From: Sedimentibacter sp. zth1 | Lineage (GTDB): Bacteria > Bacillota > Clostridia > Tissierellales > Sedimentibacteraceae | DNA: 64,000 nucleotides | Assembly: GCF_017352195.1 (NCBI RefSeq) | Contig: NZ_CP071445.1 | Span: 1,240,001-1,304,000, forward strand | Direction of reading: 5' to 3' | In this document: piece by piece, positions 1 through 64,000 of the stretch | Layout of the letters: each line of letters starts with the position of its first letter | Numbering within the stretch: the first letter of the stretch is position 1 | Program-made: the position numbers and the translations under genes | Notes under the pieces: model-generated | Databases searched by the model: none | Told to the model about the DNA's origin: nothing | Seen by the model: the letters and a program-made list of their open reading frames with translations, nothing else

Positions 1-279
1 TTTAAGTTCTGTTTCTCCAGTAATTTCTACATTATATAAAAATGGTTCAACAACTGTAACACTTGTATTTTTCTTTGGTATTTTTATTTCTTCATTTAAT
101 TCTATGTCAACTGTATATATAAATAGTATTTTGTCTTTTTTTCTTGCATCAATTGATTTTCTAAATATTTCAATGCTCTTTATTATATCTTCAGAAATTT
201 TCAATGTAGAAGCAATTTTTGCCTTTAGGTCTTTTTCACTATGGTCAACAGGCAATTTTATCTGTTGAATTCTAAGCAT
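1..279 (-). CDS. N-terminal fragment of a FAD-dependent oxidoreductase (COG2509-like), cut by the window edge
   Basis: The 93 N-terminal residues are visible and the gene continues past the left edge. The start is ATG at 279, preceded by an SD (GAAAGAGGTG). The fragment begins MLRIQQIKLPVDHSEKDLK and contains SIDARKKDKILFIYTVDI. From memory this resembles the conserved N-terminal domain of the NAD/FAD-utilizing dehydrogenases of COG2509, which precedes the FAD-binding Rossmann fold; that fold is outside the window. It is transcribed away from the DMT transporter gene. The family call rests only on this N-terminal domain, and the substrate is unknown. Confidence 0.55.
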   Translation of the reverse strand, partial: MLRIQQIKLPVDHSEKDLKAKIASTLKISEDIIKSIEIFRKSIDARKKDKILFIYTVDIELNEEIKIPKKNTSVTVVEPFLYNVEITGETELK

Positions 280-324
280 TTTGCACCTCTTTCAAAAAAT
301 TAATAATGTTTTTTCAACTTTACT

Positions 325-354
325 ATTATAACACAATACTTCTACTTTTACGAA
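325..354 (-). promoter_or_regulatory. Putative promoter of the FAD oxidoreductase gene
   Basis: On the minus strand TTCGTA (354-349) is separated by 18 bases from a consensus TATAAT (330-325), about 45 bases upstream of the ATG at 279. The -10 is perfect and the -35 is weak. Confidence 0.35.
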
Positions 355-394
355 TAATTTTTTTGTTTAAATAAAGCTATTTGCTATGCATTGA

Positions 395-451
395 CAATTT
401 ATCCTGTTTTTCTTCTTAAAAACAAAATGCTTTAGTAGGATATTGTTTTTT
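395..451 (+). promoter_or_regulatory. Possible terminator-like leader hairpin upstream of the DMT transporter gene
   Basis: CAATTTATCCT (395-405) can pair with AGGATATTG (437-445), with a TT bulge. An inner GTTTTT/AAAAAC pairing lies inside, and six T (446-451) follow at once. This is the shape of an intrinsic terminator 55 bases upstream of the start codon, so it could act as an attenuator. No known riboswitch class was recognised. A TTGACA at 391-396 overlaps the left arm. Confidence 0.25.
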
Positions 452-506
452 ATTAAATTTTCAATAGATGCATATAATAATAATACAAATTTCAAAGAAG
501 GTAAAT

Positions 507-1370
507 ATGAAAAATATTAAGAACAAAACTATATCAATCGTATGTATGTTAATTTCAGCTTTGTCATTTTCAATTATTCAATTTTGTGTAAAAATAACAC
601 CAAATATTTCATTAATGCAAAAAATATTTGCAAGAAATTTTTTTAGCCTTATCTTAGCTTTTTTTATACTTAAAAAAAATAAAATTTGTTTACTAGGTAA
701 AAAAGAAAATCAAAAATACCTTTTATTTAGGTCTATCTGCGGTTTATTAGGTGTAATATTATTTTTTTACGGTGCAATGATGGTTGATTTATCAGATGGT
801 GCAATATTAAATAAACTTTCTCCTTTTGTGATTATTATACTTGCTGCTATATTTTTAAAAGAAAAAATCAAAAAATTTCATATAATTGCATTTCTTTTAG
901 CTCTTATTGGCTCATATCTAGTTATAAAGCCTAAATTTGACTTTTCAATAATACCTTATACTATATTGGTGATATCAGCAATACTGTCTGGAATTGCGTT
1001 TACATCATTAAGAGCTTTAGGCGATAAAGAAAACACATATACAATAGTATTTCATTATTCATTAATTTCTGTAGTTAGTAGTATTCCATTTGCTTTTTTA
1101 AACTTAAATTTTGAGAACTATATAAATATTTTAATATTATTAGGTGTAGGTATATTTGCATGTGTTGGACAAATAGCATTGACTTATGCTTTTAAATTTG
1201 GGAAAGCATCGGAAGTTTCTATATATGACTATTCAAATATTATTTTTTCTACATTGCTAGGTTATTTTTTTCTAAATGAAACACCTGATATTTGGGACAT
1301 GATTGGTGGTTTTATAATTATACTTTCTTCCATAATAATATATATTTTCAGTAAAAAGCGAAATATTTAA
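507..1370 (+). CDS. EamA/DMT-superfamily membrane transporter
   Basis: A 287-residue integral membrane protein of the drug/metabolite transporter superfamily, with two EamA repeats of about five membrane segments each. Typical sequences are SDGAILNKLSPFVIIILAAIF in the first half (residues 90-115) and the C-terminal FLNETPDIWDMIGGFIII. The family exports or exchanges small metabolites; the substrate cannot be read from sequence. The start at 507 follows an SD (AAAGAAGG). An in-frame ATG at 468 has no SD and would place 13 extra residues over that SD. It is convergent with the Lrp regulator gene. Confidence 0.85.
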   Translation: MKNIKNKTISIVCMLISALSFSIIQFCVKITPNISLMQKIFARNFFSLILAFFILKKNKICLLGKKENQKYLLFRSICGLLGVILFFYGAMMVDLSDGAILNKLSPFVIIILAAIFLKEKIKKFHIIAFLLALIGSYLVIKPKFDFSIIPYTILVISAILSGIAFTSLRALGDKENTYTIVFHYSLISVVSSIPFAFLNLNFENYINILILLGVGIFACVGQIALTYAFKFGKASEVSIYDYSNIIFSTLLGYFFLNETPDIWDMIGGFIIILSSIIIYIFSKKRNI

Positions 1371-1371
1371 T

Positions 1372-1408
1372 CAAAAAAACTGAAACCTTATGAGAATAAA
1401 GTTTCAGT
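1372..1408 (-). terminator. Intrinsic terminator of the Lrp gene
   Basis: ACTGAAAC (1379-1386) pairs with GTTTCAGT (1401-1408). On the minus strand the stem is followed directly by six T. It lies between two convergent genes and may also stop transcripts of the transporter gene. Confidence 0.65.
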
Positions 1409-1421
1409 CTAAGTGTATAAT

Positions 1422-1850
1422 TTAAATAGGATTGTTTTCAATAGGACTTGATAATATAATGTATGTTTCAGTGTTACCGTAAGATTGAACTTTACCTACT
1501 AATTCTTCTAAATGAGCCATTTCTGTCAAATACGCTTTTAAAATCATACTATATGGTCCAGTTACATGATGGCATTCAACAATTTCCTTTGATTCCTTAG
1601 CAAATTTTAAAAATTTATCTTGTTTTTCTGGTTTAATAGCTGCATTAATAAGAGCGCATATTGGTTTTCCTACCTTACTATTGTTTATAATAGCTTTATA
1701 TCTCTCAATGATACCTGCTTCTTCTAATCTTTTAACTCTTTCTGCAACAGCAGGAGGACTTAATGAAACAGTTCTTCCCAAATCTTTCATAGATATTCTT
1801 CCATCTTTTTGTAGAATATCAACTATTCTTAAATCTGTAATATCCAAAAT
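1422..1850 (-). CDS. Lrp/AsnC-family transcriptional regulator
   Basis: A 142-residue feast/famine regulator. Residues 1-60 form the winged helix-turn-helix (LQKDGRISMKDLGRTVSLSP, then AVAERVKRLEEAGIIERY). Residues 65-140 form the RAM/AsnC ligand-binding and oligomerisation domain (VTGPYSMILKAYL). TTG at 1850 was chosen because it gives the usual LDITDLRIVDILQKDGR start and lies six bases after the SD AAGGTGGTG; a GTG at 1859 lies inside that SD. It is divergent from the carboxyltransferase gene at 2141, with 290 bases of very AT-rich DNA between. Regulation of itself or that neighbour is plausible but not shown. The effector is probably an amino acid. Confidence 0.85.
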   Translation of the reverse strand: MLDITDLRIVDILQKDGRISMKDLGRTVSLSPPAVAERVKRLEEAGIIERYKAIINNSKVGKPICALINAAIKPEKQDKFLKFAKESKEIVECHHVTGPYSMILKAYLTEMAHLEELVGKVQSYGNTETYIILSSPIENNPI

Positions 1851-2140
1851 ACTCACCACCTTATTAAATTAATTGTTTGTTTAAATATTGTTGTTTAATT
1901 TAGATTGATAATAAAAATAACTAATGTTTATTATGTACATATTAGCTATTACATGATATTATAGCTATAGTCATATTTTTTATATTATAACATAATTATA
2001 TTAGGTAAATCAAGTAATAACTTATTTATTAAAGTTCAGTTTCTGATATTTATTAGGATATAATTAATTAGATTTATTTTGTAAAAATAGTACTAATAAA
2101 ATATAAATTTATTAAATTTATAAAAGAAGGGAGTAAATTA

Positions 2141-3514
2141 ATGACAAAAGTTAGAATTACTGAAACGTCTTTACGTGATGGTCATCAATCTCTTATTGCA
2201 ACTAGATTGTCCAGCAATGAAATATTACCAATAGTAGAAGAAATGGATAAAGCCGGATTCTATTCAATGGAAGTATGGGGAGGAGCTACTTTTGACTCAT
2301 GCTTAAGATTTCTTAACGAAGACCCTTGGGAAAGACTTCGTAAAATTAGAGCTAAAACTAAAAATACTAAACTTCAAATGCTATCAAGAGGTCAAAATGT
2401 ATTAGGATACAAACACTACGCTGATGATATAGTTGAAATGTTTTTAAAAAAAGCAATATCTGAAGGTATTGATATAGTAAGAGTATTTGATGCTTTAAAT
2501 GATATTAGAAACTTAGAAAAATCAATTAATACAATAAAAAAAGAAGGTGCTCATTGTCAGTGTGCAATTTCTTATACAACTAGTCCAATACACACTAAAA
2601 AATTCTATATTGATTTAATTAAACAATTTGAATCTTGTGGTGCTGACTCTATTTGTATTAAAGATATGTCTGGTATTTTATTACCATACGATGCTTATGG
2701 GCTTATAAAAGATATCAAAAAGGTTACAAATTTACCTATTGAATTACATAATCACTGCACAAGTGGTATAGCTCAAATGACTCTTTTAAAAGCAATAGAA
2801 GCTGGTATTGATATAATAGATACAGCAATTTCTCCATTATCTTCTGGAACAAGCCAACCAGCTACTGAATCGATGGTTTATACTTTAAAGGGCACTGAAT
2901 ATGATACTGGAATTAATACAGAATGTTTAAGCAAGATAGCTGATTATTTCAAACCAATTATGAACAAATATGTTGAAAATAAACTTCTTGTTCCAAAGGT
3001 ATTGATGACAGAGCCAAAAACATTAAAATATCAGGTTCCTGGTGGAATGATGTCAAACATGATTTCTCAAATGAAGCAACTTAACGCTTCAGACAAATAT
3101 GAGGATGTTTTAGCAGAAATTCCAAGAGTAAGAGAAGATTTAGGATATCCACCGCTTGTAACTCCATTAAGCCAAATGGTTGGAACGCAAGCTGTATTCA
3201 ATGTTATATCAGGTGGAAGATACAAAATAATCCCTACTGAAATCAAAAAATATGTTCAAGGATTATACGGTAGACCAGCTGTTAAAATTTCTGATGAAAT
3301 TACTAAAAAAATTATTGGAGATGAAAAAGTTATCACTCAAAGACCAGCTGATTTATTAGAACCTGAATTTGATAAAAACAAAAAAGCGATTGGAGATTTA
3401 GCTGAATCGACAGAAGATATATTATCATACACTTTATTTCCACAAGTTGCTAAAGATTTTTTAGAAAAAAGACGTTTTGATGAATTTCAAAACTCTGAAA
3501 GAGGAACCATTTAA
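2141..3514 (+). CDS. Biotin-dependent carboxyltransferase (oxaloacetate decarboxylase alpha / pyruvate carboxylase subunit B type)
   Basis: 457 residues. Residues 1-300 form the HMGL-like TIM barrel of pyruvate/oxaloacetate carboxyltransferases, and the rest the conserved carrier domain. Seen: TSLRDGHQS (residues 9-17), the lysine in CIKDMSG (about 175), the metal-binding LHNHCT (about 205), and SGTSQPATES. The family moves CO2 between biotin and a 2-oxoacid such as pyruvate/oxaloacetate. No C-terminal biotinyl (AMKM) domain is present, so a separate carrier protein is needed; none was seen in this window. The gene stands alone with an SD AAGGGAG and its own terminator. Methylmalonyl-CoA 5S transcarboxylase is a possible alternative function. 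Confidence 0.85.
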   Translation: MTKVRITETSLRDGHQSLIATRLSSNEILPIVEEMDKAGFYSMEVWGGATFDSCLRFLNEDPWERLRKIRAKTKNTKLQMLSRGQNVLGYKHYADDIVEMFLKKAISEGIDIVRVFDALNDIRNLEKSINTIKKEGAHCQCAISYTTSPIHTKKFYIDLIKQFESCGADSICIKDMSGILLPYDAYGLIKDIKKVTNLPIELHNHCTSGIAQMTLLKAIEAGIDIIDTAISPLSSGTSQPATESMVYTLKGTEYDTGINTECLSKIADYFKPIMNKYVENKLLVPKVLMTEPKTLKYQVPGGMMSNMISQMKQLNASDKYEDVLAEIPRVREDLGYPPLVTPLSQMVGTQAVFNVISGGRYKIIPTEIKKYVQGLYGRPAVKISDEITKKIIGDEKVITQRPADLLEPEFDKNKKAIGDLAESTEDILSYTLFPQVAKDFLEKRRFDEFQNSERGTI

Positions 3515-3536
3515 TTTTTATTTAATCGAATTGTGG

Positions 3537-3570
3537 ACTGCATAAACAAATTTGTTTGTGCAGTTTTTTT
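3537..3570 (+). terminator. Intrinsic terminator after the carboxyltransferase gene
   Basis: A 14-bp stem, ACTGCATAAACAAA (3537-3550) with TTTGTTTGTGCAGT (3551-3564), containing one G-T pair, followed by a run of T. Confidence 0.8.
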
Positions 3571-3670
3571 ATGCAATAAAGCAAACTATCTTACTAAAAG
3601 AAAAAATATATCTATTGTTCACTATATTTTTCTTCTATATTTACTTTTAGTTTTTTTATTTTATCTTTTA

Positions 3671-3702
3671 TTGACATTTAAAATGTATTTAGATAATATA
3701 AT
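3671..3702 (+). promoter_or_regulatory. Putative promoter of pruA
   Basis: A consensus TTGACA (3671-3676) is followed by TAATAT at 17 bases (3694-3699), overlapping TATAAT at 20 bases (3697-3702). It lies about 70 bases before the pruA start and after the preceding terminator. Confidence 0.5.
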
Positions 3703-3771
3703 ATCATATCGAAGTTAAAAGGCTTTTAATAAATGCTTTTTAAACAAAAACTAATTAAAATAGGAGGATAT

Positions 3772-5397
3772 ATGAACAACGGAATATTTACTATTAATGA
3801 TTTTAAAAACGAACCAATATTAAATTACAGTATTGGAAGCAAAGAAAGAAAAGAATTAGAGACAAAATTAATGGAACTAAAAAATAATAATATAGAAATC
3901 CCACTTATTATAGGTGGTAAAGAAATAAAAACAAATAACACAAAAAAATGCATAATACCTTATGACAAAAATAAAAGTATCGGCTTTTACCATATTGCAG
4001 GAGAAAAAGAGATAAATATGGCTATAGAAGCAGCAATGGAAGCTAAAGAAAAATGGCAAAACATGAACTATGATAGAAGAATGCTAGTATTTTTGAAAGC
4101 TGCTAAGCTAGCATCTACAACTTGGAGAGCTACACTAAATGCTGCAACTATGTTATGTCAAAGCAAAACCTTTTATCAAGCTGAAATTGATTCAGCATGT
4201 GAATTAATTGATTTTTTCAATGCTAATTGCAAAGCACTTTGTGACATATATAAAATGCAACCTATGAATGGAGTTGACAGTGTAAATAGAGTTGATTATA
4301 GACCTTTAGACGGATTTGTATATGCAATTACACCTTTTAACTTTACTGCAATTGCATCAAACCTAATATCAGCACCAGCAATGGCTGGAAACACAGTTGT
4401 ATGGAAACCTGCATCTTCTGCTGTTTATTCAGCATATGTTGTACTAAAACTATTACAAGCAGCTGGCCTACCAGATGGAGTAATCAATTTTATACCTGGA
4501 AATGCCAGTGAAATAAGCAATATAGTTATGGAAAATGAAAATCTTGCTGGAGTACATTTTACTGGATCAACAAATGTTTTTAACTCAATGTGGACAGCTG
4601 TTGGTAAAAATATATCTACATACAAAAGCTACCCTCGTTTAGTAGGGGAAACTGGTGGAAAGAACTTCTGTATGGTTCATAATACTGCTGATATTGATAC
4701 AGTAGTTGCTGCGCTTATAAGAGGTTCATTTGAGTACCAAGGACAAAAATGCTCTGCAACCTCAAGAGCATATATTCCTGAAAGCATGTGGACTAAAATA
4801 AAAGAAAAGCTTATATCTGAAATTTCTACAATAAAAATGGGAGATGCAGAAACAAGAGAGAATTTAATGTCAGCAGTTATTGATGAGAAATCATATAAAA
4901 AAATAAAAACATATATAGAGTATACAAAAAATTCAAGTGAAGCTGAAATCATATGTGGTGGAAAGTATGATGACTCTATAGGATTTTTTGTCGAACCAAC
5001 TGTTATAGTTACAACTAATCCCTATTTTAAAACAATGATAGAAGAAATTTTCGGACCAGTATTAACGATTTTTGTTTATGATGATAACAGTTTTTATGAA
5101 ACTTTAGATAATTGTGCAAAATCAAGTAAATATGCTTTAACAGGTTCAATTATATCAAATGACAAAAACGTATTAAATAATGCAGAAGATATTTTACAAT
5201 TTTCTGCAGGCAATTTATATATTAATGATAAAAGTACAGGCTCAGTTGTAGGTCAAAATCCATTTGGTGGTTCAAAAGCATCTGGTACAAATGATAAAGC
5301 AGGAAGTATTATAAACATGCTTAAATGGGTAAGTCCTCGTAGTATAAAAGAAACTTTTACACCTACATCAAATTATAGATATCAAAATATGTTATAA
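3772..5397 (+). CDS. pruA: L-glutamate gamma-semialdehyde (1-pyrroline-5-carboxylate) dehydrogenase
   Basis: 541-residue NAD(P)-dependent aldehyde dehydrogenase that oxidises glutamate 5-semialdehyde to glutamate, the last step of proline and ornithine breakdown. Seen: the nucleotide-binding YAITPFNFTAIASNL (about residue 180), the general-base glutamate in LVGETGGKNF (about 290), and the catalytic cysteine in FEYQGQKCSATSRAY (about 325). The C-terminal QNPFGGSKASGTNDKAG is typical of the RocA/PruA group. The start at 3772 has a perfect AGGAGG; an upstream in-frame ATG at 3733 lacks an SD. It has its own promoter and terminator, with no proline dehydrogenase beside it. Like the hut genes, it would feed the glutamate pool. 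Confidence 0.9.
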   Translation: MNNGIFTINDFKNEPILNYSIGSKERKELETKLMELKNNNIEIPLIIGGKEIKTNNTKKCIIPYDKNKSIGFYHIAGEKEINMAIEAAMEAKEKWQNMNYDRRMLVFLKAAKLASTTWRATLNAATMLCQSKTFYQAEIDSACELIDFFNANCKALCDIYKMQPMNGVDSVNRVDYRPLDGFVYAITPFNFTAIASNLISAPAMAGNTVVWKPASSAVYSAYVVLKLLQAAGLPDGVINFIPGNASEISNIVMENENLAGVHFTGSTNVFNSMWTAVGKNISTYKSYPRLVGETGGKNFCMVHNTADIDTVVAALIRGSFEYQGQKCSATSRAYIPESMWTKIKEKLISEISTIKMGDAETRENLMSAVIDEKSYKKIKTYIEYTKNSSEAEIICGGKYDDSIGFFVEPTVIVTTNPYFKTMIEEIFGPVLTIFVYDDNSFYETLDNCAKSSKYALTGSIISNDKNVLNNAEDILQFSAGNLYINDKSTGSVVGQNPFGGSKASGTNDKAGSIINMLKWVSPRSIKETFTPTSNYRYQNML

Positions 5398-5410
5398 AAT
5401 ATATAATAAA

Positions 5411-5446
5411 CAGTCGTATCATAAAAAATAATGATACGACTGTTTT
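5411..5446. terminator. Bidirectional terminator between pruA and pepD
   Basis: A perfect 12-bp stem, CAGTCGTATCAT (5411-5422) and ATGATACGACTG (5431-5442), with T-rich flanks on both sides, between two convergent genes. Confidence 0.8.
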
Positions 5447-5463
5447 AGTTTTAATAATATTTA

Positions 5464-6906
5464 TTATTTTATTCTTTTTAATATTTCACATAAGTAATTA
5501 AAAGTACGTTCAACAGATCCAATATCTAAATGTTCATTTGGTGAATGAATATCTTCCATATTTGGTCCCATAGATATAGCATCAACCAATGATTTGCATT
5601 TTTTAAGTAAATAACCACATTCAAGTCCAGCGTGTATTGCTACTACTTCTGCATCCTTGCCTGTAAATTCTTTGTATGTTTCAGCACATATATCTCTTAT
5701 CTCTGATTCTTTAGCATATTCCCAACCTGGATAAAAATCTCCTGCAGCATATTCAACATTTAAATATTTTGCTAATTGTCTCATAGAAGGTTCAAAACTA
5801 TCTGTCAATAAAGACATAACAGAACTTCTAGGATGACAATTGATACTAACATAATTATCATCAGTTGTTACAATACCTAAGTTATTAGATGATATAACTA
5901 AATCTATAACTGTACTCTTAGACAACACTCCTATTGGAACTATGTTAATACAAGCTATAATTTTCTCAGCAACTTTTTTTGATAAAACTTGTTTTTCATC
6001 TTTTGTATTTTCAACAGTTATAACTACATTTGCATCACTGAATGTATATTCATTTTTAATAATTTTATCCCATTTGTCAACTTTTTGTTTCAATGAATCT
6101 ATATTATTAGTTTTTACAACAGCTTTTGCTTCTCTAGGTATAGCATTAGGTTTAGAACCACCATTGAAGCTAACAAGTTCAATTTCATCTAATAAATCAA
6201 ATAGTACTCTTGCTAATATTTTATTTGAGTTTCCTTTTTCTTTATCAGCATCTCCACCAGAGTGTCCACCTGCTAACCCACTAACTTTAATTAAACATGT
6301 ATTACTTAATTTTGATTCTACCTTTTCTGATGGTACTTTAAATTCTATATCAGCCCCACCAGCGCATCCTGCAGTTAGAATACCTTCTTCCTCACTATCA
6401 AGGTTAATAAGATGTTTTGCTTTTATCATATCACCATCTAGCCTTTGAACACCTGTCATGCCCATTTCTTCATCAACAGTTATAAGTGCTTCTAATGCTG
6501 GGTGTTGTATTTCATCTGAATCAAATATAGCAAATATCATAGCAACAGCAATTCCATTATCTGCACCAAGTGTTGTTTCTGTAGCATATATTTGATTATC
6601 GATAATTCTTAATTTTAGTGGATCTTTAGAAAAATCATGGTTTATGCCTTCATTCTTTTCACAAACCATATCCATATGACCTTGTAACAAAATCATAGGA
6701 GCATTTTCGTATCCTTTAGTTGCAGGTTTTCTGATTATTAAATTTAAAGCTTTATCCTGAATAACTTCCCAGCCTTTATTTTTACATAAATTAAATAAAT
6801 AATCTGATATTTGTTTTTCATGTTTTGAACCATGAGGTATTTTAGTTAATTCTTCAAAATAATAAAATACTTTTTCTGGCTTTAATCCTTCTAATACATT
6901 TTTCAT
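5464..6906 (-). CDS. pepD: Aminoacyl-histidine dipeptidase (M20 family, beta-alanyl-His/Xaa-His)
   Basis: 480-residue cytosolic zinc peptidase of the M20 PepD group, which cleaves dipeptides such as Xaa-His. Metal-site motifs in order are LLQGHMDMV (His, about residue 76), TTLGADNGIA (bridging Asp), DEEMGMTG (general base and metal Glu), NLDSEEEG, and a C-terminal DIHSPNEHLDI (His). A dimerisation domain lies between them (SGLAGGHSGGDADKEKGNSN). The length matches the family. The start has an SD (AAGGAG). Release of free histidine would suit an organism carrying the hut genes at 44-50 kb, but that link is inference. Confidence 0.92.
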   Translation of the reverse strand: MKNVLEGLKPEKVFYYFEELTKIPHGSKHEKQISDYLFNLCKNKGWEVIQDKALNLIIRKPATKGYENAPMILLQGHMDMVCEKNEGINHDFSKDPLKLRIIDNQIYATETTLGADNGIAVAMIFAIFDSDEIQHPALEALITVDEEMGMTGVQRLDGDMIKAKHLINLDSEEEGILTAGCAGGADIEFKVPSEKVESKLSNTCLIKVSGLAGGHSGGDADKEKGNSNKILARVLFDLLDEIELVSFNGGSKPNAIPREAKAVVKTNNIDSLKQKVDKWDKIIKNEYTFSDANVVITVENTKDEKQVLSKKVAEKIIACINIVPIGVLSKSTVIDLVISSNNLGIVTTDDNYVSINCHPRSSVMSLLTDSFEPSMRQLAKYLNVEYAAGDFYPGWEYAKESEIRDICAETYKEFTGKDAEVVAIHAGLECGYLLKKCKSLVDAISMGPNMEDIHSPNEHLDIGSVERTFNYLCEILKRIK

Positions 6907-6961
6907 AGTGAATCTCCTTTACTTTTATGCTAATTTAGCATGTTGTTTAATGAAATTTATT

Positions 6962-7474
6962 TTATTCAATTCTTCCAATTCTATTAAATGGGAAAAATCT
7001 AAACACAGCTCTTCCTCTAACTTCACTTTTATTTATAAAAGGTTCATTCCAATATCTTGCATCTTTTGAAACAGGTCTATTATCACCTAAAAAGAAAAAA
7101 CAATCTTCAGGAATAATAAATGTTTGTTCTCTACAAGGCGTTGTTGTTGGAACAGCATATGGTTCATAAAGCTTAACATCGTTAATGTAAACATCACCAT
7201 TAGATTTTATATCTACTTTTTCTCCAGGTAATCCAATAAGTCTTTTTACCAATAACTTATCTAATTCCTTCGATTTAAATACCAATATGTCTTCTCTTTC
7301 AACACTATCTACGTCCATAATTTTATTTACATACAACCTATCCTTTGGCATAATCGTTGAAATCATTGAACCAGTAGGCACTGTTACAAGTTGGAAAACA
7401 AATGCATTTAGTAGCAATACAATAACTAATGCAATTAATGCCGGTACCACCCACTCTTTTACAAAATACTTCAT
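6962..7474 (-). CDS. lepB: Type I signal peptidase
   Basis: 170 residues. One membrane segment (about 9-31) anchors it, with the catalytic domain outside. The catalytic Ser36 lies in VPTGSM and Lys77 in VKRLIGLPGE; the conserved box LGDNRPVSKDARYW follows. It cleaves signal peptides from exported pre-proteins. Its length is typical of Gram-positive SipS-type enzymes. The start has an SD (GGGGAG) nine bases upstream. It lies 55 bases downstream of nothing co-directional and 55 bases upstream of pepD, so pepD may be read through from it. Confidence 0.93.
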   Translation of the reverse strand: MKYFVKEWVVPALIALVIVLLLNAFVFQLVTVPTGSMISTIMPKDRLYVNKIMDVDSVEREDILVFKSKELDKLLVKRLIGLPGEKVDIKSNGDVYINDVKLYEPYAVPTTTPCREQTFIIPEDCFFFLGDNRPVSKDARYWNEPFINKSEVRGRAVFRFFPFNRIGRIE

Positions 7475-7704
7475 GTAATTTTACTCCCCTATTTATTTTT
7501 ATGTAACTATTAATTTTGCAACTTCTGCCTATTAAAATATTTCTTATAAAAATATTAGACTTAATCATATATAGATATTTTACTTTGTATAATAATTTAA
7601 AGTCAAATTAATTTGTTCCAATTATAGCTACTACTTCTATTATAAAGGATTTATAACTTTTTACAATATTAAATTTGAAATAAAATATAATTTATATTAA
7701 TAGA

Positions 7705-7729
7705 CTGTTATACAATTATAGTATAACAG
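7705..7729 (-). terminator. Putative terminator of the 96-residue unknown gene
   Basis: CTGTTATAC (7705-7713) pairs with GTATAACAG (7721-7729), ten bases after the stop codon on the minus strand. The U-tract is poor. Confidence 0.45.
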
Positions 7730-7738
7730 CCTAATCCA

Positions 7739-8029
7739 TTACAAATATTGTCTAATATCAATTGAAAGTTTTTCTTCTATTGAGCATAACTTTTTAGCAA
7801 TATTTTTTACCTTTTCTTCCGCTGCTTTGTATTTATTTAAATATTTATTTAATGATTTAACTCCCATATTGCAACCATCTGTAATTAAATCAGCTACTGT
7901 TGAATCAGATTCATGCAATGAGCATGAAATATTAGTTTTCATCCATGACATACTTTTTGCTATAACACTTGGTTCTTTGTCTTCATCATGATAATCATTT
8001 AAAATCTCATGAGTATCATCATTAATCAT
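7739..8029 (-). CDS. Hypothetical small helical protein
   Basis: 96 residues, family not recognised. The first 22 residues are acidic (INDDTHEILNDYHDEDKE). The rest looks all-helical, with SWMKTNISCSLHESDSTVADLITDGCN followed by a Lys/Glu-rich segment (YKAAEEKVKNIAKKLCSIEE) that could be a short coiled coil. No signal peptide or membrane segment. ATG at 8029 was chosen because TGGAG lies seven bases before it; an in-frame ATG at 8065 has no SD. Single gene with its own hairpin. Confidence 0.6.
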   Translation of the reverse strand: MINDDTHEILNDYHDEDKEPSVIAKSMSWMKTNISCSLHESDSTVADLITDGCNMGVKSLNKYLNKYKAAEEKVKNIAKKLCSIEEKLSIDIRQYL

Positions 8030-8151
8030 AATATTCTCCATTTCATTTTTTATTATATTTTGCATTTCTAAAAAATATATGCGTTTTAATCTTTCTTAAT
8101 ATGAATATTATTTTTAATATCGGTGATAATATTAGTACGGTGGTGATTATC

Positions 8152-8277
8152 ATGAAGACAAAACAAAAAGCTGATATAAATCTTTATCCTCATTTTCTAA
8201 AGGATAGTAAAGTTTATATACCTTCAGAACAAGAAGTTTTAGATGAGAAAAAAGAAGTTGACGCGAACCAAAAATAA
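8152..8277 (+). CDS. 41-residue small protein, DUF3787-like
   Basis: A short reading frame starting MKTKQKADINLYPHF and ending VYIPSEQEVLDEKKEVDANQ-K, with an SD (GGTGGTGA) nine bases upstream and a strong terminator right after the stop. The C-terminal pattern V-x-I-P-[SD]-E-x-E-V-x(2,3)-K-x-V-D-x-N-x-K is as I remember the short clostridial DUF3787 proteins; this needs a profile search. Charged and soluble, with no known function. It is divergent from the 96-residue gene. Confidence 0.6.
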   Translation: MKTKQKADINLYPHFLKDSKVYIPSEQEVLDEKKEVDANQK

Positions 8278-8292
8278 TTTCCACTAAACATC

Positions 8293-8332
8293 AAAGGTAA
8301 CTGTTATAGAAATTAACAGTTACCTTTTCTAT
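8293..8332. terminator. Bidirectional terminator between the DUF3787-like and MATE genes
   Basis: A perfect 14-bp stem, AAAGGTAACTGTTA (8293-8306) with TAACAGTTACCTTT (8314-8327), then TCTATTTT. Confidence 0.8.
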
Positions 8333-8333
8333 T

Positions 8334-9632
8334 TTAATTATTTACTTTTCTGATTTTAAAAAAATATATAATAACACATATTAAATAGTTTATTATTATA
8401 CCCACATATATTCCATTTAGCCCATATAAATTAGCTAATGCAAATATCCATATTATAGATGTAATTGAAATTATAGATGTAATTTTCAAAACAAATTTTT
8501 CGTGTCCTATTCCCTGTAAAAAACATTTTAAAATCTGTAAAATTGAATTAATAATTTGTATTATGATAACTAGCCAAAATATTTTAGTTGATTTTTCAAT
8601 TAAATGTCCATCTTTTGTTATAAAACCAAAGGTAAGTTTCGGATTAAATATAACAAATATACATAACAAAGTGATTAAAAAAACAGTTTCAAAAGTAGCG
8701 ATAGTTAAAATTTTATTTGATATTTCTTTTTTATTATATTGTATAGCTAATGTCATTGATGACTGTGCAAATGCAAATGCAGGAAGAATTATAAGACTAC
8801 CTATGCTTTCGAGTAAATTAAATGATGCAATATCTGATACACTTAATCTTGATACAATAGCCATAAGCATCATTACAAAAACAGTTGCTTCGATAAAATC
8901 CTGAAATAATAATGGTACATACAATTTAAATAGCTTTTTAATACAACTGCCATCAAATGAAAATACAAATTTTAATTTATATTTTTTAATGAGAACAAAA
9001 ATATATACAAGTATACCTGCAACCAAACCAATTACGCTACCATATGCTGCGCCCTTTACACCAAACTCTTTAAATCCAAATTTTCCGTATACCAAGCTAA
9101 TATCAAAAAATATATTTATAACTGTCGCTACAAATGTACTATAAAATGAAACTTTTGTGTTTTGCTGATTTCTAAAATAAACAGAAAATATAAAAGTAGC
9201 CAAATTTAAAAGTACAGTAAATGAAGAAATATAAAAATAGTCTACAGAAAATACAGCTATTTCACCTTTTAACCTATAAGCATTTATAAAGAGTTCTTTC
9301 CCAAATACCAATGCTATTACTATAAATAAAAGTCCTATAGCAATTGAAATAGTCATCACTACATTAAATAGTTTGTTAAATTTCTCATCATTATGTTCTG
9401 ACTTTAATTTCGCTGCCAATATATTGTATGCAACAGATATAATTCCTAATGTACCTGTTAAAGTATATATAATTTTTGAAGCAATACCAACTGCAGCAAA
9501 TCCCGTAGTTGAATATCTTCCAACAATAGCTTTGTCCAAAACCTCAAATAATGTTAACAGAATATAATTCAAAAGTATTGGTAAAGCCATGTTATTTATT
9601 AATTTTGTATAATTTTCTTTTTCTTTAATCAT
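8334..9632 (-). CDS. MATE-family efflux transporter
   Basis: 432-residue membrane protein with about twelve hydrophobic segments and the start typical of MATE proteins (NMALPILLNYILLTLFEVLD, then KAIVGRYSTTGFAAVGIASK). A second, similar half starts near residue 230 (LFKLYVPLLFQDFIEATVFVM). The family exports cations, drugs or metabolites using Na+ or H+ gradients; the substrate is not predictable. The SD is weak (AAAGTGAG). The 5' leader holds two hairpins, listed separately. Single-gene unit. Confidence 0.9.
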   Translation of the reverse strand: MIKEKENYTKLINNMALPILLNYILLTLFEVLDKAIVGRYSTTGFAAVGIASKIIYTLTGTLGIISVAYNILAAKLKSEHNDEKFNKLFNVVMTISIAIGLLFIVIALVFGKELFINAYRLKGEIAVFSVDYFYISSFTVLLNLATFIFSVYFRNQQNTKVSFYSTFVATVINIFFDISLVYGKFGFKEFGVKGAAYGSVIGLVAGILVYIFVLIKKYKLKFVFSFDGSCIKKLFKLYVPLLFQDFIEATVFVMMLMAIVSRLSVSDIASFNLLESIGSLIILPAFAFAQSSMTLAIQYNKKEISNKILTIATFETVFLITLLCIFVIFNPKLTFGFITKDGHLIEKSTKIFWLVIIIQIINSILQILKCFLQGIGHEKFVLKITSIISITSIIWIFALANLYGLNGIYVGIIINYLICVIIYFFKIRKVNN

Positions 9633-9643
9633 TATATCTCACT

Positions 9644-9702
9644 TTCTCTTATTTATCTTTATGATAAAAGAGAATAGTTTCATGCCTATCCTCTCGATAG
9701 GC
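9644..9702 (-). promoter_or_regulatory. Structured 5' leader of the MATE gene
   Basis: Two hairpins lie just upstream of the start. The first is a perfect GCCTATC/GATAGGC stem with loop GAGAG (9702-9684). The second is TTCTCTT-TTATC pairing with GATAA-AAGAGAA (9674-9644), with a two-base bulge. The second abuts the weak SD and could control its access. No known riboswitch class matched. Confidence 0.3.
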
Positions 9703-9743
9703 TGAATACAAACGCATTATTCATTGATTCACTTCCTTAATTA

Positions 9744-9777
9744 GCAAAGTACCTACTTGCTTAATTAGGTACTTTGC
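9744..9777 (-). terminator. Putative terminator of the M24 peptidase gene
   Basis: An 11-bp perfect stem, GCAAAGTACCT (9744-9754) with AGGTACTTTGC (9767-9777), 24 bases past the stop codon. The U-tract after it is poor. Confidence 0.5.
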
Positions 9778-9800
9778 TTTAAAATTATTTATTTCTAATA

Positions 9801-10892
9801 TTAAATTACTATTATTTCTTTAGAAGCATGGTTAATTACTTCTCTACCATTATCAGTAATAACTACTAAATCTTCTATTCTAATACCAAATTCACCTACT
9901 CTGTAAATACCTGGTTCTATACTAAATGCCATACCTTTTTCAAGTTTTCTTTTATTACTTTGCTTGATGTATGGAGCTTCATGTATTGAATATCCAATAC
10001 CATGGCCAAGTCTTGTAATAAATGTTGATCCATATCCTGATTTTTCGACAACATCTCGTGCTGCTTTGTCTATATCAGGTATATACGCGCCTTCAACGGC
10101 CTTACTTTCACCAGCAATATTGGCTTCTAAAACATATTCATACATTTTTCTTTCTTCCTCTGTCACTCCACCAATAAATATTGTTCTTGTCATATCAGAA
10201 CACATGTTATTGTATACACATCCAAAGTCCAATAAAAGAATGTCTTTTTTCTCAATCACTCTTTGATTTCCTGGATAATGAGGAAGTGCTGAATTTGATC
10301 CTGAACAGATTAATGTAAATCCAGGTTGAGCACCCTTTTCAATAAAGGTTCTATCAATAAAGTTTGCTACATCGACTTCTTTCATGCCAGGTTTTACAAA
10401 TTTTAAAATTTCTAAAAACGTTTCATCTGTTATTTGAGATGCTTTTCTTAAATTTTCAATTTCTTCATTAGTTTTTATTATTCTCATTTCTTCAAGCATT
10501 GGTTTACCATTAATAAATTTGACATCTAAGTTTTCCATTATATCAAGTATCAAGCATGCTCTCTCAGTTGAGTTTACTCCTATAGTTTTACCTATTAATC
10601 CATTCTCTTCGAATGCCTTATTGACTGTATCCATATATCCGTCACCGTCAAACCAACCATAAACCTTGATACTTTCACCTAGAACTTCTTGGATTTCTGC
10701 AGCTGTCAATAAATTACATACATAAAAATATTCTCCAGTGTTTTTGATAATTAGAGCTTGAAATCTTTCACACAAATGTGTATTGTGTCCAATCAAGAAT
10801 TCCATTTCCTCTGATGGACATATAAGCATCGCATCAAGCTTTTTTTTCTTTAAAATATCTACTAACTTGTTAATATACTCTTTTCTAACCAT
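9801..10892 (-). CDS. Xaa-Pro peptidase (M24 family aminopeptidase/dipeptidase)
   Basis: 363-residue cytosolic metallopeptidase. The N-terminal creatinase-like domain spans about residues 1-130 and the pita-bread catalytic domain about 135-355. All five metal ligands are seen: Asp in LLLDFGCV, Asp in CSDMTRTIF, His in RLGHGIGYSIHE, Glu in FSIEPGIY and Glu in GIRIEDLVV. It removes residues next to proline from peptides. ATG at 10892 follows GGAGGAT; an ATG at 10904 sits at the start of that SD. Xaa-Pro aminopeptidase and prolidase cannot be separated by eye. Confidence 0.88.
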   Translation of the reverse strand: MVRKEYINKLVDILKKKKLDAMLICPSEEMEFLIGHNTHLCERFQALIIKNTGEYFYVCNLLTAAEIQEVLGESIKVYGWFDGDGYMDTVNKAFEENGLIGKTIGVNSTERACLILDIMENLDVKFINGKPMLEEMRIIKTNEEIENLRKASQITDETFLEILKFVKPGMKEVDVANFIDRTFIEKGAQPGFTLICSGSNSALPHYPGNQRVIEKKDILLLDFGCVYNNMCSDMTRTIFIGGVTEEERKMYEYVLEANIAGESKAVEGAYIPDIDKAARDVVEKSGYGSTFITRLGHGIGYSIHEAPYIKQSNKRKLEKGMAFSIEPGIYRVGEFGIRIEDLVVITDNGREVINHASKEIIVI

Positions 10893-10990
10893 AATATCCT
10901 CCAATTTTTGTATTATGCTTTATTTTAAACACCCACTAATAAATGATATATTTTGATAATCATTATCTTTTACTAGTTACTTATCTTCTA

Positions 10991-11191
10991 TCAGACATAG
11001 ACGATTAAGTTTAGTATACCTATATTAATATATTCAATTGGTACACCTTCTATATTAATATATTCAATTGGTACACCTTCTATTTTAACACATTCATCAA
11101 TTACGTCAATAACCATTATAACATCTTTATTATATTTTTTAACTGACTTTTCAAACCTATATTTGCACATACACTTATATTTTGTATACAC
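10991..11191 (-). CDS. Doubtful small ORF containing a perfect 30-bp tandem duplication
   Basis: A 66-codon frame starting GTG at 11191, whose SD (AAGGAG) touches the GTG, which is too close. An ATG at 11170 is too far from it. The product is Lys/Tyr-rich at the start (VKKYNKDVIMVIDVID), then carries the decapeptide EGVPIEYINI twice because of the DNA repeat, and ends ILNLIVYV. No family recognised. It may be a decayed or slipping gene, or not a gene. Confidence 0.25.
   Translation of the reverse strand: MYTKYKCMCKYRFEKSVKKYNKDVIMVIDVIDECVKIEGVPIEYINIEGVPIEYINIGILNLIVYV
11021..11080. repeat. Perfect tandem duplication of a 30-bp unit
   Basis: 11021-11050 and 11051-11080 are identical over 30 bases (unit starts TATATTAATATATTCAATTG). 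The unit is a multiple of three, so the minus-strand frame stays open across it. Confidence 0.95.
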
Positions 11192-11236
11192 TCCTTGTTC
11201 TAATAGAATATATTAATATGAAGGAGTGTTTTATTT

Positions 11237-11812
11237 ATGGCTATAGAAAGTAAAAATCCAACTAATAAAGAATGTATTAAATATATAACTGATAAATCTA
11301 ATCAATTAGGGATACCTGCTCGTCTATCCCTTGCAACTGCATGGATTGAAAGTGGATTTACGCAGTTCGATTATTTAGGCAATACTCTTAGAAATCCTAC
11401 TTCTAATGACTTCGGAATTATGCAAATAACTATAGGTGCAAAAATGTGTATGTCAGACTGGGGGTATATAAGTAATAAGGACTGGGATAGATTACTTATA
11501 GATTGGAAATTTAATATTGATATAGGACTATCTGAACTTAAATCATGCTATGAACTATCCTGTAATTCAACCGAAGAAATACAAATAGGATGTAAACATT
11601 TTAATGGAATAACTACTGAAGATTGTATTGCAAGGGCTACATACAGTGCCTATAACGCAGGACCTAACAACATAAGCAGATATAGAACACCCTTTATTGT
11701 TTTAACTAGTAAAACTGAAAAGCCTTATATTTATGAAAACAGATATGATTATAGGGACATTAACTTCTGGACTATTTATTCTTGTAAGTCTTGGGAAAAA
11801 ATTGTAATATAA
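11237..11812 (+). CDS. SLT-type lytic transglycosylase domain protein without signal peptide
   Basis: 191 residues. The lysozyme-like SLT fold shows the catalytic glutamate (Glu38) in LATAWIESGF, then DFGIMQIT (about residue 58) and YSAYNAGPNNI (about 136), the three classic transglycosylase motifs. It would cut the glycan strand of peptidoglycan with formation of 1,6-anhydro-muramic acid. There is no N-terminal signal or membrane segment, so export would need a holin, lysis or another route. The SD is AAGGAG. A phage or mobile-element origin is possible, but no phage genes are near. Stand-alone gene with a hairpin after it. Confidence 0.8.
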   Translation: MAIESKNPTNKECIKYITDKSNQLGIPARLSLATAWIESGFTQFDYLGNTLRNPTSNDFGIMQITIGAKMCMSDWGYISNKDWDRLLIDWKFNIDIGLSELKSCYELSCNSTEEIQIGCKHFNGITTEDCIARATYSAYNAGPNNISRYRTPFIVLTSKTEKPYIYENRYDYRDINFWTIYSCKSWEKIVI

Positions 11813-11820
11813 TATTTTCA

Positions 11821-11856
11821 AAAAAAGTTGCTTTACAAGCTATGTAAAGCAACTTT
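11821..11856. terminator. Terminator between the SLT gene and the methyltransferase gene
   Basis: A 13-bp perfect stem, AAAGTTGCTTTAC (11824-11836) with GTAAAGCAACTTT (11844-11856). The T-run is stronger on the minus strand, so it mainly serves the methyltransferase gene and also lies after the convergent SLT gene. Confidence 0.75.
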
Positions 11857-11885
11857 AGTCTCCTATGTGAACAATCTCTATATTA

Positions 11886-13046
11886 TTAGTTTATTTTTTC
11901 ATTAATTTGAGAATTATAATAATTTTCTATAAATATATTTTCTAAATTGTAAAACGATTTGAATTTTTCATAATCAATTTTTGCTTTTTCATTAATCTTA
12001 GTTTTTACTGCTCTTATCAAAATATTTTTAGGTGTATGCTCCATATCAACAAACTCTACCATTTGAACCTTATACCCCTTTGCCTCTAAGAACAGACCTC
12101 TTAAACTATCAGTTACAAGTGAAGATAGTCTCTCTTTAATTAAACCATGTTTTAACATTGGTTCTAAATTCAAATTATTGATTTTATTATAAAATTCATG
12201 TTGACAACAAGGAACTGAAAGAATTAAATCGGTATTCCATGTTATCGCTTTTACAAGTGCTGCATCTGTTGCATTATCACACGCATGCAGAGTTACAACA
12301 AGATCAATATTTAGATTTGTATTATAGTCCTTTATATCTCCATTTTCAAATTTCAAATGATTATATTGTAATTTTCTAGCAACATTATTGCAAAATTCAA
12401 TTACATCAGTTTTTAAATCTAATCCTACTATACTTACATTAACTTTCTTTATTTTATAAAAGTAATAATAAAGCGCAAATGTTAGATATGCTTTTCCACA
12501 GCCAAAATCAATAATTTTATAATCTTCCTTTAAATCTGTTTTACTTACAACATCATCAACTATTTCAAGAAATTTATTGATTTGTTTGAACTTATCATAG
12601 TATTTAGATAAAACCTTACCATCCTTATTCATAACTCCAAGTTCAATTAGAAAATCACATGGTTTATTTTCTTCAATAATGTATTGCTTTATATTATTAT
12701 GATATTTAATTTCTTGTTTTTTTGTAGCCTTACCTTTGATTATCTTCATATTGCCTTTTTTATTTACCAATAATTGATAATCAGCATCAACGGTAAAAAT
12801 ATTTGCATTTTTATAACTTTTTGACAAAGTTACAAGTCTATCCACTATAAATTCTATATCTAAATTTTCATGAAAAACTTGCTTATCAGTAAATTTTTCT
12901 ATTTGATAAATTACACTTTCTTTAGATATTATAGGCTTAACGGTAATTTTTTTATATGCTTCTTCTTTTTTTATAGATGATGCAAAAACACAATATATAA
13001 GAGTTGTATTTTTGATATTTTCCTCTAATATTTCTAATAATTCCAT
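11886..13046 (-). CDS. Class I SAM-dependent methyltransferase (METTL25/Methyltransf_32-like)
   Basis: 386 residues. The N-terminal 130 residues form an unassigned domain. The SAM-binding Rossmann fold follows: motif I IIDFGCGKAYLTFAL (about residue 178), VGLDLKTDV (motif II), NGDIKDY, then VTLHACDNATDAAL and LSVPCCQHEFYN. The HACD and PCCQ motifs are typical of the Methyltransf_32 group that includes the METTL25/RRNAD1 proteins. The target (RNA or protein) is unknown. It starts 15 bases after the glnS stop, so it is probably co-transcribed with glnS. Confidence 0.75.
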   Translation of the reverse strand: MELLEILEENIKNTTLIYCVFASSIKKEEAYKKITVKPIISKESVIYQIEKFTDKQVFHENLDIEFIVDRLVTLSKSYKNANIFTVDADYQLLVNKKGNMKIIKGKATKKQEIKYHNNIKQYIIEENKPCDFLIELGVMNKDGKVLSKYYDKFKQINKFLEIVDDVVSKTDLKEDYKIIDFGCGKAYLTFALYYYFYKIKKVNVSIVGLDLKTDVIEFCNNVARKLQYNHLKFENGDIKDYNTNLNIDLVVTLHACDNATDAALVKAITWNTDLILSVPCCQHEFYNKINNLNLEPMLKHGLIKERLSSLVTDSLRGLFLEAKGYKVQMVEFVDMEHTPKNILIRAVKTKINEKAKIDYEKFKSFYNLENIFIENYYNSQINEKIN

Positions 13047-13061
13047 TTCTTCTCCAACGAA

Positions 13062-14738
13062 TTATTTGTAACTGCTTTTTAATGATACTATTTGATTAAA
13101 TACAAAATGATTATCTGTTGAATCTCTATCAATTATAAAATATCCATGTCTTAGAAATTGGAATCTATCGCCAACTTTATGCTCATTAATATTTTTTTCA
13201 AGCTTGCAATTTTCTAAAACAACCTTAGAATTTGGATTTAATTTTTCTAAGAAATTAGTTTTATCGTAATCTTCATTCTCCATCATATAGTCATATAATC
13301 TAACAGTAGCATCTATACAATTATTTGCATCTACCCAATGCATAGTACTTTTAACTTTTCTACCTTTAAAACCACTACCACTCTTAGTTTCTGGATCATA
13401 AGTACAATATACCTCTGTTACATTGCCATTTTCGTCCTTTTTGAAGTCTTCACATTTTATAAAGTATGCGTGTCTAAGTCTAACTTCATTACCTGGATAA
13501 AGTCTAAAATACTTTTTAGGTGGCTCTTCCATAAAGTCACCACGCTCAATATATATTTCTCTTGAGAAAGGTATTTGTCTTTTACCCATTGTTTCATTTT
13601 CCGGATTGTTTTGAGCCTCTAGATATTCAACTTGATCTTCTGGATAGTTTGTTATAATTACTTTAATTGGATCTAATACAGCCATTGTTCTAGGTGATTT
13701 TTCCTTTAAATCTTCTCTTACAGCATTCTCAAGCATTGATATATCAACTTGGCTTTGAGATTTAGACACTCCTATATCATCAAGAAATCTGTATAATGCT
13801 TCAACTGTATATCCTCTTCTTCTAATACCGGCTACAGTAGGCATACGTGGATCATCCCAACCATCCACATATCCTTCTTCTACCATACGTTTTAAATATC
13901 TTTTACCCATCATTGTTTTTGATAAATAAAGCTTAGCGAATTCAATTTGTTGTGTTGGTTCATCCTTAAATTCATCAAGATGCGCTAAAACCCAATCATA
14001 AAAAGGTCTATGGTCTTCAAATTCAAGAGTACATACCGAATGAGTTACTCCTTCATATGCATCCTCAATTGGATGTGCAAAATCATACATAGGATAAATA
14101 CACCATTTGTCCTTTGTATTGTGATGATATTCGTGCATTATTCTATATATTGCTGGATCTCTCATATTGATGTTAGGGCTAGACATATCTATTTTAGCAC
14201 GCAATATTTTTTCTCCATTTTTATACTTATCTAATCTCATATTTTCAAATAACTCTAAATTTTCTTCTATACTTCTATTTCTATAAGGACTATTTTTACC
14301 TGGCTCTGTAAGCGTTCCTCTATATTCTCTCATTTCTTCTGCTGTCAAATCATCTACATATGCTAAACCTTTTTTTATTAGTTCAACAGCACATTCATAC
14401 ATTTTATCAAAATAATCGGATGCATATAATGCATGACCATCCCATTTTGGGCAAAGCCATTTAATATCATCAACAATTGATTTAACATAACTTTCATCTT
14501 CTTTAACAGGATTAGTATCATCAAATCTTAGGTTGAATTTACCGTTGTTTTTCATTGCAAGACTATAGTTTAAACATATTGATTTAGCATGACCAATATG
14601 CAAATATCCGTTTGGTTCTGGTGGAAAACGAGTCTGTACCCTCGCATCATATTTTCTATTTTTTATATCATCATTTATGATTTTCTGTATAAAATTCACC
14701 GATTCTTTATTGTCATTAGTATTAATATTTTCGCTCAT
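13062..14738 (-). CDS. glnS: Glutaminyl-tRNA synthetase
   Basis: 558-residue class I synthetase charging tRNA-Gln. Seen: [18 protein letters not shown] (HIGH motif, about residue 40), the KMSKS-like [11 protein letters not shown] (about 270), and a C-terminal anticodon-binding beta-barrel region ([18 protein letters not shown]). Other signatures are FDDTNPVKE and [12 protein letters not shown] at 14738 lies nine bases after AAGGAG; the in-frame TTG at 14747 touches that SD. Many Firmicutes instead make Gln-tRNA by the GatCAB route, so direct GlnRS is worth noting. No T-box was recognised upstream. Confidence 0.95.
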
Positions 14739-14920
14739 TGTACACAACTCCTTTTTTGTTTAATATAGCTAAAATTAGCTTTTTTTATACATAAACTATT
14801 ATCTTAATATGATACCATATAAATGTAAAATATAAAAGAAAAATTTAGTGCAATTCTGAACAGAAGCAATATATATACAAGCTAAGCCATTGTTAAGATT
14901 TCAGTTAATAATATAAGTCA

Positions 14921-15409
14921 TCATAATCTGACGTATCCCCTGACATTTTCATATGACCTTTTTACTATAGCCGATACATTACCAAAATTACCTTCTGCTG
15001 TTTCAATCATTGTTTCTGTTATATTCAAAACAATTCCTATATGATCGTGAGCTTTATTTTCAAAAACATTATCAAACAATACAATATCTCCTACTTGTGG
15101 AGATTGTGTTTTTTCTATCCATGCATGTATTTCGAGTAATTTTGCCCACTGTTCCCATGCAATAACACCTGCAAAACTACAATTTACAGATTTATTTTGA
15201 TAGCGAATAGGTAGCTCATATCCAGATAATTTTACACAATGATAAACAAAAGCTGCACACCAACAATTATCCCAACTATCAATCGTCCATGTATCCGAGT
15301 ATGGGAATAAATCAGCTATTGGTTGTAAATTTGTTTTTGTCCCCATAACATTCCCATGGTAGAATTTTTGCGCTTCTTTCTTTGCAATATTGGCTAAACT
15401 ACTGTTCAT
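14921..15409 (-). CDS. CHAP-domain amidase/endopeptidase without signal peptide
   Basis: 162 residues, almost all one CHAP (NlpC/P60-like) domain. Cys51 in CWCAAFVYHC is the predicted nucleophile, His123 in HDHIGIVLNI the base, and ETAEGNFG (136-142) the third polar site. The linker SPQVGDIVLF is typical. CHAP proteins cut peptidoglycan peptides or amide bonds. No signal peptide, membrane anchor or wall-binding domain is seen, which resembles small endolysin catalytic domains. SD GGAGGTG. It lies in the patchy stretch with GNAT genes, and a cytoplasmic role is possible. Confidence 0.75.
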   Translation of the reverse strand: MNSSLANIAKKEAQKFYHGNVMGTKTNLQPIADLFPYSDTWTIDSWDNCWCAAFVYHCVKLSGYELPIRYQNKSVNCSFAGVIAWEQWAKLLEIHAWIEKTQSPQVGDIVLFDNVFENKAHDHIGIVLNITETMIETAEGNFGNVSAIVKRSYENVRGYVRL

Positions 15410-15443
15410 AATACACCTCCATAAAATACAATATTAATCTATA

Positions 15444-15581
15444 TCACCTAAGCAACATCCTCATATTTTTAATATCAGCTTTACCAAGTCCATCTGAACC
15501 TTTAAGCCACATAGCATAAACATAATCTTTATCTATAAAGTAATTTTTTAATAAATAAATTATTTTATCTCTAATATCCAT
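15444..15581 (-). pseudogene. Remnant of a nucleotidyltransferase-domain gene
   Basis: A 45-codon frame with a good SD (AGAGGT) starting MDIRDKIIYLLKNYFIDKDY and going on to MWLKGSDGLGKADI before a premature stop. The GSD-x-GKAD stretch matches the start of the GS-x10-D-x-D motif of small nucleotidyltransferases, but the D-x-D part is gone. I read it as the N-terminus of a lost gene. A genuine short peptide is less likely. Confidence 0.45.
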
Positions 15582-15593
15582 ATTAACCTCTTT

Positions 15594-15641
15594 TTATGTT
15601 TCTATTATTGGAAATTCTTTAAGCATTTCTTCAAATTTCAT
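15594..15641 (-). pseudogene. 15-codon fragment resembling a GNAT N-terminus
   Basis: MKFEEMLKEFPIIET then stop. The EFPIIET segment is like the start of RimJ/RimL-type acetyltransferases (usually followed by ERLILR). It lies just upstream of the nucleotidyltransferase remnant. It is very short, so the assignment is tentative. Confidence 0.25.
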
Positions 15642-15746
15642 TTTTACCTTCATTCCTAAATAAAGAAATTTTTCATTTTTAATTTAGAAATTTAAATGTA
15701 TCATGTTCCCATGAATATTTTCTTTAACTAATTTTTATAAAATTTA

Positions 15747-16520
15747 TTATTTATTATACTCTATATAATATGTATCGTATGGTTTGTCCATCACATAACC
15801 AAGCTTCTTAGCTAAACCAACTGAGTTTAAATTCGCCGCATCCCAACTTGGATATATTCCTCTATCTAAACAATCTATGATAAGTGCCGCACTCGCTATA
15901 GTAGCTAAACCTTTTTTCCTATACTCTGGGTCTGTATCAATTTCTATTTCAATACCACCGTCATAAATGCTGTACGATGTAGCACAGCATATAACTTTTT
16001 CTCCATGCATAATGCAATAACCAAATCCTCTATTCAGAAAATCTTCTACTGACTCATACTGTTCAGTGAAATCTTTTGTATGGTTTATAAAAAAATCGCT
16101 TTTTGTTATTTTCTCGTCTATTTTTTTAAGCTCATAGTCAACTGGCAATTTTGATATAAAACTTTTTATATGGTTATAATCTAAATACTTAGCATCCTGT
16201 TTAAAAGAATATCTATCAAATTTTTCATATCGACCTTTATGTATTTCTTCTATTTTATTTTTCCACTCTTCAGTTTCTACGATAACTAAAGAATCTTGTG
16301 GAAGATTACATAACAGTTCATCTACTACATCTAATTTCACATTTCCAGCATAAAAAATAAATAAACCTACAATTATTTGTGCAACTGTTGGATTATCTAA
16401 ATTATCAACGTATACCTCACCCATATGTCCTTGCAAGCATGATAAAATCATTGTATCATCCATATCTTCAAACATAGGTATTATTTTTTTTCTTAAGTTT
16501 TTCTCAACTTTGTATATCAC
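15747..16520 (-). CDS. GNAT acetyltransferase (GNAT_acetyltran/ZmaR-like)
   Basis: 257 residues. The N-terminal half (1-125) is the non-catalytic domain of the PF12746-type group, which includes zwittermicin A resistance proteins. The C-terminal GNAT fold shows the acetyl-CoA loop DPEYRKKGLATIASAALI (about residue 195) and WDAANLNSVGLAKKLGY. Members acetylate small molecules, often antibiotics; the substrate here is unknown. It is 50 bases downstream of the next GNAT gene and probably in one transcript with it. Confidence 0.75.
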   Translation of the reverse strand: MIYKVEKNLRKKIIPMFEDMDDTMILSCLQGHMGEVYVDNLDNPTVAQIIVGLFIFYAGNVKLDVVDELLCNLPQDSLVIVETEEWKNKIEEIHKGRYEKFDRYSFKQDAKYLDYNHIKSFISKLPVDYELKKIDEKITKSDFFINHTKDFTEQYESVEDFLNRGFGYCIMHGEKVICCATSYSIYDGGIEIEIDTDPEYRKKGLATIASAALIIDCLDRGIYPSWDAANLNSVGLAKKLGYVMDKPYDTYYIEYNK

Positions 16521-16569
16521 TTTATTTTCTCCTGTCTACAATTTTGCATATTATTTTTTTATGTATTAT

Positions 16570-17007
16570 TTAAAGCTGTTTTATCATTAATACTTCGTCA
16601 TATACAATTTTTCCCGTATTTTCAAAGCCCATTTTTTCGTATAAACCTAATGCTACTGTGTTAGTAGGTTCAGCACTTGTGTAAAATTTTACATTCCCAT
16701 GCTCTTCTCTTACCACGTCAAACAATTTTTCAATTGCTAGTTTACCTATACCTTGGTTTTGATATTTTTTGTCTACCATAAGTCTACACATACCATACAT
16801 ATCTATTTCATCATCTAAATCATACATAACAAATCCAACTAATTCATTATCCTTATATATTGCAAAAGGATACATATCTACTTCATAATTTGCTTGTAGC
16901 AATGAAAAAGAGTTAGATGCAACAAATTTCTTTTGTTCATCTGCAACTTGTAATTCTATAACATCATACATATTTTCTCTGTCTATTGTTCTTAATTCTA
17001 TATTCAT
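16570..17007 (-). CDS. GNAT acetyltransferase, BltD/diamine-acetyltransferase-like
   Basis: 145-residue single-domain GNAT enzyme. The N-terminal VIELQVADEQKKFVASNSFS is typical of the BltD/PaiA spermine/spermidine acetyltransferases. The acetyl-CoA loop is KKYQNQGIGKLAIEKLF (about residue 84), followed by NTVALGLYEKMGFENTGK. It would acetylate polyamines or a similar amine with acetyl-CoA. It lies 22 bases after the upstream GNAT gene, in the same direction. Confidence 0.75.
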   Translation of the reverse strand: MNIELRTIDRENMYDVIELQVADEQKKFVASNSFSLLQANYEVDMYPFAIYKDNELVGFVMYDLDDEIDMYGMCRLMVDKKYQNQGIGKLAIEKLFDVVREEHGNVKFYTSAEPTNTVALGLYEKMGFENTGKIVYDEVLMIKQL

Positions 17008-17028
17008 TTTATTTTTCTCCTAGTTTAA

Positions 17029-17556
17029 TTATTTTTTATGTTCTGATTCTAATATTGAGTAGTATTGTTGGTCTGTCCACTTACCATTCCAATCGAGTTC
17101 TTCTTTAAAAATTCCTTCTAATCTCATGCCACACTTTGACATCATTTTGCCTGAACCTATATTTTCAATGTTACACATACCAACTACTTTATGGGCTTTT
17201 AACTCTTCAAATGCAAATTTTAAAAGCAGTTTTAAACTTTCTGCGCCATAGCCTTTCTTTTGGAATTGGGGCAAAATACTATATCCAACTTCCCAAGATT
17301 TTCTCCATTCACAGTATTTCCATACACTTACAAACCCAATTTTTGTTTGAAGCTTGTCCCCCTTTATTGTTACAATAAAATCAAATGTTCTATCTCCATT
17401 AATACGAGTGATAAATTTTTCTCTTAATTTTTCATCATTTTCAGCAACATCTTCTTCATATATCCATAAACTTTTATCAGATTCAGCTCTACATAAAAAT
17501 TCTATGTCCTTTTCTGTTGCACTAGTTAATATTATTTGATTACCTTCTATTTTCAT
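17029..17556 (-). CDS. GNAT acetyltransferase, RimJ/RimL type
   Basis: 175 residues. Start MKIEGNQIILTSATEKDIEF, acetyl-CoA loop ILPQFQKKGYGAESLKLLL (about residue 98), and the C-terminal ENIGSGKMMSKCGMRLEG typical of the RimJ/RimL-like group that acetylates N-termini or small amines. SD GGAGG. First gene of a three-gene GNAT run (17029, 16570, 15747), separated from the fourth GNAT gene upstream by a hairpin terminator. Substrate unknown. Confidence 0.8.
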   Translation of the reverse strand: MKIEGNQIILTSATEKDIEFLCRAESDKSLWIYEEDVAENDEKLREKFITRINGDRTFDFIVTIKGDKLQTKIGFVSVWKYCEWRKSWEVGYSILPQFQKKGYGAESLKLLLKFAFEELKAHKVVGMCNIENIGSGKMMSKCGMRLEGIFKEELDWNGKWTDQQYYSILESEHKK

Positions 17557-17619
17557 TTTTCCTCCAAAATGTTTAGTATAACTCTCAAAAACACTAAGAG
17601 CTTTAAATTTAAATAATAT

Positions 17620-17649
17620 TTTAGCAGAGCGTTTTTGTACTCTGCTAAA
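17620..17649 (-). terminator. Putative terminator after the first GNAT gene
   Basis: TTTAGCAGAG (17620-17629) pairs perfectly with CTCTGCTAAA (17640-17649), with a T/A-rich tail on the minus strand. Confidence 0.6.
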
Positions 17650-17709
17650 CTGAGTTTCTTTTACTTTACAATGAAGATAATTTCAAAATTATACGTTTTG
17701 GTATTACAC

Positions 17710-18237
17710 TTATATAATTTCGTCTAAATGTGCCTTATAGAATTTTGCTTTAAATGTTTGACTTTGGTCAAACTTGCTATATTCTCCAAACTTCAAAAAT
17801 TTCAATCCGCATTTTTCCATAACCTTACCAGATGCAGGATTATCTATTGCGTGATTGGCACTGAAATCTTTTGCTCCAAAATTATCATATGCGAATTTCA
17901 TCATACATTTTGTCGCTTCTGTCGCTAAACCTTGATTCCAGTAATCATACCGAATATTATAGCCAAAATCCCATGCACCCTTTTCACTGTTATATCCAAT
18001 ATCGCCACTACCAATCAACAAATTATTTTCTTTTAAAACAAAGCCAAAATTGTAAGTCTCAACTTCAGATTGCAGGTTTGCAAGCCATATTCTAACATCA
18101 TCTAAGCTTGTATATGTCAGATAAGGCATATATTTAGTTACCCTCTCATCACTCACCCAAATATAAACTGCTTCCGCATCATCTACTGAAAGAGGACGTA
18201 ATATTAATCTATCTGTTTTAAGAATAGGGATTTTCAT
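17710..18237 (-). CDS. GNAT acetyltransferase, RimJ/RimL type
   Basis: 175 residues, starting MKIPILKTDRLILRPLSVDD, the standard RimJ/RimL opening. The acetyl-CoA loop is RYDYWNQGLATEATKCMM (about residue 96), then DNPASGKVMEKCGLKFL. Likely acetylates an amine or a protein N-terminus. It resembles its neighbour at 17029 in length and layout but is not a recent copy by eye. It is a separate unit, ended by the hairpin at 17620-17649. Confidence 0.8.
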   Translation of the reverse strand: MKIPILKTDRLILRPLSVDDAEAVYIWVSDERVTKYMPYLTYTSLDDVRIWLANLQSEVETYNFGFVLKENNLLIGSGDIGYNSEKGAWDFGYNIRYDYWNQGLATEATKCMMKFAYDNFGAKDFSANHAIDNPASGKVMEKCGLKFLKFGEYSKFDQSQTFKAKFYKAHLDEII

Positions 18238-18456
18238 AGCTACTACCTCAACAATCTAAATGTAATTATCTTTAATCTGTAAATTCTAACAATTTTAACT
18301 TAACTATATTGCTATTATATAACATATATTTCCAAAATACCACTATGAATTTCTTGCATAAATAGAACTGCCTCTTATGTGCTTTTCGAGACATTACAAA
18401 TAAACTTTCCTTATGATTTCATTTATACGATAATAGAAATAATGGCTACACGAAAA

Positions 18457-18548
18457 ACTACAGAGAATAGCTAGAACAAGACCACAGAGACTGGCAATAA
18501 AATGACCACGGAGGATAGCTATAATTAGGAAGACTACAGAGCATAGCT
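18457..18548. repeat. Degenerate 16-bp direct repeats with about 24-bp period
   Basis: Copies: ACTACAGAGAATAGCT (18457-18472), ACCACAGAGACTGGC (18481-18495), ACCACGGAGGATAGCT (18505-18520) and ACTACAGAGCATAGCT (18533-18548). Steps are 24, 24 and 28 bases. They are too diverged for a CRISPR array, and no cas genes are present. Confidence 0.6.
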
Positions 18549-18591
18549 ATAAATTATACAAAGACTATCTATAATAAGCCCATAAATAGAA

Positions 18592-18620
18592 AAAAGCTAA
18601 TCTGCAATAGATTAGCTTTT
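18592..18620. terminator. Terminator of hbd
   Basis: A 12-bp perfect stem, AAAAGCTAATCT (18592-18603) with AGATTAGCTTTT (18609-18620). On the minus strand it follows the hbd stop and ends in T. Confidence 0.75.
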
Positions 18621-18635
18621 TTATGTATTATTATA

Positions 18636-19484
18636 TTATTTGCTGTAGTCGTAAAAACCTTTACCAGTTTTTCTACCAAGTTGACCTGCTCTAACCATTT
18701 TTTTAAGAAGTGGAGCTGGTCTGTATTTAGAATCACCAAGTTCGTTATAAAGAACTTCCATGATTGCCAAGCAAACATCAAGACCAATTAAGTCAGCTAA
18801 TGCTAAAGGTCCCATTGGATGGTTACATCCATTTAAAACACCTTTATCTATGTCTTCAACAGTTGCAACACCTTCATCTGCTACAAATATTGCTTCATTA
18901 ATAAATGGAATTAATACTCTGTTTACAACAAATCCTGCTTTATCTTGAACTTTTATCATTGTTTTACCCATTTGCTCTCCTAATGAGTAAATTGTATTAT
19001 ATGTATCTTCAGAAGTTTGATATCCCATAACAACTTCTAATAATTTCATAACTGGTACTGGATTGAAGAAGTGCATTCCAATAACTTTATCAACTCTTTT
19101 TGTTACACTAGCTAACTCTGTGATTGATATTGAAGATGTGTTACTTGCAAGTATAGTATCTGGCTTACAAATAGAATCTAATTTTTTAAAGTAATCTTTC
19201 TTTAATTCCATGTTTTCTGCTATAGCTTCTACAACTAAATCTGCATCTTTAGCATCCTCTAAATTATTAGTAGCATTGAAGTTATTTAAAGAATGTTCTT
19301 TTTGTTCTTCTGTCATTCTACCCTTAGCAACTAACTTATCTAATTTTTTTATCATTTTTTCTTTAACAACCTCAGGTTTTTTAGAAGTAACTACAGTTAC
19401 ATTAAATCCCTTTGTAATAGCAGTCTGACAAATACCTGAACCCATTGTTCCTGAACCAATAACAAATATCTTTTTAACTTCCAT
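18636..19484 (-). CDS. hbd: 3-hydroxybutyryl-CoA dehydrogenase
   Basis: 282-residue NAD(P)-dependent enzyme that reduces acetoacetyl-CoA to 3-hydroxybutyryl-CoA in clostridial butyrate formation. The Rossmann motif is [11 protein letters not shown] (residues 7-17). The catalytic His lies in [17 protein letters not shown] (about 138), with [13 protein letters not shown] before it and the C-terminal dimer domain ending [22 protein letters not shown]. It stands apart from the crotonase gene at 36.5 kb, so the butyrate genes are not in a single bcs operon here. Confidence 0.94.
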
Positions 19485-19770
19485 TTTAATCCTCCTATTA
19501 AATTCATATGTTATTTTTTTAACATTAATTATTAAAATTTTACTAAAATTAGTCTAACATATATTTCTGCATTTATCAATAGATTTTAGCAACTGTTATC
19601 TTAATTAATGTATTACTGAATAAATTTAATTTAGATAGTTTAATTTAAAAATTAACTAATTTAGTAAAGTTGAATTATTTTTTAACAAATGGTCGAAATA
19701 TTTTATTTGTATTAATGACAAATATTTGATAAAATGATAATTAATAAATATAGAAAAAGGAGAATAAGTT

Positions 19771-20610
19771 GTGAATTTTTCATTGATTAAGAGATTTGCA
19801 AATAAAATTAGTGACGATGATATTTTTGCACTAAGTGCTCAATTCTCATATTATATAATTTTAGGTATATTTCCATTCATGTTTCTATTGGTAATATTTA
19901 TGGGATACTATTCTAACTCACTTTTTGATATACTAAATTCATTTAAAAATTTTATACCTAAGGAAATATATTCTTTACTAATTAGCCTTACTTCTGACTC
20001 AGTTGCTAATTACAAGCTACCTTATTTTTCTGTTAGCATTATCGTTTTATTATGGTCCGCATCATCTGGAAGTGTTGGAATAATAAAAGGAATAAATAAA
20101 GCAAATGATTGCACCATAAAAAAGAATTATATTTTTATGAAGACATTTGGATTACTATTCACTCTAGCGCTTACTATATCATTTCAAATAGCTCTATTTG
20201 TAATAGTAATAGGTAGATATATATTAAATTATCTACCTAAAATAATAAAGGTTACACATTTCTTATTGACACTTATACAAGTAATTAGACTTGTATTACC
20301 CATATTGCTACTAGTTATAATAATATCATTGGTATATAAATTCATACCCTATAAGAAAATTAAATTCAAATCAGTTTTACCAGGATCTATAATTGCAACA
20401 TTAGGCTGTATCATTAGCTCGTTGACATTTTCTGTTTATGTAAATTTCAAGAGCAATTTTTATAGTAATATTTATGGTAATTTGTCTGGTATATTTATAT
20501 TACTTCTTTGGGTTTATATGACTAGTTTTATATTTTTGCTGGGTGCAGAAATAAATGCTTTTCTAATTAGAGAAAACATTACTTTCAAAAAATTCTTTAA
20601 CATTAAGTGA
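19771..20610 (+). CDS. YihY/BrkB-family inner membrane protein
   Basis: 279 residues with six hydrophobic segments. Typical signatures are FALSAQFSYYIILGIFPFMFLL near residue 20, LWSASSGSVGIIKGINKA (about 90), and the C-terminal LLLWVYMTSFIFLLGAEINAFL. Family members are of uncertain function; some were once called ribonuclease BN by mistake. The start is GTG with SD AAGGAGAA. Its last 48 bases overlap the 3' end of the convergent rsmI gene. Confidence 0.88.
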   Translation: MNFSLIKRFANKISDDDIFALSAQFSYYIILGIFPFMFLLVIFMGYYSNSLFDILNSFKNFIPKEIYSLLISLTSDSVANYKLPYFSVSIIVLLWSASSGSVGIIKGINKANDCTIKKNYIFMKTFGLLFTLALTISFQIALFVIVIGRYILNYLPKIIKVTHFLLTLIQVIRLVLPILLLVIIISLVYKFIPYKKIKFKSVLPGSIIATLGCIISSLTFSVYVNFKSNFYSNIYGNLSGIFILLLWVYMTSFIFLLGAEINAFLIRENITFKKFFNIK

Positions 20611-21438
20611 TGCCTTGTAAGCATCATTTTTTGATGCATTCTTTTCTTCAACTATTTCTTTTACTGCATCCTTTAATGAATATTGTTTCGAATATATCTT
20701 GTCAAATATTAAAGCCTCCAAGCTAACCTTGAAACCACTTTCATCTTTCTCAACAAAATCATTATTAAAACCAATAATTGCATACTCACCTCTTTCTGCG
20801 TTTTCATCGTTTTCTATTATTTCTTTTACTTCAGATACTGTTCCATATGTGATACGTTCATGCAATTTCGTTAATTCCTTACACACACACAATTGAGCAT
20901 TTGGCATAACCTTATTTATACAATTCAAAAGATTTTTAATTCTTTTTGGTGACTCGTATATAACATAGGTTTTAATTAAATTTTGCTTAACTTCTTCAAG
21001 TGCTTCTTCTAATTCTTTGTCCTTCCTAGGTAAAAAACCATAAAATGAAAATCTGTCTGTATTTATTCCTGATACAGATAATGCTATAGTTGTTGCACAA
21101 GCACCAGCTAAACCAATAACCTCAATATTATTTTCTCTAGCTAATTTTACAATTTCATATCCTGGATCAGAAATACATGGTGTTCCTGCATCTGTTACAA
21201 TTGAAACAATTTTATCGTTTATCAATATTTCTTCTATTATTTCTTCACTTCTCTTTTTCTCATTGAATTTATGATATGAGATAAGCTTCGTTTTTATTTC
21301 AAATACATTCAATAAATTTTGCGTATGACGTGTATCTTCTGCCAATATTAAATTGCTTTCTTTTAATGCTTCTATTGCTCTTGTAGTCATGTCATTAAGA
21401 TTGCCAATAGGCGTAGGTACAATATATAATTTACTCAT
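20563..21438 (-). CDS. rsmI: 16S rRNA (cytidine1402-2'-O)-methyltransferase
   Basis: 291-residue tetrapyrrole-methylase-fold enzyme using SAM to 2'-O-methylate C1402 of 16S rRNA. Conserved blocks: LYIVPTPIGNLNDMTTRAIE at the start, LAEDTRHTQNLLN (about residue 33), VSIVTDAGTPCISDPGYE (about 78), FYGFLPRK, and YESPKRIKNLL. The C-terminal 60 residues are a helical extension. The 3' end overlaps the convergent yihY gene by 48 bases. Confidence 0.95.
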   Translation of the reverse strand: MSKLYIVPTPIGNLNDMTTRAIEALKESNLILAEDTRHTQNLLNVFEIKTKLISYHKFNEKKRSEEIIEEILINDKIVSIVTDAGTPCISDPGYEIVKLARENNIEVIGLAGACATTIALSVSGINTDRFSFYGFLPRKDKELEEALEEVKQNLIKTYVIYESPKRIKNLLNCINKVMPNAQLCVCKELTKLHERITYGTVSEVKEIIENDENAERGEYAIIGFNNDFVEKDESGFKVSLEALIFDKIYSKQYSLKDAVKEIVEEKNASKNDAYKASLNVKEFFESNVFSN

Positions 21439-21510
21439 GTTTACTATCCTTTTTATCTTTAGTATTATTTTTATTTATAGTATAACATAAATATATTTGA
21501 TTATAAATAA

Positions 21511-21537
21511 AAAACTCTATGCTTACCACAGAGTTTT
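21511..21537 (-). terminator. Putative terminator of the 106-residue unknown gene
   Basis: AAAACTCT (21511-21518) pairs with AGAGTTTT (21530-21537), with T-rich sequence on the minus-strand exit side. Confidence 0.55.
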
Positions 21538-21553
21538 ATCAATATTAAAATCT

Positions 21554-21874
21554 CTATTTAATTTTATTTAGAAATTCATTTAATTTATTCTTTTGGTCTT
21601 TATTTAAAAACATTTCAAATTTTTTAATTTCATTTAATTTTTTATTAAACTCTTTTTCACCTAACTGACTTTTTAATTTTTGGCTATATTCATGAGCATC
21701 TTTTAATATTTCATCGTTTGACTTATCTTTATACTTTTCTTTAAACTGATTAAATTCATTTTTATTAATTATATTTTGAGTCTTTGGATCATTTATTATA
21801 TCCTGTACTTCTTTTTTGTTCATAAGATTATTAACATTATTATCATCAAAACTCTTAAATATATTATTAGACAT
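21554..21874 (-). CDS. Hypothetical Lys/Glu/Asn-rich helical protein
   Basis: 106 residues, charged and without membrane or signal segments. Family not recognised. The first part contains NNLMNKKEVQDIINDPKTQN and the last part is strongly helical (EFNKKLNEIKKFEMFLNKDQ), like a small coiled-coil protein. SD AAGGGG. It is divergent from the 22016 gene, with a 140-base spacer that may hold promoters for both. Confidence 0.6.
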   Translation of the reverse strand: MSNNIFKSFDDNNVNNLMNKKEVQDIINDPKTQNIINKNEFNQFKEKYKDKSNDEILKDAHEYSQKLKSQLGEKEFNKKLNEIKKFEMFLNKDQKNKLNEFLNKIK

Positions 21875-22015
21875 ACAATACCCCTTTCATAATAATTTAT
21901 AATTAATTCTATGAGTATTATATTTATATATTACAGATATGTTCATAGTTTATTAAAATTAAACAAATTAAATATAATGAACATTTTTGGTAGTTGAACA
22001 TAAAATATATAAATA

Positions 22016-22690
22016 TTGTATTTGTGTGCAAAAGAAGGTGATATTATTCCAATCCATTTGTTATTGTATTTAATTGGTGCTAGATACATATTTGGTAATA
22101 AAAATTTTGGTAATGCAACTCATATGCTATCCAATGTTGCTGGCAGCATAGTTTCTAATCCATACAAGATTGAGAGTACTCTTAATGTGGTTAGAATGCT
22201 TGCTCCTCTTACATCTGCTAAAACAGTTAGTAAAATCAATGTTTTTTTGCCAATAATTGAAAAGTTCAGTAGTATTCTTGGTATGTATAGTTTCCTTAAC
22301 AAAGCACAGAACTATGCTCCAATACAATCGCTTAGTGATAAACCACCTCTAGAAAAAATTAGCGCATTAATTTCTAATGGGAATATACCAATTGGTAAAG
22401 TACTCGCTCAACCACTTATAGCTAAAAATATGGATAAAATTGTTGGTCAAGTGGTGCAAGGACTAGTAGCAAATAGTTTAAAGGATGGCAATATGGAACA
22501 GATGATTTCAAGTTTAATGAGCGAAATGTCATCAAATAGTAATTCTAAGAATATGAGTACTCAAGAAACTGCTGCAGCCAATAAGGATAATTCTGAAAAT
22601 GGTAATTCACAACTAGATATAGGTAAATTGATAGAAATGTTTGGACCTTTATTAAATAATTCTTCAAATCAAAAAACAAATAGTTTTTAA
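22016..22690 (+). CDS. Hypothetical protein, start uncertain
   Basis: Up to 224 residues, family not recognised. A hydrophobic stretch (PIHLLLYLIGARYIFG, about residues 12-28) comes early, followed by small-residue-rich helices and a Ser/Asn-rich C-terminus (MSSNSNSKNMSTQ, ending NNSSNQKTNSF). TTG at 22016 has no SD. The only SD-like site (GAAGGTG at 22034-22040) points at an ATT codon five bases later, so the true start may be that rare codon or a later one. The terminator stem overlaps the stop. Confidence 0.6.
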   Translation: MYLCAKEGDIIPIHLLLYLIGARYIFGNKNFGNATHMLSNVAGSIVSNPYKIESTLNVVRMLAPLTSAKTVSKINVFLPIIEKFSSILGMYSFLNKAQNYAPIQSLSDKPPLEKISALISNGNIPIGKVLAQPLIAKNMDKIVGQVVQGLVANSLKDGNMEQMISSLMSEMSSNSNSKNMSTQETAAANKDNSENGNSQLDIGKLIEMFGPLLNNSSNQKTNSF

Positions 22691-22706
22691 AAGCTATTTG
22701 TTTTTT
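22671..22706 (+). terminator. Terminator overlapping the 3' end of the 22016 gene
   Basis: AAAAAACAAATAG (22671-22683) pairs with CTATTTGTTTTTT (22694-22706). The stop codon lies in the loop. Confidence 0.75.
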
Positions 22707-22782
22707 ATTATTTGACGATTTTACTTAAAAACGTTATTATATATACAACACAAAAATTATACAAATAAAAAAGGTGATTAAG

Positions 22783-24696
22783 ATGATAATTTTATCTTGC
22801 AATAACATTTCTAAAGCATATGTCGTAGATAATATAATAGAAAATATTTCATTTACTATAAATGATGACGAGAGAGTTGGATTAATAGGAATTAATGGTG
22901 CTGGTAAAACAACACTATTCAATATATTAACAAAAGAATTAGAGTATGATTCTGGAGATATAATAATACCTAAAAACAAGAAAATAGCTTATTTAAAGCA
23001 AAACACTAAAATTGAAAGTAAAAAAACTATTTACCAGGAAATGCTTACAATGTTTGATGATATCATAAATATGGAAAGCAAATTAAGAGATTTAGAAAAT
23101 GAGATTAGTAAATTCACTACTCATGATCATACTGGAGAACTTGATAAGCTAATGGATACATATTCAAAGTTAAATGAAGAGTTTGATCATCTCAATGGTT
23201 ATGGATACGAATCTCAAATACGAGGCGTTCTAAACGGTTTGAGCTTCAGCGAAGAAGATTTTGAAAAGCCAATAAATATTTTAAGCGGTGGTCAAAAAAC
23301 CAGAGTAATGCTTGCAAAACTTTTGTTGGAAAAAGCTGATATTTTGCTGCTAGATGAACCCACTAATCACTTAGATATAACAGCAATTTCATGGCTTGAA
23401 AAATATTTAAGGGATTTTAAAGGTGCTGTAATAATTATTTCGCATGATAGATATTTTCTTGATAACACTGTTAACAGAATTCTTTTGCTTGAGAATAAAA
23501 ACATTAAATCATATAATGGTACTTACTCACAATTCATGCAAAAAAGAAAATTGGAATTAGAGCAACAAATAAGAAAGTTTGAGAATTTTGAAAAGGAAGT
23601 TCAAAAACAAGAAGAAATGATTAATAGACTTCATGCCTATGGAAGTAAACGTAATATAAGACAAGCCTTTAGTAGGCAAAAGGCTCTTGACAAAATGAAA
23701 AAAGTTGAAAAGCCTATATTGGATAGTAGAAAAGTTAATTTAAGATTTACTCCTAAGTTAAGGAGTGGTATTGATGTCTTAAAAGTTGAAAATCTATCTA
23801 AAAGCTACAATAACAAAAATATTTTTGATGATATTAGTTTTAATGTTTATAGAGGTGAAAAGGTTGGTATTATAGGTCCAAATGGTATAGGTAAATCAAC
23901 AATATTAAAAATAATAGCTCAAAAAATTAATGAATTTTTAGGCATAGTAACTCCAGGCCATTTTGTCAATATAGGATATTATGATCAAGAACAAACACAC
24001 TTAGACAATGAAAGCACTATAATTGATGAAATTTGGGATGATAATCCTAAATTCAATTATTATGATGTTAGGTCACTTTTAGCGCAATTTTTATTTACTG
24101 GCGATGATTTATATAAAATCATTGCGGATTTGAGTGGTGGAGAAAAAGGAAGGTTATCGCTTTTAAAATTGATGCTTTCAGAAGCAAACTTTTTGTTAAT
24201 GGACGAACCGACAAATCACTTAGATATTGACTCTAAAGAAATACTTGAAGATGCACTAATAAATTACGATGGAACCATCCTAGTTGTATCACATGATAGA
24301 TATTTTCTAAACAAGGTAACTACAAAAATCATTGATATGTCAACTGAAGGCATATTCGAATATCTTGGAAATTATAATTATTATATAGAAAAAAAAGCTG
24401 AACTTGAACAAACAGACGAAGAAATAGTTATACAAAAAACGAAGACACAAATAAATGCTGAAAGAAAGAAAGAGAAAGAACTAAATGCAGTAAAGAAAAA
24501 AAAAGATAAAGAAATTAAAGATTTAGAAATATCTATTGAAAAACATGAAAATGATATCGCTGAGATAGAGACGCAACTCTGTGATACTGAAATCTATGAG
24601 GATACAGCTTTAGTTTTGGAAATTAATAATAAGCTTAAAAACCTCAATACAAAATTAGAGGAGCTTTATGATACTTGGTCAACTCTAAATGAATGA
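22783..24696 (+). CDS. ABC-F family ATPase (YdiF-like)
   Basis: 637 residues with two ABC domains and no membrane segments. Domain 1: Walker A GINGAGKTTL, signature LSGGQKTRVM, Walker B ILLLDEPTNHLD. Linker of about 80 residues with charged helices (residues 240-320). Domain 2: Walker A GPNGIGKST, signature LSGGEKGRLS, LLMDEPTNHLDID. A C-terminal Lys/Glu coiled coil (about 545-637) is typical of YdiF/Uup-type proteins. ABC-F proteins bind ribosomes and rescue or tune translation; some give antibiotic resistance. ATG at 22783 follows AAGGTG; the GTG at 22774 is inside it. Confidence 0.92.
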   Translation: MIILSCNNISKAYVVDNIIENISFTINDDERVGLIGINGAGKTTLFNILTKELEYDSGDIIIPKNKKIAYLKQNTKIESKKTIYQEMLTMFDDIINMESKLRDLENEISKFTTHDHTGELDKLMDTYSKLNEEFDHLNGYGYESQIRGVLNGLSFSEEDFEKPINILSGGQKTRVMLAKLLLEKADILLLDEPTNHLDITAISWLEKYLRDFKGAVIIISHDRYFLDNTVNRILLLENKNIKSYNGTYSQFMQKRKLELEQQIRKFENFEKEVQKQEEMINRLHAYGSKRNIRQAFSRQKALDKMKKVEKPILDSRKVNLRFTPKLRSGIDVLKVENLSKSYNNKNIFDDISFNVYRGEKVGIIGPNGIGKSTILKIIAQKINEFLGIVTPGHFVNIGYYDQEQTHLDNESTIIDEIWDDNPKFNYYDVRSLLAQFLFTGDDLYKIIADLSGGEKGRLSLLKLMLSEANFLLMDEPTNHLDIDSKEILEDALINYDGTILVVSHDRYFLNKVTTKIIDMSTEGIFEYLGNYNYYIEKKAELEQTDEEIVIQKTKTQINAERKKEKELNAVKKKKDKEIKDLEISIEKHENDIAEIETQLCDTEIYEDTALVLEINNKLKNLNTKLEELYDTWSTLNE

Positions 24697-24710
24697 AAAA
24701 GTTGCTCAGT

Positions 24711-24754
24711 AAAAAATTATCCACCGGTTGTTTACAACATGTGGATAATTTTTT
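24711..24754. terminator. Terminator between the ABC-F gene and tsaD
   Basis: A 14-bp perfect stem, AAAAAATTATCCAC (24711-24724) with GTGGATAATTTTTT (24741-24754), works on both strands. Its arms contain DnaA-box-like sequence. Confidence 0.8.
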
Positions 24755-24799
24755 CTGTATTTTTACAACTTATCCTCTTTTATTAACACATGTGGATAA
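24717..24799. promoter_or_regulatory. Cluster of DnaA-box sequences
   Basis: TGTGGATAA, the reverse complement of the consensus DnaA box TTATCCACA, occurs exactly at 24740-24748 and 24791-24799. Near matches are TTATCCACC (24717-24725) and TTATCCTCT (24770-24778). Four sites lie within 83 bases of AT-rich DNA between convergent genes. Part of this is explained by the terminator stem. Confidence 0.4.
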
Positions 24800-24827
24800 A
24801 TTATTAACATTCTTTTGTATTTATATA

Positions 24828-25844
24828 TTAAATGTCCAAATTTGGGTCTGCATTTAAATCATACCCAACAAATTCTTTGTTCAAAAATTTAAAATATGCA
24901 CAGCTACCTATCATTGCAGCGTTATCTGTACACAGGATAGGCGATGGTCTGTAAAATTTTATATTATTTTTATCGCATTCATTCTTCAAAACTTCCCTAA
25001 GTCTAGAGTTTGATGCAACTCCACCTGCTAATGCCACCTGTTTACAATTTTTAATTTTTGCTGCTTTTATTGCTTTATTTACTAACACATCAACAACAGC
25101 TTCTTGAAAAGATGCAGCGACGTCAGCAAATACAATTTCTTCACCTTTTTGCTTTGATCGATTTACGTAGTTTAGTACAGAAGATTTTAATCCGCTAAAG
25201 CTAAAATCCAAAGTATCATCCTTAAGCATAACTCTAGGAAAATGTATAGCATCTTTATTTCCCGATTTAGCTAGTTTATCTACCTTTGGTCCTCCTGGAT
25301 AGCCTAAATTCAAACACCTAGCTATTTTGTCATAAGCCTCGCCAGCAGCATCATCCCTAGTTCTTCCCATAACTTCATATTTATTATAACTTTCTACATA
25401 AACTAAATGAGTATGTCCACCTGATACAACCAAGCACATATATGGAGGTTCTAAGGTTTTGTCTTCTATATAGTTAGCGCTAATATGACCTTCTATATGG
25501 TTTACACCAATCAATGGTTTTTCCCAAGCATATGCTAAAGCCTTTGCTGTATTTATACCAACAAGCAAAGCACCAACAAGACCCGGACCATATGTCACTG
25601 CTACAGCATCTATATCTTCAATTCCAACGTTAGCTTCATCTAAAGCATCCTTAATAACAGTATCTATATTTTCAATATGTTTTCTAGAAGCTACCTCTGG
25701 TACAACACCACCATATTTTTTATGAATATCGATTTGTGTTGATATAACGTTAGAAAAAACCTCTCTACCATTTCGTACAACTGCTGCTGCAGTTTCATCA
25801 CAAGATGATTCTATTGCAAGTATGTTTATATTCTTATTTTCCAT
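24828..25844 (-). CDS. tsaD: tRNA N6-adenosine threonylcarbamoyltransferase
   Basis: 338 residues; catalytic subunit of the t6A37 machinery that transfers threonylcarbamoyl from TC-AMP to tRNAs reading ANN codons. Seen: [16 protein letters not shown] at the start, the metal-binding [11 protein letters not shown] (about residue 111), [11 protein letters not shown], and the C-terminal [13 protein letters not shown] and [14 protein letters not shown]. Last gene of the tsaE-tsaB-rimI-vanY-tsaD run, two bases after the VanY-like gene. TsaC was not seen in this window. Confidence 0.96.
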
Positions 25845-25846
25845 TT

Positions 25847-26677
25847 CTATTCTCCAAATAAATATTCGTCAAGAGTTAATTCACTTTCATAAACCTTTTT
25901 GGCAAGTTCCTTACCTATATATCTTATATGCCAAGGTTCATACATATATCCTGTTATACTTTCTTTACCTTTAGGGTATCTTACTATAAAACCATATTTA
26001 TATGAATTTTCATTAATCCATTTGCCTTCATCAGTATCACCAAAATCTTCAGTTAACTGTAAATTAACAGTTTCACTAGTTATATCCATAGCAAGCCCGG
26101 TTTGATGCTCACTTTGACCTGGTTTTGCACTAAATGTATCAGCGGCTTCTTGTCCATGGTTAGTAACATATCCATTATATAATGATACTTGTGTATTATA
26201 CGACCTATATCCTGACCTAGCATAAAGCTGTATATCTAATTCCTCTTTTGCCTTTTCAAAAAGATCTGTTAACGCATCAGCTGCCTCTTTTTTTAACTGA
26301 TTAACCTCAGGATTTGCTAAACATGTTGGTACATCAGTTAGGGTAACCAAATCTTCAGGTACATATTTTTCATCTAAATTACGCTGTTTATTTACTACAA
26401 CTTCAATTGATTCAACATTGGTAACCACATTATTTTCATCTAAGAATGTTTCAACTACAGCTTCATCATCTTTACTATCATTACTACCTACAACTTCGTT
26501 CTCATTATCGTCTTTATTATCATTACTTCCTACATTTACATTATTTGTATCTCGATCGCTGTCCTTAATAACTATATTGTTATCTTTTGTACCCCTATCT
26601 CCACATGCATTTATAAAAACTAAAACTAATATTAAGCATACTAATAAAAATATTTTCATTTTCGAAATCTTATACAT
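25847..26677 (-). CDS. VanY-type D-alanyl-D-alanine carboxypeptidase lipoprotein
   Basis: 276 residues. A lipoprotein signal (residues 1-25, lipobox INAC) is followed by a low-complexity Asp/Asn/Gly linker (about 26-70), then a VanY (M15B) domain with zinc and catalytic motifs SGYRSYNTQ, the SxHxxGxAxD motif in [11 protein letters not shown] and EPWHIRYIG. It would trim the terminal D-Ala of peptidoglycan stem peptides outside the membrane. The start codon follows the rimI stop directly (TAAATG), and tsaD starts two bases after its end, so it sits inside the t6A operon. No van resistance genes are near, so wall maturation is more likely than vancomycin resistance. Confidence 0.88.
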
Positions 26678-27133
26678 TTAACTAGCCTCATTTCCTAATT
26701 CTTTCCACATAATAATAGCATCTTCTGTAGGATTAGAATAATATTTTGGTCTTTTTCCACAATTTTCAAATCCAAGCTTAGTATATAAATTTAAAGCAAC
26801 TAAATTTGATTCTCTTACCTCCAGAGTAAGCCTATTTATATTATTTTCAATTGACATTTCGATCATATCCTTCATAAGTAGCTTTGATATACCATGGCCT
26901 CTAAACGTACTTAAAATCGCTACATTTGTTATATGACCTTCATCATATATTTTCCATAACCCTGCATATCCTATAACATGTTCTTCGTATACTACACACA
27001 AGTACAAAGCCATAGGATTTGACAGTTCTTTTGTAAATGCTTCCCTTGACCAAGGAGTAGAAAAGGAATTGTTTTCAACCTTAACAATATCGTCAATATC
27101 TCCCTGTTCCATAGGTCTAATAATAATTTTCAT
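26678..27133 (-). CDS. rimI: Ribosomal protein S18 alanine N-acetyltransferase
   Basis: 151-residue GNAT enzyme acetylating the N-terminal alanine of S18. Seen: IVKVENNSFSTPWSREAF (about residue 18), the acetyl-CoA loop LSTFRGHGISKLLMKDMI and LEVRESNLVALNLYTKLGFE, the RimI signature. Its ATG overlaps the tsaB stop (TAATG), a standard arrangement for tsaB-rimI. An in-frame ATG at 27145 inside tsaB is less likely. Confidence 0.92.
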   Translation of the reverse strand: MKIIIRPMEQGDIDDIVKVENNSFSTPWSREAFTKELSNPMALYLCVVYEEHVIGYAGLWKIYDEGHITNVAILSTFRGHGISKLLMKDMIEMSIENNINRLTLEVRESNLVALNLYTKLGFENCGKRPKYYSNPTEDAIIMWKELGNEAS

Positions 27134-27825
27134 TATCCTTTGCACATTCTTTCTGCTTGTGATGGTCTTAAATACTCAGGTGCAAACTCAAAACTTTTTA
27201 TAACCTTATCATCTAAAATCATTTGATATGCAACATAACAAATTGATGATGCTTTCAAAATATTAAATCTTTGCGGTGCAAATTTAATTGGCACCTTAAC
27301 ATTTTGACTTAATATATCCTTATATACTACACTACCGTCTCCATTAACAACAACTCCACTTCCCAATGAATTGATAACATCAATCAAGTCCTCAATATCC
27401 GTTGGAAATTGTTCCTTAATTGTACATAGCTTATCGCCATCCCACTTGTATATACCAGCGTATGTCCTATTTCCTTTTGCATCAATAATTGACACAATAT
27501 AGTTATTATAATCCAATACATTGCATGCTAAAGATTTCATAGTTGGAACTGCAACTATTGGCAAATTTTTAGCTAATGCAATCCCCTTAGCTATTGATGC
27601 ACCAATTCTTAAGCCAGTATATGAACCAGGGCCTTTTGAAATTGCAACATATTGTATATCATCAAGCTGTATTGAATTATCCTCTAGAGATTGTACAATC
27701 AACGGCATCAATTTTTCAGAATGTGTTTTATTAAAACTTTGTGAATACTCACACAATAATATATCATTTTCTGCAACTGCACAAGAAGCAGTTATACTAG
27801 CAGATTCTATTCCAAGTATTTTCAT
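27133..27825 (-). CDS. tsaB: t6A biosynthesis dimerisation subunit
   Basis: 230 residues, ASKHA-fold paralogue of TsaD with no metal-binding HxxxH, as usual for TsaB. It begins MKILGIESASITASCAV and contains AISKGPGSYTGLRIGASIAKG (about residue 62), the family signature. It pairs with TsaD and TsaE in t6A37 synthesis. The start lies inside the end of tsaE (29-base overlap), and the stop overlaps the rimI start. Confidence 0.95.
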   Translation of the reverse strand: MKILGIESASITASCAVAENDILLCEYSQSFNKTHSEKLMPLIVQSLEDNSIQLDDIQYVAISKGPGSYTGLRIGASIAKGIALAKNLPIVAVPTMKSLACNVLDYNNYIVSIIDAKGNRTYAGIYKWDGDKLCTIKEQFPTDIEDLIDVINSLGSGVVVNGDGSVVYKDILSQNVKVPIKFAPQRFNILKASSICYVAYQMILDDKVIKSFEFAPEYLRPSQAERMCKG

Positions 27826-28279
27826 AATTTTCTAATCCTTTTTTTAATGTTTCAAACTGTAATCCTTCACCTACAATATCAAACTCTCTAATATCTTTTT
27901 CATAATCAATATTAATTGTAATTGTTATTGCATGTTTTGGTATTAAGTTAAATATATTACTTGCCCACTCAATAATACATACCCCATTAGAGTAAATATA
28001 TTCGTCATATCCCAAGTCGTACATATCATCTTCAGATTCCAATCTATATGCATCCATATGATATAATTTCAATCTTCCATTATACTCTTTAATGATAGTA
28101 AATGTTGGACTTGTTACATAATCATTTATATTAAGAGCTTTTGCAATAGATTGAGTTAGTGTTGTTTTGCCAGCACCTAAATCACCCTCTAAACATATTA
28201 CAGTTCCACCTATAAGGTTTTCACCTATTATTTGTCCAATTTTATCTGTGTCCTGTAATTTTCTTGATATTATCTTCAT
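27797..28279 (-). CDS. tsaE: t6A biosynthesis ATPase
   Basis: 160-residue P-loop ATPase. Walker A is LEGDLGAGKTTLTQSI (about residue 30), with TSPTFTIIKEYNG and YHMDAYRLESEDDMYDLGYDEY following, all diagnostic of TsaE. It drives turnover of the TsaB-TsaD complex. ATG at 28279 follows GAGGTAACT; the upstream in-frame codon at 28294 has no SD. It starts 16 bases after murC ends, so murC may belong to the same transcript. Confidence 0.95.
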   Translation of the reverse strand: MKIISRKLQDTDKIGQIIGENLIGGTVICLEGDLGAGKTTLTQSIAKALNINDYVTSPTFTIIKEYNGRLKLYHMDAYRLESEDDMYDLGYDEYIYSNGVCIIEWASNIFNLIPKHAITITINIDYEKDIREFDIVGEGLQFETLKKGLENYENTWNRIC

Positions 28280-28295
28280 AGTTACCTCAAACATG

Positions 28296-29645
28296 CTATT
28301 TTAATAAAATGTCGTCTATTTCATTGACATTTCCTGCACCCATAGTAATAATTATATCACCATGTTTTGCAAATTTCAATGCAAGTGCGGCTACATCATC
28401 AAAATTCTTCTCATAAAATGCATTTTTATTATATTCTTTTATTCTTTCTACTAAGTCTCTAGAATGAACTAAGCCTGTATCTTTTTCTCTTGCTGCATAA
28501 ATATCTGTTATAATTACGTAATCAGTTAAAGCAAATACTTTTGCAAAATCCTCAAATAATGCTTTAGTTCTTGTATAAGTATGCGGTTGGAAAATTGTTA
28601 TAACTTTCCCATTGGTACATTTCTTGGCAGAAGTCAAAGTTGCTCTAATTGCTTCTGGATGATGAGCATACTCATCAATTATTGCTACTCCATCTTTATG
28701 TCCCTTTAGCTCATATCTTCTTTTAGTTCCCCTAAAATCTTTCAAACCTTTTTTTATTGTATAAATATCTATTCCTAAATCTAAAGCTATTGCAATTGCA
28801 GAAAGAGAATTAAGTATGTTATGTTCACCAAATACACTTAGCTCAATTTCACATAGATCTTTGTTATCATATACTACAGTAAATTTAGGATATGGCAAGT
28901 AGCTAATATTATCAGCATGAATATCCGATTTCTTACTTAAACCGAATGTTTTTACTCTGCATTTCATATTTTTAAATAAGTCTTTATTTTTTTCATTAAC
29001 TACAATCAACCCATCTGTTGGCAATTTATGACCAAACTCTACAAAAGCAGATTCAATATCTTTTATATCTTTGTAATAATCAAGATGGTCCTCATCAATG
29101 TTTAGAATTATTTCCATCGTTGGATTGAAATTTAAAAAGTTTCTTTTATATTCGCAAGCTTCTGTTAATAATAAATTTTTTTGACCTATTCTAATGTTTC
29201 CGTCAATAACACTAAGTTCTCCACCCAAAAATATTGTAGGATCCAAATCAGTATTAACAAAAATTTGTGAAAGCATACCAGTTGTTGTAGTTTTACCATG
29301 CGTTCCTGAAACACCAATAGAATTCTTATGCTCTTTCATTATTCTACCCAAGAATTCAGCTCTATTCATCATTTTAATTCTAAGTATTTTTGCTTTAACA
29401 TATTCAGGGTTATCTTCTGATATTGCAGATGTGTATACAATTAAGTCAATATCATGTGTTATGTTATTTTCATTTTCACCAATATATATTTTTGCACCAT
29501 TTTCTTTTAGTTTTTCTATTATGTTTGAATTCTTTCTGTCCGAACCGGAGACTTGTATGTCATTTTGCAGCATAAATTCTGCTAAACCACTCATACTTAT
29601 TCCACCAATTCCAATAAAATATATATGTTTTATACCTTTATTCAT
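28296..29645 (-). CDS. murC: UDP-N-acetylmuramate--L-alanine ligase
   Basis: 449-residue cytosolic ligase adding the first amino acid to UDP-MurNAc. Three domains: N-terminal Rossmann (HIYFIGIGGISMSGLAEFM), central ATPase with P-loop VSGTHGKTTTTGML (about residue 105) and NIDEDHLDYY, and C-terminal IDEYAHHPEAIRATL and FQPHTYTRTKAL. ATG at 29645 follows AGGAGAT; an in-frame codon at 29666 overlaps this SD. The gene is away from the other mur genes and heads the tsaE operon. Confidence 0.96.
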   Translation of the reverse strand: MNKGIKHIYFIGIGGISMSGLAEFMLQNDIQVSGSDRKNSNIIEKLKENGAKIYIGENENNITHDIDLIVYTSAISEDNPEYVKAKILRIKMMNRAEFLGRIMKEHKNSIGVSGTHGKTTTTGMLSQIFVNTDLDPTIFLGGELSVIDGNIRIGQKNLLLTEACEYKRNFLNFNPTMEIILNIDEDHLDYYKDIKDIESAFVEFGHKLPTDGLIVVNEKNKDLFKNMKCRVKTFGLSKKSDIHADNISYLPYPKFTVVYDNKDLCEIELSVFGEHNILNSLSAIAIALDLGIDIYTIKKGLKDFRGTKRRYELKGHKDGVAIIDEYAHHPEAIRATLTSAKKCTNGKVITIFQPHTYTRTKALFEDFAKVFALTDYVIITDIYAAREKDTGLVHSRDLVERIKEYNKNAFYEKNFDDVAALALKFAKHGDIIITMGAGNVNEIDDILLK

Positions 29646-29847
29646 AAAATATCTCCTATAAATCAATAATATTAATATAGTCTATGCTTACAAACCACAA
29701 TGTTTCTATTGATTATCTTAGGTGTTATTATATAATTATTTTATTATTTTGTAAACATCTAAATTCAAACTACCTTTTAGCTTGACAATATCTCAAATTA
29801 ATATGGCTATCTGAAGACAATTCTAAAATTTTTAGGTTTATAACAAA

Positions 29848-29878
29848 AGCCTATTCAACTCATTTAGTTAAACAGGCT
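29848..29878 (-). terminator. Terminator of the apbE gene
   Basis: AGCCTATTCAAC (29848-29859) pairs with GTTAAACAGGCT (29867-29878) with two non-Watson-Crick positions, followed on the minus strand by TTTTG, 32 bases after the apbE stop. Confidence 0.65.
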
Positions 29879-29909
29879 AAGTAATTTATTGAATTTATAT
29901 AATACTAAA

Positions 29910-30953
29910 TTATTCAGCTAAGTAATTTTCAAAATTTTCGCTATACTTAATTTCACCATCATTTAGTATCCACAATGCTTCTACATTTTCCAATTCACTT
30001 ATAAACTTCATACTATCTTCTAAAGGCATGTTATAAGCAGCTGTTGAATATGCATCTGCAAGTCCAGAATCATCACAAAGAATTGATACAGATTTATAAT
30101 AATTAGATGGCATCAATGTATCTTTGTTAATGATATGATGATACTTAATTCCACCCGCCACATAGTATCTTTGATAATTTCCACTCGAAACTAATGACTT
30201 GTTTTCTAATGAAACTAATTTAATATTTTTCTGTTCGCTACTCATATCGGGATTTTGTATACCTATCTTCCATGGCTCATTATCTGCCTTTATTCCAATA
30301 GTACAAATATTTCCACCTACACTAAGTGCTCCTGAAACAAATCCTTTTTTATATACATCATCAGCCACCCTTTGAGTTGCAAAACCTTTTGCAATTGCTC
30401 CAACATCAATTTGCATTTTGCTATCTTTTAAATAAACAGTTGAATTTAATTCATCAATTATTAAGTTATTTATATCAACATGTTTTGAAGCTTCCTTCAA
30501 GACATCTATATCTGGAATTTTAGCACTTTCTGGATTGTTAATACCATCTTCACGAAAATCATGCCATATAGAAAGAACACTACCAAAAACAATATTTACA
30601 TTTCCATCTGTATCATTGTATAAATTCTTTCCTAAAACAAGTAAATCAATTATTTTTTTATCTACTTTAACAGGTTCAATACCCGCCTTTTTATTTATTG
30701 TCTTAATATTATTAATACCTTCATAATCATTGTAAATATCATATAATTTATGATATATTTCCAATTCATCATGAATAAACTGTGAGTATTCTTTAAATTC
30801 ATTTTCATCGCGTGCGTATCCTATTATTGTTGTTACTGTATCAAATAAATTTAAAAATTCTGCCTGGTATCTACTGATTTTGCTGTTATTACATCCTGTA
30901 AATAAGGTAAGTAATATTAATACTATTAAGCTCTTAATTAGTATATTTCTCAA
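29910..30953 (-). CDS. apbE: FAD:protein FMN transferase lipoprotein (ApbE/FmnB-like)
   Basis: 347 residues. A lipoprotein signal (lipobox LFTGC, about residue 21) places it outside the membrane. ApbE motifs: NLFDTVTTIIGYA (substrate loop), the glycine-rich DVGAIAKGFATQRVADDV (about 175), GNICTIGIKADNEPWKIGIQNP, and the metal-site region DDSGLADAYSTAAYNM. It attaches FMN from FAD to Thr/Ser of exported flavoproteins with Mg2+. Downstream of, and on the same strand as, the lipoprotein, EetB-like and EetA-like genes, so those are its likely clients. A hairpin separates it from the lipoprotein gene. Confidence 0.92.
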   Translation of the reverse strand: MRNILIKSLIVLILLTLFTGCNNSKISRYQAEFLNLFDTVTTIIGYARDENEFKEYSQFIHDELEIYHKLYDIYNDYEGINNIKTINKKAGIEPVKVDKKIIDLLVLGKNLYNDTDGNVNIVFGSVLSIWHDFREDGINNPESAKIPDIDVLKEASKHVDINNLIIDELNSTVYLKDSKMQIDVGAIAKGFATQRVADDVYKKGFVSGALSVGGNICTIGIKADNEPWKIGIQNPDMSSEQKNIKLVSLENKSLVSSGNYQRYYVAGGIKYHHIINKDTLMPSNYYKSVSILCDDSGLADAYSTAAYNMPLEDSMKFISELENVEALWILNDGEIKYSENFENYLAE

Positions 30954-30981
30954 TATATAACCCCTTTACCATACTAGATAA

Positions 30982-31009
30982 AACGAGTACAGTTATTTCT
31001 GCACTCGTT
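30982..31009 (-). terminator. Hairpin between the lipoprotein gene and apbE
   Basis: AACGAGTACAG (30982-30992) pairs with CTGCACTCGTT (30999-31009) with one G-T pair, followed on the minus strand by TTATC. It could be a partial terminator lowering apbE relative to the upstream lipoprotein gene. Confidence 0.6.
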
Positions 31010-31029
31010 ATTTTTAAAAATTGTTTAAT

Positions 31030-32070
31030 TTATTTTGCTGTTTCAATAGCTTTTACTATTGTATTAATCATTGTATTTACTTTCATTGTACAAGAAGATG
31101 TTAAATCTGCATCTGTAGCAACATTTTCTTCTAAAGCAATGTTTTGAACATCACTTTGAGTTTTTCCTATTACATATTTTGAAAAAGCATCAGCTTGTTC
31201 GAACCATTCTTTACCTATAGCAGATACTTTACCCATACCATAATCTGCTCCTAATTCAACTTTTGATTTAACTTGAGAATTTAAATCAGCTGTAATTTTT
31301 CCTGTAGCATCAAAAGTTACAGTTCCTTGAGAAGCATCTATTACACAGCTTGAAATTTTTCCATCAGCGTCTGTAGTAATTACAGAGTATGTAGAGTAAG
31401 CTTGAGCTTGTCCATCAGTGTCTGTTTCAGCATCTCTTGATTTATTCATAGTAGTTACTACTGATAATCCTAATTTATCTGAAGATTCAGCTCCTAATTC
31501 TTGAGCATTAGCAACAGCTTTTTCGATAGCATTTACATAACTATTAATTTTAACTGTAACTGATGAAGTTAAATCAGCATCAGTAGGAACACCTTGTTCG
31601 TCAACAGATATAGCTTTGATTTCTTCTACTGTTTTTCCAACAACAAAATCTGCTAAAGCTTGAGCTTGTTCATTCCATTCTTTACCTATAGCAGATACTT
31701 TACCCATACCATAATCTGCTCCTAATTCTAACTTAGTTTTGAATGTCGTAGCTAAATCAGTTACAACTTTTCCCTCGTTAGAAAATTCCATTTTTGATTG
31801 AACTGTATCTATAACACATTTAACTATTTTACCATTTGAATCTACAGTAACAGCTGCAACAACTGAATCTGCTTGTGCCATTCCATCTGTATCTTCTTCT
31901 GGTTCTCTAGATTTATCCAAAGTTGTTATAATACCTAAACCAGTTTTTACGCTTTCAACGTTTGAATCGTTGTTTGCACTTGTATCTTTTGCATCATTTT
32001 CCAAACCACACCCAACTAGCATTGTTAAAACAAATAACAAGCTTAATGCTAATGCAATTTTCTTCTTCAT
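31030..32070 (-). CDS. Two-domain lipoprotein of a flavin/electron-transfer locus (PplA-like position)
   Basis: 346 residues. Lipobox LVGC (about residue 22), then two tandem domains of about 145 residues (roughly 46-200 and 205-346). Both contain the 18-residue block ELGADYGMGKVSAIGKEW and end with TDADLTSS followed by a helix. Placement beside ApbE, EetB-like and EetA-like genes matches the two-domain flavoprotein PplA of Listeria. The usual [ST]GA[ST] FMN-attachment motif is absent; the DADLTSS threonine or serines sit at a similar C-terminal place and are the only candidates. It may be a diverged flavinylated electron carrier or an unrelated surface protein. ATG at 32070 follows GGAGG. 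Confidence 0.6.
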   Translation of the reverse strand: MKKKIALALSLLFVLTMLVGCGLENDAKDTSANNDSNVESVKTGLGIITTLDKSREPEEDTDGMAQADSVVAAVTVDSNGKIVKCVIDTVQSKMEFSNEGKVVTDLATTFKTKLELGADYGMGKVSAIGKEWNEQAQALADFVVGKTVEEIKAISVDEQGVPTDADLTSSVTVKINSYVNAIEKAVANAQELGAESSDKLGLSVVTTMNKSRDAETDTDGQAQAYSTYSVITTDADGKISSCVIDASQGTVTFDATGKITADLNSQVKSKVELGADYGMGKVSAIGKEWFEQADAFSKYVIGKTQSDVQNIALEENVATDADLTSSCTMKVNTMINTIVKAIETAK

Positions 32071-32094
32071 AATTTCCTCCAAGAATAATTTTTT

Positions 32095-32637
32095 TTATTT
32101 AAAACCCAACCCATTTAAGAAAGGCAAAATAAACTTTAATAATGTCGATGTTACAATTCCAGCTAATACTCCTGAAATTAATAACACTGGTAAATAGAAC
32201 AATAAGTTCATACCCACATATATTATAGAAATTGCTATGTATTGTCCTATATTATGAAATACAGCACCAAAAATGCTCAAAATCAAATAGGATATTTTAT
32301 CTTTGAATATACTAATTAGCAATATCATAACTAAAACAGACATCAAACCTCCACAAAGGCTTAACATTCCAGCAACTACCCCTCTAGTCATAACACCAAA
32401 CAAGGCTTTTAAAACAACTAAAATAATCGCAGTAGACTTGTTTATAAAAAACAGTGTATACATAACCACAATGTTTGCTAAACCAAATTTAATGCCAGGT
32501 ACAGGTATAGGCAAAGGTGGAAGCATGTTTTCAACTACTGAAAGTATCAAGGCAATTGCAAATAATAAAGCTGTTATAACTAATTTTTTTGTACTATTAG
32601 GCTTTAAACCTAACAATCCTGTATTTTTTTGTTTCAT
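32095..32637 (-). CDS. Gx-transporter/heptaprenyl-component-I-like membrane protein (EetB-like)
   Basis: 180 residues with about five hydrophobic segments after a short positive N-terminus. Signatures of the Gx transporter family are ENMLPPLPIPVPGIKFGLAN (residues 42-61) and ATSTIL-like small-residue helices near the end. The same family includes EetB of the Listeria extracellular electron-transfer locus and ECF-type S components. It would sit in the membrane with the EetA-like protein to pass electrons from the quinone pool to the outside; that role is inferred from context. It starts 15 bases after the EetA-like gene and ends 24 bases before the lipoprotein gene. Confidence 0.75.
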   Translation of the reverse strand: MKQKNTGLLGLKPNSTKKLVITALLFAIALILSVVENMLPPLPIPVPGIKFGLANIVVMYTLFFINKSTAIILVVLKALFGVMTRGVVAGMLSLCGGLMSVLVMILLISIFKDKISYLILSIFGAVFHNIGQYIAISIIYVGMNLLFYLPVLLISGVLAGIVTSTLLKFILPFLNGLGFK

Positions 32638-32652
32638 AAACTTTACCTCTTA

Positions 32653-33042
32653 TTATCTAGCAATCATATCTAAGTCATCTTTACTACGAGAATGCTTAGG
32701 TACAATTTTAAGTATAATTTTATTTGGTAAGCAAGCTGCACTTTCCCCAACACGTCTTAATTTACCTGAACGTATACAGACTTTATCAGGACAATCCGAT
32801 TCTTCAAAACAAATTGAACCATCCTTAAACAAATGAAATACTACATGATTATTTTGAGGTATACTAAATGTCTTATCAATTTTTTTATCTAAATCTACAG
32901 TCATTACCAAATCCTGATTGTAATATATTTCTGCTATTGGTAATTTGGTTTGTGAAAAATTTAACCGCATAATATAAATTAAAAGTGCCATCATTAGAAC
33001 AGCAAAAATTATGACAATATCTCTTTTATTTACTAATTTCAT
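32653..33042 (-). CDS. NusG domain II-containing membrane protein (EetA-like)
   Basis: 129 residues. One N-terminal membrane segment (about 9-27), then an outside NusG_II domain with the conserved pattern SDCPDKVCIRSGKLRRVGES and AACLPNKIILKI. This is the hallmark of the small proteins paired with Gx transporters, EetA in Listeria. The cysteine pattern C-x4-C...C could bind or form a redox or disulfide unit. First gene of the four-gene unit EetA-EetB-lipoprotein-ApbE. A Crp-type operator and promoter lie just upstream. Confidence 0.8.
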   Translation of the reverse strand: MKLVNKRDIVIIFAVLMMALLIYIMRLNFSQTKLPIAEIYYNQDLVMTVDLDKKIDKTFSIPQNNHVVFHLFKDGSICFEESDCPDKVCIRSGKLRRVGESAACLPNKIILKIVPKHSRSKDDLDMIAR

Positions 33043-33075
33043 AAAATAAAAATTCCCTTCTTGTTATCCAACAAG

Positions 33076-33125
33076 CATATACAGTATAAAACTTAAGTTT
33101 TCATTTGTATGTAACAAATATCACA
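33076..33125 (-). promoter_or_regulatory. Predicted class II Crp/Fnr-type promoter of the eetA-like operon
   Basis: Minus strand: TGTGATATTTGTTACA (33125-33110) fits TGTGA-N6-T[CT]ACA with one mismatch. Its centre is 41.5 bases upstream of the start point expected from the -10 box TATACT (33088-33083). No good -35 box is present, as usual when a Crp/Fnr protein bound at -41.5 replaces it. The crp/fnr gene lies immediately upstream. Confidence 0.5.
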
Positions 33126-33131
33126 TACAGA

Positions 33132-33794
33132 TTAATCAAAAAATTTTTTGAGCCTAATTTTATCTATAATTTCTATCTTTCCTCTACTTAATTGAACAAT
33201 TTTCCTTAATTGTAACTGCTTTAAAATTCGACTAACTACTTCTCTAACTGAGCCTATGTCCTTAGCTAATTTTTCATGAGTTATAATAACACAATTATTT
33301 AAATTCAAACTACTATATCGCAATAGTGCTGAAACTAATCTTTGTTCTACTGTCATAAAAGCATAGTTAGAAAATATACTAACTACATCTACTAACCTAG
33401 ATGAAATTATGTCATAAGTAAATTTATTTACATAATCATTACGCTCATTTATTTCTTTATATATTGATATTGGTATAACATAAACAGTAGAATCCTTTTC
33501 TGCTTCTATATTAATGTTTACGTCTAACTGTTTTATCATGCAAATAATACTGAATACGCATATTTCATTATTAGTAATCCTAAATAATGTAATTTCTTGT
33601 CCTTTATCGGAGTTTATAAAAGCCCTAATCATACCAGTTTTGACTATGTTTAATCCTTCGCACTTAACATCAACGTTATTTTCAATATTATTTTCACTGA
33701 TTTTTTTTTGCTTTATATTTTGCATTACTAACTGTTTATCATCCTCCGCTAATTGTGCCCAAAACGGTAGACAATTTGATAAAAATTTCTCCAT
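33132..33794 (-). CDS. Crp/Fnr-family transcriptional regulator
   Basis: 220 residues. N-terminal cyclic-nucleotide-type beta barrel (residues 1-120), long dimer helix (FTYDIISSRLVDVVSIFSNY), and C-terminal winged HTH with ITHEKLAKDIGSVREVVSRI. The recognition helix has the R-E-x3-R pattern of Crp, which contacts TGTGA. No N-terminal FNR four-Cys cluster; two Cys lie in NEICVFSIICMI. ATG at 33794 follows GAGGTG; the GTG at 33803 is inside it. It probably controls the downstream electron-transfer genes and perhaps nfnAB, whose upstream regions carry TGTGA-like sites. Confidence 0.85.
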   Translation of the reverse strand: MEKFLSNCLPFWAQLAEDDKQLVMQNIKQKKISENNIENNVDVKCEGLNIVKTGMIRAFINSDKGQEITLFRITNNEICVFSIICMIKQLDVNINIEAEKDSTVYVIPISIYKEINERNDYVNKFTYDIISSRLVDVVSIFSNYAFMTVEQRLVSALLRYSSLNLNNCVIITHEKLAKDIGSVREVVSRILKQLQLRKIVQLSRGKIEIIDKIRLKKFFD

Positions 33795-33902
33795 AAAGCT
33801 CACCTCATATTTTTAGTCAATAATAATTTATGATGTTTTGAATAAATAATACACATTTTAAAATATTCTTTATTAAAATAATAAACATTAATTATTAGCA
33901 AA

Positions 33903-33943
33903 AAAGTTACCTATTTATAAGTATATTATAATTAGGTAACTTT
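33903..33943 (-). terminator. Terminator of nfnB
   Basis: AAAGTTACCT (33903-33912) pairs with AGGTAACTTT (33934-33943), with further AT pairing inside and a T-run (TTTTTTG) on the minus-strand exit. Confidence 0.75.
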
Positions 33944-33984
33944 AAATTAGCGCTTATAATTTTCATATAAATTATTGTAGCTAA

Positions 33985-35367
33985 TTACTTATTTGATAAA
34001 TATTCATGTATTCCTTTAGCGCCTTTTTTACCTGCTTCCATAGCTAGAATAACTGTTGCAGCACCTGATACAGCATCTCCACCAGCGAAAACAGCTTTTT
34101 TAGTTGTTTCTCCATATTCATTTGCAATTATGCATTTACGCTTGTTCAAATCTAAACCTTTAGTAGTTGAAGATATTAATGGGTTTGGAGAAGTTCCAAG
34201 AGCCATTATTACTGTATCAACCTCTAAAATAAATTCAGAATCTTTTATTTCAATAGGTTTTCTTCTTCCTGATGCATCTGCCTCGCCAAGTTCCATTTTC
34301 ACACATCTTAATCCACTTACCCAACCATTTTCATTAGATAAAATTTCTTTTGGATTTGTTAATATGTCTAAAATGATACCTTCTTCTTTAGCATGATGAA
34401 CTTCTTCAGCTCTTGCTGGTAATTCTTTTTCACTTCTTCTATATACGATGTGAACCTCAGCACCAAGTCTTTTTGCAGTTCTTGCAGCATCCATAGCAAC
34501 ATTTCCGCCACCTACAACTGCTACTATTTTACCAGCAATAATTGGTGTATCATAATCTTCTTTATAAGCTTTCATTAAATTACTTCTTGTTAAATATTCG
34601 TTTGCTGAAAATACACCATTTGCTAATTCCCCTGGTATTCCCATAAATTTAGGAAGTCCTGCACCTGATCCTATAAATATAGCCTCATAACCTTCTTCTT
34701 CAAATAATTGATCTATTGTTACTGATTTACCTATAATAACATTAGTCTCTATCTTAACACCTAATTTTTTAACATTTTCTATCTCAGCATGTACTACTTT
34801 TTCTTTTGGTAAACGGAATTCTGGAATACCATATACTAAAACTCCACCTGGTTCATGTAAAGCTTCAAATATAGTAACTTCATAACCCATTTTTGCTAAG
34901 TCTCCAGCACATGTTAATCCAGCTGGTCCAGCACCTATAACTGCAACTTTTTTACCATTAGTAGTTTCAGGTTTTTCAGGAACGAAACCATGTTCTCTAG
35001 ACCAGTCAGCAACAAATCTTTCTAATTTGCCTATTGAAACTGGTTCTCCTTTAATTCCTCTAATACATTTACCTTCACATTGTGATTCTTGAGGACATAC
35101 ACGTCCACAAACTGCTGGCAATGCAGATGATTTAGCAATAATTCTTGCTGCTTCTTCAATATTTCCAACTTTTACTTGTTGTATAAATCCTGGAATATCT
35201 ATAGAAACTGGACATCCTTTAACACATTGTGCATTTTTACAGTTCAAGCATCTACCTGCTTCTTCCATAGCTTCTTCTAAGTTATATCCTAAACAAACCT
35301 CTTCAAAGTTAGTAGCTCTAACTTTTGGATCTTGTTCTCTTACAGGAACTCTTTTTAAAGCATCCAT
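33985..35367 (-). CDS. nfnB: NADH-dependent reduced ferredoxin:NADP+ oxidoreductase, large subunit (GltD-like)
   Basis: 460 residues. N-terminal Fe-S region CLNCKNAQCVKGCPVSIDIP and CGRVCPQESQCEGKCIRG ligates [4Fe-4S] clusters. FAD-binding VAVIGAGPAGLTCAGDLAKM (about 140) and NADPH-binding VAVVGGGNVAMDAARTAKRL (about 283) follow, and MALGTSPNPLI near the end. With NfnA it couples reduced ferredoxin plus NADH to make two NADPH by electron bifurcation. Its ATG overlaps the nfnA stop (TAATG). Glutamate synthase small subunit is the main alternative; the NfnA neighbour decides against it. Confidence 0.9.
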   Translation of the reverse strand: MDALKRVPVREQDPKVRATNFEEVCLGYNLEEAMEEAGRCLNCKNAQCVKGCPVSIDIPGFIQQVKVGNIEEAARIIAKSSALPAVCGRVCPQESQCEGKCIRGIKGEPVSIGKLERFVADWSREHGFVPEKPETTNGKKVAVIGAGPAGLTCAGDLAKMGYEVTIFEALHEPGGVLVYGIPEFRLPKEKVVHAEIENVKKLGVKIETNVIIGKSVTIDQLFEEEGYEAIFIGSGAGLPKFMGIPGELANGVFSANEYLTRSNLMKAYKEDYDTPIIAGKIVAVVGGGNVAMDAARTAKRLGAEVHIVYRRSEKELPARAEEVHHAKEEGIILDILTNPKEILSNENGWVSGLRCVKMELGEADASGRRKPIEIKDSEFILEVDTVIMALGTSPNPLISSTTKGLDLNKRKCIIANEYGETTKKAVFAGGDAVSGAATVILAMEAGKKGAKGIHEYLSNK

Positions 35368-36254
35368 TATTCGTCACCTCCACAACCACAACCACCATGG
35401 TGGTGAGTAGCTCCTTCACGCTCTTTTAATAAAGCTCTTCCTTCTTGTGTTCTGTACATTGATTGTCTTTTCATTGCTGCATCAAAATCAACTAAATGTC
35501 CGTCAAATTCTGGTCCATCAACACATGCAAATTTAATTTCATCACCTATTTGTAAACGACATGCTCCGCACATTCCAGTTCCGTCAACCATGATAGGATT
35601 CATACTTACTATTGTTTTTATACCTAATTTCTTAGTAGTCATGCAAACGAATTTCATCATAATCATTGGGCCTATTGCAACAACTACATCATAATGGTTT
35701 CCTTCGTTAACTAAATCTTCAATTACTTTTGTAACTAAACCTTTTCTACCATATGAACCATCATCAGTTGTAATATATAAATTGCCTGCTACAGCTTTCA
35801 TTTCATCTTCAAGAATTAATATATCTTTAGATTTAGCACCAACTATTACATCTGCTTTCATTCCTTTTTCATGGAACCATTTTACTTGTGGGTATACAGG
35901 AGCTGTACCAACCCCACCAGCTACAAATAATACTTTTTTATTTTTTAATTCTTCAATATCTTCACTTATAAATTCAGATGGAACTCCTAAAGGACCTACA
36001 AAATCTCTAAAGTAGTCTCCCGTTTGTAATTTAGACATTCTTTCAGTAGATGCACCAATAATTTGGAAAACTATTGTTACAGTACCTTCTTCACGATTAT
36101 AATCACATATAGTTAAAGGTATTCTTTCACCTTTCTCGTCAATTTTAGCAACTAAGAATTGACCTGGGTTACATGATTTAGCTATGTGTGGAGCTTCAAC
36201 TTCCATTTGAAATATAATATCAGATAGTTGTTTAGCCTTTTTTATCTTAAACAT
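35367..36254 (-). CDS. nfnA: NADH-dependent reduced ferredoxin:NADP+ oxidoreductase, small subunit (PyrK-like)
   Basis: 295 residues. FAD-binding ferredoxin-reductase fold (CNPGQFLVAK, GERIPLTICDYN), NAD-binding domain (VLFVAGGVGTAPVYPQVKWF, about 105), and a [2Fe-2S] site with VDGTGMCGACRLQ and IKFACVDGPEFDGHLVDF (about 220-250). The C-terminus ends with an unusual THHHGGCGCGGDE tail. Pairs with NfnB. ATG at 36254 follows an SD (GGAGG). Its 5' region has a near-consensus promoter and a Crp-like palindrome. Confidence 0.9.
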   Translation of the reverse strand: MFKIKKAKQLSDIIFQMEVEAPHIAKSCNPGQFLVAKIDEKGERIPLTICDYNREEGTVTIVFQIIGASTERMSKLQTGDYFRDFVGPLGVPSEFISEDIEELKNKKVLFVAGGVGTAPVYPQVKWFHEKGMKADVIVGAKSKDILILEDEMKAVAGNLYITTDDGSYGRKGLVTKVIEDLVNEGNHYDVVVAIGPMIMMKFVCMTTKKLGIKTIVSMNPIMVDGTGMCGACRLQIGDEIKFACVDGPEFDGHLVDFDAAMKRQSMYRTQEGRALLKEREGATHHHGGCGCGGDE

Positions 36255-36322
36255 ATTTCTTACCTCCGTATAAATATACACTAAGTATAACTTGATTTTT
36301 TATTATAATAAACAGCGGTTTC

Positions 36323-36351
36323 ATTATAGCACTTAAAACATTTGTATTCAA
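36323..36351 (-). promoter_or_regulatory. Promoter of nfnAB
   Basis: Minus strand: TTGAAT (36351-36346), 17-base spacer, TATAAT (36328-36323). Predicted start near 36316, about 60 bases before the nfnA ATG. Confidence 0.65.
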
Positions 36352-36398
36352 GTAGTTATATTTTTTTTATTAAAAAAGTTGCGAAGCTACTCATCTAG

Positions 36399-36416
36399 GG
36401 GTGACATATGTCACCC
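36399..36416. promoter_or_regulatory. Perfect 18-bp Crp-like palindrome upstream of nfnAB
   Basis: GGGTGACATATGTCACCC is a perfect inverted repeat containing GTGA-N6-TCAC, the core of Crp-type sites. Its centre is 91.5 bases upstream of the predicted nfnAB start, a helical phase used by class I activators. It could instead act as an RNA hairpin. Confidence 0.45.
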
Positions 36417-36488
36417 TTAGGCATAAAAATGCCTATATCATAAGCATTTTTATTGAGTACCTCCCTTAGTCCCGTCCCTTGCAAACCT

Positions 36489-36533
36489 CGTTTTTATATA
36501 CTAGGCGTAGAACTTTCCTAGTATATAAAAAAG
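36489..36533. repeat. AT-rich hairpin element, one of two related copies
   Basis: TTTTTATATACTAGG (36491-36505) pairs perfectly with CCTAGTATATAAAAA (36517-36531), 15 bp, with loop CGTAGAACTTT. A diverged copy with the same GTAGAACTT core is at 45029-45075. Its role may be termination or a small repeat family. Confidence 0.6.
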
Positions 36534-36553
36534 GTAGATTCTAAATCTACCTT
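36531..36553 (-). terminator. Terminator of the crotonase gene
   Basis: AAGGTAGAT (36531-36539) pairs with ATCTACCTT (36545-36553), followed on the minus strand by TTTTATATA, seven bases after the stop. Confidence 0.7.
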
Positions 36554-36559
36554 CATTTT

Positions 36560-37342
36560 TTAAATATTTTTAAAATTAGCTTGCCTTTTTTCCAAGAAAG
36601 CTGTCATTCCTTCTATTCTATCATCTGTTGCAAAACATGTAGCAAACGCCTCTGCTTCATAATTTACACCAGTATTTATATCTACATTTGAGCCATTGTC
36701 TATTGATTTTTTAGCCATCTTTATTGCTACAGGTGCTTTCCCAATTATTTTGTTTGCTATATTTTCACATTCCTCTATAAGTTTTTCCGGTTCTACTATT
36801 TTTTGTACTAATCCCATCCTATATGCTTCTTCAGCATTTATAATATCAGCTGTATAGATTAGATACTTAGCATTTCCTTTTCCAATTAGTCTAGAAAGCC
36901 TTTGTGTTCCTCCAAATCCTGGAATTATTCCAAGACCTACTTCAGGTTGTCCAAATTTAGCTTTAACAGATGCAATTCTAATATCAGCAGACATTGCAAG
37001 CTCACATCCACCACCGAGTGCGAACCCGTTTACTGCTGCAATAATAGGCTTATCAAAATTTTCTAACACATTCATAACGCTTTGTCCGTAAACAATAAAT
37101 TCTCTACCGTCTAGCATATCTTGTTCTTTCATTTGTGCTATATCAGCTCCAGCTACAAAAGATCTTCCCTCACCTGTAAGAATAACTACTTTAATATCAT
37201 CATCTTTACGTATTTCATTAAATGCTCCCATAATATCACTCAAAACTTTTTGATTTAGTGCATTTAAAGCCTCTGGCCTATTTATAATCACATACCCTAT
37301 ATTGTTTTTTTTCTCAAGTTTTACAAAATTATAATTTGACAT
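36560..37342 (-). CDS. crt: Short-chain enoyl-CoA hydratase (crotonase)
   Basis: 260 residues. Crotonase fold with oxyanion-hole segments AGADIAQM (about residue 63) and VNGFALGGGCELAMSADIRI (about 103-122), the catalytic glutamates in GCELA and GQPEVGLGIIPGFGGTQRL. Hydrates crotonyl-CoA to 3-hydroxybutyryl-CoA and works with Hbd at 18.6 kb in butyrate-type metabolism. ATG at 37342 follows AAAGGTGG; the upstream in-frame ATG at 37360 lacks an SD. Confidence 0.9.
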   Translation of the reverse strand: MSNYNFVKLEKKNNIGYVIINRPEALNALNQKVLSDIMGAFNEIRKDDDIKVVILTGEGRSFVAGADIAQMKEQDMLDGREFIVYGQSVMNVLENFDKPIIAAVNGFALGGGCELAMSADIRIASVKAKFGQPEVGLGIIPGFGGTQRLSRLIGKGNAKYLIYTADIINAEEAYRMGLVQKIVEPEKLIEECENIANKIIGKAPVAIKMAKKSIDNGSNVDINTGVNYEAEAFATCFATDDRIEGMTAFLEKRQANFKNI

Positions 37343-37412
37343 ATCAAATCCACCTTTCATATAGTTACTATATTTTATTAATTACATTATAACACAATTC
37401 ACCATAATCTGA

Positions 37413-38390
37413 TTAATTTTTTTTAATTCTAACAGAAACTTCACCTGATAAAACCTTGTCTATACTTCCATTTTCATATTTAACAACAAGTTCACCTCTT
37501 TCATTTATATCTATTGCTTTTGCTGATGTGACTTCACCATTTTTTATTATATTTATGTCTTTATTAAGTACATATGAATTATCCTTGCAGATATTTAGTG
37601 CAGTTGAAAACTTTTTGTCAACAAAATCATTATATAAAATCTCAAAGTTATTAAATATTTTAGCTACTAATTCATTTCTTTTTATATATTTTTTCGATTC
37701 AATTTTGATTGATGTTGCAATATCACTTATTTCAGATGAAAAATCATCTAAATCATTATTTACATTTATTCCAATACCTACAACGATATAATTGATAATA
37801 TTAATTTCAGAATTCATTTCTGTCAAAATTCCACAAACTTTTTTATCATTAATTATGATATCGTTAGGCCATTTAATTTTCGACTCTACTCCAATATCTC
37901 TAAATGCCATATTCACTGCTGCTGCAGCAACTTGAGTTACTTTTGATACTTCAAATATATCGAGTTCTGGTCTCAAAATCAAGCTCATCCAAATACCTTT
38001 ACTATTTTGAGAAATCCATTGTCTACCTAGTCTTCCTCTTCCATTAAGTTGCTTTTCAGTTATTATAGCATGACCTTCACCAACCAATGTATCTGCTATA
38101 CTTTTTGCATATGTATTAGTAGAATCTAAATTATCAAAATGTATTATATTCCTACCTATAAATTTAGTAGTTAAATGCTCTTTAATTTCTTCGTATGTTA
38201 AAATGTCAGGACAACCTATAAGCCTATATCCTTTTTTTGATACTGACTCTATCTTATAACCTGATTCTTTCAAAGCATTGATGTGTTTCCATATTGCAGC
38301 TCTTGTAACACCTAAGTGCTTGCTTATTTCTTCACCGGAAACAAATTCATTATTGCTATTTTTTAATAAATCTATTATTTTGTCTTTCAT
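37413..38390 (-). CDS. birA: Bifunctional biotin ligase/biotin operon repressor
   Basis: 325 residues. N-terminal winged HTH (EEISKHLGVTRAAIWKHINA, residues 20-39), central ligase with biotinyl-AMP loop GRGRLGRQWIS (about 120) and KWPNDIIINDKKVCGILTE (about 183), C-terminal SH3-like domain (VKYENGSIDKVLSGEVSVR). It attaches biotin to carrier proteins and represses biotin genes. It serves biotin enzymes such as the carboxyltransferase partner at 2.1 kb. SD GGAGG. An inverted repeat overlapping its promoter region may be its own operator. Confidence 0.94.
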   Translation of the reverse strand: MKDKIIDLLKNSNNEFVSGEEISKHLGVTRAAIWKHINALKESGYKIESVSKKGYRLIGCPDILTYEEIKEHLTTKFIGRNIIHFDNLDSTNTYAKSIADTLVGEGHAIITEKQLNGRGRLGRQWISQNSKGIWMSLILRPELDIFEVSKVTQVAAAAVNMAFRDIGVESKIKWPNDIIINDKKVCGILTEMNSEINIINYIVVGIGINVNNDLDDFSSEISDIATSIKIESKKYIKRNELVAKIFNNFEILYNDFVDKKFSTALNICKDNSYVLNKDINIIKNGEVTSAKAIDINERGELVVKYENGSIDKVLSGEVSVRIKKN

Positions 38391-38440
38391 TTTATTCCTC
38401 CGAACAAAATCTTATCAAAGCTTATAATAACATAATAAAT

Positions 38441-38475
38441 TATTTTGTACAACATTAGTAATTAAATACAAAATA
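38441..38475. promoter_or_regulatory. Inverted repeat upstream of birA
   Basis: TATTTTGTA (38441-38449) and TACAAAATA (38467-38475) are perfect 9-bp arms with a 17-base spacer. They overlap a predicted minus-strand promoter (TTGTAC, 17 bases, TATTAT). The TTGTA/TACAA halves recall BirA operators, but the overall length differs from the usual site. Confidence 0.35.
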
Positions 38476-38484
38476 ATAGACAGT

Positions 38485-38528
38485 AAAATTAAAACAATTT
38501 AGCAAAAAGGCTAAATTGTTTTAATTTT
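38485..38528 (-). terminator. Strong terminator overlapping the 3' end of the rubrerythrin-like gene
   Basis: A 19-bp perfect stem (38485-38503 with 38510-38528), core ACAATTTAGC/GCTAAATTGT, whose descending strand begins inside the last codons of the gene, then a T-rich exit. Confidence 0.85.
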
Positions 38529-39105
38529 CATGCAATAACTCAAAATATTTTTTTCCATTTACACATAATGGACAAATGTTTGGAGCTTCACATCCTACAT
38601 AAACATATCCGCATCTATTACAAGCCCATTTCTTAACATCTTTTTTTCTAAGATAAGTATTATTTTGTATCATGTTTACTTTACTAGAACACCTTTTAGC
38701 ATGTTCTTCAGCAACATTTGAAATATTATATAGCATTATAGCAACTTCCAAATAGTTTTCATCATAAGCTGTTTTTATATATTCAGGATAAATACTCATT
38801 GCATTAACCGCCTCATCTCTAGCGGTGGTTTGTAAATTTGTTAAAGTATCCGCACAATATATAGGCATTTGAGTCAATGAACATATTTCGTCTGCATTAT
38901 ATCCATTGCATAACAAAAATCTTGCTATAATTCTTGCATGTTCATTGCAATTTTTAGCCATTTTTTTATACATATTGCTTATTTCTAAATATTCTTCTTC
39001 AGTTGCAATAGCAGCATAATTTGAATATTTTTGTTGGCAATGTGTTCTTCTTCTAAATTCATTTATCAAATTTTCTGCTGTTACAGAATTCATTAAAGAT
39101 TTCAT
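38521..39105 (-). CDS. Rubrerythrin-like protein with eroded di-iron site
   Basis: 194 residues. Residues 8-150 are a rubrerythrin-like four-helix bundle and 160-190 a rubredoxin-type knuckle with both Cys pairs (WACNRCGYVYVGC and NICPLC). Compared by eye with rubrerythrin, most di-iron ligands are lost: the FAGES glutamate is Arg20, the ExxH glutamate near 53 is Cys, and the second-half ligands around IYPEY and AEEHAK are largely missing. Canonical rubrerythrin reduces peroxide; this protein may instead use only the Cys4 metal site, or have a structural or sensing role. SD GGGGG. Its terminator overlaps the stop. Confidence 0.75.
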   Translation of the reverse strand: MKSLMNSVTAENLINEFRRRTHCQQKYSNYAAIATEEEYLEISNMYKKMAKNCNEHARIIARFLLCNGYNADEICSLTQMPIYCADTLTNLQTTARDEAVNAMSIYPEYIKTAYDENYLEVAIMLYNISNVAEEHAKRCSSKVNMIQNNTYLRKKDVKKWACNRCGYVYVGCEAPNICPLCVNGKKYFELLHEN

Positions 39106-39123
39106 TTTATCCCCCCAAATAAA

Positions 39124-39151
39124 AAATATCCCTATTAATCTAGGAATATTT
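39124..39151 (-). terminator. Terminator of the polA-coaE unit
   Basis: AAATATCCCTA (39124-39134) pairs with TAGGAATATTT (39141-39151) with one wobble, followed by T on the minus strand. Confidence 0.65.
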
Positions 39152-39166
39152 CATTATATGTTAATA

Positions 39167-39799
39167 TTAGTTATTAGTTAATTTTAAATTTAATAATTTA
39201 TCTATTGATTTATGCAATTCTTCTAACGTTCCTTCATTTTGTATAACTATATCTGCTAAATTTTTTTTCATATCAATTGGTATTTGCATGTCTAGAATTT
39301 TAAGTGTTTGATTTATATTTTTATGCTCTAAATTAGCTCTATTTACAAGTCTTTTTCTTTGAGTATCTTCGCTTACATAAACTAACCATATTTCATCATA
39401 CATTAGCCCGAGTTTGATTAAAGTTTCTTTTTCTTCAAACATAAGTGGTATATCAAGAAATATAGTATCCTCATTCGAATTATTAATACCATAAATCAAT
39501 TCATTTACAACGTATTTATGAACTATACTATTTAATTTTATCATACTTGCATTATCATTCAATGCTATTTTACCAAGTATTTGCCTATCTATAAAATTAT
39601 TTTTATCTAAAATAGCATGTCCGAATTCAATTATTAAAGAATGATATAATTCACCCTTTAATAAATATCCATCATGAACAATTTTATCACTATCTAATAA
39701 AGTAAAACCTAATTTTGTTATATATGAGCTTACTGCACTTTTACCTGTTGCTATACCACCAGTTATAACAATAACATATGGTCTTTTATTTTGATTCAT
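39167..39799 (-). CDS. coaE: Dephospho-CoA kinase
   Basis: 210 residues. P-loop VITGGIATGKSAVSSY (about residue 10), then LDSDKIVHDGY, LDIPLMFEEK and the nucleoside-binding RLVNRANLEHKNINQTLKIL. Phosphorylates the 3'-OH of dephospho-CoA, the last CoA step. ATG at 39799 follows TTGGAG and lies 14 bases inside the end of polA, so the two are translationally coupled. An upstream ATG at 39826 is possible but has no SD. Confidence 0.93.
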   Translation of the reverse strand: MNQNKRPYVIVITGGIATGKSAVSSYITKLGFTLLDSDKIVHDGYLLKGELYHSLIIEFGHAILDKNNFIDRQILGKIALNDNASMIKLNSIVHKYVVNELIYGINNSNEDTIFLDIPLMFEEKETLIKLGLMYDEIWLVYVSEDTQRKRLVNRANLEHKNINQTLKILDMQIPIDMKKNLADIVIQNEGTLEELHKSIDKLLNLKLTNN

Positions 39800-42524
39800 A
39801 CCAATTATCTCCAACATTAATATCAACCTCTAATTTCACTTTGAAATCTGTTACTACATTTTCCATTTCATGTTTTAGCATATCTACAACTATTTCTACT
39901 TCATTAGTGGCTGCCTCAATAATCAGCTCATCGTGTACTTGCAACAATAATTTAGATTTCAAATTACTATCTCTTAGTTTTTTATATACATTAACCATTG
40001 CAATTTTTATAATATCCGCAGCTGTACCTTGAACTGGTGTATTTAACGCAATTCTTTCTCCAAAAGAACGTATATGGAAATTTCTTGAGCTTAACTCAGG
40101 TATATTTCTTCTTCTACCAAAATATGTTTCAACATATAAATCCTTTTTACTTTGTTCAACTGTATTTCTCATATACGCATCTATATTGCTATAATATCCT
40201 AAATAATTTTCAATATATTCTTTTGCTTCTTTTCTAGGAATGTTTAAATCTCTACTCAGCCCATAGTCACTTATGCCATAAATTATTCCGAAATTTACAG
40301 CTTTTGCACGACTTCTCATAGTGCTTGTTACATCCTCAATGCACACTTTAAAAACTTCCGAAGCTGTTTTTGAATGTATATCCTCGTTCTGCTTAAATGC
40401 ATCCACAAGTTTCTCTTCATTTGATAATTCTGCTAATACCCTTAATTCAATTTGTGAATAATCAGCATCAACAAGTGTATATCCGTCTTCGGCAATAAAA
40501 GCTTTTCTTATTTCTTTTCCATCATCAGTTCTTGTAGGAATATTCTGAAGGTTAGGATCTGTGCTACTAATTCTTCCAGTTGTAGTTATTGTTTGATTTA
40601 ATATAGAATGTACTCTATGTGTCTTTTTATCCACAACAGCCATTAGTCCTTCAACATAGGTAGAATTAAGCTTAGTAAGCTGTCTATATTCTATTATTTT
40701 TTCTATAATCGGATGTTTATCTTTGAGCTTATCTAAAACTTCAATATCTGTTGAATACCCCGTCTTAGTTTTTTTAACAACTTCAAGATTTAATTTTTCA
40801 AACAATATAACACCAAGCTGTTTAGGAGAATTTATATTAAACCTTTCGCCTGCCATTTCATATATTACACTTTCTAAAATTTCTAACTTTTTATTGAATT
40901 TACTTCCTAATTCATCCAATATATGAGTATCAATCTTAAATCCTGTAAATTCCATATTAGCAAGAACTTCAACCAATGGCATCTCAATATTATAGAATAA
41001 ACTTGACATATTAAGCGTTTCAATTTTATCTATAATGTTTTGCTCTAAATATACAATTGATCTTATATAATTAAATATATATTTCTTTTTCTTTTCTATA
41101 TCAATGTCTTCAAAACTTAATTTTGACTTTCCTGATCCAATATAATCACTCAAAACTGGAATTTCTAAATCTAAAAATTTACTTGACAGTTTATCTATAC
41201 TATATGAGTTTTCTGCTGGATCAATCAAATATGCTGCTACTTGCGCATCAAAATTTATACCTTTTAACTCAATATTATTTTTTTCAAGGTATATAATATC
41301 TGATTTTAGGTTATGACCTATTTTTTTTATACTTTCATCTAATAAAATATCCTTAAGACCTTCTAAAATGCTTTCTTGATTTTGTTTGTCAATAGCAATA
41401 TAATATATATTTTCATTGCATGGAGATATACCTAATGCTATTGCATTTGAAAACAAGGATCTTTCCCCATTTAATAAAAATTTTAATGAGATTTTTTTAG
41501 TTTCCGCAATTTCTTCTTTCAATTTTACAAATTTATCATCATTTATATTTTCAATAATAATTAAATCCTTAGTTTTAATATTTTGTTTTGTATTTGTTGG
41601 TTCTAAGTTGAAAATAGACATTTGAGTATCTTCAACGCTTATAGCATTTGAATTATCAATACTTACATTCTTTATTCTTTTTTTAAAGTTTTTAAATTCT
41701 AAATCATCATATAATTTCAAAAGTTTTTGCCCGTCAGCTTCTTGTAACTTATATTCATTTAAATCTATCTCTACAGGTATATCTGTAACTATTTTAGATA
41801 GTGTTTTACTCATATAAGCTTGCATTTTGTCATTTTCAAGCTTTTCTTTTAATTTACCTTTTATTTCTTCAATATGCTCATACAAGCTATCAAGATTGTG
41901 ATATTCCTTAATTAGCTTTATAGCGGTTTTTTCACCAACTCCACCTACTCCTGGTATATTATCTGATTTGTCACCCATTAGTGCTTTTAAGTCTACAAAC
42001 TCCTCAGGTTCTATCTCATAATCTTCGTTGATTTGTGCTCTATTCATTTCTTTAATATTTGATACACCTTTTTTTGTCAATAATACTTTTACATCATCAT
42101 CAACTAGCTGCAAATAGTCCTTATCACTAGTTACCAAGAATACACTCATGCCGTTTTCTTTTGAATGTTTTGCAAGTGTTCCAGCAGCATCATCAGCTTC
42201 AAATCCTTCTATTTCAATACATTTGATATTGTGTGTATTTAAAACGCTTCTAATTAATCCAAACTGTTGAACCAATTCATCAGGAGTTTTCGCGCGCCCT
42301 GCCTTGTACTCAGTATACTGAATATGTCTAAATGTAGGCTTTTTAGGATCAAACGCAACACATATGTACTCAGGAGAATAATCATCTATTAGTTTGTATA
42401 ACATATTCAAAAATCCATATACAGCATTTGTATACTGGCCTTTTTTAGTTTTTAAAGGCGGCATTGCATAAAATGCTCTAAACAATATGCTATTTCCATC
42501 AATAATCATAAATTTATTTTTCAT
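39786..42524 (-). CDS. polA: DNA polymerase I
   Basis: 912 residues. N-terminal 5'-3' exonuclease (FMIIDGNSILFRAFYA, GFEADDAAGTLAKHS, ALMGDKSDNIPGVGGVGEKT), central 3'-5' exonuclease fold, and C-terminal polymerase with motif A LVDADYSQIELRVLAE, motif B TMRSRAKAVNFGIIYG and motif C LLQVHDELIIEA. The DxE of Exo I in the proofreading domain is replaced (KKISLKFLLNGE), so proofreading is probably lost, as in several Firmicutes. ATG at 42524 follows TGGAG. It overlaps coaE downstream. Confidence 0.96.
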   Translation of the reverse strand: MKNKFMIIDGNSILFRAFYAMPPLKTKKGQYTNAVYGFLNMLYKLIDDYSPEYICVAFDPKKPTFRHIQYTEYKAGRAKTPDELVQQFGLIRSVLNTHNIKCIEIEGFEADDAAGTLAKHSKENGMSVFLVTSDKDYLQLVDDDVKVLLTKKGVSNIKEMNRAQINEDYEIEPEEFVDLKALMGDKSDNIPGVGGVGEKTAIKLIKEYHNLDSLYEHIEEIKGKLKEKLENDKMQAYMSKTLSKIVTDIPVEIDLNEYKLQEADGQKLLKLYDDLEFKNFKKRIKNVSIDNSNAISVEDTQMSIFNLEPTNTKQNIKTKDLIIIENINDDKFVKLKEEIAETKKISLKFLLNGERSLFSNAIALGISPCNENIYYIAIDKQNQESILEGLKDILLDESIKKIGHNLKSDIIYLEKNNIELKGINFDAQVAAYLIDPAENSYSIDKLSSKFLDLEIPVLSDYIGSGKSKLSFEDIDIEKKKKYIFNYIRSIVYLEQNIIDKIETLNMSSLFYNIEMPLVEVLANMEFTGFKIDTHILDELGSKFNKKLEILESVIYEMAGERFNINSPKQLGVILFEKLNLEVVKKTKTGYSTDIEVLDKLKDKHPIIEKIIEYRQLTKLNSTYVEGLMAVVDKKTHRVHSILNQTITTTGRISSTDPNLQNIPTRTDDGKEIRKAFIAEDGYTLVDADYSQIELRVLAELSNEEKLVDAFKQNEDIHSKTASEVFKVCIEDVTSTMRSRAKAVNFGIIYGISDYGLSRDLNIPRKEAKEYIENYLGYYSNIDAYMRNTVEQSKKDLYVETYFGRRRNIPELSSRNFHIRSFGERIALNTPVQGTAADIIKIAMVNVYKKLRDSNLKSKLLLQVHDELIIEAATNEVEIVVDMLKHEMENVVTDFKVKLEVDINVGDNWYESK

Positions 42525-42750
42525 ATATTTCTCCATTCGTTTTTTATATTTATTTAAAGTTATATAGTAATTTTCAATGATATATAGTTAATTGTATCAC
42601 AACGAATAATTTTTATCCATAATAAATTGTTAGTCCTATAACTACCATTTATTAATAAATTATTTTTTTAGAAAAGTTTATGGGAATAAGATTTTTAATT
42701 AATCATATGAATTTGTTTTTCATCATAAAATGTACAAAGGAGATGATTTA

Positions 42751-43341
42751 TTGAATAAAATTGAAACTAAATTTTTTGATTTTTCAAGCGTTAAAGATAT
42801 TACTTACAGCCAATTAAGTCAGCATTATACTCTGTATACCAATTATGTAAACACCATGCCTAAAATATATGATGCTATGAAAAATGAAAATTTATATAAT
42901 AATTGTAACAGTAATTTTAGTGAAGTACGAAATATACAAAATTCTTTATCTTTCAATTTAGATGGTGTAAAATTACACGAATTATATTTTGGCAATCTAA
43001 CTGGACTAAATACTAAACCAAATGGTAAAATATTAGAACTAATTAATTCTTATTTTAAATCATATGATAATTTTAAAAAACAATTCAAATGCATAGGAAT
43101 GTCTATGAGAGGTTGGGTAGTATTATGCTATGATGCTTTTACAAATAGTATATATATTTACGGTCAAGATTCTCATAATACTCAAATCATGATGAACACC
43201 TTTCCACTAATAGTTTTAGATGTATATGAACATGCTTATATGATTGATTTTGGAATAAAAAAGAATAGATATATTGATGTTTTTTTTAATAATTTAGATT
43301 TTAATGTAATTAACAACAGGTTAAATTTACTATTTGAATAA
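42751..43341 (+). CDS. Iron/manganese superoxide dismutase family protein
   Basis: 196 residues. All four metal ligands of Fe/Mn-SOD can be placed: His25 (SQHYTLYTNYVN), His76 (GVKLHELYFGNL), Asp157 and His161 (VLDVYEHAYMIDFG). GMSMRGWVVLCYD is the usual central strand. The usual DVWEHAYY is DVYEHAYM. Dismutation of superoxide is likely; Fe versus Mn is open. TTG at 42751 is the probable start since AAAGGAG ends eight bases before it; the ATG at 42730 lies at the 5' edge of that SD. Single gene followed by the small Cys-rich gene. Confidence 0.85.
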   Translation: MNKIETKFFDFSSVKDITYSQLSQHYTLYTNYVNTMPKIYDAMKNENLYNNCNSNFSEVRNIQNSLSFNLDGVKLHELYFGNLTGLNTKPNGKILELINSYFKSYDNFKKQFKCIGMSMRGWVVLCYDAFTNSIYIYGQDSHNTQIMMNTFPLIVLDVYEHAYMIDFGIKKNRYIDVFFNNLDFNVINNRLNLLFE

Positions 43342-43433
43342 TTTTTTAACCAAGAAAATATTTTTCAGTTGTAACGCAATAAATACATCCACATATAATA
43401 TACCAAACATTATAATTAAGGAGGTAAGATTAT

Positions 43434-43541
43434 ATGGGATTTTTCGGTGGCGATGGCTGTTGTGGAGGAAGTAATTTATTATTTTTCTTCTTATTATTAG
43501 TAGTTTTATTCTGTAACTGTGGAAACAATAACTGCTGTTAA
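43434..43541 (+). CDS. 35-residue cysteine-rich hydrophobic peptide
   Basis: MGFFGGDGCCGG, then a hydrophobic stretch (LLFFFLLLVVLF), then CNCGNNNCC. Six Cys flank one membrane-length segment. It has a near-perfect SD (AAGGAGGTAAG) and a strong terminator 55 bases after the stop, which supports a real, well-translated gene. It recalls short Gly/Cys-rich YjcZ-type and spore-associated peptides of Firmicutes, but the family assignment is tentative. Likely a membrane or spore-surface peptide. Confidence 0.7.
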   Translation: MGFFGGDGCCGGSNLLFFFLLLVVLFCNCGNNNCC

Positions 43542-43596
43542 TCAATTTTAATAAAGTTTCTAAAGTTATAAATTACTAAACACTTTTCAATAAGAC

Positions 43597-43629
43597 AGAG
43601 CTGTGGTTTTTACTACAGCTCTCTTTTTA
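43597..43629 (+). terminator. Terminator after the Cys-rich peptide gene
   Basis: AGAGCTGTGG (43597-43606) pairs with CTACAGCTCT (43613-43622) with one G-T pair, followed by CTTTTTA. A second small hairpin, AGTTGC-GTA-GCAACT with T6 (43639-43658), follows and overlaps the lysR stop. Confidence 0.8.
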
Positions 43630-43656
43630 TATACGCGGAGTTGCGTAGCAACTTTT

Positions 43657-44553
43657 TTATATTTGATAATTATCTATTATAAAATTTTTGAAGGATTCCT
43701 CAATCCTAGAAAAATATCTACCACTATGGTAAACAAAATAAATTTTCCTTTTCAGTTCAACATCTTTTAATTTAATGGGAATAATAGTACCTTCTTTTAT
43801 TTCTTTTTGTATTGCATTTTTTGATATTATAGCTATTCCCATATCATTCTTAACAAGAGTTTTTATTATTTCATTATCCTCAACTTTAACCTTGATTTTT
43901 AAATCATCCAAACATAAATTTCTTGAATTCAAATAATTTTCAAGTGTTCTCAAAGTTGCTGAACCATTTTCTCTAGATATAAAGTTATGTTCAAATATAA
44001 AATCTATTGGTACACTTTGATTTTTATATTGAGAGAATGATTTATTAGATGCAGCTATAACTAACTCATCATCTGCTATTGTTATAAATTTAAGCTTTCC
44101 TTTCTTAAATACAGTGCCAACAAACCCATAATTTATTAATCCACTCTCAATATTGCTAAAAACAATTTTAGAGTCAACTTTATTTATACAATAAGTTACC
44201 TTAGAATAAAATTTATTGAATTCTAAAACTATTTTATGTAAGAAACAATCTGCTGGTAATGAACTTGAATATATGTTAACTTCACCTTGTACATCACTAT
44301 TTTGCTTAATTTTATCATAAATATGATTTTCAGCATTTAATGCGTTTACAGCATATTTATAAAGTTTTCTACCAGATTCAGTAGTAACCATATCTCTACC
44401 ATCTTTTTTCAATAAAACAGTTTCAAATTCTTTTTCAAGAATCTGTAATTGCTTTGATACAGCTGGTTGAGTTATATATAGCTTTTCAGCTGCTTTTGAT
44501 ATATTTTTTAAATTCACTACTTCAATAAAAGTCTTAAGATATGATGTATTCAT
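43657..44553 (-). CDS. LysR-family transcriptional regulator
   Basis: 298 residues. N-terminal winged HTH MNTSYLKTFIEVVNLKNISK, AAEKLYITQPAVSKQLQILE (residues 1-60), then a substrate-binding domain of two lobes (about 90-290) with VNIYSSSLPADCFLHKIV and SRENGSATLRTLENYL, as in the CysL/CbbR-like group. SD AAGGAG. It starts 12 bases after hutP, so both are probably co-transcribed, as the last gene of the hut cluster. Regulation of hut or linked genes is a reasonable guess; the effector is unknown. Confidence 0.88.
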   Translation of the reverse strand: MNTSYLKTFIEVVNLKNISKAAEKLYITQPAVSKQLQILEKEFETVLLKKDGRDMVTTESGRKLYKYAVNALNAENHIYDKIKQNSDVQGEVNIYSSSLPADCFLHKIVLEFNKFYSKVTYCINKVDSKIVFSNIESGLINYGFVGTVFKKGKLKFITIADDELVIAASNKSFSQYKNQSVPIDFIFEHNFISRENGSATLRTLENYLNSRNLCLDDLKIKVKVEDNEIIKTLVKNDMGIAIISKNAIQKEIKEGTIIPIKLKDVELKRKIYFVYHSGRYFSRIEESFKNFIIDNYQI

Positions 44554-44565
44554 TTTTTCTCCTTA

Positions 44566-45003
44566 TCAAATAGATTGAATTCCCATTCCGATAGCTTCGT
44601 GTTCAAATCCTTTTCTTGGTGACCCAATCTGTCCATATAATACTACTGAAATCCATTCACCGCTTGATTTATCACCTAATATTAGATTACCCCGAACAAC
44701 AGCAAATGTCAACCCTGCTGTTCTCTGCAGCTCTCCTAAAATCACTTGTCCTCTGCAATAACCACTTAATGATTCAATAATTGCATGATATAATGAATGC
44801 TCTTCATGGTAATTTTCTCTAATTATATCTTCTCTGAGCGATGCAGTTTCAATTGCTGCTACAATTTTTTGTGAATCCATGCTTCCAACATTGCCTCTGT
44901 ATATAGTATACCCATATTGCTCATATTTTTCTTTCAGTTTTTCGTAATCATCGCTAATTGTTAAAAGTATCGATATTTTACCAATACCAACTGTATCTGA
45001 CAT
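44566..45003 (-). CDS. hutP: HutP, histidine-responsive antiterminator
   Basis: 145 residues that match Bacillus HutP from end to end: IGKISILLTISDD, GNVGSMDSQKIVAAIETASL, HSLYHAIIESLSGYCRGQVI, RTAGLTFAVVRG, ISVVLYGQIGSP, KGFEHEAIGMGI. The metal/histidine-binding His residues are kept (HxxxH in HSLYHA and the His in FEHEA). HutP binds histidine, Mg2+ and UAG-rich RNA to undo termination in hut mRNA. Here it lies at the far end of the cluster rather than first. ATG at 45003 follows GAGGTG. No clear UAG-triplet array was seen in nearby leaders. Confidence 0.95.
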   Translation of the reverse strand: MSDTVGIGKISILLTISDDYEKLKEKYEQYGYTIYRGNVGSMDSQKIVAAIETASLREDIIRENYHEEHSLYHAIIESLSGYCRGQVILGELQRTAGLTFAVVRGNLILGDKSSGEWISVVLYGQIGSPRKGFEHEAIGMGIQSI

Positions 45004-45028
45004 TATACACCTCAATAAAAATTTATTT

Positions 45029-45075
45029 CGTTTTTTATAAACTAGAAGTAGAACTTCTTTGTATATAAAAAAAAA
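45029..45075. repeat. AT-rich hairpin element between fchA and hutP
   Basis: Diverged copy of the element at 36489-36533: CG-TTTTTTATAAACTAG at the left, the shared core GTAGAACTT, and GTATATAAAAAA at the right. It can fold as an imperfect hairpin and would separate fchA from hutP on the minus strand. Confidence 0.5.
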
Positions 45076-45106
45076 GGAAAGATATTAACTCTTTCCTATT
45101 TTATCA

Positions 45107-45721
45107 CTAATATGGAGATTTGTTTAGTATTTTTTCTTCATACTCTTTAACTTTATTTTCTAATTCTTTAACTTTCTTGTTTAATCTAGAAACAAAATCT
45201 TCATCCTTTATAGAAGCAAGGTTAATCTTTGTGTTTAACAAAGCTGATAAAACTGCCGTTCTTGACATCATTGCAGAAACTAATCCATCTGTCACAGCAC
45301 TTTTATTTCCTTCATTAACTACTTCTTCAGCTAAAGGCATAATTTCAAAAGCATCACAAGCAATTTCATAAGGAACAGTAGCAGCTATTTTAAGACCAGC
45401 TTGCATTTTTTCAGTTCTTAATTTTTTCTCTTCATCTGTATTTTTTGGTAATTTCATCGCTATCATAACATCATTAAATGAATCACTATCTCTTTGAATA
45501 TCATCTAATAATCTATCTCTTAACTCGGCAGCTTTTTTAGAAACTGCTTTCATGTCACATTCAACCTCAACATATTTTTTCTTACCAATAGTTAGGTTTG
45601 CAACCATTTCTGCAAGTGCTGCGCCTAAGGCTCCACTAACTGCAGCAATACTTCCACCACCAGGAACTGGTTCTGCAGAAGCAGTTTGTGCTGCAAAATC
45701 AACTACTTTCATATTTTTCAT
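45107..45721 (-). CDS. fchA: Formiminotetrahydrofolate cyclodeaminase / methenyl-THF cyclohydrolase
   Basis: 204-residue all-helical protein of the FTCD C-terminal family: VVDFAAQTASAEPVPGGGSI, AAVSGALGAALAEMVANLTI, GKKKY, and IAATVPYEIACDAFEIMPLA. It converts 5-formimino-THF to 5,10-methenyl-THF and ammonia, directly after FtcD. Some relatives hydrolyse methenyl-THF to formyl-THF instead. SD GGAGG. It starts 37 bases after hutI in the hutU-ftcD-hutI-fchA unit. Confidence 0.92.
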   Translation of the reverse strand: MKNMKVVDFAAQTASAEPVPGGGSIAAVSGALGAALAEMVANLTIGKKKYVEVECDMKAVSKKAAELRDRLLDDIQRDSDSFNDVMIAMKLPKNTDEEKKLRTEKMQAGLKIAATVPYEIACDAFEIMPLAEEVVNEGNKSAVTDGLVSAMMSRTAVLSALLNTKINLASIKDEDFVSRLNKKVKELENKVKEYEEKILNKSPY

Positions 45722-45758
45722 ACTATTTTCCTCCGAAACATATTAAATTCATTAATAA

Positions 45759-47003
45759 TTATAAAGTCAAAACTTTACCATTTTTGATTACTGTTTCTAC
45801 AATATTAACTCCAACGTGATAAGGCAAAAAATTTATGGATGGATATTCTAATATTATTATATCAGCTTTTTTACCAACTTCAAGGCTCCCTATTGTGTCT
45901 TGTCTATTAACAGCTACTGCAGCATTGATTGTAAGTGCTGTTATAATTTCTTCAATTGATAATTTCATTTGTATAGCAGATACCGCTATCAATAATGGTA
46001 TTGAATTTGAAAAACAGCTACCAGGATTTAAATCAGTTGCCAAAGCTACCGCACAGTTATTGTCAATCATATATCTTCCTCTTGCATATTCCTCTTTTAA
46101 AGAGAAAGCAGTGATTGCTAATAAAGTGCTTATTACACCACTTTGAGCCATAGCTTTAATTCCATCATCTGATGCCTGCAATAGATGATCAGCACTTGTT
46201 GCATGCAACTCAGCTGCAAGTTCTGCACCACCCAATTGATATATTTCATCAGCATGAATTTTAAGTTTAAAGCCCATATCTTTTGCAGCTTGTAGAAATC
46301 TTCTTGACTGTTCTATACTAAATACATTTTTTTCACAGAATATATCTGCAAACTCAGCTAGGTGCTCTTTTTTTACAATTGGCATTACATCCTTAATCAA
46401 AAAATCTAAAAATTCTTCTTCTTTGCCCTTATACTCTGGAAGCACACTATGTGGTCCTAAAAATGTAGATACTATATCAATAGGCTCACTTTCATTTAGC
46501 ATCTTCATTGCTTTTAACTGTTTTATCTCTGTATCAAAATCTAATCCGTAACCACTTTTTCCTTCAACTGTAGTTACACCAAACTGCATCATTTTTTTTA
46601 GTCTTTTTCTTCCACTTTCAACTAAACTATCAAGTGTTTCTTGTCGTGTAGCTCTTACAGTATTGGTGATACCACCACCTCTTTGCATAATTTCCATGTA
46701 AGTATCTCCTCTTAGTCTCCATGAAAATTCGTCTGCTCTGTAGCCACCAAATATAAAATGTGTATGTGAATCAATAAATCCTGGCAATACAGCCTTATCT
46801 TTTGCATCTATAACTTTATAATCTTTTTCGTTATACTCTGATAAAATCTCATCAGTACTTCCAACAGCAATAATTATGCCATTTTCAACAACTAATGCAC
46901 CATTTTTTATCATGCCTATATCTGACATTTCTTTTCCATGCTTTGGAAAGTTACCTTTACAGGTAACTAATTCCGAAGCATTTTTTATTATAAGTTTATT
47001 CAT
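45759..47003 (-). CDS. hutI: Imidazolonepropionase
   Basis: 414-residue amidohydrolase opening the imidazolone ring to give N-formimino-L-glutamate. Seen: metal site DSHTHFIFGGYRADEFSWRL (about residue 78), RGGGITNTVRATR, TTVEGKSGYGLD, DIFCEKNVFS, KIHADEIYQLGGAELAAEL (about 255) and ALATDLNPGSCFSNSIPLL, all diagnostic of HutI. SD GAGG. 13 bases after ftcD. Confidence 0.96.
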   Translation of the reverse strand: MNKLIIKNASELVTCKGNFPKHGKEMSDIGMIKNGALVVENGIIIAVGSTDEILSEYNEKDYKVIDAKDKAVLPGFIDSHTHFIFGGYRADEFSWRLRGDTYMEIMQRGGGITNTVRATRQETLDSLVESGRKRLKKMMQFGVTTVEGKSGYGLDFDTEIKQLKAMKMLNESEPIDIVSTFLGPHSVLPEYKGKEEEFLDFLIKDVMPIVKKEHLAEFADIFCEKNVFSIEQSRRFLQAAKDMGFKLKIHADEIYQLGGAELAAELHATSADHLLQASDDGIKAMAQSGVISTLLAITAFSLKEEYARGRYMIDNNCAVALATDLNPGSCFSNSIPLLIAVSAIQMKLSIEEIITALTINAAVAVNRQDTIGSLEVGKKADIIILEYPSINFLPYHVGVNIVETVIKNGKVLTL

Positions 47004-47016
47004 ATTAAACCTCTAA

Positions 47017-47907
47017 TTATAATCTAGTTTCCAATACTTGATCCATACTAAAGTTCTCAATTCTTAAATAGTATTCTGCACTATTTATCAATGCTTGCAT
47101 TGGTACAAGTCCTATAACCTCACTACCAACTACATTAACACCGTATCTTTGAGCTTCCATTTTTACTGTTTCAAATACTCTATATACTGCTGATTTGGTA
47201 TAATCCGTTAAATTCATAGATACTTGAACTATTCCTCTTTCTTCTAATTCAACACCCATAGCTTTTACAAATCTAAAACCGCCACCAATATGTCTAACTT
47301 GTCTAGCTATTTTATCTGCTATAGATAAATCATTAGTTGCTAAGTTTATGTTAAATGCTACTAAAGGCATTCTTGCTCCTATTGCAGTTACACCAGCAGT
47401 TGGATGTATTGTTTTAGGTCCAAAATCTGGTACCCACTTAGACTCCTTCATTTTTTCTGCCATTCCTTCGAATTGACCTTTTCTAATAGTTGCAAGATTT
47501 TCTCTGTGTTTAGCTGTAGCAGATTTTTCATATAAGAAAAATGGTACCCCAAATTTTTCAGATGCTTCTTTTGCTACATCCTTAGCTAATTTATCAGCTT
47601 CTTCTACAGTTACATTTTTTATTGGAATAAATGGAACAACGTCTACTGCACCCATTCTTGGATGTTGTCCTTCATGTTTTGTCATATCTATTAATTCTAC
47701 CGCTTTACCAATAGCTTCAACCATTGCATTCTTTAATTCTTCTGGTTCTCCAACTACTGTAACAACACATCTGTTGTGATCTTTATCTGTACTGTAGTCC
47801 AATAATTTTATATTTTCCTTTGCTCTGAAGCATTGAACTATTTGTTCAACTTTATATAAGTCTCTACCTTCGCTAAAATTAGGCACGCATTCTACTATTC
47901 TATTCAT
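47017..47907 (-). CDS. ftcD: Glutamate formimidoyltransferase
   Basis: 296 residues, the N-terminal transferase half of the two-part eukaryotic FTCD as a separate protein. Seen: IVECVPNFSEGRDLYKVEQI, LLDYSTDKDHNRCVVTVVGE, HEGQHPRMGAVDVVPFIPI, the signature of the family. It transfers the formimino group of formiminoglutamate to THF and frees glutamate. ATG at 47907 follows GGAGG, 12 bases after the hutU stop; a GTG at 47919 overlaps that stop. Confidence 0.95.
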   Translation of the reverse strand: MNRIVECVPNFSEGRDLYKVEQIVQCFRAKENIKLLDYSTDKDHNRCVVTVVGEPEELKNAMVEAIGKAVELIDMTKHEGQHPRMGAVDVVPFIPIKNVTVEEADKLAKDVAKEASEKFGVPFFLYEKSATAKHRENLATIRKGQFEGMAEKMKESKWVPDFGPKTIHPTAGVTAIGARMPLVAFNINLATNDLSIADKIARQVRHIGGGFRFVKAMGVELEERGIVQVSMNLTDYTKSAVYRVFETVKMEAQRYGVNVVGSEVIGLVPMQALINSAEYYLRIENFSMDQVLETRL

Positions 47908-47918
47908 AATTTCCTCCA

Positions 47919-49943
47919 CTATTTGTTGTAATTTCTAAATGTATTTTCTATTAAATCGTCACTTGCAACATACGGTATAGTTATGTGATCTTTACCATTT
48001 GTGATTTTATTATAATCAACAGTTGTTTCAATTGAATGTTCACATCTTGCCCAAGATCTTCTTGAAACTCCTATCATAACATCCCATGGTATTGATTTCA
48101 TCAAAATATCATCAACTCTCTTGCTACCGTCAAGAACCATACCAAATCCACCATTGATAGCTTTGCTGATACCAACTCCACCACCATTATGAAGTGCTAC
48201 CAAACTCATACCTCTTGCCGCATTACCTGCGTAACATTGAATAGCCATATCTGCAGTTATATTGCTACCATCTTTTATATTTGAAGTTTCTCTATATGGT
48301 GAATCAGTTCCACCTGTATCATGATGATCTCGACCAAGCATAACAGGTCCAATCTCTCCATTTCTTACCATTTCATTGAATTTAAGTGCAATATCACGTC
48401 TGCCATAAGCATCTTGATATAAAATTCTGCATTGTGTTCCAACTACAAGTTTATTCTTTTCAGCATCCTTAATCCACATATAGTTATCTCTATCTTGCCC
48501 TCTTCTGTTAGGATCTATTATTTCCATAGCTGCATGATCTGTTTTTCTTAAATCTTCTGGTTTACCACTTAAGCAACACCATCTAAATGGTCCATATCCA
48601 TAATCAAATAGCATAGGTCCCATTATATCTTCAACATATGATGGAAATATAAAGCCTTCACTTGTATCTACACCATTTTTAGCTATTTCTTTTGCACCGG
48701 CATCAAAGCATGCTCTCATAAATGCATTACCATAGTCAAAGAAGTATGTTCCTTTTTCAACTAATGCTTTTACCAAATCAAAATGGTGTTTCAACGAAAC
48801 ATTTACCATCTCTTCAAATTTTTCTTTACTGTTTGCAAGCATTTCTGTTCTTTGTGCAAATGAAAGTCCTTGTGGACAATATCCTCCATCATAAGGAACA
48901 TGGCATGATGTTTGGTCAGATAATAAATCTATTTTTATATTATTTTTAACTGCATATTCAAGTAAATCAACAATATTGCCGTGATATGCAATTGATATTG
49001 TTTGTTTTTTATCCATATATTCTTTAGCAATTTTGAAGCATTCTTCTATACTTTCACTACATTTAGATACCCAGCCTTGATCAAGTCTTGTTTTAATTCT
49101 TGAATAATCAACTTCTGCTATAATACCTACTCCATTTGAAATTTCAACAGCTTTTGGTTGAGCTCCACTCATTCCACCAAGTCCTGATGTAACAAATAAA
49201 TGTCCTCTTAAGTCTCCATCTTGAGGAATACCTAAAACTTTTCTGCCTGCATTTAATAGTGTATTGAATGTTCCATGAACAATTCCTTGTGGCCCTATAT
49301 ACATCCATCCACCAGCAGTCATTTGTCCATAGCTTGATACTCCCATAGCTGTTGCTTTTGACCAGTCATGTGGATTATCAAACATTCCTATCATTAGACC
49401 GTTTGTAATTACAACTCTTGGACTTGTCTTTGATGATTTAAACAATCCCATAGGATGTCCTGACATCATAACAAGTGTTTGTTCATCTGTTAATTGTTCA
49501 AGATATTTTTTAATAAGTTGATATTGCATCCAGTTTTGACAAACCTGACCTGTTTCTCCATATGTAACTAATTCATAAGGATAAAGTGCTACATTATGGT
49601 CAAGATTATTATCAATCATTACTTGAAATGCTTTACCTTCAACACAATTTCCTTTATATTCATCTATAGGCTTACCGTAAATTCTTTCTTTGGGCATAAA
49701 TCTATAACCATAAATTCTCCCTCTTGTCATTAGCTCATCAAGAAATTCAGGCGCTAATACTTCGTGTAATTCTTCAGGTACATATCTTAAAGCATTTTTA
49801 ACTGCAAGTTTAATTTCTCTATCAGTTAAAAATAATTCTCTCATTGGAGCTCTTCTTATTTCTTCTTTAAATGTTGGATACTCAGGTAGTATACTATCTA
49901 ATTTGATTGTCATAGCATCAGATATACTAGTGTTATTTACCAT
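47919..49943 (-). CDS. hutU: Urocanate hydratase
   Basis: 674 residues, the long form found in some clostridia and in animals rather than the 550-residue Bacillus form. NAD-binding and active-site segments: QNWMQYQLIKKYLEQL, MSGHPMGLFKSSKTSPRVVI, YIGPQGIVHGTFNTLLNAG, FVTSGLGGMSGAQPKAVEI, DQTSCHVPYDGGYCPQGLSF, GRDHHDTGGTDSPYRETSNI. It adds water to urocanate to give imidazolonepropionate. SD AGGAGG. First gene of the unit; HutH (histidine ammonia-lyase) is not in the window. Confidence 0.96.
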   Translation of the reverse strand: MVNNTSISDAMTIKLDSILPEYPTFKEEIRRAPMRELFLTDREIKLAVKNALRYVPEELHEVLAPEFLDELMTRGRIYGYRFMPKERIYGKPIDEYKGNCVEGKAFQVMIDNNLDHNVALYPYELVTYGETGQVCQNWMQYQLIKKYLEQLTDEQTLVMMSGHPMGLFKSSKTSPRVVITNGLMIGMFDNPHDWSKATAMGVSSYGQMTAGGWMYIGPQGIVHGTFNTLLNAGRKVLGIPQDGDLRGHLFVTSGLGGMSGAQPKAVEISNGVGIIAEVDYSRIKTRLDQGWVSKCSESIEECFKIAKEYMDKKQTISIAYHGNIVDLLEYAVKNNIKIDLLSDQTSCHVPYDGGYCPQGLSFAQRTEMLANSKEKFEEMVNVSLKHHFDLVKALVEKGTYFFDYGNAFMRACFDAGAKEIAKNGVDTSEGFIFPSYVEDIMGPMLFDYGYGPFRWCCLSGKPEDLRKTDHAAMEIIDPNRRGQDRDNYMWIKDAEKNKLVVGTQCRILYQDAYGRRDIALKFNEMVRNGEIGPVMLGRDHHDTGGTDSPYRETSNIKDGSNITADMAIQCYAGNAARGMSLVALHNGGGVGISKAINGGFGMVLDGSKRVDDILMKSIPWDVMIGVSRRSWARCEHSIETTVDYNKITNGKDHITIPYVASDDLIENTFRNYNK

Positions 49944-49980
49944 TTTATAACTCCTCCTAATTTTATTTTATATATAAATA

Positions 49981-50009
49981 TTAATACACTTACGTCGATA
50001 AAACGTCTA
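49981..50009 (-). promoter_or_regulatory. hutU promoter with SARP-type tandem heptamers
   Basis: Minus strand: TAGACGT (50009-50003), four bases, TCGACGT (49998-49992), five bases, TATTAA (49986-49981). The heptamers have an 11-base period and cover the -35 region. The layout matches the fhs promoter at 54082-54110. An alternative -10, TAATAT, lies eight bases after the second heptamer. Confidence 0.55.
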
Positions 50010-50132
50010 AAAACATTAATAAAAATTTTTCTATAATTAAGATTTAATAAAGATTTTAGGGTTATACTATAATTAATTAATAAGCAAATTAGCTATTAAT
50101 TTATTTTCCCTCTCCCCCTTGTTTTTTTATTT

Positions 50133-50162
50133 AAAGCTGTGCATTTATTGCACAGCTTTTTT
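50133..50162. terminator. Hairpin between the LtaS-type gene and the hut promoter
   Basis: An 11-bp perfect stem, AAAGCTGTGCA (50133-50143) with TGCACAGCTTT (50149-50159), 24 bases past the sulfatase stop. The T-run is strong on the plus strand and weak on the minus. On the minus strand it is followed by a purine tract GGGGGAGAGGG, unusual for this AT-rich DNA. Confidence 0.65.
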
Positions 50163-50182
50163 ATTTAGAAATTTAAATTGTT

Positions 50183-52240
50183 TTAATTTTCTTTTTCAAT
50201 AATATATGAATAATAGTCTCTATTCAATATTTCCTGAGATATTAAAAATTTGTTTGAAACGGTTTTTTTGATAGCATTTATATATTCATCACTAATTTCT
50301 TCATTTGTTAAGTTAGTAATCTCTTTAGTTAATGCATTGTACATTATTTTATCAGTTATAAAGCTTCTATTTGCAAATATAATAAGTGGTTTTGAATCAG
50401 ACAGTATGTCCCTGCCCATATACAATCTCGAATCATATTCTAACCCAAATAAATTAGATAGTGTTGGAATAATGTCAAGACTTGAACATGCTTTATCTAC
50501 AATTTTTGTTTCAATATTTTCTGTCCACAAAATAAATGCACTCTTGTACAATTCAAAATTATTTTCTACTTCATGTCCTGCAATTTCATCTATCTCGTCC
50601 TTTTCAAGTCCATATGGATAATGGTCTGCGCTCATTGCTATAACTGTTTTATCCGCTATGCCTTTTTCTTCAAGCTGTGAAATAAGATATTCCATTGCCT
50701 TGTCTAGTTCTATATTACATGCTAGATATGCTTTTACAGGTTCAGAAGCCTCTAAACTTTCAACTAATTCCTTATTTTTGCCCGCTATATAATTACCATA
50801 AAACGTATAGTTTTTATGTCCACTTACTGTCATATAATACGTATGAAATTTTTTATCATTTATATATTCTGGTATAGTTAATTCCATCATCTCTAAATCA
50901 GATTCAGGCCATGATTCTTTAACATCAAGCCCATTGCCAAGACCTTTATATATATATCCCATATTCGGATGAGAAACATCTCTTCTGTAAAAATCAAAAT
51001 AGTGATTATGGTAAGCTCTTGTATCATAACCTATTTTTTTGAATTGATTCCCCATTGTAAAAGGTAAATAATTTTTTGATGATTCATAAAAACTCCAAAC
51101 TCCCTGTTTTGGTATAAGACTTTGACAGGCAACATATTCACCGTCAGATGTACTTACTCCCCAAACAGGATTATAAAAATTATTAAAAACAAAACCTTCA
51201 TTTACCATTTTATAAAGTGTAGGTGTTAATTCTTTATCTATGGCTAAATGTGAAAAACTTTCAGCTGTTATTAAAATTAAATTATAATCTTTAAAAATTC
51301 CTGTATACTCATTCTTTTTTGTAGGATTGGATGTTGCAAAATATTTGTGCATTTTAATAATATTTTCATCCGTCTCATTTTCAATAAGTTCATCAAAATT
51401 AATATCAAGTACATTTGGTGAAGTATCAATTTTTATTATTACTTCATGTTCACTCTGATTTTTTCTTTCTTTATCCAATATATCTTGCTCATAGTTTTTA
51501 TCTTTTTCATTTGAATTATCCTTATTTTTGTCTTCAATCAAATGATTATCAATGTCTCCTAATGCATCTAAAGAGACTTTTTGATTAAATGCAAAACAAG
51601 TAAAGTCTTTTTCTACTGTTTTAAATACACCAAATCTATTGGCTATCAAATTTGGTATATTAGTTTTATAATAAATCTCAAAATCACTTGTATAATCAGT
51701 CCCACCAGCTAATAATACTACAAACATAATAGCATTTAAACAAATAGCACCTAATAATAAAGCAACTTTTCGCTTTAATGATACTTTAACTATATCAAAC
51801 TTTTTAAAATAAACAAATATAGTCAAAAATATTGGTGTTACTAATGCTAAAATAACAATTATATGTGTAATTACAACATCAAATATCATATCTACAAACT
51901 CTAATACTTGACCTGCACCTTTTATTGAATAAAACACCATAGGTGTATAAAACATAAGATAATATACATACTGTACAACTGTTACAAAACATAATATTGA
52001 TACAAAAATACTCACAACTATTTTTTTTGACTTTTTACTAAATAACGATGTAATAAAATATAATAAAATTCCATTTGCTATTGATGATATTAATATATAT
52101 ACCAATGAAAAATCAAAATAATTTTTGAGTGCAAATATTTTATAAATTGACTCTAAATAAAAAAACAACAATGGAAAAAAAACCATTTCCATTATATAAA
52201 TTTTATTACTCTTAATATGAAAAATAAATTTGTCTAACAC
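50183..52240 (-). CDS. LTA-synthase-family sulfatase (polyglycerolphosphate/lipoteichoic acid type)
   Basis: 685 residues. Five N-terminal membrane segments (about 10-220), a charged linker (EDKNKDNSNEKDKNYEQD), then an extracellular alkaline-phosphatase-fold domain (about 320-640). Metal and catalytic motifs: ILITAESFSHLAIDKELTPT, the nucleophile Thr in WGVSTSDGEYVACQSL, SGHKNYTFYGNY and VIAMSADHYPYG. LtaS enzymes polymerise glycerol-phosphate from phosphatidylglycerol on the outer face; some relatives transfer phosphoethanolamine. Single gene between the hut unit and fhs. Confidence 0.88.
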   Translation of the reverse strand: MLDKFIFHIKSNKIYIMEMVFFPLLFFYLESIYKIFALKNYFDFSLVYILISSIANGILLYFITSLFSKKSKKIVVSIFVSILCFVTVVQYVYYLMFYTPMVFYSIKGAGQVLEFVDMIFDVVITHIIVILALVTPIFLTIFVYFKKFDIVKVSLKRKVALLLGAICLNAIMFVVLLAGGTDYTSDFEIYYKTNIPNLIANRFGVFKTVEKDFTCFAFNQKVSLDALGDIDNHLIEDKNKDNSNEKDKNYEQDILDKERKNQSEHEVIIKIDTSPNVLDINFDELIENETDENIIKMHKYFATSNPTKKNEYTGIFKDYNLILITAESFSHLAIDKELTPTLYKMVNEGFVFNNFYNPVWGVSTSDGEYVACQSLIPKQGVWSFYESSKNYLPFTMGNQFKKIGYDTRAYHNHYFDFYRRDVSHPNMGYIYKGLGNGLDVKESWPESDLEMMELTIPEYINDKKFHTYYMTVSGHKNYTFYGNYIAGKNKELVESLEASEPVKAYLACNIELDKAMEYLISQLEEKGIADKTVIAMSADHYPYGLEKDEIDEIAGHEVENNFELYKSAFILWTENIETKIVDKACSSLDIIPTLSNLFGLEYDSRLYMGRDILSDSKPLIIFANRSFITDKIMYNALTKEITNLTNEEISDEYINAIKKTVSNKFLISQEILNRDYYSYIIEKEN

Positions 52241-52300
52241 TTAATTACCACCTTAATAAATTTTATATATGTTATTTTACCATATATATAACTATAAAGT

Positions 52301-52332
52301 AAAATAGCAAATAAAAAATTATTTGCTATTTT
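52301..52332 (-). terminator. Terminator of fhs
   Basis: A 13-bp perfect stem, AAAATAGCAAATA (52301-52313) with TATTTGCTATTTT (52320-52332), 16 bases after the fhs stop. Confidence 0.75.
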
Positions 52333-52347
52333 TATAATATATTTAAT

Positions 52348-54033
52348 TTAGAATAATCCTTTTATAACACCATTTTCATCAACATCAATTTTTTCTGCTG
52401 CAGGTACTTTTGGAAGTCCTGGCATCTTCATAATGTTTCCTGTTAAAGCAACTAAGAAACCTGCACCTATTGATGGTGTAATATCTCTAACTGTAACTTT
52501 AAATCCAGTTGGTCTTCCTAATTTTTTTGGATCATCAGTAAGTGAATATTGATTTTTTGCTACACAAATTGGTAAATTACCAAATCCTAATTTTTCAAGA
52601 TTAGCTATTTCCTTAGCTGCTTTAGATGAATATTCAACACCATCTGCTCCATAAATCTTAGTAGCTATTGCATTAATCTTTTCTTTTATTGATAAATTAA
52701 CATCATAAGCAAATTCCATATGGCTTTCATTTTCTGTAAGTTTTAAAACTTCATTTGCAAGTTTTTTTCCACCTTCACTACCATGTGCCCAAACATCTGA
52801 AAGCGCTACATTTACTCCAAGCTCTCTACACTTATCTTCTACTAATTTAAGCTCTCTTTCACTATCTGTTGGGAACTTATTAATAGCAACTACTGCAGGA
52901 AGTTTAAATACTTTTGTTATATTCTCTACGTGTTTCAATAGGTTTGGTATACCTTTTTCCAAAGCTTCAAGATTTTCTTCGTTTAAGTTGGCTTTTGCAA
53001 CACCACCATTGTATTTTAAAGCTCTAATTGTAGCAACTATTATTACTGCACTTGGTTTGATACCTGACATACGACATTTAATATCTAAGAATTTTTCTGC
53101 TCCAAGATCTGCACCAAAGCCTGCCTCTGTAACAACATAATCAGCCATTTTAGAAGCCATTTTTGTTGCCATAACACTGTTACAACCATGAGCTATATTA
53201 GCAAATGGTCCACCATGTACAAATGCTGGTGTTCCTTCAAGAGTTTGTACTAAGTTTGGTTTTAAAGCATCTTTTAATAGTGCTGCCACTGCTCCTTGTG
53301 CATTTAAATCACCCGCTGTTACAGGTTCTCCGCTTCTATTATAAGCAACAATTATTCTTGCTATTCTTTCTTTTAAATCTATTATATCACTTGATAAACA
53401 GAAAACCGCCATAATTTCCGAAGCAACTGTTATGTCAAACCCATCTTCTCGTGGAACACCGTTAGCCTTTCCACCCATTCCGTTTACTATATGTCTTAGC
53501 TGTCTGTCATTCATATCTACAGCTCTTCTCCAAGTGATTTTTCTAACGTCTATGTCGAGTTTATTACCTTGATGTATGTGATTATCTAGCATTGCAGCTA
53601 AAAGGTTATTAGCAGCACCTATAGCATGTAAATCTCCAGTAAAATGTAAGTTAATATCTTCCATAGGAACAACCTGTGCATATCCACCACCTGCAGCTCC
53701 ACCTTTAATACCAAAAACAGGTCCAAGAGATGGTTCTCTTAAAGCAACTACTGTTTTTTTACCTAAAGCTGACAAAGCATCTGCAACACCTATTGTTGTA
53801 GTTGTTTTACCTTCTCCTGCTGGAGTTGGATTTATTGCAGTTACCAATATAACTTTTGCATCATTATTATTTTTAAGTTCGTTATTTAAATATCTATAGT
53901 CTATTTTTGCTTTATGCTTACCATAGTTTTCAACGTACTTATCAGGTATACCAATTTTTTCTGCAATTTCATTGATAACCTTCATGTCTGCACTTTGTGC
54001 AATTTCGATATCTGTTAAATATTTCTCTGCCAT
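52348..54033 (-). CDS. fhs: Formate--tetrahydrofolate ligase
   Basis: 561 residues. ATP-binding P-loop [20 protein letters not shown] (about residue 68), [26 protein letters not shown]-type segment [20 protein letters not shown], and [19 protein letters not shown] are hallmarks. It interconverts 10-formyl-THF plus ADP with formate plus ATP. In histidine fermentation it runs towards formate and gains ATP; in acetogenesis the reverse. SD GGAGGG. Divergent from the FNT channel gene. Its promoter carries the same tandem repeats as hutU. Confidence 0.97.
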
Positions 54034-54081
54034 TTTTCCCTCCTGAAATTAATTACATATTTTTTAATCATATAATCAATA

Positions 54082-54110
54082 ATAATAATCAAACGTCTAA
54101 AAAACGTCTA
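54082..54110 (-). promoter_or_regulatory. fhs promoter with SARP-type tandem heptamers
   Basis: Minus strand: TAGACGT (54110-54104), four T, TAGACGT (54099-54093), five bases, TATTAT (54087-54082). The two heptamers are identical with an 11-base period. Over the 22 plus-strand bases from the first ACGTC, only three positions differ from the hutU copy. Confidence 0.6.
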
Positions 54111-54291
54111 ATAATACCAGCTAAAATAAATAATAACATTTTTAGTATTTATTATTGAATTTATTGCAATAATACTATATCATTTAACTAAGTGATTTGT
54201 CGATATATTTTAATAAGAAATATTATTTTTTTATAAATTTATTAATAAGCACTTTCATAAAATACTTAAATTTCATTAAGTGGAGGGTATT

Positions 54292-55035
54292 ATGGTAAAT
54301 AATTTTTTTACACCTAAAGAAACTGCAGATTTGATTAGTGAATCATCTATAAACAAAGCTACTATGAGCATAAAGAAAAGGGTTTTTCTTAGCTTTATGG
54401 CTGGTATTTTTATTTCTTTAGGAGGGCAAGGATTTCTAACTATATTCAATAATTCTTTTTTGAGAGCTGCTGTCTTTCCAGTAGGACTTATGCTTATAGT
54501 GTTAGTCGGAGGCGAACTATTTACTGGAAATTGCATGATGACATTTGGTTATACACAAAAAAAAATAAAACTAAAAAACTACATATCAAGCATTTTACAG
54601 GTTTATTTTGGCAATTTAATTGGAGCATTGTTTGTTGTTTTTTTAGTATACTTTTCAGGCTTATACAAAAATGGTTCAACACTCTATGCATCAATAACAG
54701 CAGTAGCAACTGCAAAATCAAATTTAACATTTGTTGAAGCAATGTTCAAAGGTATATTGTGTAATATTTTAGTTGTACTTGGTGTATGGTTTGCTACTGC
54801 ATCAAAAGATATAACAGGAAAATTACTTGGATGCTGGTTCCCTGTTATGCTATTTGTGCTATGCGGTTATGAACACTGTGTTGCAAATATGTTTTTTATG
54901 CCTCTAGGTGCATTAATTAATGAAAATATAACTATATTTTCAGTTATTAATAATTTAATTCCTGTTACAATAGGAAACTTTATAGGTGGTGGGCTATTGA
55001 TACCACTAGTATACAATCAAGTATTTTATAAATAG
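54292..55035 (+). CDS. Formate/nitrite transporter (FNT) family channel
   Basis: 247 residues with six membrane segments. Family signatures: SFMAGIFISLGGQGF (about residue 35), VLVGGELFTGNCMM (about 75), VYFGNLIGALFVVF, CNILVVLGVWFATASKD and a C-terminal NLIPVTIGNFIGGGLLIPLVY. FNT channels pass formate, nitrite or hydrosulfide. Next to fhs, formate export is the likely role (FocA-like). ATG at 54292 follows GGAGGG; the GTG at 54280 overlaps it. Co-directional with, and 48 bases upstream of, the BTAD regulator, so they probably share a transcript. Confidence 0.9.
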   Translation: MVNNFFTPKETADLISESSINKATMSIKKRVFLSFMAGIFISLGGQGFLTIFNNSFLRAAVFPVGLMLIVLVGGELFTGNCMMTFGYTQKKIKLKNYISSILQVYFGNLIGALFVVFLVYFSGLYKNGSTLYASITAVATAKSNLTFVEAMFKGILCNILVVLGVWFATASKDITGKLLGCWFPVMLFVLCGYEHCVANMFFMPLGALINENITIFSVINNLIPVTIGNFIGGGLLIPLVYNQVFYK

Positions 55036-55083
55036 CATAAATTTTTATTGATACAGATATATCAAACGTACAAAGGAGTTATC

Positions 55084-57954
55084 ATGGATAGAATTACTAT
55101 AAAATTATTGGGCAACCCTACAATTATCTTTCATAATGAAACTGTTAATTTTCCTTACAAAAAAGCAGAAGGACTATTTTATTATATCTGTGTTAACAAA
55201 TCTATTGCTAGAGAAGAAGCTATAAAAATATTTTGGATAGATAGTAATGGAGAAGTATTGGCAAAAAAAAATTTAAGAGATGCTTTGTACAAAATAAGAA
55301 AATTGTTTGGTAAAGATATATTTCTTCAAACTAAAAAATCATGCATCTCTTTAAATATATCTAAAACAGATATTGATATAGACTTAATTAATAACACAAA
55401 TATTGTTGATTTATATAAAGGTGATTTTCTGTCCAATTTTTCAATAAAAAACTGTTTGGAATTTGAAGATTGGATGATAAATAAAAGAAATGAATTAAAG
55501 CAAATGTATACAAAAAAAATAAATCTTCTTTTAAATGAAATGGTTACTATTAGAGACTATAGCAGAATTAATATTTATAGCAATATTTTAATTTCAAACG
55601 ACCCTTATAACGAAAAAACATATAGAGATATTATGAAAATCTATGCTCTAAACGGCAACTACAACTATGCTGTTAAATTATACTTTGACTTATGCAAGAT
55701 TCTAAAACAAGATTTAGATATAGAACCAGAGTTAAGCACTAAAAACATGTACAAAGAAATAATTGCATTGAAGGATGCTGAAGCACTGGATTTAACACAC
55801 TCTAGTTATTTTTATGGTCGATTTAACGAAATTTACAAGGCTCTAGATACATTTAATAATTTTTACAATGACAAGGCTATGTCAATAGTAGTATCTGGAG
55901 AAGCGGGAATTGGGAAAACAGCTTATATCAATAAAGTAACCGACTTAATTGATAAAAACAAGTTTTTACTTCTATCATCAAATTGCTATAGTGCTGAAAA
56001 AGATTTTTTCTTAAAACCATGGCAAAGCATCTTTTCATTATTAGGTGAATACTTAAAGGGTACGAGAATAAAACTAGCATCTTCAGCTGAACAAATTATA
56101 AGTTATTTATTTCCTAATTTTAATGAAAACTTAGTATCTACAAGATTTGATTCTACAGAAAGAATAGATACTACTAGATACCAAGTTGCCAATGAAGCAA
56201 TATTAGACTTATTTTTAAAGATATCTTGCAATAAAAAAATTATTTTGGTATTTGATGACATTCAATGGATGGATGAAATGAGTAAAGCTTTGTTAAAAAG
56301 TATATTGTTTAGGCTCGGAAATTCAAATGTTTTACTCATTTGTACATATAGAGATGATTATGAGAAAAGTATATGTGATTTTACTGTACCACTAATCAGC
56401 AAAGATTTGTTGTGCGAAATTAAACTTAACAGGTTTACCAAAAACGAGGTTGAAGAAATTGTAGAATTTCAAATTCCTAATATTGATAATAAAGATTTGA
56501 TATATGACAAAATTTATTATGATACTGAAGGAAATGCTTTGTTTTTAACAGAACTTATAAAAACAATAAAAGAAAAAGGCTACACAAATGAATTATCATT
56601 GAAAGCAACTAATATAATAAAAAGTAGAATTATTGATTTATCTGAAGATGAAAAACTAATTTTAAATGCTATATCAATATTTTTTGATAAAACAGATATT
56701 AATAGCATAAGACAGATTGTTGATTTTGATGAACTTAAGATATACGAAATAATAGAAGCATTACAAGCAAAACATTTAATTTCTGAAATAATCACAAAAA
56801 ATAATATTTATTATTCATATACTCATCAAAAGATTAGAGAATATGTATATGAAACTCAATCGGTTGGTAAAAGAGTTCTTCTAAATAGAAAAATTGCACT
56901 GTATTTAAATGATGCATATAACAAAACAAATGATTCTGCTCTATACTCAAAACTAATCTATCATTTTGAGCAAAGTGGAGACATTTATCATACTCTTAAA
57001 TATAAGGTGGAATATTTAAAAGAATATTATACAATTTACCATGAAACTTTTCCTGTTATATCTTTTGATTTTATATATGACGCAAATATACAGTATACTT
57101 TTACAGAGCAAAGCCTGATAGACTTATATGCGGAAATTGAAACATATTCAAATGATGATGACAAGCAATTTCAATCACTTAAAATGGAAATAACATTTAT
57201 AATGGGAAGATTATATATATCTAAGGGTGAGTATATAGAAGGACTAAAAAATATTGATATAAGTAAAGATATATCAATTAAATTAGAAAATAAAAAATAC
57301 ATACTGGATAATTATAAACAGTTAATATTTTATGCAATACAAGTGCATAACCTTAATATGATGAAAATATATATAGAAAAAATAATTGATATTATTGGTA
57401 CAACAGAAATAAATGAAGATGTAGGAACTATTTTAAGATTGTATGGATTATATTATATAAAAATTAATGATTGTGATAATGCTACAAGATTCTTAACAAA
57501 ATCAATTGATATATTTTCTATACTAAATTCTTCTAACAATAAATATTCATTGAGTATAGCTGCATGTTATAATTATTTAGGGCAACTTAATAAATATATA
57601 AATGACTATGAAACAGCTTATGAATATTTTATTAAGGCTATAGAGATATGCAATAAAAATTATATTTCAAATGGTCTAGGTATTTTTTACTCTAATGCAG
57701 GTCAAACACTTTATTACCTAAAAAAGATAGACGAAGCATATTATTACATTGATAAAGCAATTGATTGCTTTAATAAAACTAGTTCACTATGGGGAAAAGA
57801 TATTGCAGAATGCTATTTGTGTTTAATTGAATTCAAAAGACAAAATAATGAAAAGGCTCATATCTATCTTGAAGAAGCAATTGCACTTGGAAGAAAATTA
57901 AAAAATCCTATTACTCTTAAGCTTATAGATAAAATTAAAGAACTATATAATTAA
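55084..57954 (+). CDS. Large BTAD/SARP-like transcriptional regulator with AAA ATPase and TPR domains
   Basis: 956 residues. Residues 1-95: winged HTH of the OmpR/SARP type (ITIKLLGNPTIIFHNETVNF, KNLRDALYKIRKLFG). 95-240: bacterial transcriptional activation (BTAD) TPR-like domain with YSRINIYSNILISNDPYNEK. 265-600: STAND/AAA ATPase with Walker A SGEAGIGKTAYI (about 271) and Walker B ILVFDDIQWMDE (about 387). 640-956: TPR-like repeats (YNYLGQLNKYINDYETAYEY, SNAGQTLYYLKKIDEAYYYI). SD AAAGGAG before ATG 55084. The family activates nearby catabolic or secondary-metabolite genes by binding tandem heptamers; the hutU and fhs promoters carry exactly such sites. Confidence 0.88.
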   Translation: MDRITIKLLGNPTIIFHNETVNFPYKKAEGLFYYICVNKSIAREEAIKIFWIDSNGEVLAKKNLRDALYKIRKLFGKDIFLQTKKSCISLNISKTDIDIDLINNTNIVDLYKGDFLSNFSIKNCLEFEDWMINKRNELKQMYTKKINLLLNEMVTIRDYSRINIYSNILISNDPYNEKTYRDIMKIYALNGNYNYAVKLYFDLCKILKQDLDIEPELSTKNMYKEIIALKDAEALDLTHSSYFYGRFNEIYKALDTFNNFYNDKAMSIVVSGEAGIGKTAYINKVTDLIDKNKFLLLSSNCYSAEKDFFLKPWQSIFSLLGEYLKGTRIKLASSAEQIISYLFPNFNENLVSTRFDSTERIDTTRYQVANEAILDLFLKISCNKKIILVFDDIQWMDEMSKALLKSILFRLGNSNVLLICTYRDDYEKSICDFTVPLISKDLLCEIKLNRFTKNEVEEIVEFQIPNIDNKDLIYDKIYYDTEGNALFLTELIKTIKEKGYTNELSLKATNIIKSRIIDLSEDEKLILNAISIFFDKTDINSIRQIVDFDELKIYEIIEALQAKHLISEIITKNNIYYSYTHQKIREYVYETQSVGKRVLLNRKIALYLNDAYNKTNDSALYSKLIYHFEQSGDIYHTLKYKVEYLKEYYTIYHETFPVISFDFIYDANIQYTFTEQSLIDLYAEIETYSNDDDKQFQSLKMEITFIMGRLYISKGEYIEGLKNIDISKDISIKLENKKYILDNYKQLIFYAIQVHNLNMMKIYIEKIIDIIGTTEINEDVGTILRLYGLYYIKINDCDNATRFLTKSIDIFSILNSSNNKYSLSIAACYNYLGQLNKYINDYETAYEYFIKAIEICNKNYISNGLGIFYSNAGQTLYYLKKIDEAYYYIDKAIDCFNKTSSLWGKDIAECYLCLIEFKRQNNEKAHIYLEEAIALGRKLKNPITLKLIDKIKELYN

Positions 57955-57981
57955 AAATTTCACTATAAAAGTGAAATTTTT
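57953..57981. terminator. Bidirectional terminator between the BTAD regulator and the TrmH gene
   Basis: An 11-bp perfect stem, AAAAATTTCAC (57953-57963) with GTGAAATTTTT (57971-57981). It overlaps the ends of both convergent genes. Confidence 0.8.
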
Positions 57982-58709
57982 TAATTTAAGAACGCATATA
58001 TTGATATACCAACTGCTACTGGTAAATTTAGCGAGTCAACACTATCTGTATGTTTAATCAAAACACTTTTTCCTTTTTCTAAAAACGAATCATCAAGTCC
58101 AGTAGCTTCGTTGCCAAAAACTAAAGAAAATCTTTCTTTTTTATCTCTTTGAAGTTTATTAATATTAGTACTACCCTTCAACATTAGTGTATATATTTTT
58201 CTTGCATCATTTTCCTCTAAATAGTTATCAAATGTATTATAATGAGAAAAATTAAGATTAAAAACTGCACCCATACTAGCCCTTACTGTCTTAGGATCAA
58301 ATATGTCCACACATGGTGTAATGAGAGCAAGATTATTTATACCAAACCCTACACACGATCTAATAATTGTGCCTAGGTTACCCATATTACTTGGATTTAC
58401 CAAAACAATATGTGATGCACTTGAAACTATATTTTTTTTGAATTTTTCAAATACGCCAATAACAAAAATATTTTGTTTATCAGCAATTCTATTTATAGCC
58501 TTTTCATTTACTTCTATTGGTATATTTCTTTTTTTACATATATCGTAAATTATATCGATATGTGCATCCTCTTTCAATCTATTACTAAGAATTATTTTTA
58601 TAACACTTTCTGGAGTATGCTTTAATAATTCAATAGTTCCTGCTGCACCAAATGAATAAGAGTGATGCATACTTTTGTTATATCTTTTTAAAACTATTTC
58701 TTCCTTCAT
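57981..58709 (-). CDS. SpoU/TrmH-family RNA 2'-O-methyltransferase
   Basis: 242 residues. C-terminal SPOUT knot domain (about 90-242) with all three SpoU motifs: LVNPSNMGNLGTIIRSCVGF, SLVFGNEATGLDDSFL and VDSLNLPVAVGISIYAF. The N-terminal 85 residues resemble the substrate-recognition domain, including IIKIILSNRL. It methylates a ribose in rRNA or tRNA with SAM; the exact target is unknown. ATG at 58709 follows GAGGG. Confidence 0.88.
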   Translation of the reverse strand: MKEEIVLKRYNKSMHHSYSFGAAGTIELLKHTPESVIKIILSNRLKEDAHIDIIYDICKKRNIPIEVNEKAINRIADKQNIFVIGVFEKFKKNIVSSASHIVLVNPSNMGNLGTIIRSCVGFGINNLALITPCVDIFDPKTVRASMGAVFNLNFSHYNTFDNYLEENDARKIYTLMLKGSTNINKLQRDKKERFSLVFGNEATGLDDSFLEKGKSVLIKHTDSVDSLNLPVAVGISIYAFLN

Positions 58710-58817
58710 AATTTTGCCCTCTTTGTTTATTTTGAACATAATAAATACATAAATAAATTAATTATGTTTTAGAATAAAATTATACTATATTATAACATTC
58801 TAAACAAGTGTCATAAA

Positions 58818-59411
58818 CTATTTCTTACCCCTTTTAACAACAATTACATGCCAATTTTCCACTACTTTCTTTATAACTAAATTCAATAGTAAAATCAATA
58901 ATACAAATAATACTGACCTTACTGGATTATCAAAAAAAGATTTTACATTAAACCCTATAAACGCTAGAGATATTAACATTATAAGCTTTGATGGCAATAG
59001 TGCTACTAAAAATTGCTTTGTAGACATATTAGCAAGTGCAGCAGTACCACTAATTAAAAATGAAGGTGTAAATGGAAAACAATATAGTAAAAATAACACA
59101 GAAAAATTTTGTGATTTTATTTTTCCTAAAGCTACACTATATTTGCTTTCATTAATTTTCTTCTCTATTTTTTTTCCACCAATTTTTCTTATCAATAAAA
59201 ATAGTAAAAATGAACCTATACAATTTCCTATCCATGAATACATGTATCCAAAGAAAAAACCAAATACAGTTACATTTATAGTTACAAATAAAACCAATGG
59301 CAATATTGGAAAAAAAGCCTCTATGATAGGTAATAATATGCCAACTAATGGTCCTCCAATTTGTGCAAATTTAATTATTGATTCGCTGTCAATCATATTT
59401 AAGTATTCCAT
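58818..59411 (-). CDS. VTT/TVP38-family membrane protein
   Basis: 197 residues with five to six hydrophobic segments. Typical TVP38/TMEM64 features: IIEAFFPILPLVLFVTINVT near residue 27, GYMYSWIGNCIGSFLLFLLI, and the family box YCFPFTPSFLISGTAALANM (about 110). DedA/VTT proteins move lipids across the membrane or support membrane energetics; the role here is unknown. SD CAGGAG. It lies about 110 bases upstream of the TrmH gene on the same strand. Confidence 0.85.
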   Translation of the reverse strand: MEYLNMIDSESIIKFAQIGGPLVGILLPIIEAFFPILPLVLFVTINVTVFGFFFGYMYSWIGNCIGSFLLFLLIRKIGGKKIEKKINESKYSVALGKIKSQNFSVLFLLYCFPFTPSFLISGTAALANMSTKQFLVALLPSKLIMLISLAFIGFNVKSFFDNPVRSVLFVLLILLLNLVIKKVVENWHVIVVKRGKK

Positions 59412-59560
59412 TATATACTCCTGTAAAATAATTAATTTGATTATATATCTTAAAAATTACAAAATTATTAAAAAGTTATTTATTTTTCTTTAATTAATAT
59501 TATAATATATATTATAATCAACAATTAAAAAAATAATAAAAAAAACAAGAAGGGAAAAAC

Positions 59561-60061
59561 ATGCAATATTTAATCGGACTTGAAATACCAAAAAATTACA
59601 AATCAAATGTGTTAGCATTAAGAGAATCATATAATTTTAAATCTACAGAACCACATATAAATATTATCTCACCAAAAATGCTTCCAGATGATGATTCATT
59701 TGTTAGCAGCTTAATCAAAGTATGCAACAATATTAAGCCTTTTACAGTAAATATACTTAACATTCAAACATTTGACAATAAAATTATATACCAAAAAATT
59801 GAATCAAATTCATTGCTAAAAATTAGAAATTTAATTATTGATAATTTATATTTAACAAATAATAAATCCTTATATAAACCAAATTTCATCATTTATCAAA
59901 AAAAGTTCTTAAATCAACATAAACTTTTAAAAATCAAAAAAATAGCGCAATACTATCTACCAGCCAACAATAGCTATCTAATTAATAGTATAGTTGTATA
60001 TGAACAAAAACATAAAAATAAACCTTTTAAACCATATATTCAAATTAACTTGAACAAATAA
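59561..60061 (+). CDS. 2H-phosphoesterase-like (2'-5' RNA ligase family) protein with degraded active site
   Basis: 166 residues. The layout of the LigT/2H family is visible: start MQYLIGLEIP, first motif EPHINIISP (His32, usual T/S replaced by Asn34), second motif position KPNFIIYQK (His replaced by Asn108, T/S by Ile110). Canonical members have two H-x-[TS] motifs for cyclic phosphodiester cleavage. Only one of four key residues remains, so catalysis is unlikely; RNA or nucleotide binding could persist. SD AAGAAGGG. Single gene, very Lys/Asn/Ile-rich. Confidence 0.65.
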   Translation: MQYLIGLEIPKNYKSNVLALRESYNFKSTEPHINIISPKMLPDDDSFVSSLIKVCNNIKPFTVNILNIQTFDNKIIYQKIESNSLLKIRNLIIDNLYLTNNKSLYKPNFIIYQKKFLNQHKLLKIKKIAQYYLPANNSYLINSIVVYEQKHKNKPFKPYIQINLNK

Positions 60062-60136
60062 AAAAACAATAATTAACTGTGCATAGTCAACTTATATTGA
60101 AATTGAAATAAAATAGAATTGATTAGCACCTAAAAA

Positions 60137-60175
60137 CAGTAGCCTTTAAGATGATTAAAGTCATCATGGCTACTG
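60137..60175. terminator. Hairpin after the 2H-like gene
   Basis: CAGTAGCC (60137-60144) pairs with GGCTACTG (60168-60175), with a weaker inner ATGA/TCAT pairing. The T-runs are weak, but the hairpin stands between convergent genes. Confidence 0.5.
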
Positions 60176-60249
60176 TCAAATACAAAATATGTTACTATAA
60201 TACTTAAAAAGCTTTTAAGAAAGCTAAATTCAAGTAAATTGCTCATTAT

Positions 60250-60924
60250 CTACACTATGCCAAACAAAATAAAACCTATCCCATTTATCGCAAAGTTAGC
60301 AAACATATGTACCAACCATGAAATATAAATATTTTCATATTTTTCATTGAAATAATCAAAAATCAATCCACCAATAAATAATGATGATATAGTTAAAATA
60401 AACAGAATTACATCAAACCATCCTACCATCATTGCCAAATGATAAATCGCAAAGATGAGTGAACTAAAAACATATGCAAACTTTCTTGAAGCAAATCGTT
60501 TAAGTGTCAAAAATGCAAATCCACGGAAAAAAAATTCTTCTAATAATGAATTTACTAAAGAAATATAAATTGCAACCCACAAAAAGTTGTTTTTACTAAC
60601 ACCAATATTTGCTGTTAATGACGATGTAATACCCGACAAATCAAACAGATTTCCTATCAAGAAATATCCTCCGAAAATTATTGTAAATACAGAAATTCCT
60701 GATATAACAGCAATTATCAATCCTTTATGATTTGGTTTTAGCAACAACTTCAATTTCAGTTCCTTGTCATACATTGAATAAACTATAGGGCAAATTAAAA
60801 ATAACAGAATTTTAATTATTGATTTTACCATATATTGTGGTCGAATAACTGCATCTACCAAACCCATTAGCAAACAACATATACTTACAATAGTCATAAT
60901 TATGATTATCTTTTTCTTTGCCAT
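60250..60924 (-). CDS. CPBP-family intramembrane metalloprotease (CAAX-like)
   Basis: 224 residues with about seven hydrophobic segments. Abi/CPBP motifs: LEEFFFRGFAFLTLKRF (EExxxR, about residue 125), FAIYHLAMMVGW (His, about 160) and the final HMFANFAINGIG (HxxxN/B). Members are membrane-embedded proteases linked to bacteriocin self-immunity or protein maturation. ATG at 60924 follows GAGAGG; the ATG at 60960 has no clear SD. No bacteriocin gene is near. Confidence 0.88.
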   Translation of the reverse strand: MAKKKIIIIMTIVSICCLLMGLVDAVIRPQYMVKSIIKILLFLICPIVYSMYDKELKLKLLLKPNHKGLIIAVISGISVFTIIFGGYFLIGNLFDLSGITSSLTANIGVSKNNFLWVAIYISLVNSLLEEFFFRGFAFLTLKRFASRKFAYVFSSLIFAIYHLAMMVGWFDVILFILTISSLFIGGLIFDYFNEKYENIYISWLVHMFANFAINGIGFILFGIV

Positions 60925-61025
60925 GTTTTTACCTCTCAATATTTTGTTTCTTGATGCCATGTATGATTTTATTTCATCTTAAAATGAATACTTAAACAAT
61001 GATGTCAACCCTTTAGCTGTCTGTT

Positions 61026-62372
61026 TTATTTAAGTTTATCCTCAATTAAATCTGCTAATTCCCGAGCATATTTATTTATTTCTTCTTCATTTTCGCCTTC
61101 AATCATAACTCTAACATAAGGCTCTGTTCCAGACGGCCTAATTAAAACTCTTCCTCTACCTTCAAAATGATTTTCAATATTTTTTATTTCAGATACGATT
61201 ATATCATTACTTAGATAATCATGTTTTTTATCTGTACTCACTTTTGCATTAATAAGTACTTGAGGCATCATACTCATAACAGAAGCTAATTTAGACAATC
61301 TAGTTTTCTTTTCCTTTATAATCGACATAAGTTGTATACCTGCAAGTAATCCATCTCCAGTTGTATTATAATCTAAAAATATAATATGTCCTGATTGCTC
61401 TCCACCTAATGAGTAGTTGTTTTTCCTCATTTCTTCAAGAACATATCTATCCCCAACCTTAGTTGTTATAAGTTTAGCACCATATTCATTAAGAGCTATA
61501 TCAAGCCCCATATTGCTCAATACAGTTCCAACAACTGTATTATTTTTCAACTTACCTTTTTCTTTTAAATAAAGTCCGCAAATTGCAAGTACATGGTCAC
61601 CACCCACTATATTTCCATTTTCGTCACAAGCTATCAATCTATCAGCATCTCCATCAAATGAAAGTCCAATGTCTGAACCTGTTTCCAACACAAGTTTTTG
61701 TATTTCTTCTGGATTCGTAGAACCGCAATTTACGTTAATATTAATACCATTAGGATCGTTATGCATAACAAAAACCTGCGCACCTAACTCTCGAAGCAAT
61801 TCTGGTGCTGCTTTATAGTTTGCACCATTTCCACAATCTACAGCTACTTTTAAACCATCAAAATTAACATTGATAGTATCTTTCAAATAATCCATATATT
61901 TTCTTGTAGGATTTTCTATTTTGATTTTTCTTCCTATCTTACCTGCAGTAGGTATATTATCAATATCTATATCACCTAAAATATACTCTTCTATTGAATT
62001 TTCCATTTCATCAGTTAACTTATATGAATGCTCATTGAAAAACTTAATACCATTATATTCAACAGGATTATGTGAAGCTGAAATCATAACTCCACCATCT
62101 GCTTCTAGTATTCTAACAAGACAAGCAATCGCGGGTGTAGGAACAACTCCTACATATAATACATCAATTCCAGAAGAATTTAATCCTGCAGACAATGCTC
62201 CTTCGAGCATATCTCCTGAAATTCTTGTATCCATCCCTACTACCATTTTAGGTCTTTCTTTTCCTTTTGTTAAGAAAAAACCTCCAATTCTACCTAATTT
62301 ATATGCCAATTCTGATGATAGGTCTACATTAGCCACTCCTCTAACTCCATCAGTTCCGAACAATTTACCCAT
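61026..62372 (-). CDS. glmM: Phosphoglucosamine mutase
   Basis: 448-residue enzyme converting glucosamine-6-phosphate to glucosamine-1-phosphate for peptidoglycan. Four domains with start MGKLFGTDGVRGVANVDLS, the phosphoserine loop GVMISASHNPVEYNGIKFF (Ser about 101), metal loop SFDGDADRLIACDENG, sugar loop LGGEQSGHIIF and phosphate loop IRPSGTEPYVRVMIEG. SD AGGAGGG. It starts 13 bases after the 183-residue unknown gene. Confidence 0.97.
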   Translation of the reverse strand: MGKLFGTDGVRGVANVDLSSELAYKLGRIGGFFLTKGKERPKMVVGMDTRISGDMLEGALSAGLNSSGIDVLYVGVVPTPAIACLVRILEADGGVMISASHNPVEYNGIKFFNEHSYKLTDEMENSIEEYILGDIDIDNIPTAGKIGRKIKIENPTRKYMDYLKDTINVNFDGLKVAVDCGNGANYKAAPELLRELGAQVFVMHNDPNGININVNCGSTNPEEIQKLVLETGSDIGLSFDGDADRLIACDENGNIVGGDHVLAICGLYLKEKGKLKNNTVVGTVLSNMGLDIALNEYGAKLITTKVGDRYVLEEMRKNNYSLGGEQSGHIIFLDYNTTGDGLLAGIQLMSIIKEKKTRLSKLASVMSMMPQVLINAKVSTDKKHDYLSNDIIVSEIKNIENHFEGRGRVLIRPSGTEPYVRVMIEGENEEEINKYARELADLIEDKLK

Positions 62373-62384
62373 ATTTATTCCCTC

Positions 62385-62936
62385 CTAATATTTTTGGTTC
62401 ACATAATAATCAATAACTGATTTTTTTGTATTGGTATCAAATACCCCTTCTTTTTTCAAAGCATTAAGTATCCACTCTGATTGAGAATGTAAAATTGCAA
62501 ATTCATAATCATTTAAAACTATTTCATAGAGCTTTCCTTCTAAAAAAGAGGACTCCATTTTAATAAAATATGCATCTACATTTTTATACTTTAAAAACCT
62601 TAATAATCTGAAGGTAGTTTTATCTTTCTCATCATAATAATATTTAATATCATCCAAGAACTTACTGTAAAAGGTTACTCCCTTTCCATTTAATTTTTGT
62701 TCTTGAACTAATGTTTTATAATATTTAGCCATTACATTGTAAAATTGATAATTATACATACCTTTTTCAAAACTATCTATTGTCATAAATGGTTTGATTT
62801 TATTATCAATCATATAATTATAATTAAGTTCTAAAAAGCTTCTTTTATCAATTTCACCATTCATATGTTTTATGATAAGATTATCTCTATTTTCAAAAAA
62901 CTTATCAATAGTTTTTATATTATCTAAATCACTCAT
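62385..62936 (-). CDS. Hypothetical protein in the rsmF-glmM operon
   Basis: 183 residues, soluble, Tyr/Lys/Asp-rich, family not recognised. Predicted mostly helical: KTIDKFFENRDNLIIKHMNG, then RSFLELNYNYMIDNKIKPFM, a central YYDEKDKTTFRLLRFLKYKN, and LNDYEFAILHSQSEWILNAL. No signal or membrane segment and no catalytic motif visible. Its ATG follows the upstream methyltransferase stop directly (TAAATG) with GGAG upstream, so it is translationally coupled. Its place suggests a conserved lineage-specific gene. Confidence 0.75.
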   Translation of the reverse strand: MSDLDNIKTIDKFFENRDNLIIKHMNGEIDKRSFLELNYNYMIDNKIKPFMTIDSFEKGMYNYQFYNVMAKYYKTLVQEQKLNGKGVTFYSKFLDDIKYYYDEKDKTTFRLLRFLKYKNVDAYFIKMESSFLEGKLYEIVLNDYEFAILHSQSEWILNALKKEGVFDTNTKKSVIDYYVNQKY

Positions 62937-64000
62937 TTATAACATTCTCCATTGCTTTCTATACAAATTTTTTAGCATACCATCATTAGCCTTGCCAAAT
63001 CCTAAACCAAATCCGTCTACACACACTAAATTTAAACCTTTGTTGCAATTTTCTATTTCAATTGTCTCGCCTTTTAAATATTTTATAACTCTCATATCTT
63101 CACTTGATAAATCTATTATATTACTAAAATTGTTTTTATTCAATGTCATAGCCAATTCTTGAGATGGTATAAATTTATTTCCTTTAATTTCACCTAACCT
63201 CAATCCTAGGCTCATCGTTTTAATGTTTTTCAAATCGACTAATTCTTCTGGTATCAAAAAAATATTATCATTAATATTATGAACATTTTTTTGATATACA
63301 TCGTTTGCTAAAAATTCTTCTACAAAATCATAATATTTATCAAGGCGTATATTATTTTTTTTAAATTTATTAAAATTAGTGACTTTATTATTTTGCATTT
63401 TTTTTAGTTTTGCAATAAAATGACCTTCTCCTCTAATTTTATGTGGCCATGCACGCCTTACCTTTTGAATACTATTATCTCCATCTATCCATTCAGGTCT
63501 TCCATGATCAAGATTATCAATATTTATATCTATAACTTCATATTCCTTGAATGTATTTATAAACCACTTTATTATACCTTCATTTTCTTGTGGATTAAAT
63601 GTGCAAGTTGAATACACCATTTCTCCACCGTCTGCTATCATTTCATGAACAGATGTTAATATTTGTTTTTGCATGTTAACATATTTTTCATGGTCATCTT
63701 CAAAATTTTTAATATCTTTTTTTATTAGTCCCTCACCTGAGCAAGGTGCATCAACTAAAACCTTATTAAAATATCTTGGAAAAATATTAGCTAGAGTATC
63801 TGGTCTTTGATTTGTCACAACGCTATTTTTCACACCAAAAATAGAAATATTTTTGTTTAATGCTATAGTACGTTTTGGATTAATATCATTAGATACTAAA
63901 ATTCCTTCACCATTTAACTTTGCTGCTATCTGCGTTGATTTGCCACCTGGTGCTGCACTTATATCTAAAACCTTATCTCCGGGCTTAATATCCAAAGCTT
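62937..64000 (-). CDS. RsmF/NOL1-NOP2-type RNA cytosine-5 methyltransferase, N-terminus cut by the window edge
   Basis: At least 354 residues, continuing past the right edge; the N-terminal domain is not visible. SAM site VLDISAAPGGKSTQIAAKLN, ATP-loop-like NDINPKRTIALNKNI, motif IV VLVDAPCSGEGLIKKD with the first catalytic-region Cys, and YSTCTFNPQENEGII with the nucleophilic Cys. C-terminal RsmF-type PUA-like domain (about the last 150 residues) with LGLRLGEIKGNKFIPSQELA. Methylates cytosine in rRNA or tRNA. A TTG at 63995 is not the true start, as the frame stays open beyond it. Confidence 0.88.
   Translation of the reverse strand, partial: ALDIKPGDKVLDISAAPGGKSTQIAAKLNGEGILVSNDINPKRTIALNKNISIFGVKNSVVTNQRPDTLANIFPRYFNKVLVDAPCSGEGLIKKDIKNFEDDHEKYVNMQKQILTSVHEMIADGGEMVYSTCTFNPQENEGIIKWFINTFKEYEVIDINIDNLDHGRPEWIDGDNSIQKVRRAWPHKIRGEGHFIAKLKKMQNNKVTNFNKFKKNNIRLDKYYDFVEEFLANDVYQKNVHNINDNIFLIPEELVDLKNIKTMSLGLRLGEIKGNKFIPSQELAMTLNKNNFSNIIDLSSEDMRVIKYLKGETIEIENCNKGLNLVCVDGFGLGFGKANDGMLKNLYRKQWRML

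What the first reader, a model, noticed from the sequence alone, without database searches (positions are those of the whole stretch)
29910..33794. Possible EET-like flavin electron-transfer locus with a non-canonical lipoprotein
The order EetA-like, EetB-like, two-domain lipoprotein, ApbE mirrors flavin-based extracellular electron transfer loci (EetA, EetB, PplA, FmnB in Listeria), but without Ndh2 and the quinone genes. The lipoprotein lacks the [ST]GA[ST] FMN-attachment motif. Each of its two domains instead has T-D-A-D-L-T-S-S at the matching C-terminal position. This may be a new flavinylated domain type or a different cofactor carrier served by ApbE.
Basis: partly seen in the sequence, partly recalled or inferred. 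Interest (0 to 1): 0.75.

Follow-up and report, generated by a model that had tools for sequence, protein, structure and literature searches.

The report
Overlooked flavin-carrier lipoproteins with altered motif
The lipoprotein is a strongly diverged relative of a known bacterial surface protein (PplA) that carries flavin to pass electrons out of the cell; it has an altered attachment motif but keeps the threonine that would hold the flavin, and it belongs to a large clostridial family that standard annotation misses.

Summary
In detail: Crp/Fnr regulator, EetA-like, EetB-like, two-domain lipoprotein, ApbE, all on the minus strand. The lipoprotein has no [ST]GA[ST] motif and both domains carry TDADLTSS. 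The suspected attachment residues are wrong, however. Alignments put D-L-T-S-S-V-T (domain 1) and D-L-T-S-S-C-T (domain 2) in register with canonical D-x-x-[ST]-G-A-[ST]. The domain is a diverged FMN-bind2/PplA domain (hhalign probability 98%), not a new cofactor fold. The family occurs in 41 of 398 sampled Bacillota genomes, matches no Pfam or NCBIfam family, and has ApbE next door in 70 of 80 loci. In 27 of 80 it fills the PplA slot of a complete Ndh2-PPS-UbiA-EetA-EetB-lipoprotein-ApbE operon. Its ApbEs group apart from others. Four genomes encode one ApbE (in this locus) and no FMN_bind, NqrB/RnfD or DUF2271 protein. The window genome lacks Ndh2 and UbiA. Best reading: a reduced flavinylation cassette loading two FMNs on a PplA-like carrier through a rewritten motif. 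Flavinylation itself is untested.

The parts
31030..32070 (-). Two-domain lipoprotein (346 aa): diverged PplA/FMN-bind2-type carrier
   Evidence: Translation; SD GGAGG before ATG at 32070; AlphaFold pLDDT 92.9, pTM 0.87; profile homology
31555..31575 (-). Domain 1 motif D166-L-T-S-S-V-T172; predicted FMN acceptor codon T172 at 31555-31557
   Evidence: Aligned with DAISGAT/DAIAGVS by MAFFT, HMMER and hhalign; acceptor column T154/S6/N1
31087..31107 (-). Domain 2 motif D322-L-T-S-S-C-T328; predicted FMN acceptor codon T328 at 31087-31089
   Evidence: Same alignments; Cys at -1 is rare (2 of 161)
29910..30953 (-). ApbE flavin transferase (FmnB-like) with lipobox TGC; member of the lipoprotein-associated ApbE group
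   Evidence: PF02424 E 7.6e-65; S257, R262, H273, D300 retained; tree
32095..32637 (-). EetB-like ECF-S-type subunit, predicted FAD exporter
   Evidence: PF07456 E 1.8e-36; function from Listeria EetB, PMC9973259
32653..33042 (-). EetA-like NusG_II membrane protein, role unknown
   Evidence: PF07009 E 2.1e-23; eetA/eetB synteny in 3,328 genomes, PMC9973259
33132..33803 (-). Crp/Fnr-type regulator just upstream, possible regulator of the cassette
   Evidence: PF13545 E 2.4e-11; adjacency only
30982..31009 (-). Hairpin between the lipoprotein and ApbE genes (possible transcript-processing or attenuation element)
   Evidence: RNA fold -18.1 kcal/mol, z -3.4 against shuffles

Best explanation
The locus is a reduced clostridial flavinylation cassette related to Listeria-type flavin EET operons. 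EetB (with an ECF-T/ATPase module encoded elsewhere) exports FAD; the lipid-anchored ApbE transfers FMN from FAD to the lipoprotein; the lipoprotein is a PplA-like pair of FMN-bind2 domains that each take one FMN on the Thr of D-L-T-S-S-[VC]-T (T172, T328) and then relay electrons at the cell surface. Shown: gene order, homology, motif register, acceptor conservation, operon context in relatives, a distinct ApbE group, absence of Ndh2 and UbiA from this genome. Inferred: FAD export, covalent FMN, the acceptor residues, electron carriage. In this species the electron donor is unknown; Rnf, which is present in the genome, is the most plausible source.
For: Homology: the family profile hits one PDB sequence, 2kzx (A3DHT5, SGAT), E 1.7e-4, with SSVT on SGAT; hhalign with PplA-like domains probability 98.1, E 1.2e-13; single-domain AlphaFold model pLDDT 95.7, best structural realignments 3o6u Z 8.6 (108 of 120 residues, 3.0 A), 2kzx 7.7, covalent-FMN domain 8p2a 7.3. 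Acceptor: T or S in 160 of 161 domains, D/E at -6 in 161 of 161. Motif continuum in PplA-like proteins of the same order, mostly in EET-type loci: SGAT, AGAT, SGAS, SGVS, TGVS, AGVS/AGVT, ASVT. Precedent for a lost G or A: C. tetanomorphum RnfD Thr153 lies in DGVTTAT, A. woodii RnfD Thr156 in DTVTTAT and RnfG Thr185 in QAITGST, all modelled with covalent FMN (sequences; PMC9588780 and PMC11889175); G to A and A to V each still gave about 50% flavinylation, T to A none (PMC12052999). Context: ApbE within 800 bp in 70 of 80 loci; 27 of 80 complete Ndh2-PPS-UbiA-NusG-Gx-lipoprotein-ApbE operons. Sole-client genomes G074, G086, G101, G105: one ApbE, in this locus; no PF04205, PF03116 or PF10029. 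Separate ApbE group with catalytic residues intact.
Against: No biochemical evidence. No Pfam match to FMN_bind in any of 62 members. The Gly of the canonical motif is almost never kept (7 of 161), and the double change G to S plus A to V has not been tested in any paper read here. One domain (L140 domain 2) has Asn at the acceptor. Ten of 80 loci have no ApbE next door. Foldseek alone ranks IscU-like folds, not FMN_bind, on top, and the best Z of 8.6 is modest. In relatives L031-L034 and L038 the same protein also has a canonical FMN_bind domain, which could be the ApbE client there. The window genome also has Rnf, so its ApbE could have another client. The four sole-client genomes are MAGs and may be incomplete.
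Confidence: 0.76

Rival explanations
1. Flavinylation has been lost: the domains keep the FMN-bind2 fold but hold no covalent FMN (empty scaffold or loose flavin/quinone binder), and the ApbE serves Rnf or other clients.
For: Canonical Gly and Ala both replaced in nearly all members; the window genome has RnfG and RnfD and a second ApbE; some relatives carry an extra canonical FMN_bind domain in the same protein.
Against: Acceptor S/T and D/E at -6 stay conserved in 160-161 of 161 domains; four genomes have one ApbE beside this gene and no FMN_bind, RnfD/NqrB or DUF2271; a separate, co-inherited ApbE group.
Confidence: 0.15
2. One reading: FMN is attached to a Thr or Ser within DADLTSS (T168, S169, S170).
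For: These residues are near the right place and partly conserved, S170 in 147 of 161.
Against: Every alignment puts them at -4 to -2 from the acceptor; T168 is variable (T, A, V, K); S169 is A in 45 of 161.
Confidence: 0.04
3. The domain is an unrelated fold carrying another cofactor, with ApbE adjacent for other reasons.
For: No Pfam or NCBIfam match above cut-off; Foldseek alone lists IscU-like folds first.
Against: Profile match to FMN-bind2 domains with 98% probability, intermediate sequences with graded motifs, FMN-binding structures rank 1, 2 and 4 after realignment.
Confidence: 0.05

Closest known systems
PplA of the Listeria flavin-based EET system (FMN-bind2 pair)
   Same: Surface lipoprotein with two ~155-residue domains; encoded with EetA, EetB and ApbE/FmnB, in relatives also Ndh2 and quinone genes
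   Different: D-x-x-[SAT]-[SGT]-V-[TS] instead of D-x-x-[ST]-G-A-[ST]; not recognised by PF04205; own ApbE group; window genome lacks Ndh2 and UbiA
FMN-bind2 subtype described in PMC11334425 (2024)
   Same: About 160 aa, occurs in even numbers (2; 4 in L033), predicted sheet-to-sheet pair
   Different: That work describes [S/T]GA[S/T]-like sites; the passages read here do not describe an SSVT family
A3DHT5 of Clostridium thermocellum (PDB 2kzx)
   Same: Only PDB sequence matched by the family profile (E 1.7e-4)
   Different: Canonical DAISGAT motif
Clostridial RnfD/RnfG covalent FMN sites
   Same: Covalent FMN on Thr in motifs lacking the Gly (DGVTTAT, DTVTTAT) or the Ala (QAITGST)
   Different: RnfD is a membrane protein of another fold; no site there has both changes

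Membership tests
FMN_bind domain (PF04205 / FMN-bind2) | Match to the Pfam model above its cut-off | tested here: not met
   0 of 62 members; canonical relative L037 matches at 1.6e-9, SGVS intermediate L036 does not
FMN_bind domain (PF04205 / FMN-bind2) | Sequence-profile homology to known FMN-bind2 domains | tested here: met
   hhalign probability 98.1, E 1.2e-13; 2kzx E 1.7e-4
FMN_bind domain (PF04205 / FMN-bind2) | FMN_bind fold | tested here: met
   Single-domain model: 3o6u Z 8.6, 2kzx 7.7, 8p2a 7.3; modest Z, Foldseek alone did not rank them first
FMN_bind domain (PF04205 / FMN-bind2) | D-x-x-[ST]-G-A-[ST] flavinylation motif | tested here: not met
   DLTSSVT and DLTSSCT; 79 of 80 relatives have no canonical motif
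FMN_bind domain (PF04205 / FMN-bind2) | Ser/Thr acceptor at the aligned position | tested here: met
   T154/S6/N1 of 161 domains
FMN_bind domain (PF04205 / FMN-bind2) | Covalently bound FMN | not testable with these tools
   Needs mass spectrometry or in-gel fluorescence
Listeria-type flavin EET system | ApbE/FmnB and EetB FAD exporter encoded with the carrier | tested here: met
Listeria-type flavin EET system | Ndh2 | tested here: not met
   Not found in the window genome (only a partial match at 4e-5); present in 42 of 80 relative loci
Listeria-type flavin EET system | Demethylmenaquinone prenyltransferase (UbiA/DmkA) | tested here: not met
   No PF01040 in the window genome; present in 41 of 80 relative loci
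Listeria-type flavin EET system | ECF-T subunit (FmnA) | tested here: inconclusive
   None in the locus; one CbiQ/EcfT gene elsewhere at genome position 140421-141083, role unknown
Listeria-type flavin EET system | Reduction of extracellular acceptors | not testable with these tools
   Needs culture assays

The most novel reading that the evidence does not exclude
A second flavinylation code: a dedicated ApbE subfamily has co-evolved with a Gly-free acceptor motif (D/E-L-x-[SAT]-S-V-T) and modifies a large family of surface lipoproteins that PF04205- or SGAT-based censuses miss, accounting for part of the orphan apbE genes.
Probability: 0.4. Interest if true: 0.75.

Novelty: new variant of a known kind. 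Interest (0 to 1): 0.6.

Why it matters
Surveys of bacterial flavinylation rest on PF04205 and the [ST]GA[ST] motif; the eLife 2021 survey (PMC8238504) found 17% of genomes in its dataset with an ApbE but no FMN_bind protein. This family, found in about 10% of sampled Bacillota genomes and unseen by Pfam, is a concrete candidate client for part of those. It would extend the count of clostridia with EET-type surface electron carriers, loosen the accepted ApbE motif, and offer a possibly orthogonal ApbE/tag pair. The stepwise motif series (SGAT to SSVT) makes motif drift directly testable.

Tried and rejected
Pfam, NCBIfam and phmmer-to-PDB on the single protein gave nothing usable; only profiles worked. 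Whole-protein fold search blurred the two repeats, so one domain was predicted alone. Foldseek E-values gave mainly IscU-like folds on top; taken as shared topology, not function, since profile homology points to FMN-bind2. The idea that DLTSS itself is the site was rejected on alignment. The idea that EetA/EetB are the electron conduit was dropped after PMC9973259. A plasmid-collection search gave one hit (Acetoanaerobium, 51% identity) with no annotated feature.

Full report
What is there. On the minus strand of the window lie a Crp/Fnr regulator (33132-33803), an EetA-like NusG_II protein (32653-33042), an EetB-like Gx/ECF-S protein (32095-32637), a two-domain lipoprotein (31030-32070) and an ApbE (29910-30953). 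The lipoprotein starts at ATG 32070 behind GGAGG and has 346 residues. It has no match above cut-off in Pfam or NCBIfam and no [ST]GA[ST]. Residues below use the 346-aa numbering; the table is numbered from an upstream TTG, four residues higher.

Motif register. MAFFT of lipoprotein domains with two canonical or near-canonical PplA-like proteins, a HMMER profile against the PDB (only hit 2kzx, E 1.7e-4) and hhalign against 19 PplA-like domains (probability 98.1, E 1.2e-13) agree: D-L-T-S-S-V-T stands on D-A-I-S-G-A-T. The residue on the flavinylated Thr is T172 (domain 1) and T328 (domain 2). Over 161 domains from 81 proteins this column is T 154, S 6, N 1; -1 is V 159, C 2; -2 is S 147, G 7, T 5; -6 is D 131, E 30.

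A graded series. PplA-like two- and four-domain proteins of the same order, mostly in EET-type loci, read SGAT, AGAT, SGAS, AGAS, SGVS, TGVS, AGVS, AGVT and ASVT. The Pfam model sees the SGAT member (1.6e-9) but not the SGVS member tested. The SSVT family looks like the end of that series.

Is a motif without Gly and Ala chemically credible? Covalent FMN has been modelled in C. tetanomorphum RnfD at Thr153 (PMC9588780), which lies in D147-G-V-T-T-A-T153 by the deposited sequence, and in A. woodii RnfD at Thr156 and RnfG at Thr185 (PMC11889175), in DTVTTAT and QAITGST. In C. tetanomorphum RnfD no in-gel fluorescence was seen, so that case rests on the cryo-EM model. The ApbE review (PMC12052999) reports that G to A and A to V each leave about 50% flavinylation, D to A matters little, and T to A abolishes it. 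The double change is untested in the papers read.

Fold. AlphaFold of the whole protein: pLDDT 92.9, pTM 0.87; one domain alone 95.7. Structural realignment of the single domain ranks 3o6u Z 8.6, 2kzx 7.7 and the covalent-FMN domain 8p2a 7.3 at places 1, 2 and 4. CO dehydrogenase medium subunits (7.5) and IscU proteins (about 6) are close behind and Foldseek alone prefers IscU, so the fold evidence supports, but does not by itself prove, the assignment.

Genomic context. A scan of one genome per species returned at least 311 relatives; 80 loci were kept. ApbE lies within 800 bp in 70 of 80; within 6 kb, Ndh2 is found in 42, polyprenyl synthase in 43, UbiA in 41, EetB in 39, EetA in 37; 27 loci hold all of Ndh2, PPS, UbiA, EetA, EetB, lipoprotein and ApbE (UbiA, Ndh2 and PPS identities checked). 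Contig ends make these lower bounds. 41 of 398 Bacillota genomes drawn evenly have the domain.

Who is the ApbE client? In 51 genomes with the lipoprotein all have ApbE. Four (G074, G086, G101, G105; loci L093, L119, L099, L121, all with complete EET operons) have a single ApbE, the one beside the lipoprotein, and no FMN_bind, NqrB/RnfD or DUF2271 match. There, the lipoprotein is the only visible client. They are MAGs, and Flavodoxin_4 or FMN_red clients were not tested.

ApbE. In a tree of 102 ApbEs, the 78 encoded beside members of this family fall on one side, and 24 others (from the same genomes, from PplA-like loci, and the second ApbE of the window genome) on the other; the reported best split (71 of 73) has support of only 0.66 and rooting is by midpoint. 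The catalytic Ser, His, Asp and Arg are invariant in both groups; group-specific changes include T-G to T-L after the HHI motif and an inserted loop with an invariant Arg. This fits a co-inherited, perhaps re-tuned enzyme; re-tuning is inference.

The window genome. It has Rnf with RnfG and RnfD, a second ApbE about 10 kb from them, one clear ECF-T gene, but no Ndh2 and no UbiA. In Listeria, EetB is the FAD-exporting ECF-S subunit required for PplA flavinylation, while deleting eetA had no EET phenotype (PMC9973259). What remains here is thus FAD export, transfer and carrier, without the quinone-linked entry. The electron source is unknown; three relative loci have Rnf genes beside lipoprotein-ApbE (L118, L139, L145), which makes Rnf a reasonable guess.

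Verdict. The system works like, and is related by descent to, a Listeria-type EET flavinylation module. By strict membership it is neither a canonical FMN_bind protein (motif and Pfam not met) nor a complete EET locus (Ndh2 and UbiA not met). It is a new variant of a known kind. I put 0.76 on covalent FMN at T172/T328.

Noticed in passing
30982-31009: Strong hairpin (-18.1 kcal/mol, z -3.4) between the lipoprotein stop and the ApbE start; could set the lipoprotein:enzyme ratio.
   Followed up: partly
L031 5930-7327, L033 5787-8147: Relatives with an N-terminal canonical FMN_bind domain (AGAT) fused to two or four SSVT-type domains, next to ApbE and a ~740-aa secreted protein of unknown role.
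   Followed up: partly
L043, L069, L074, L087, L097: In Sedimentibacter relatives lipoprotein-ApbE is followed by a pair of ~600-aa ABC exporter half-transporters; possibly another flavin route, or unrelated.
   Followed up: no
L118, L139, L145: Lipoprotein-ApbE beside Rnf genes.
   Followed up: partly
L066 4764-5708 and 5708-6298 (own genome Rnf): Own RnfD reads DAVATAT and RnfG EALGGAT: the clostridial Rnf flavinylation motifs are themselves non-canonical.
   Followed up: partly
33985-36281: NfnAB-like pair (460-aa glutamate synthase-like flavoprotein and 304-aa FAD/NAD subunit) directly upstream of the Crp/Fnr gene.
   Followed up: partly
44566-49943: Histidine-degradation type cluster (urocanase, imidazolonepropionase, formimidoyltransferase, cyclodeaminase by eye).
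   Followed up: no
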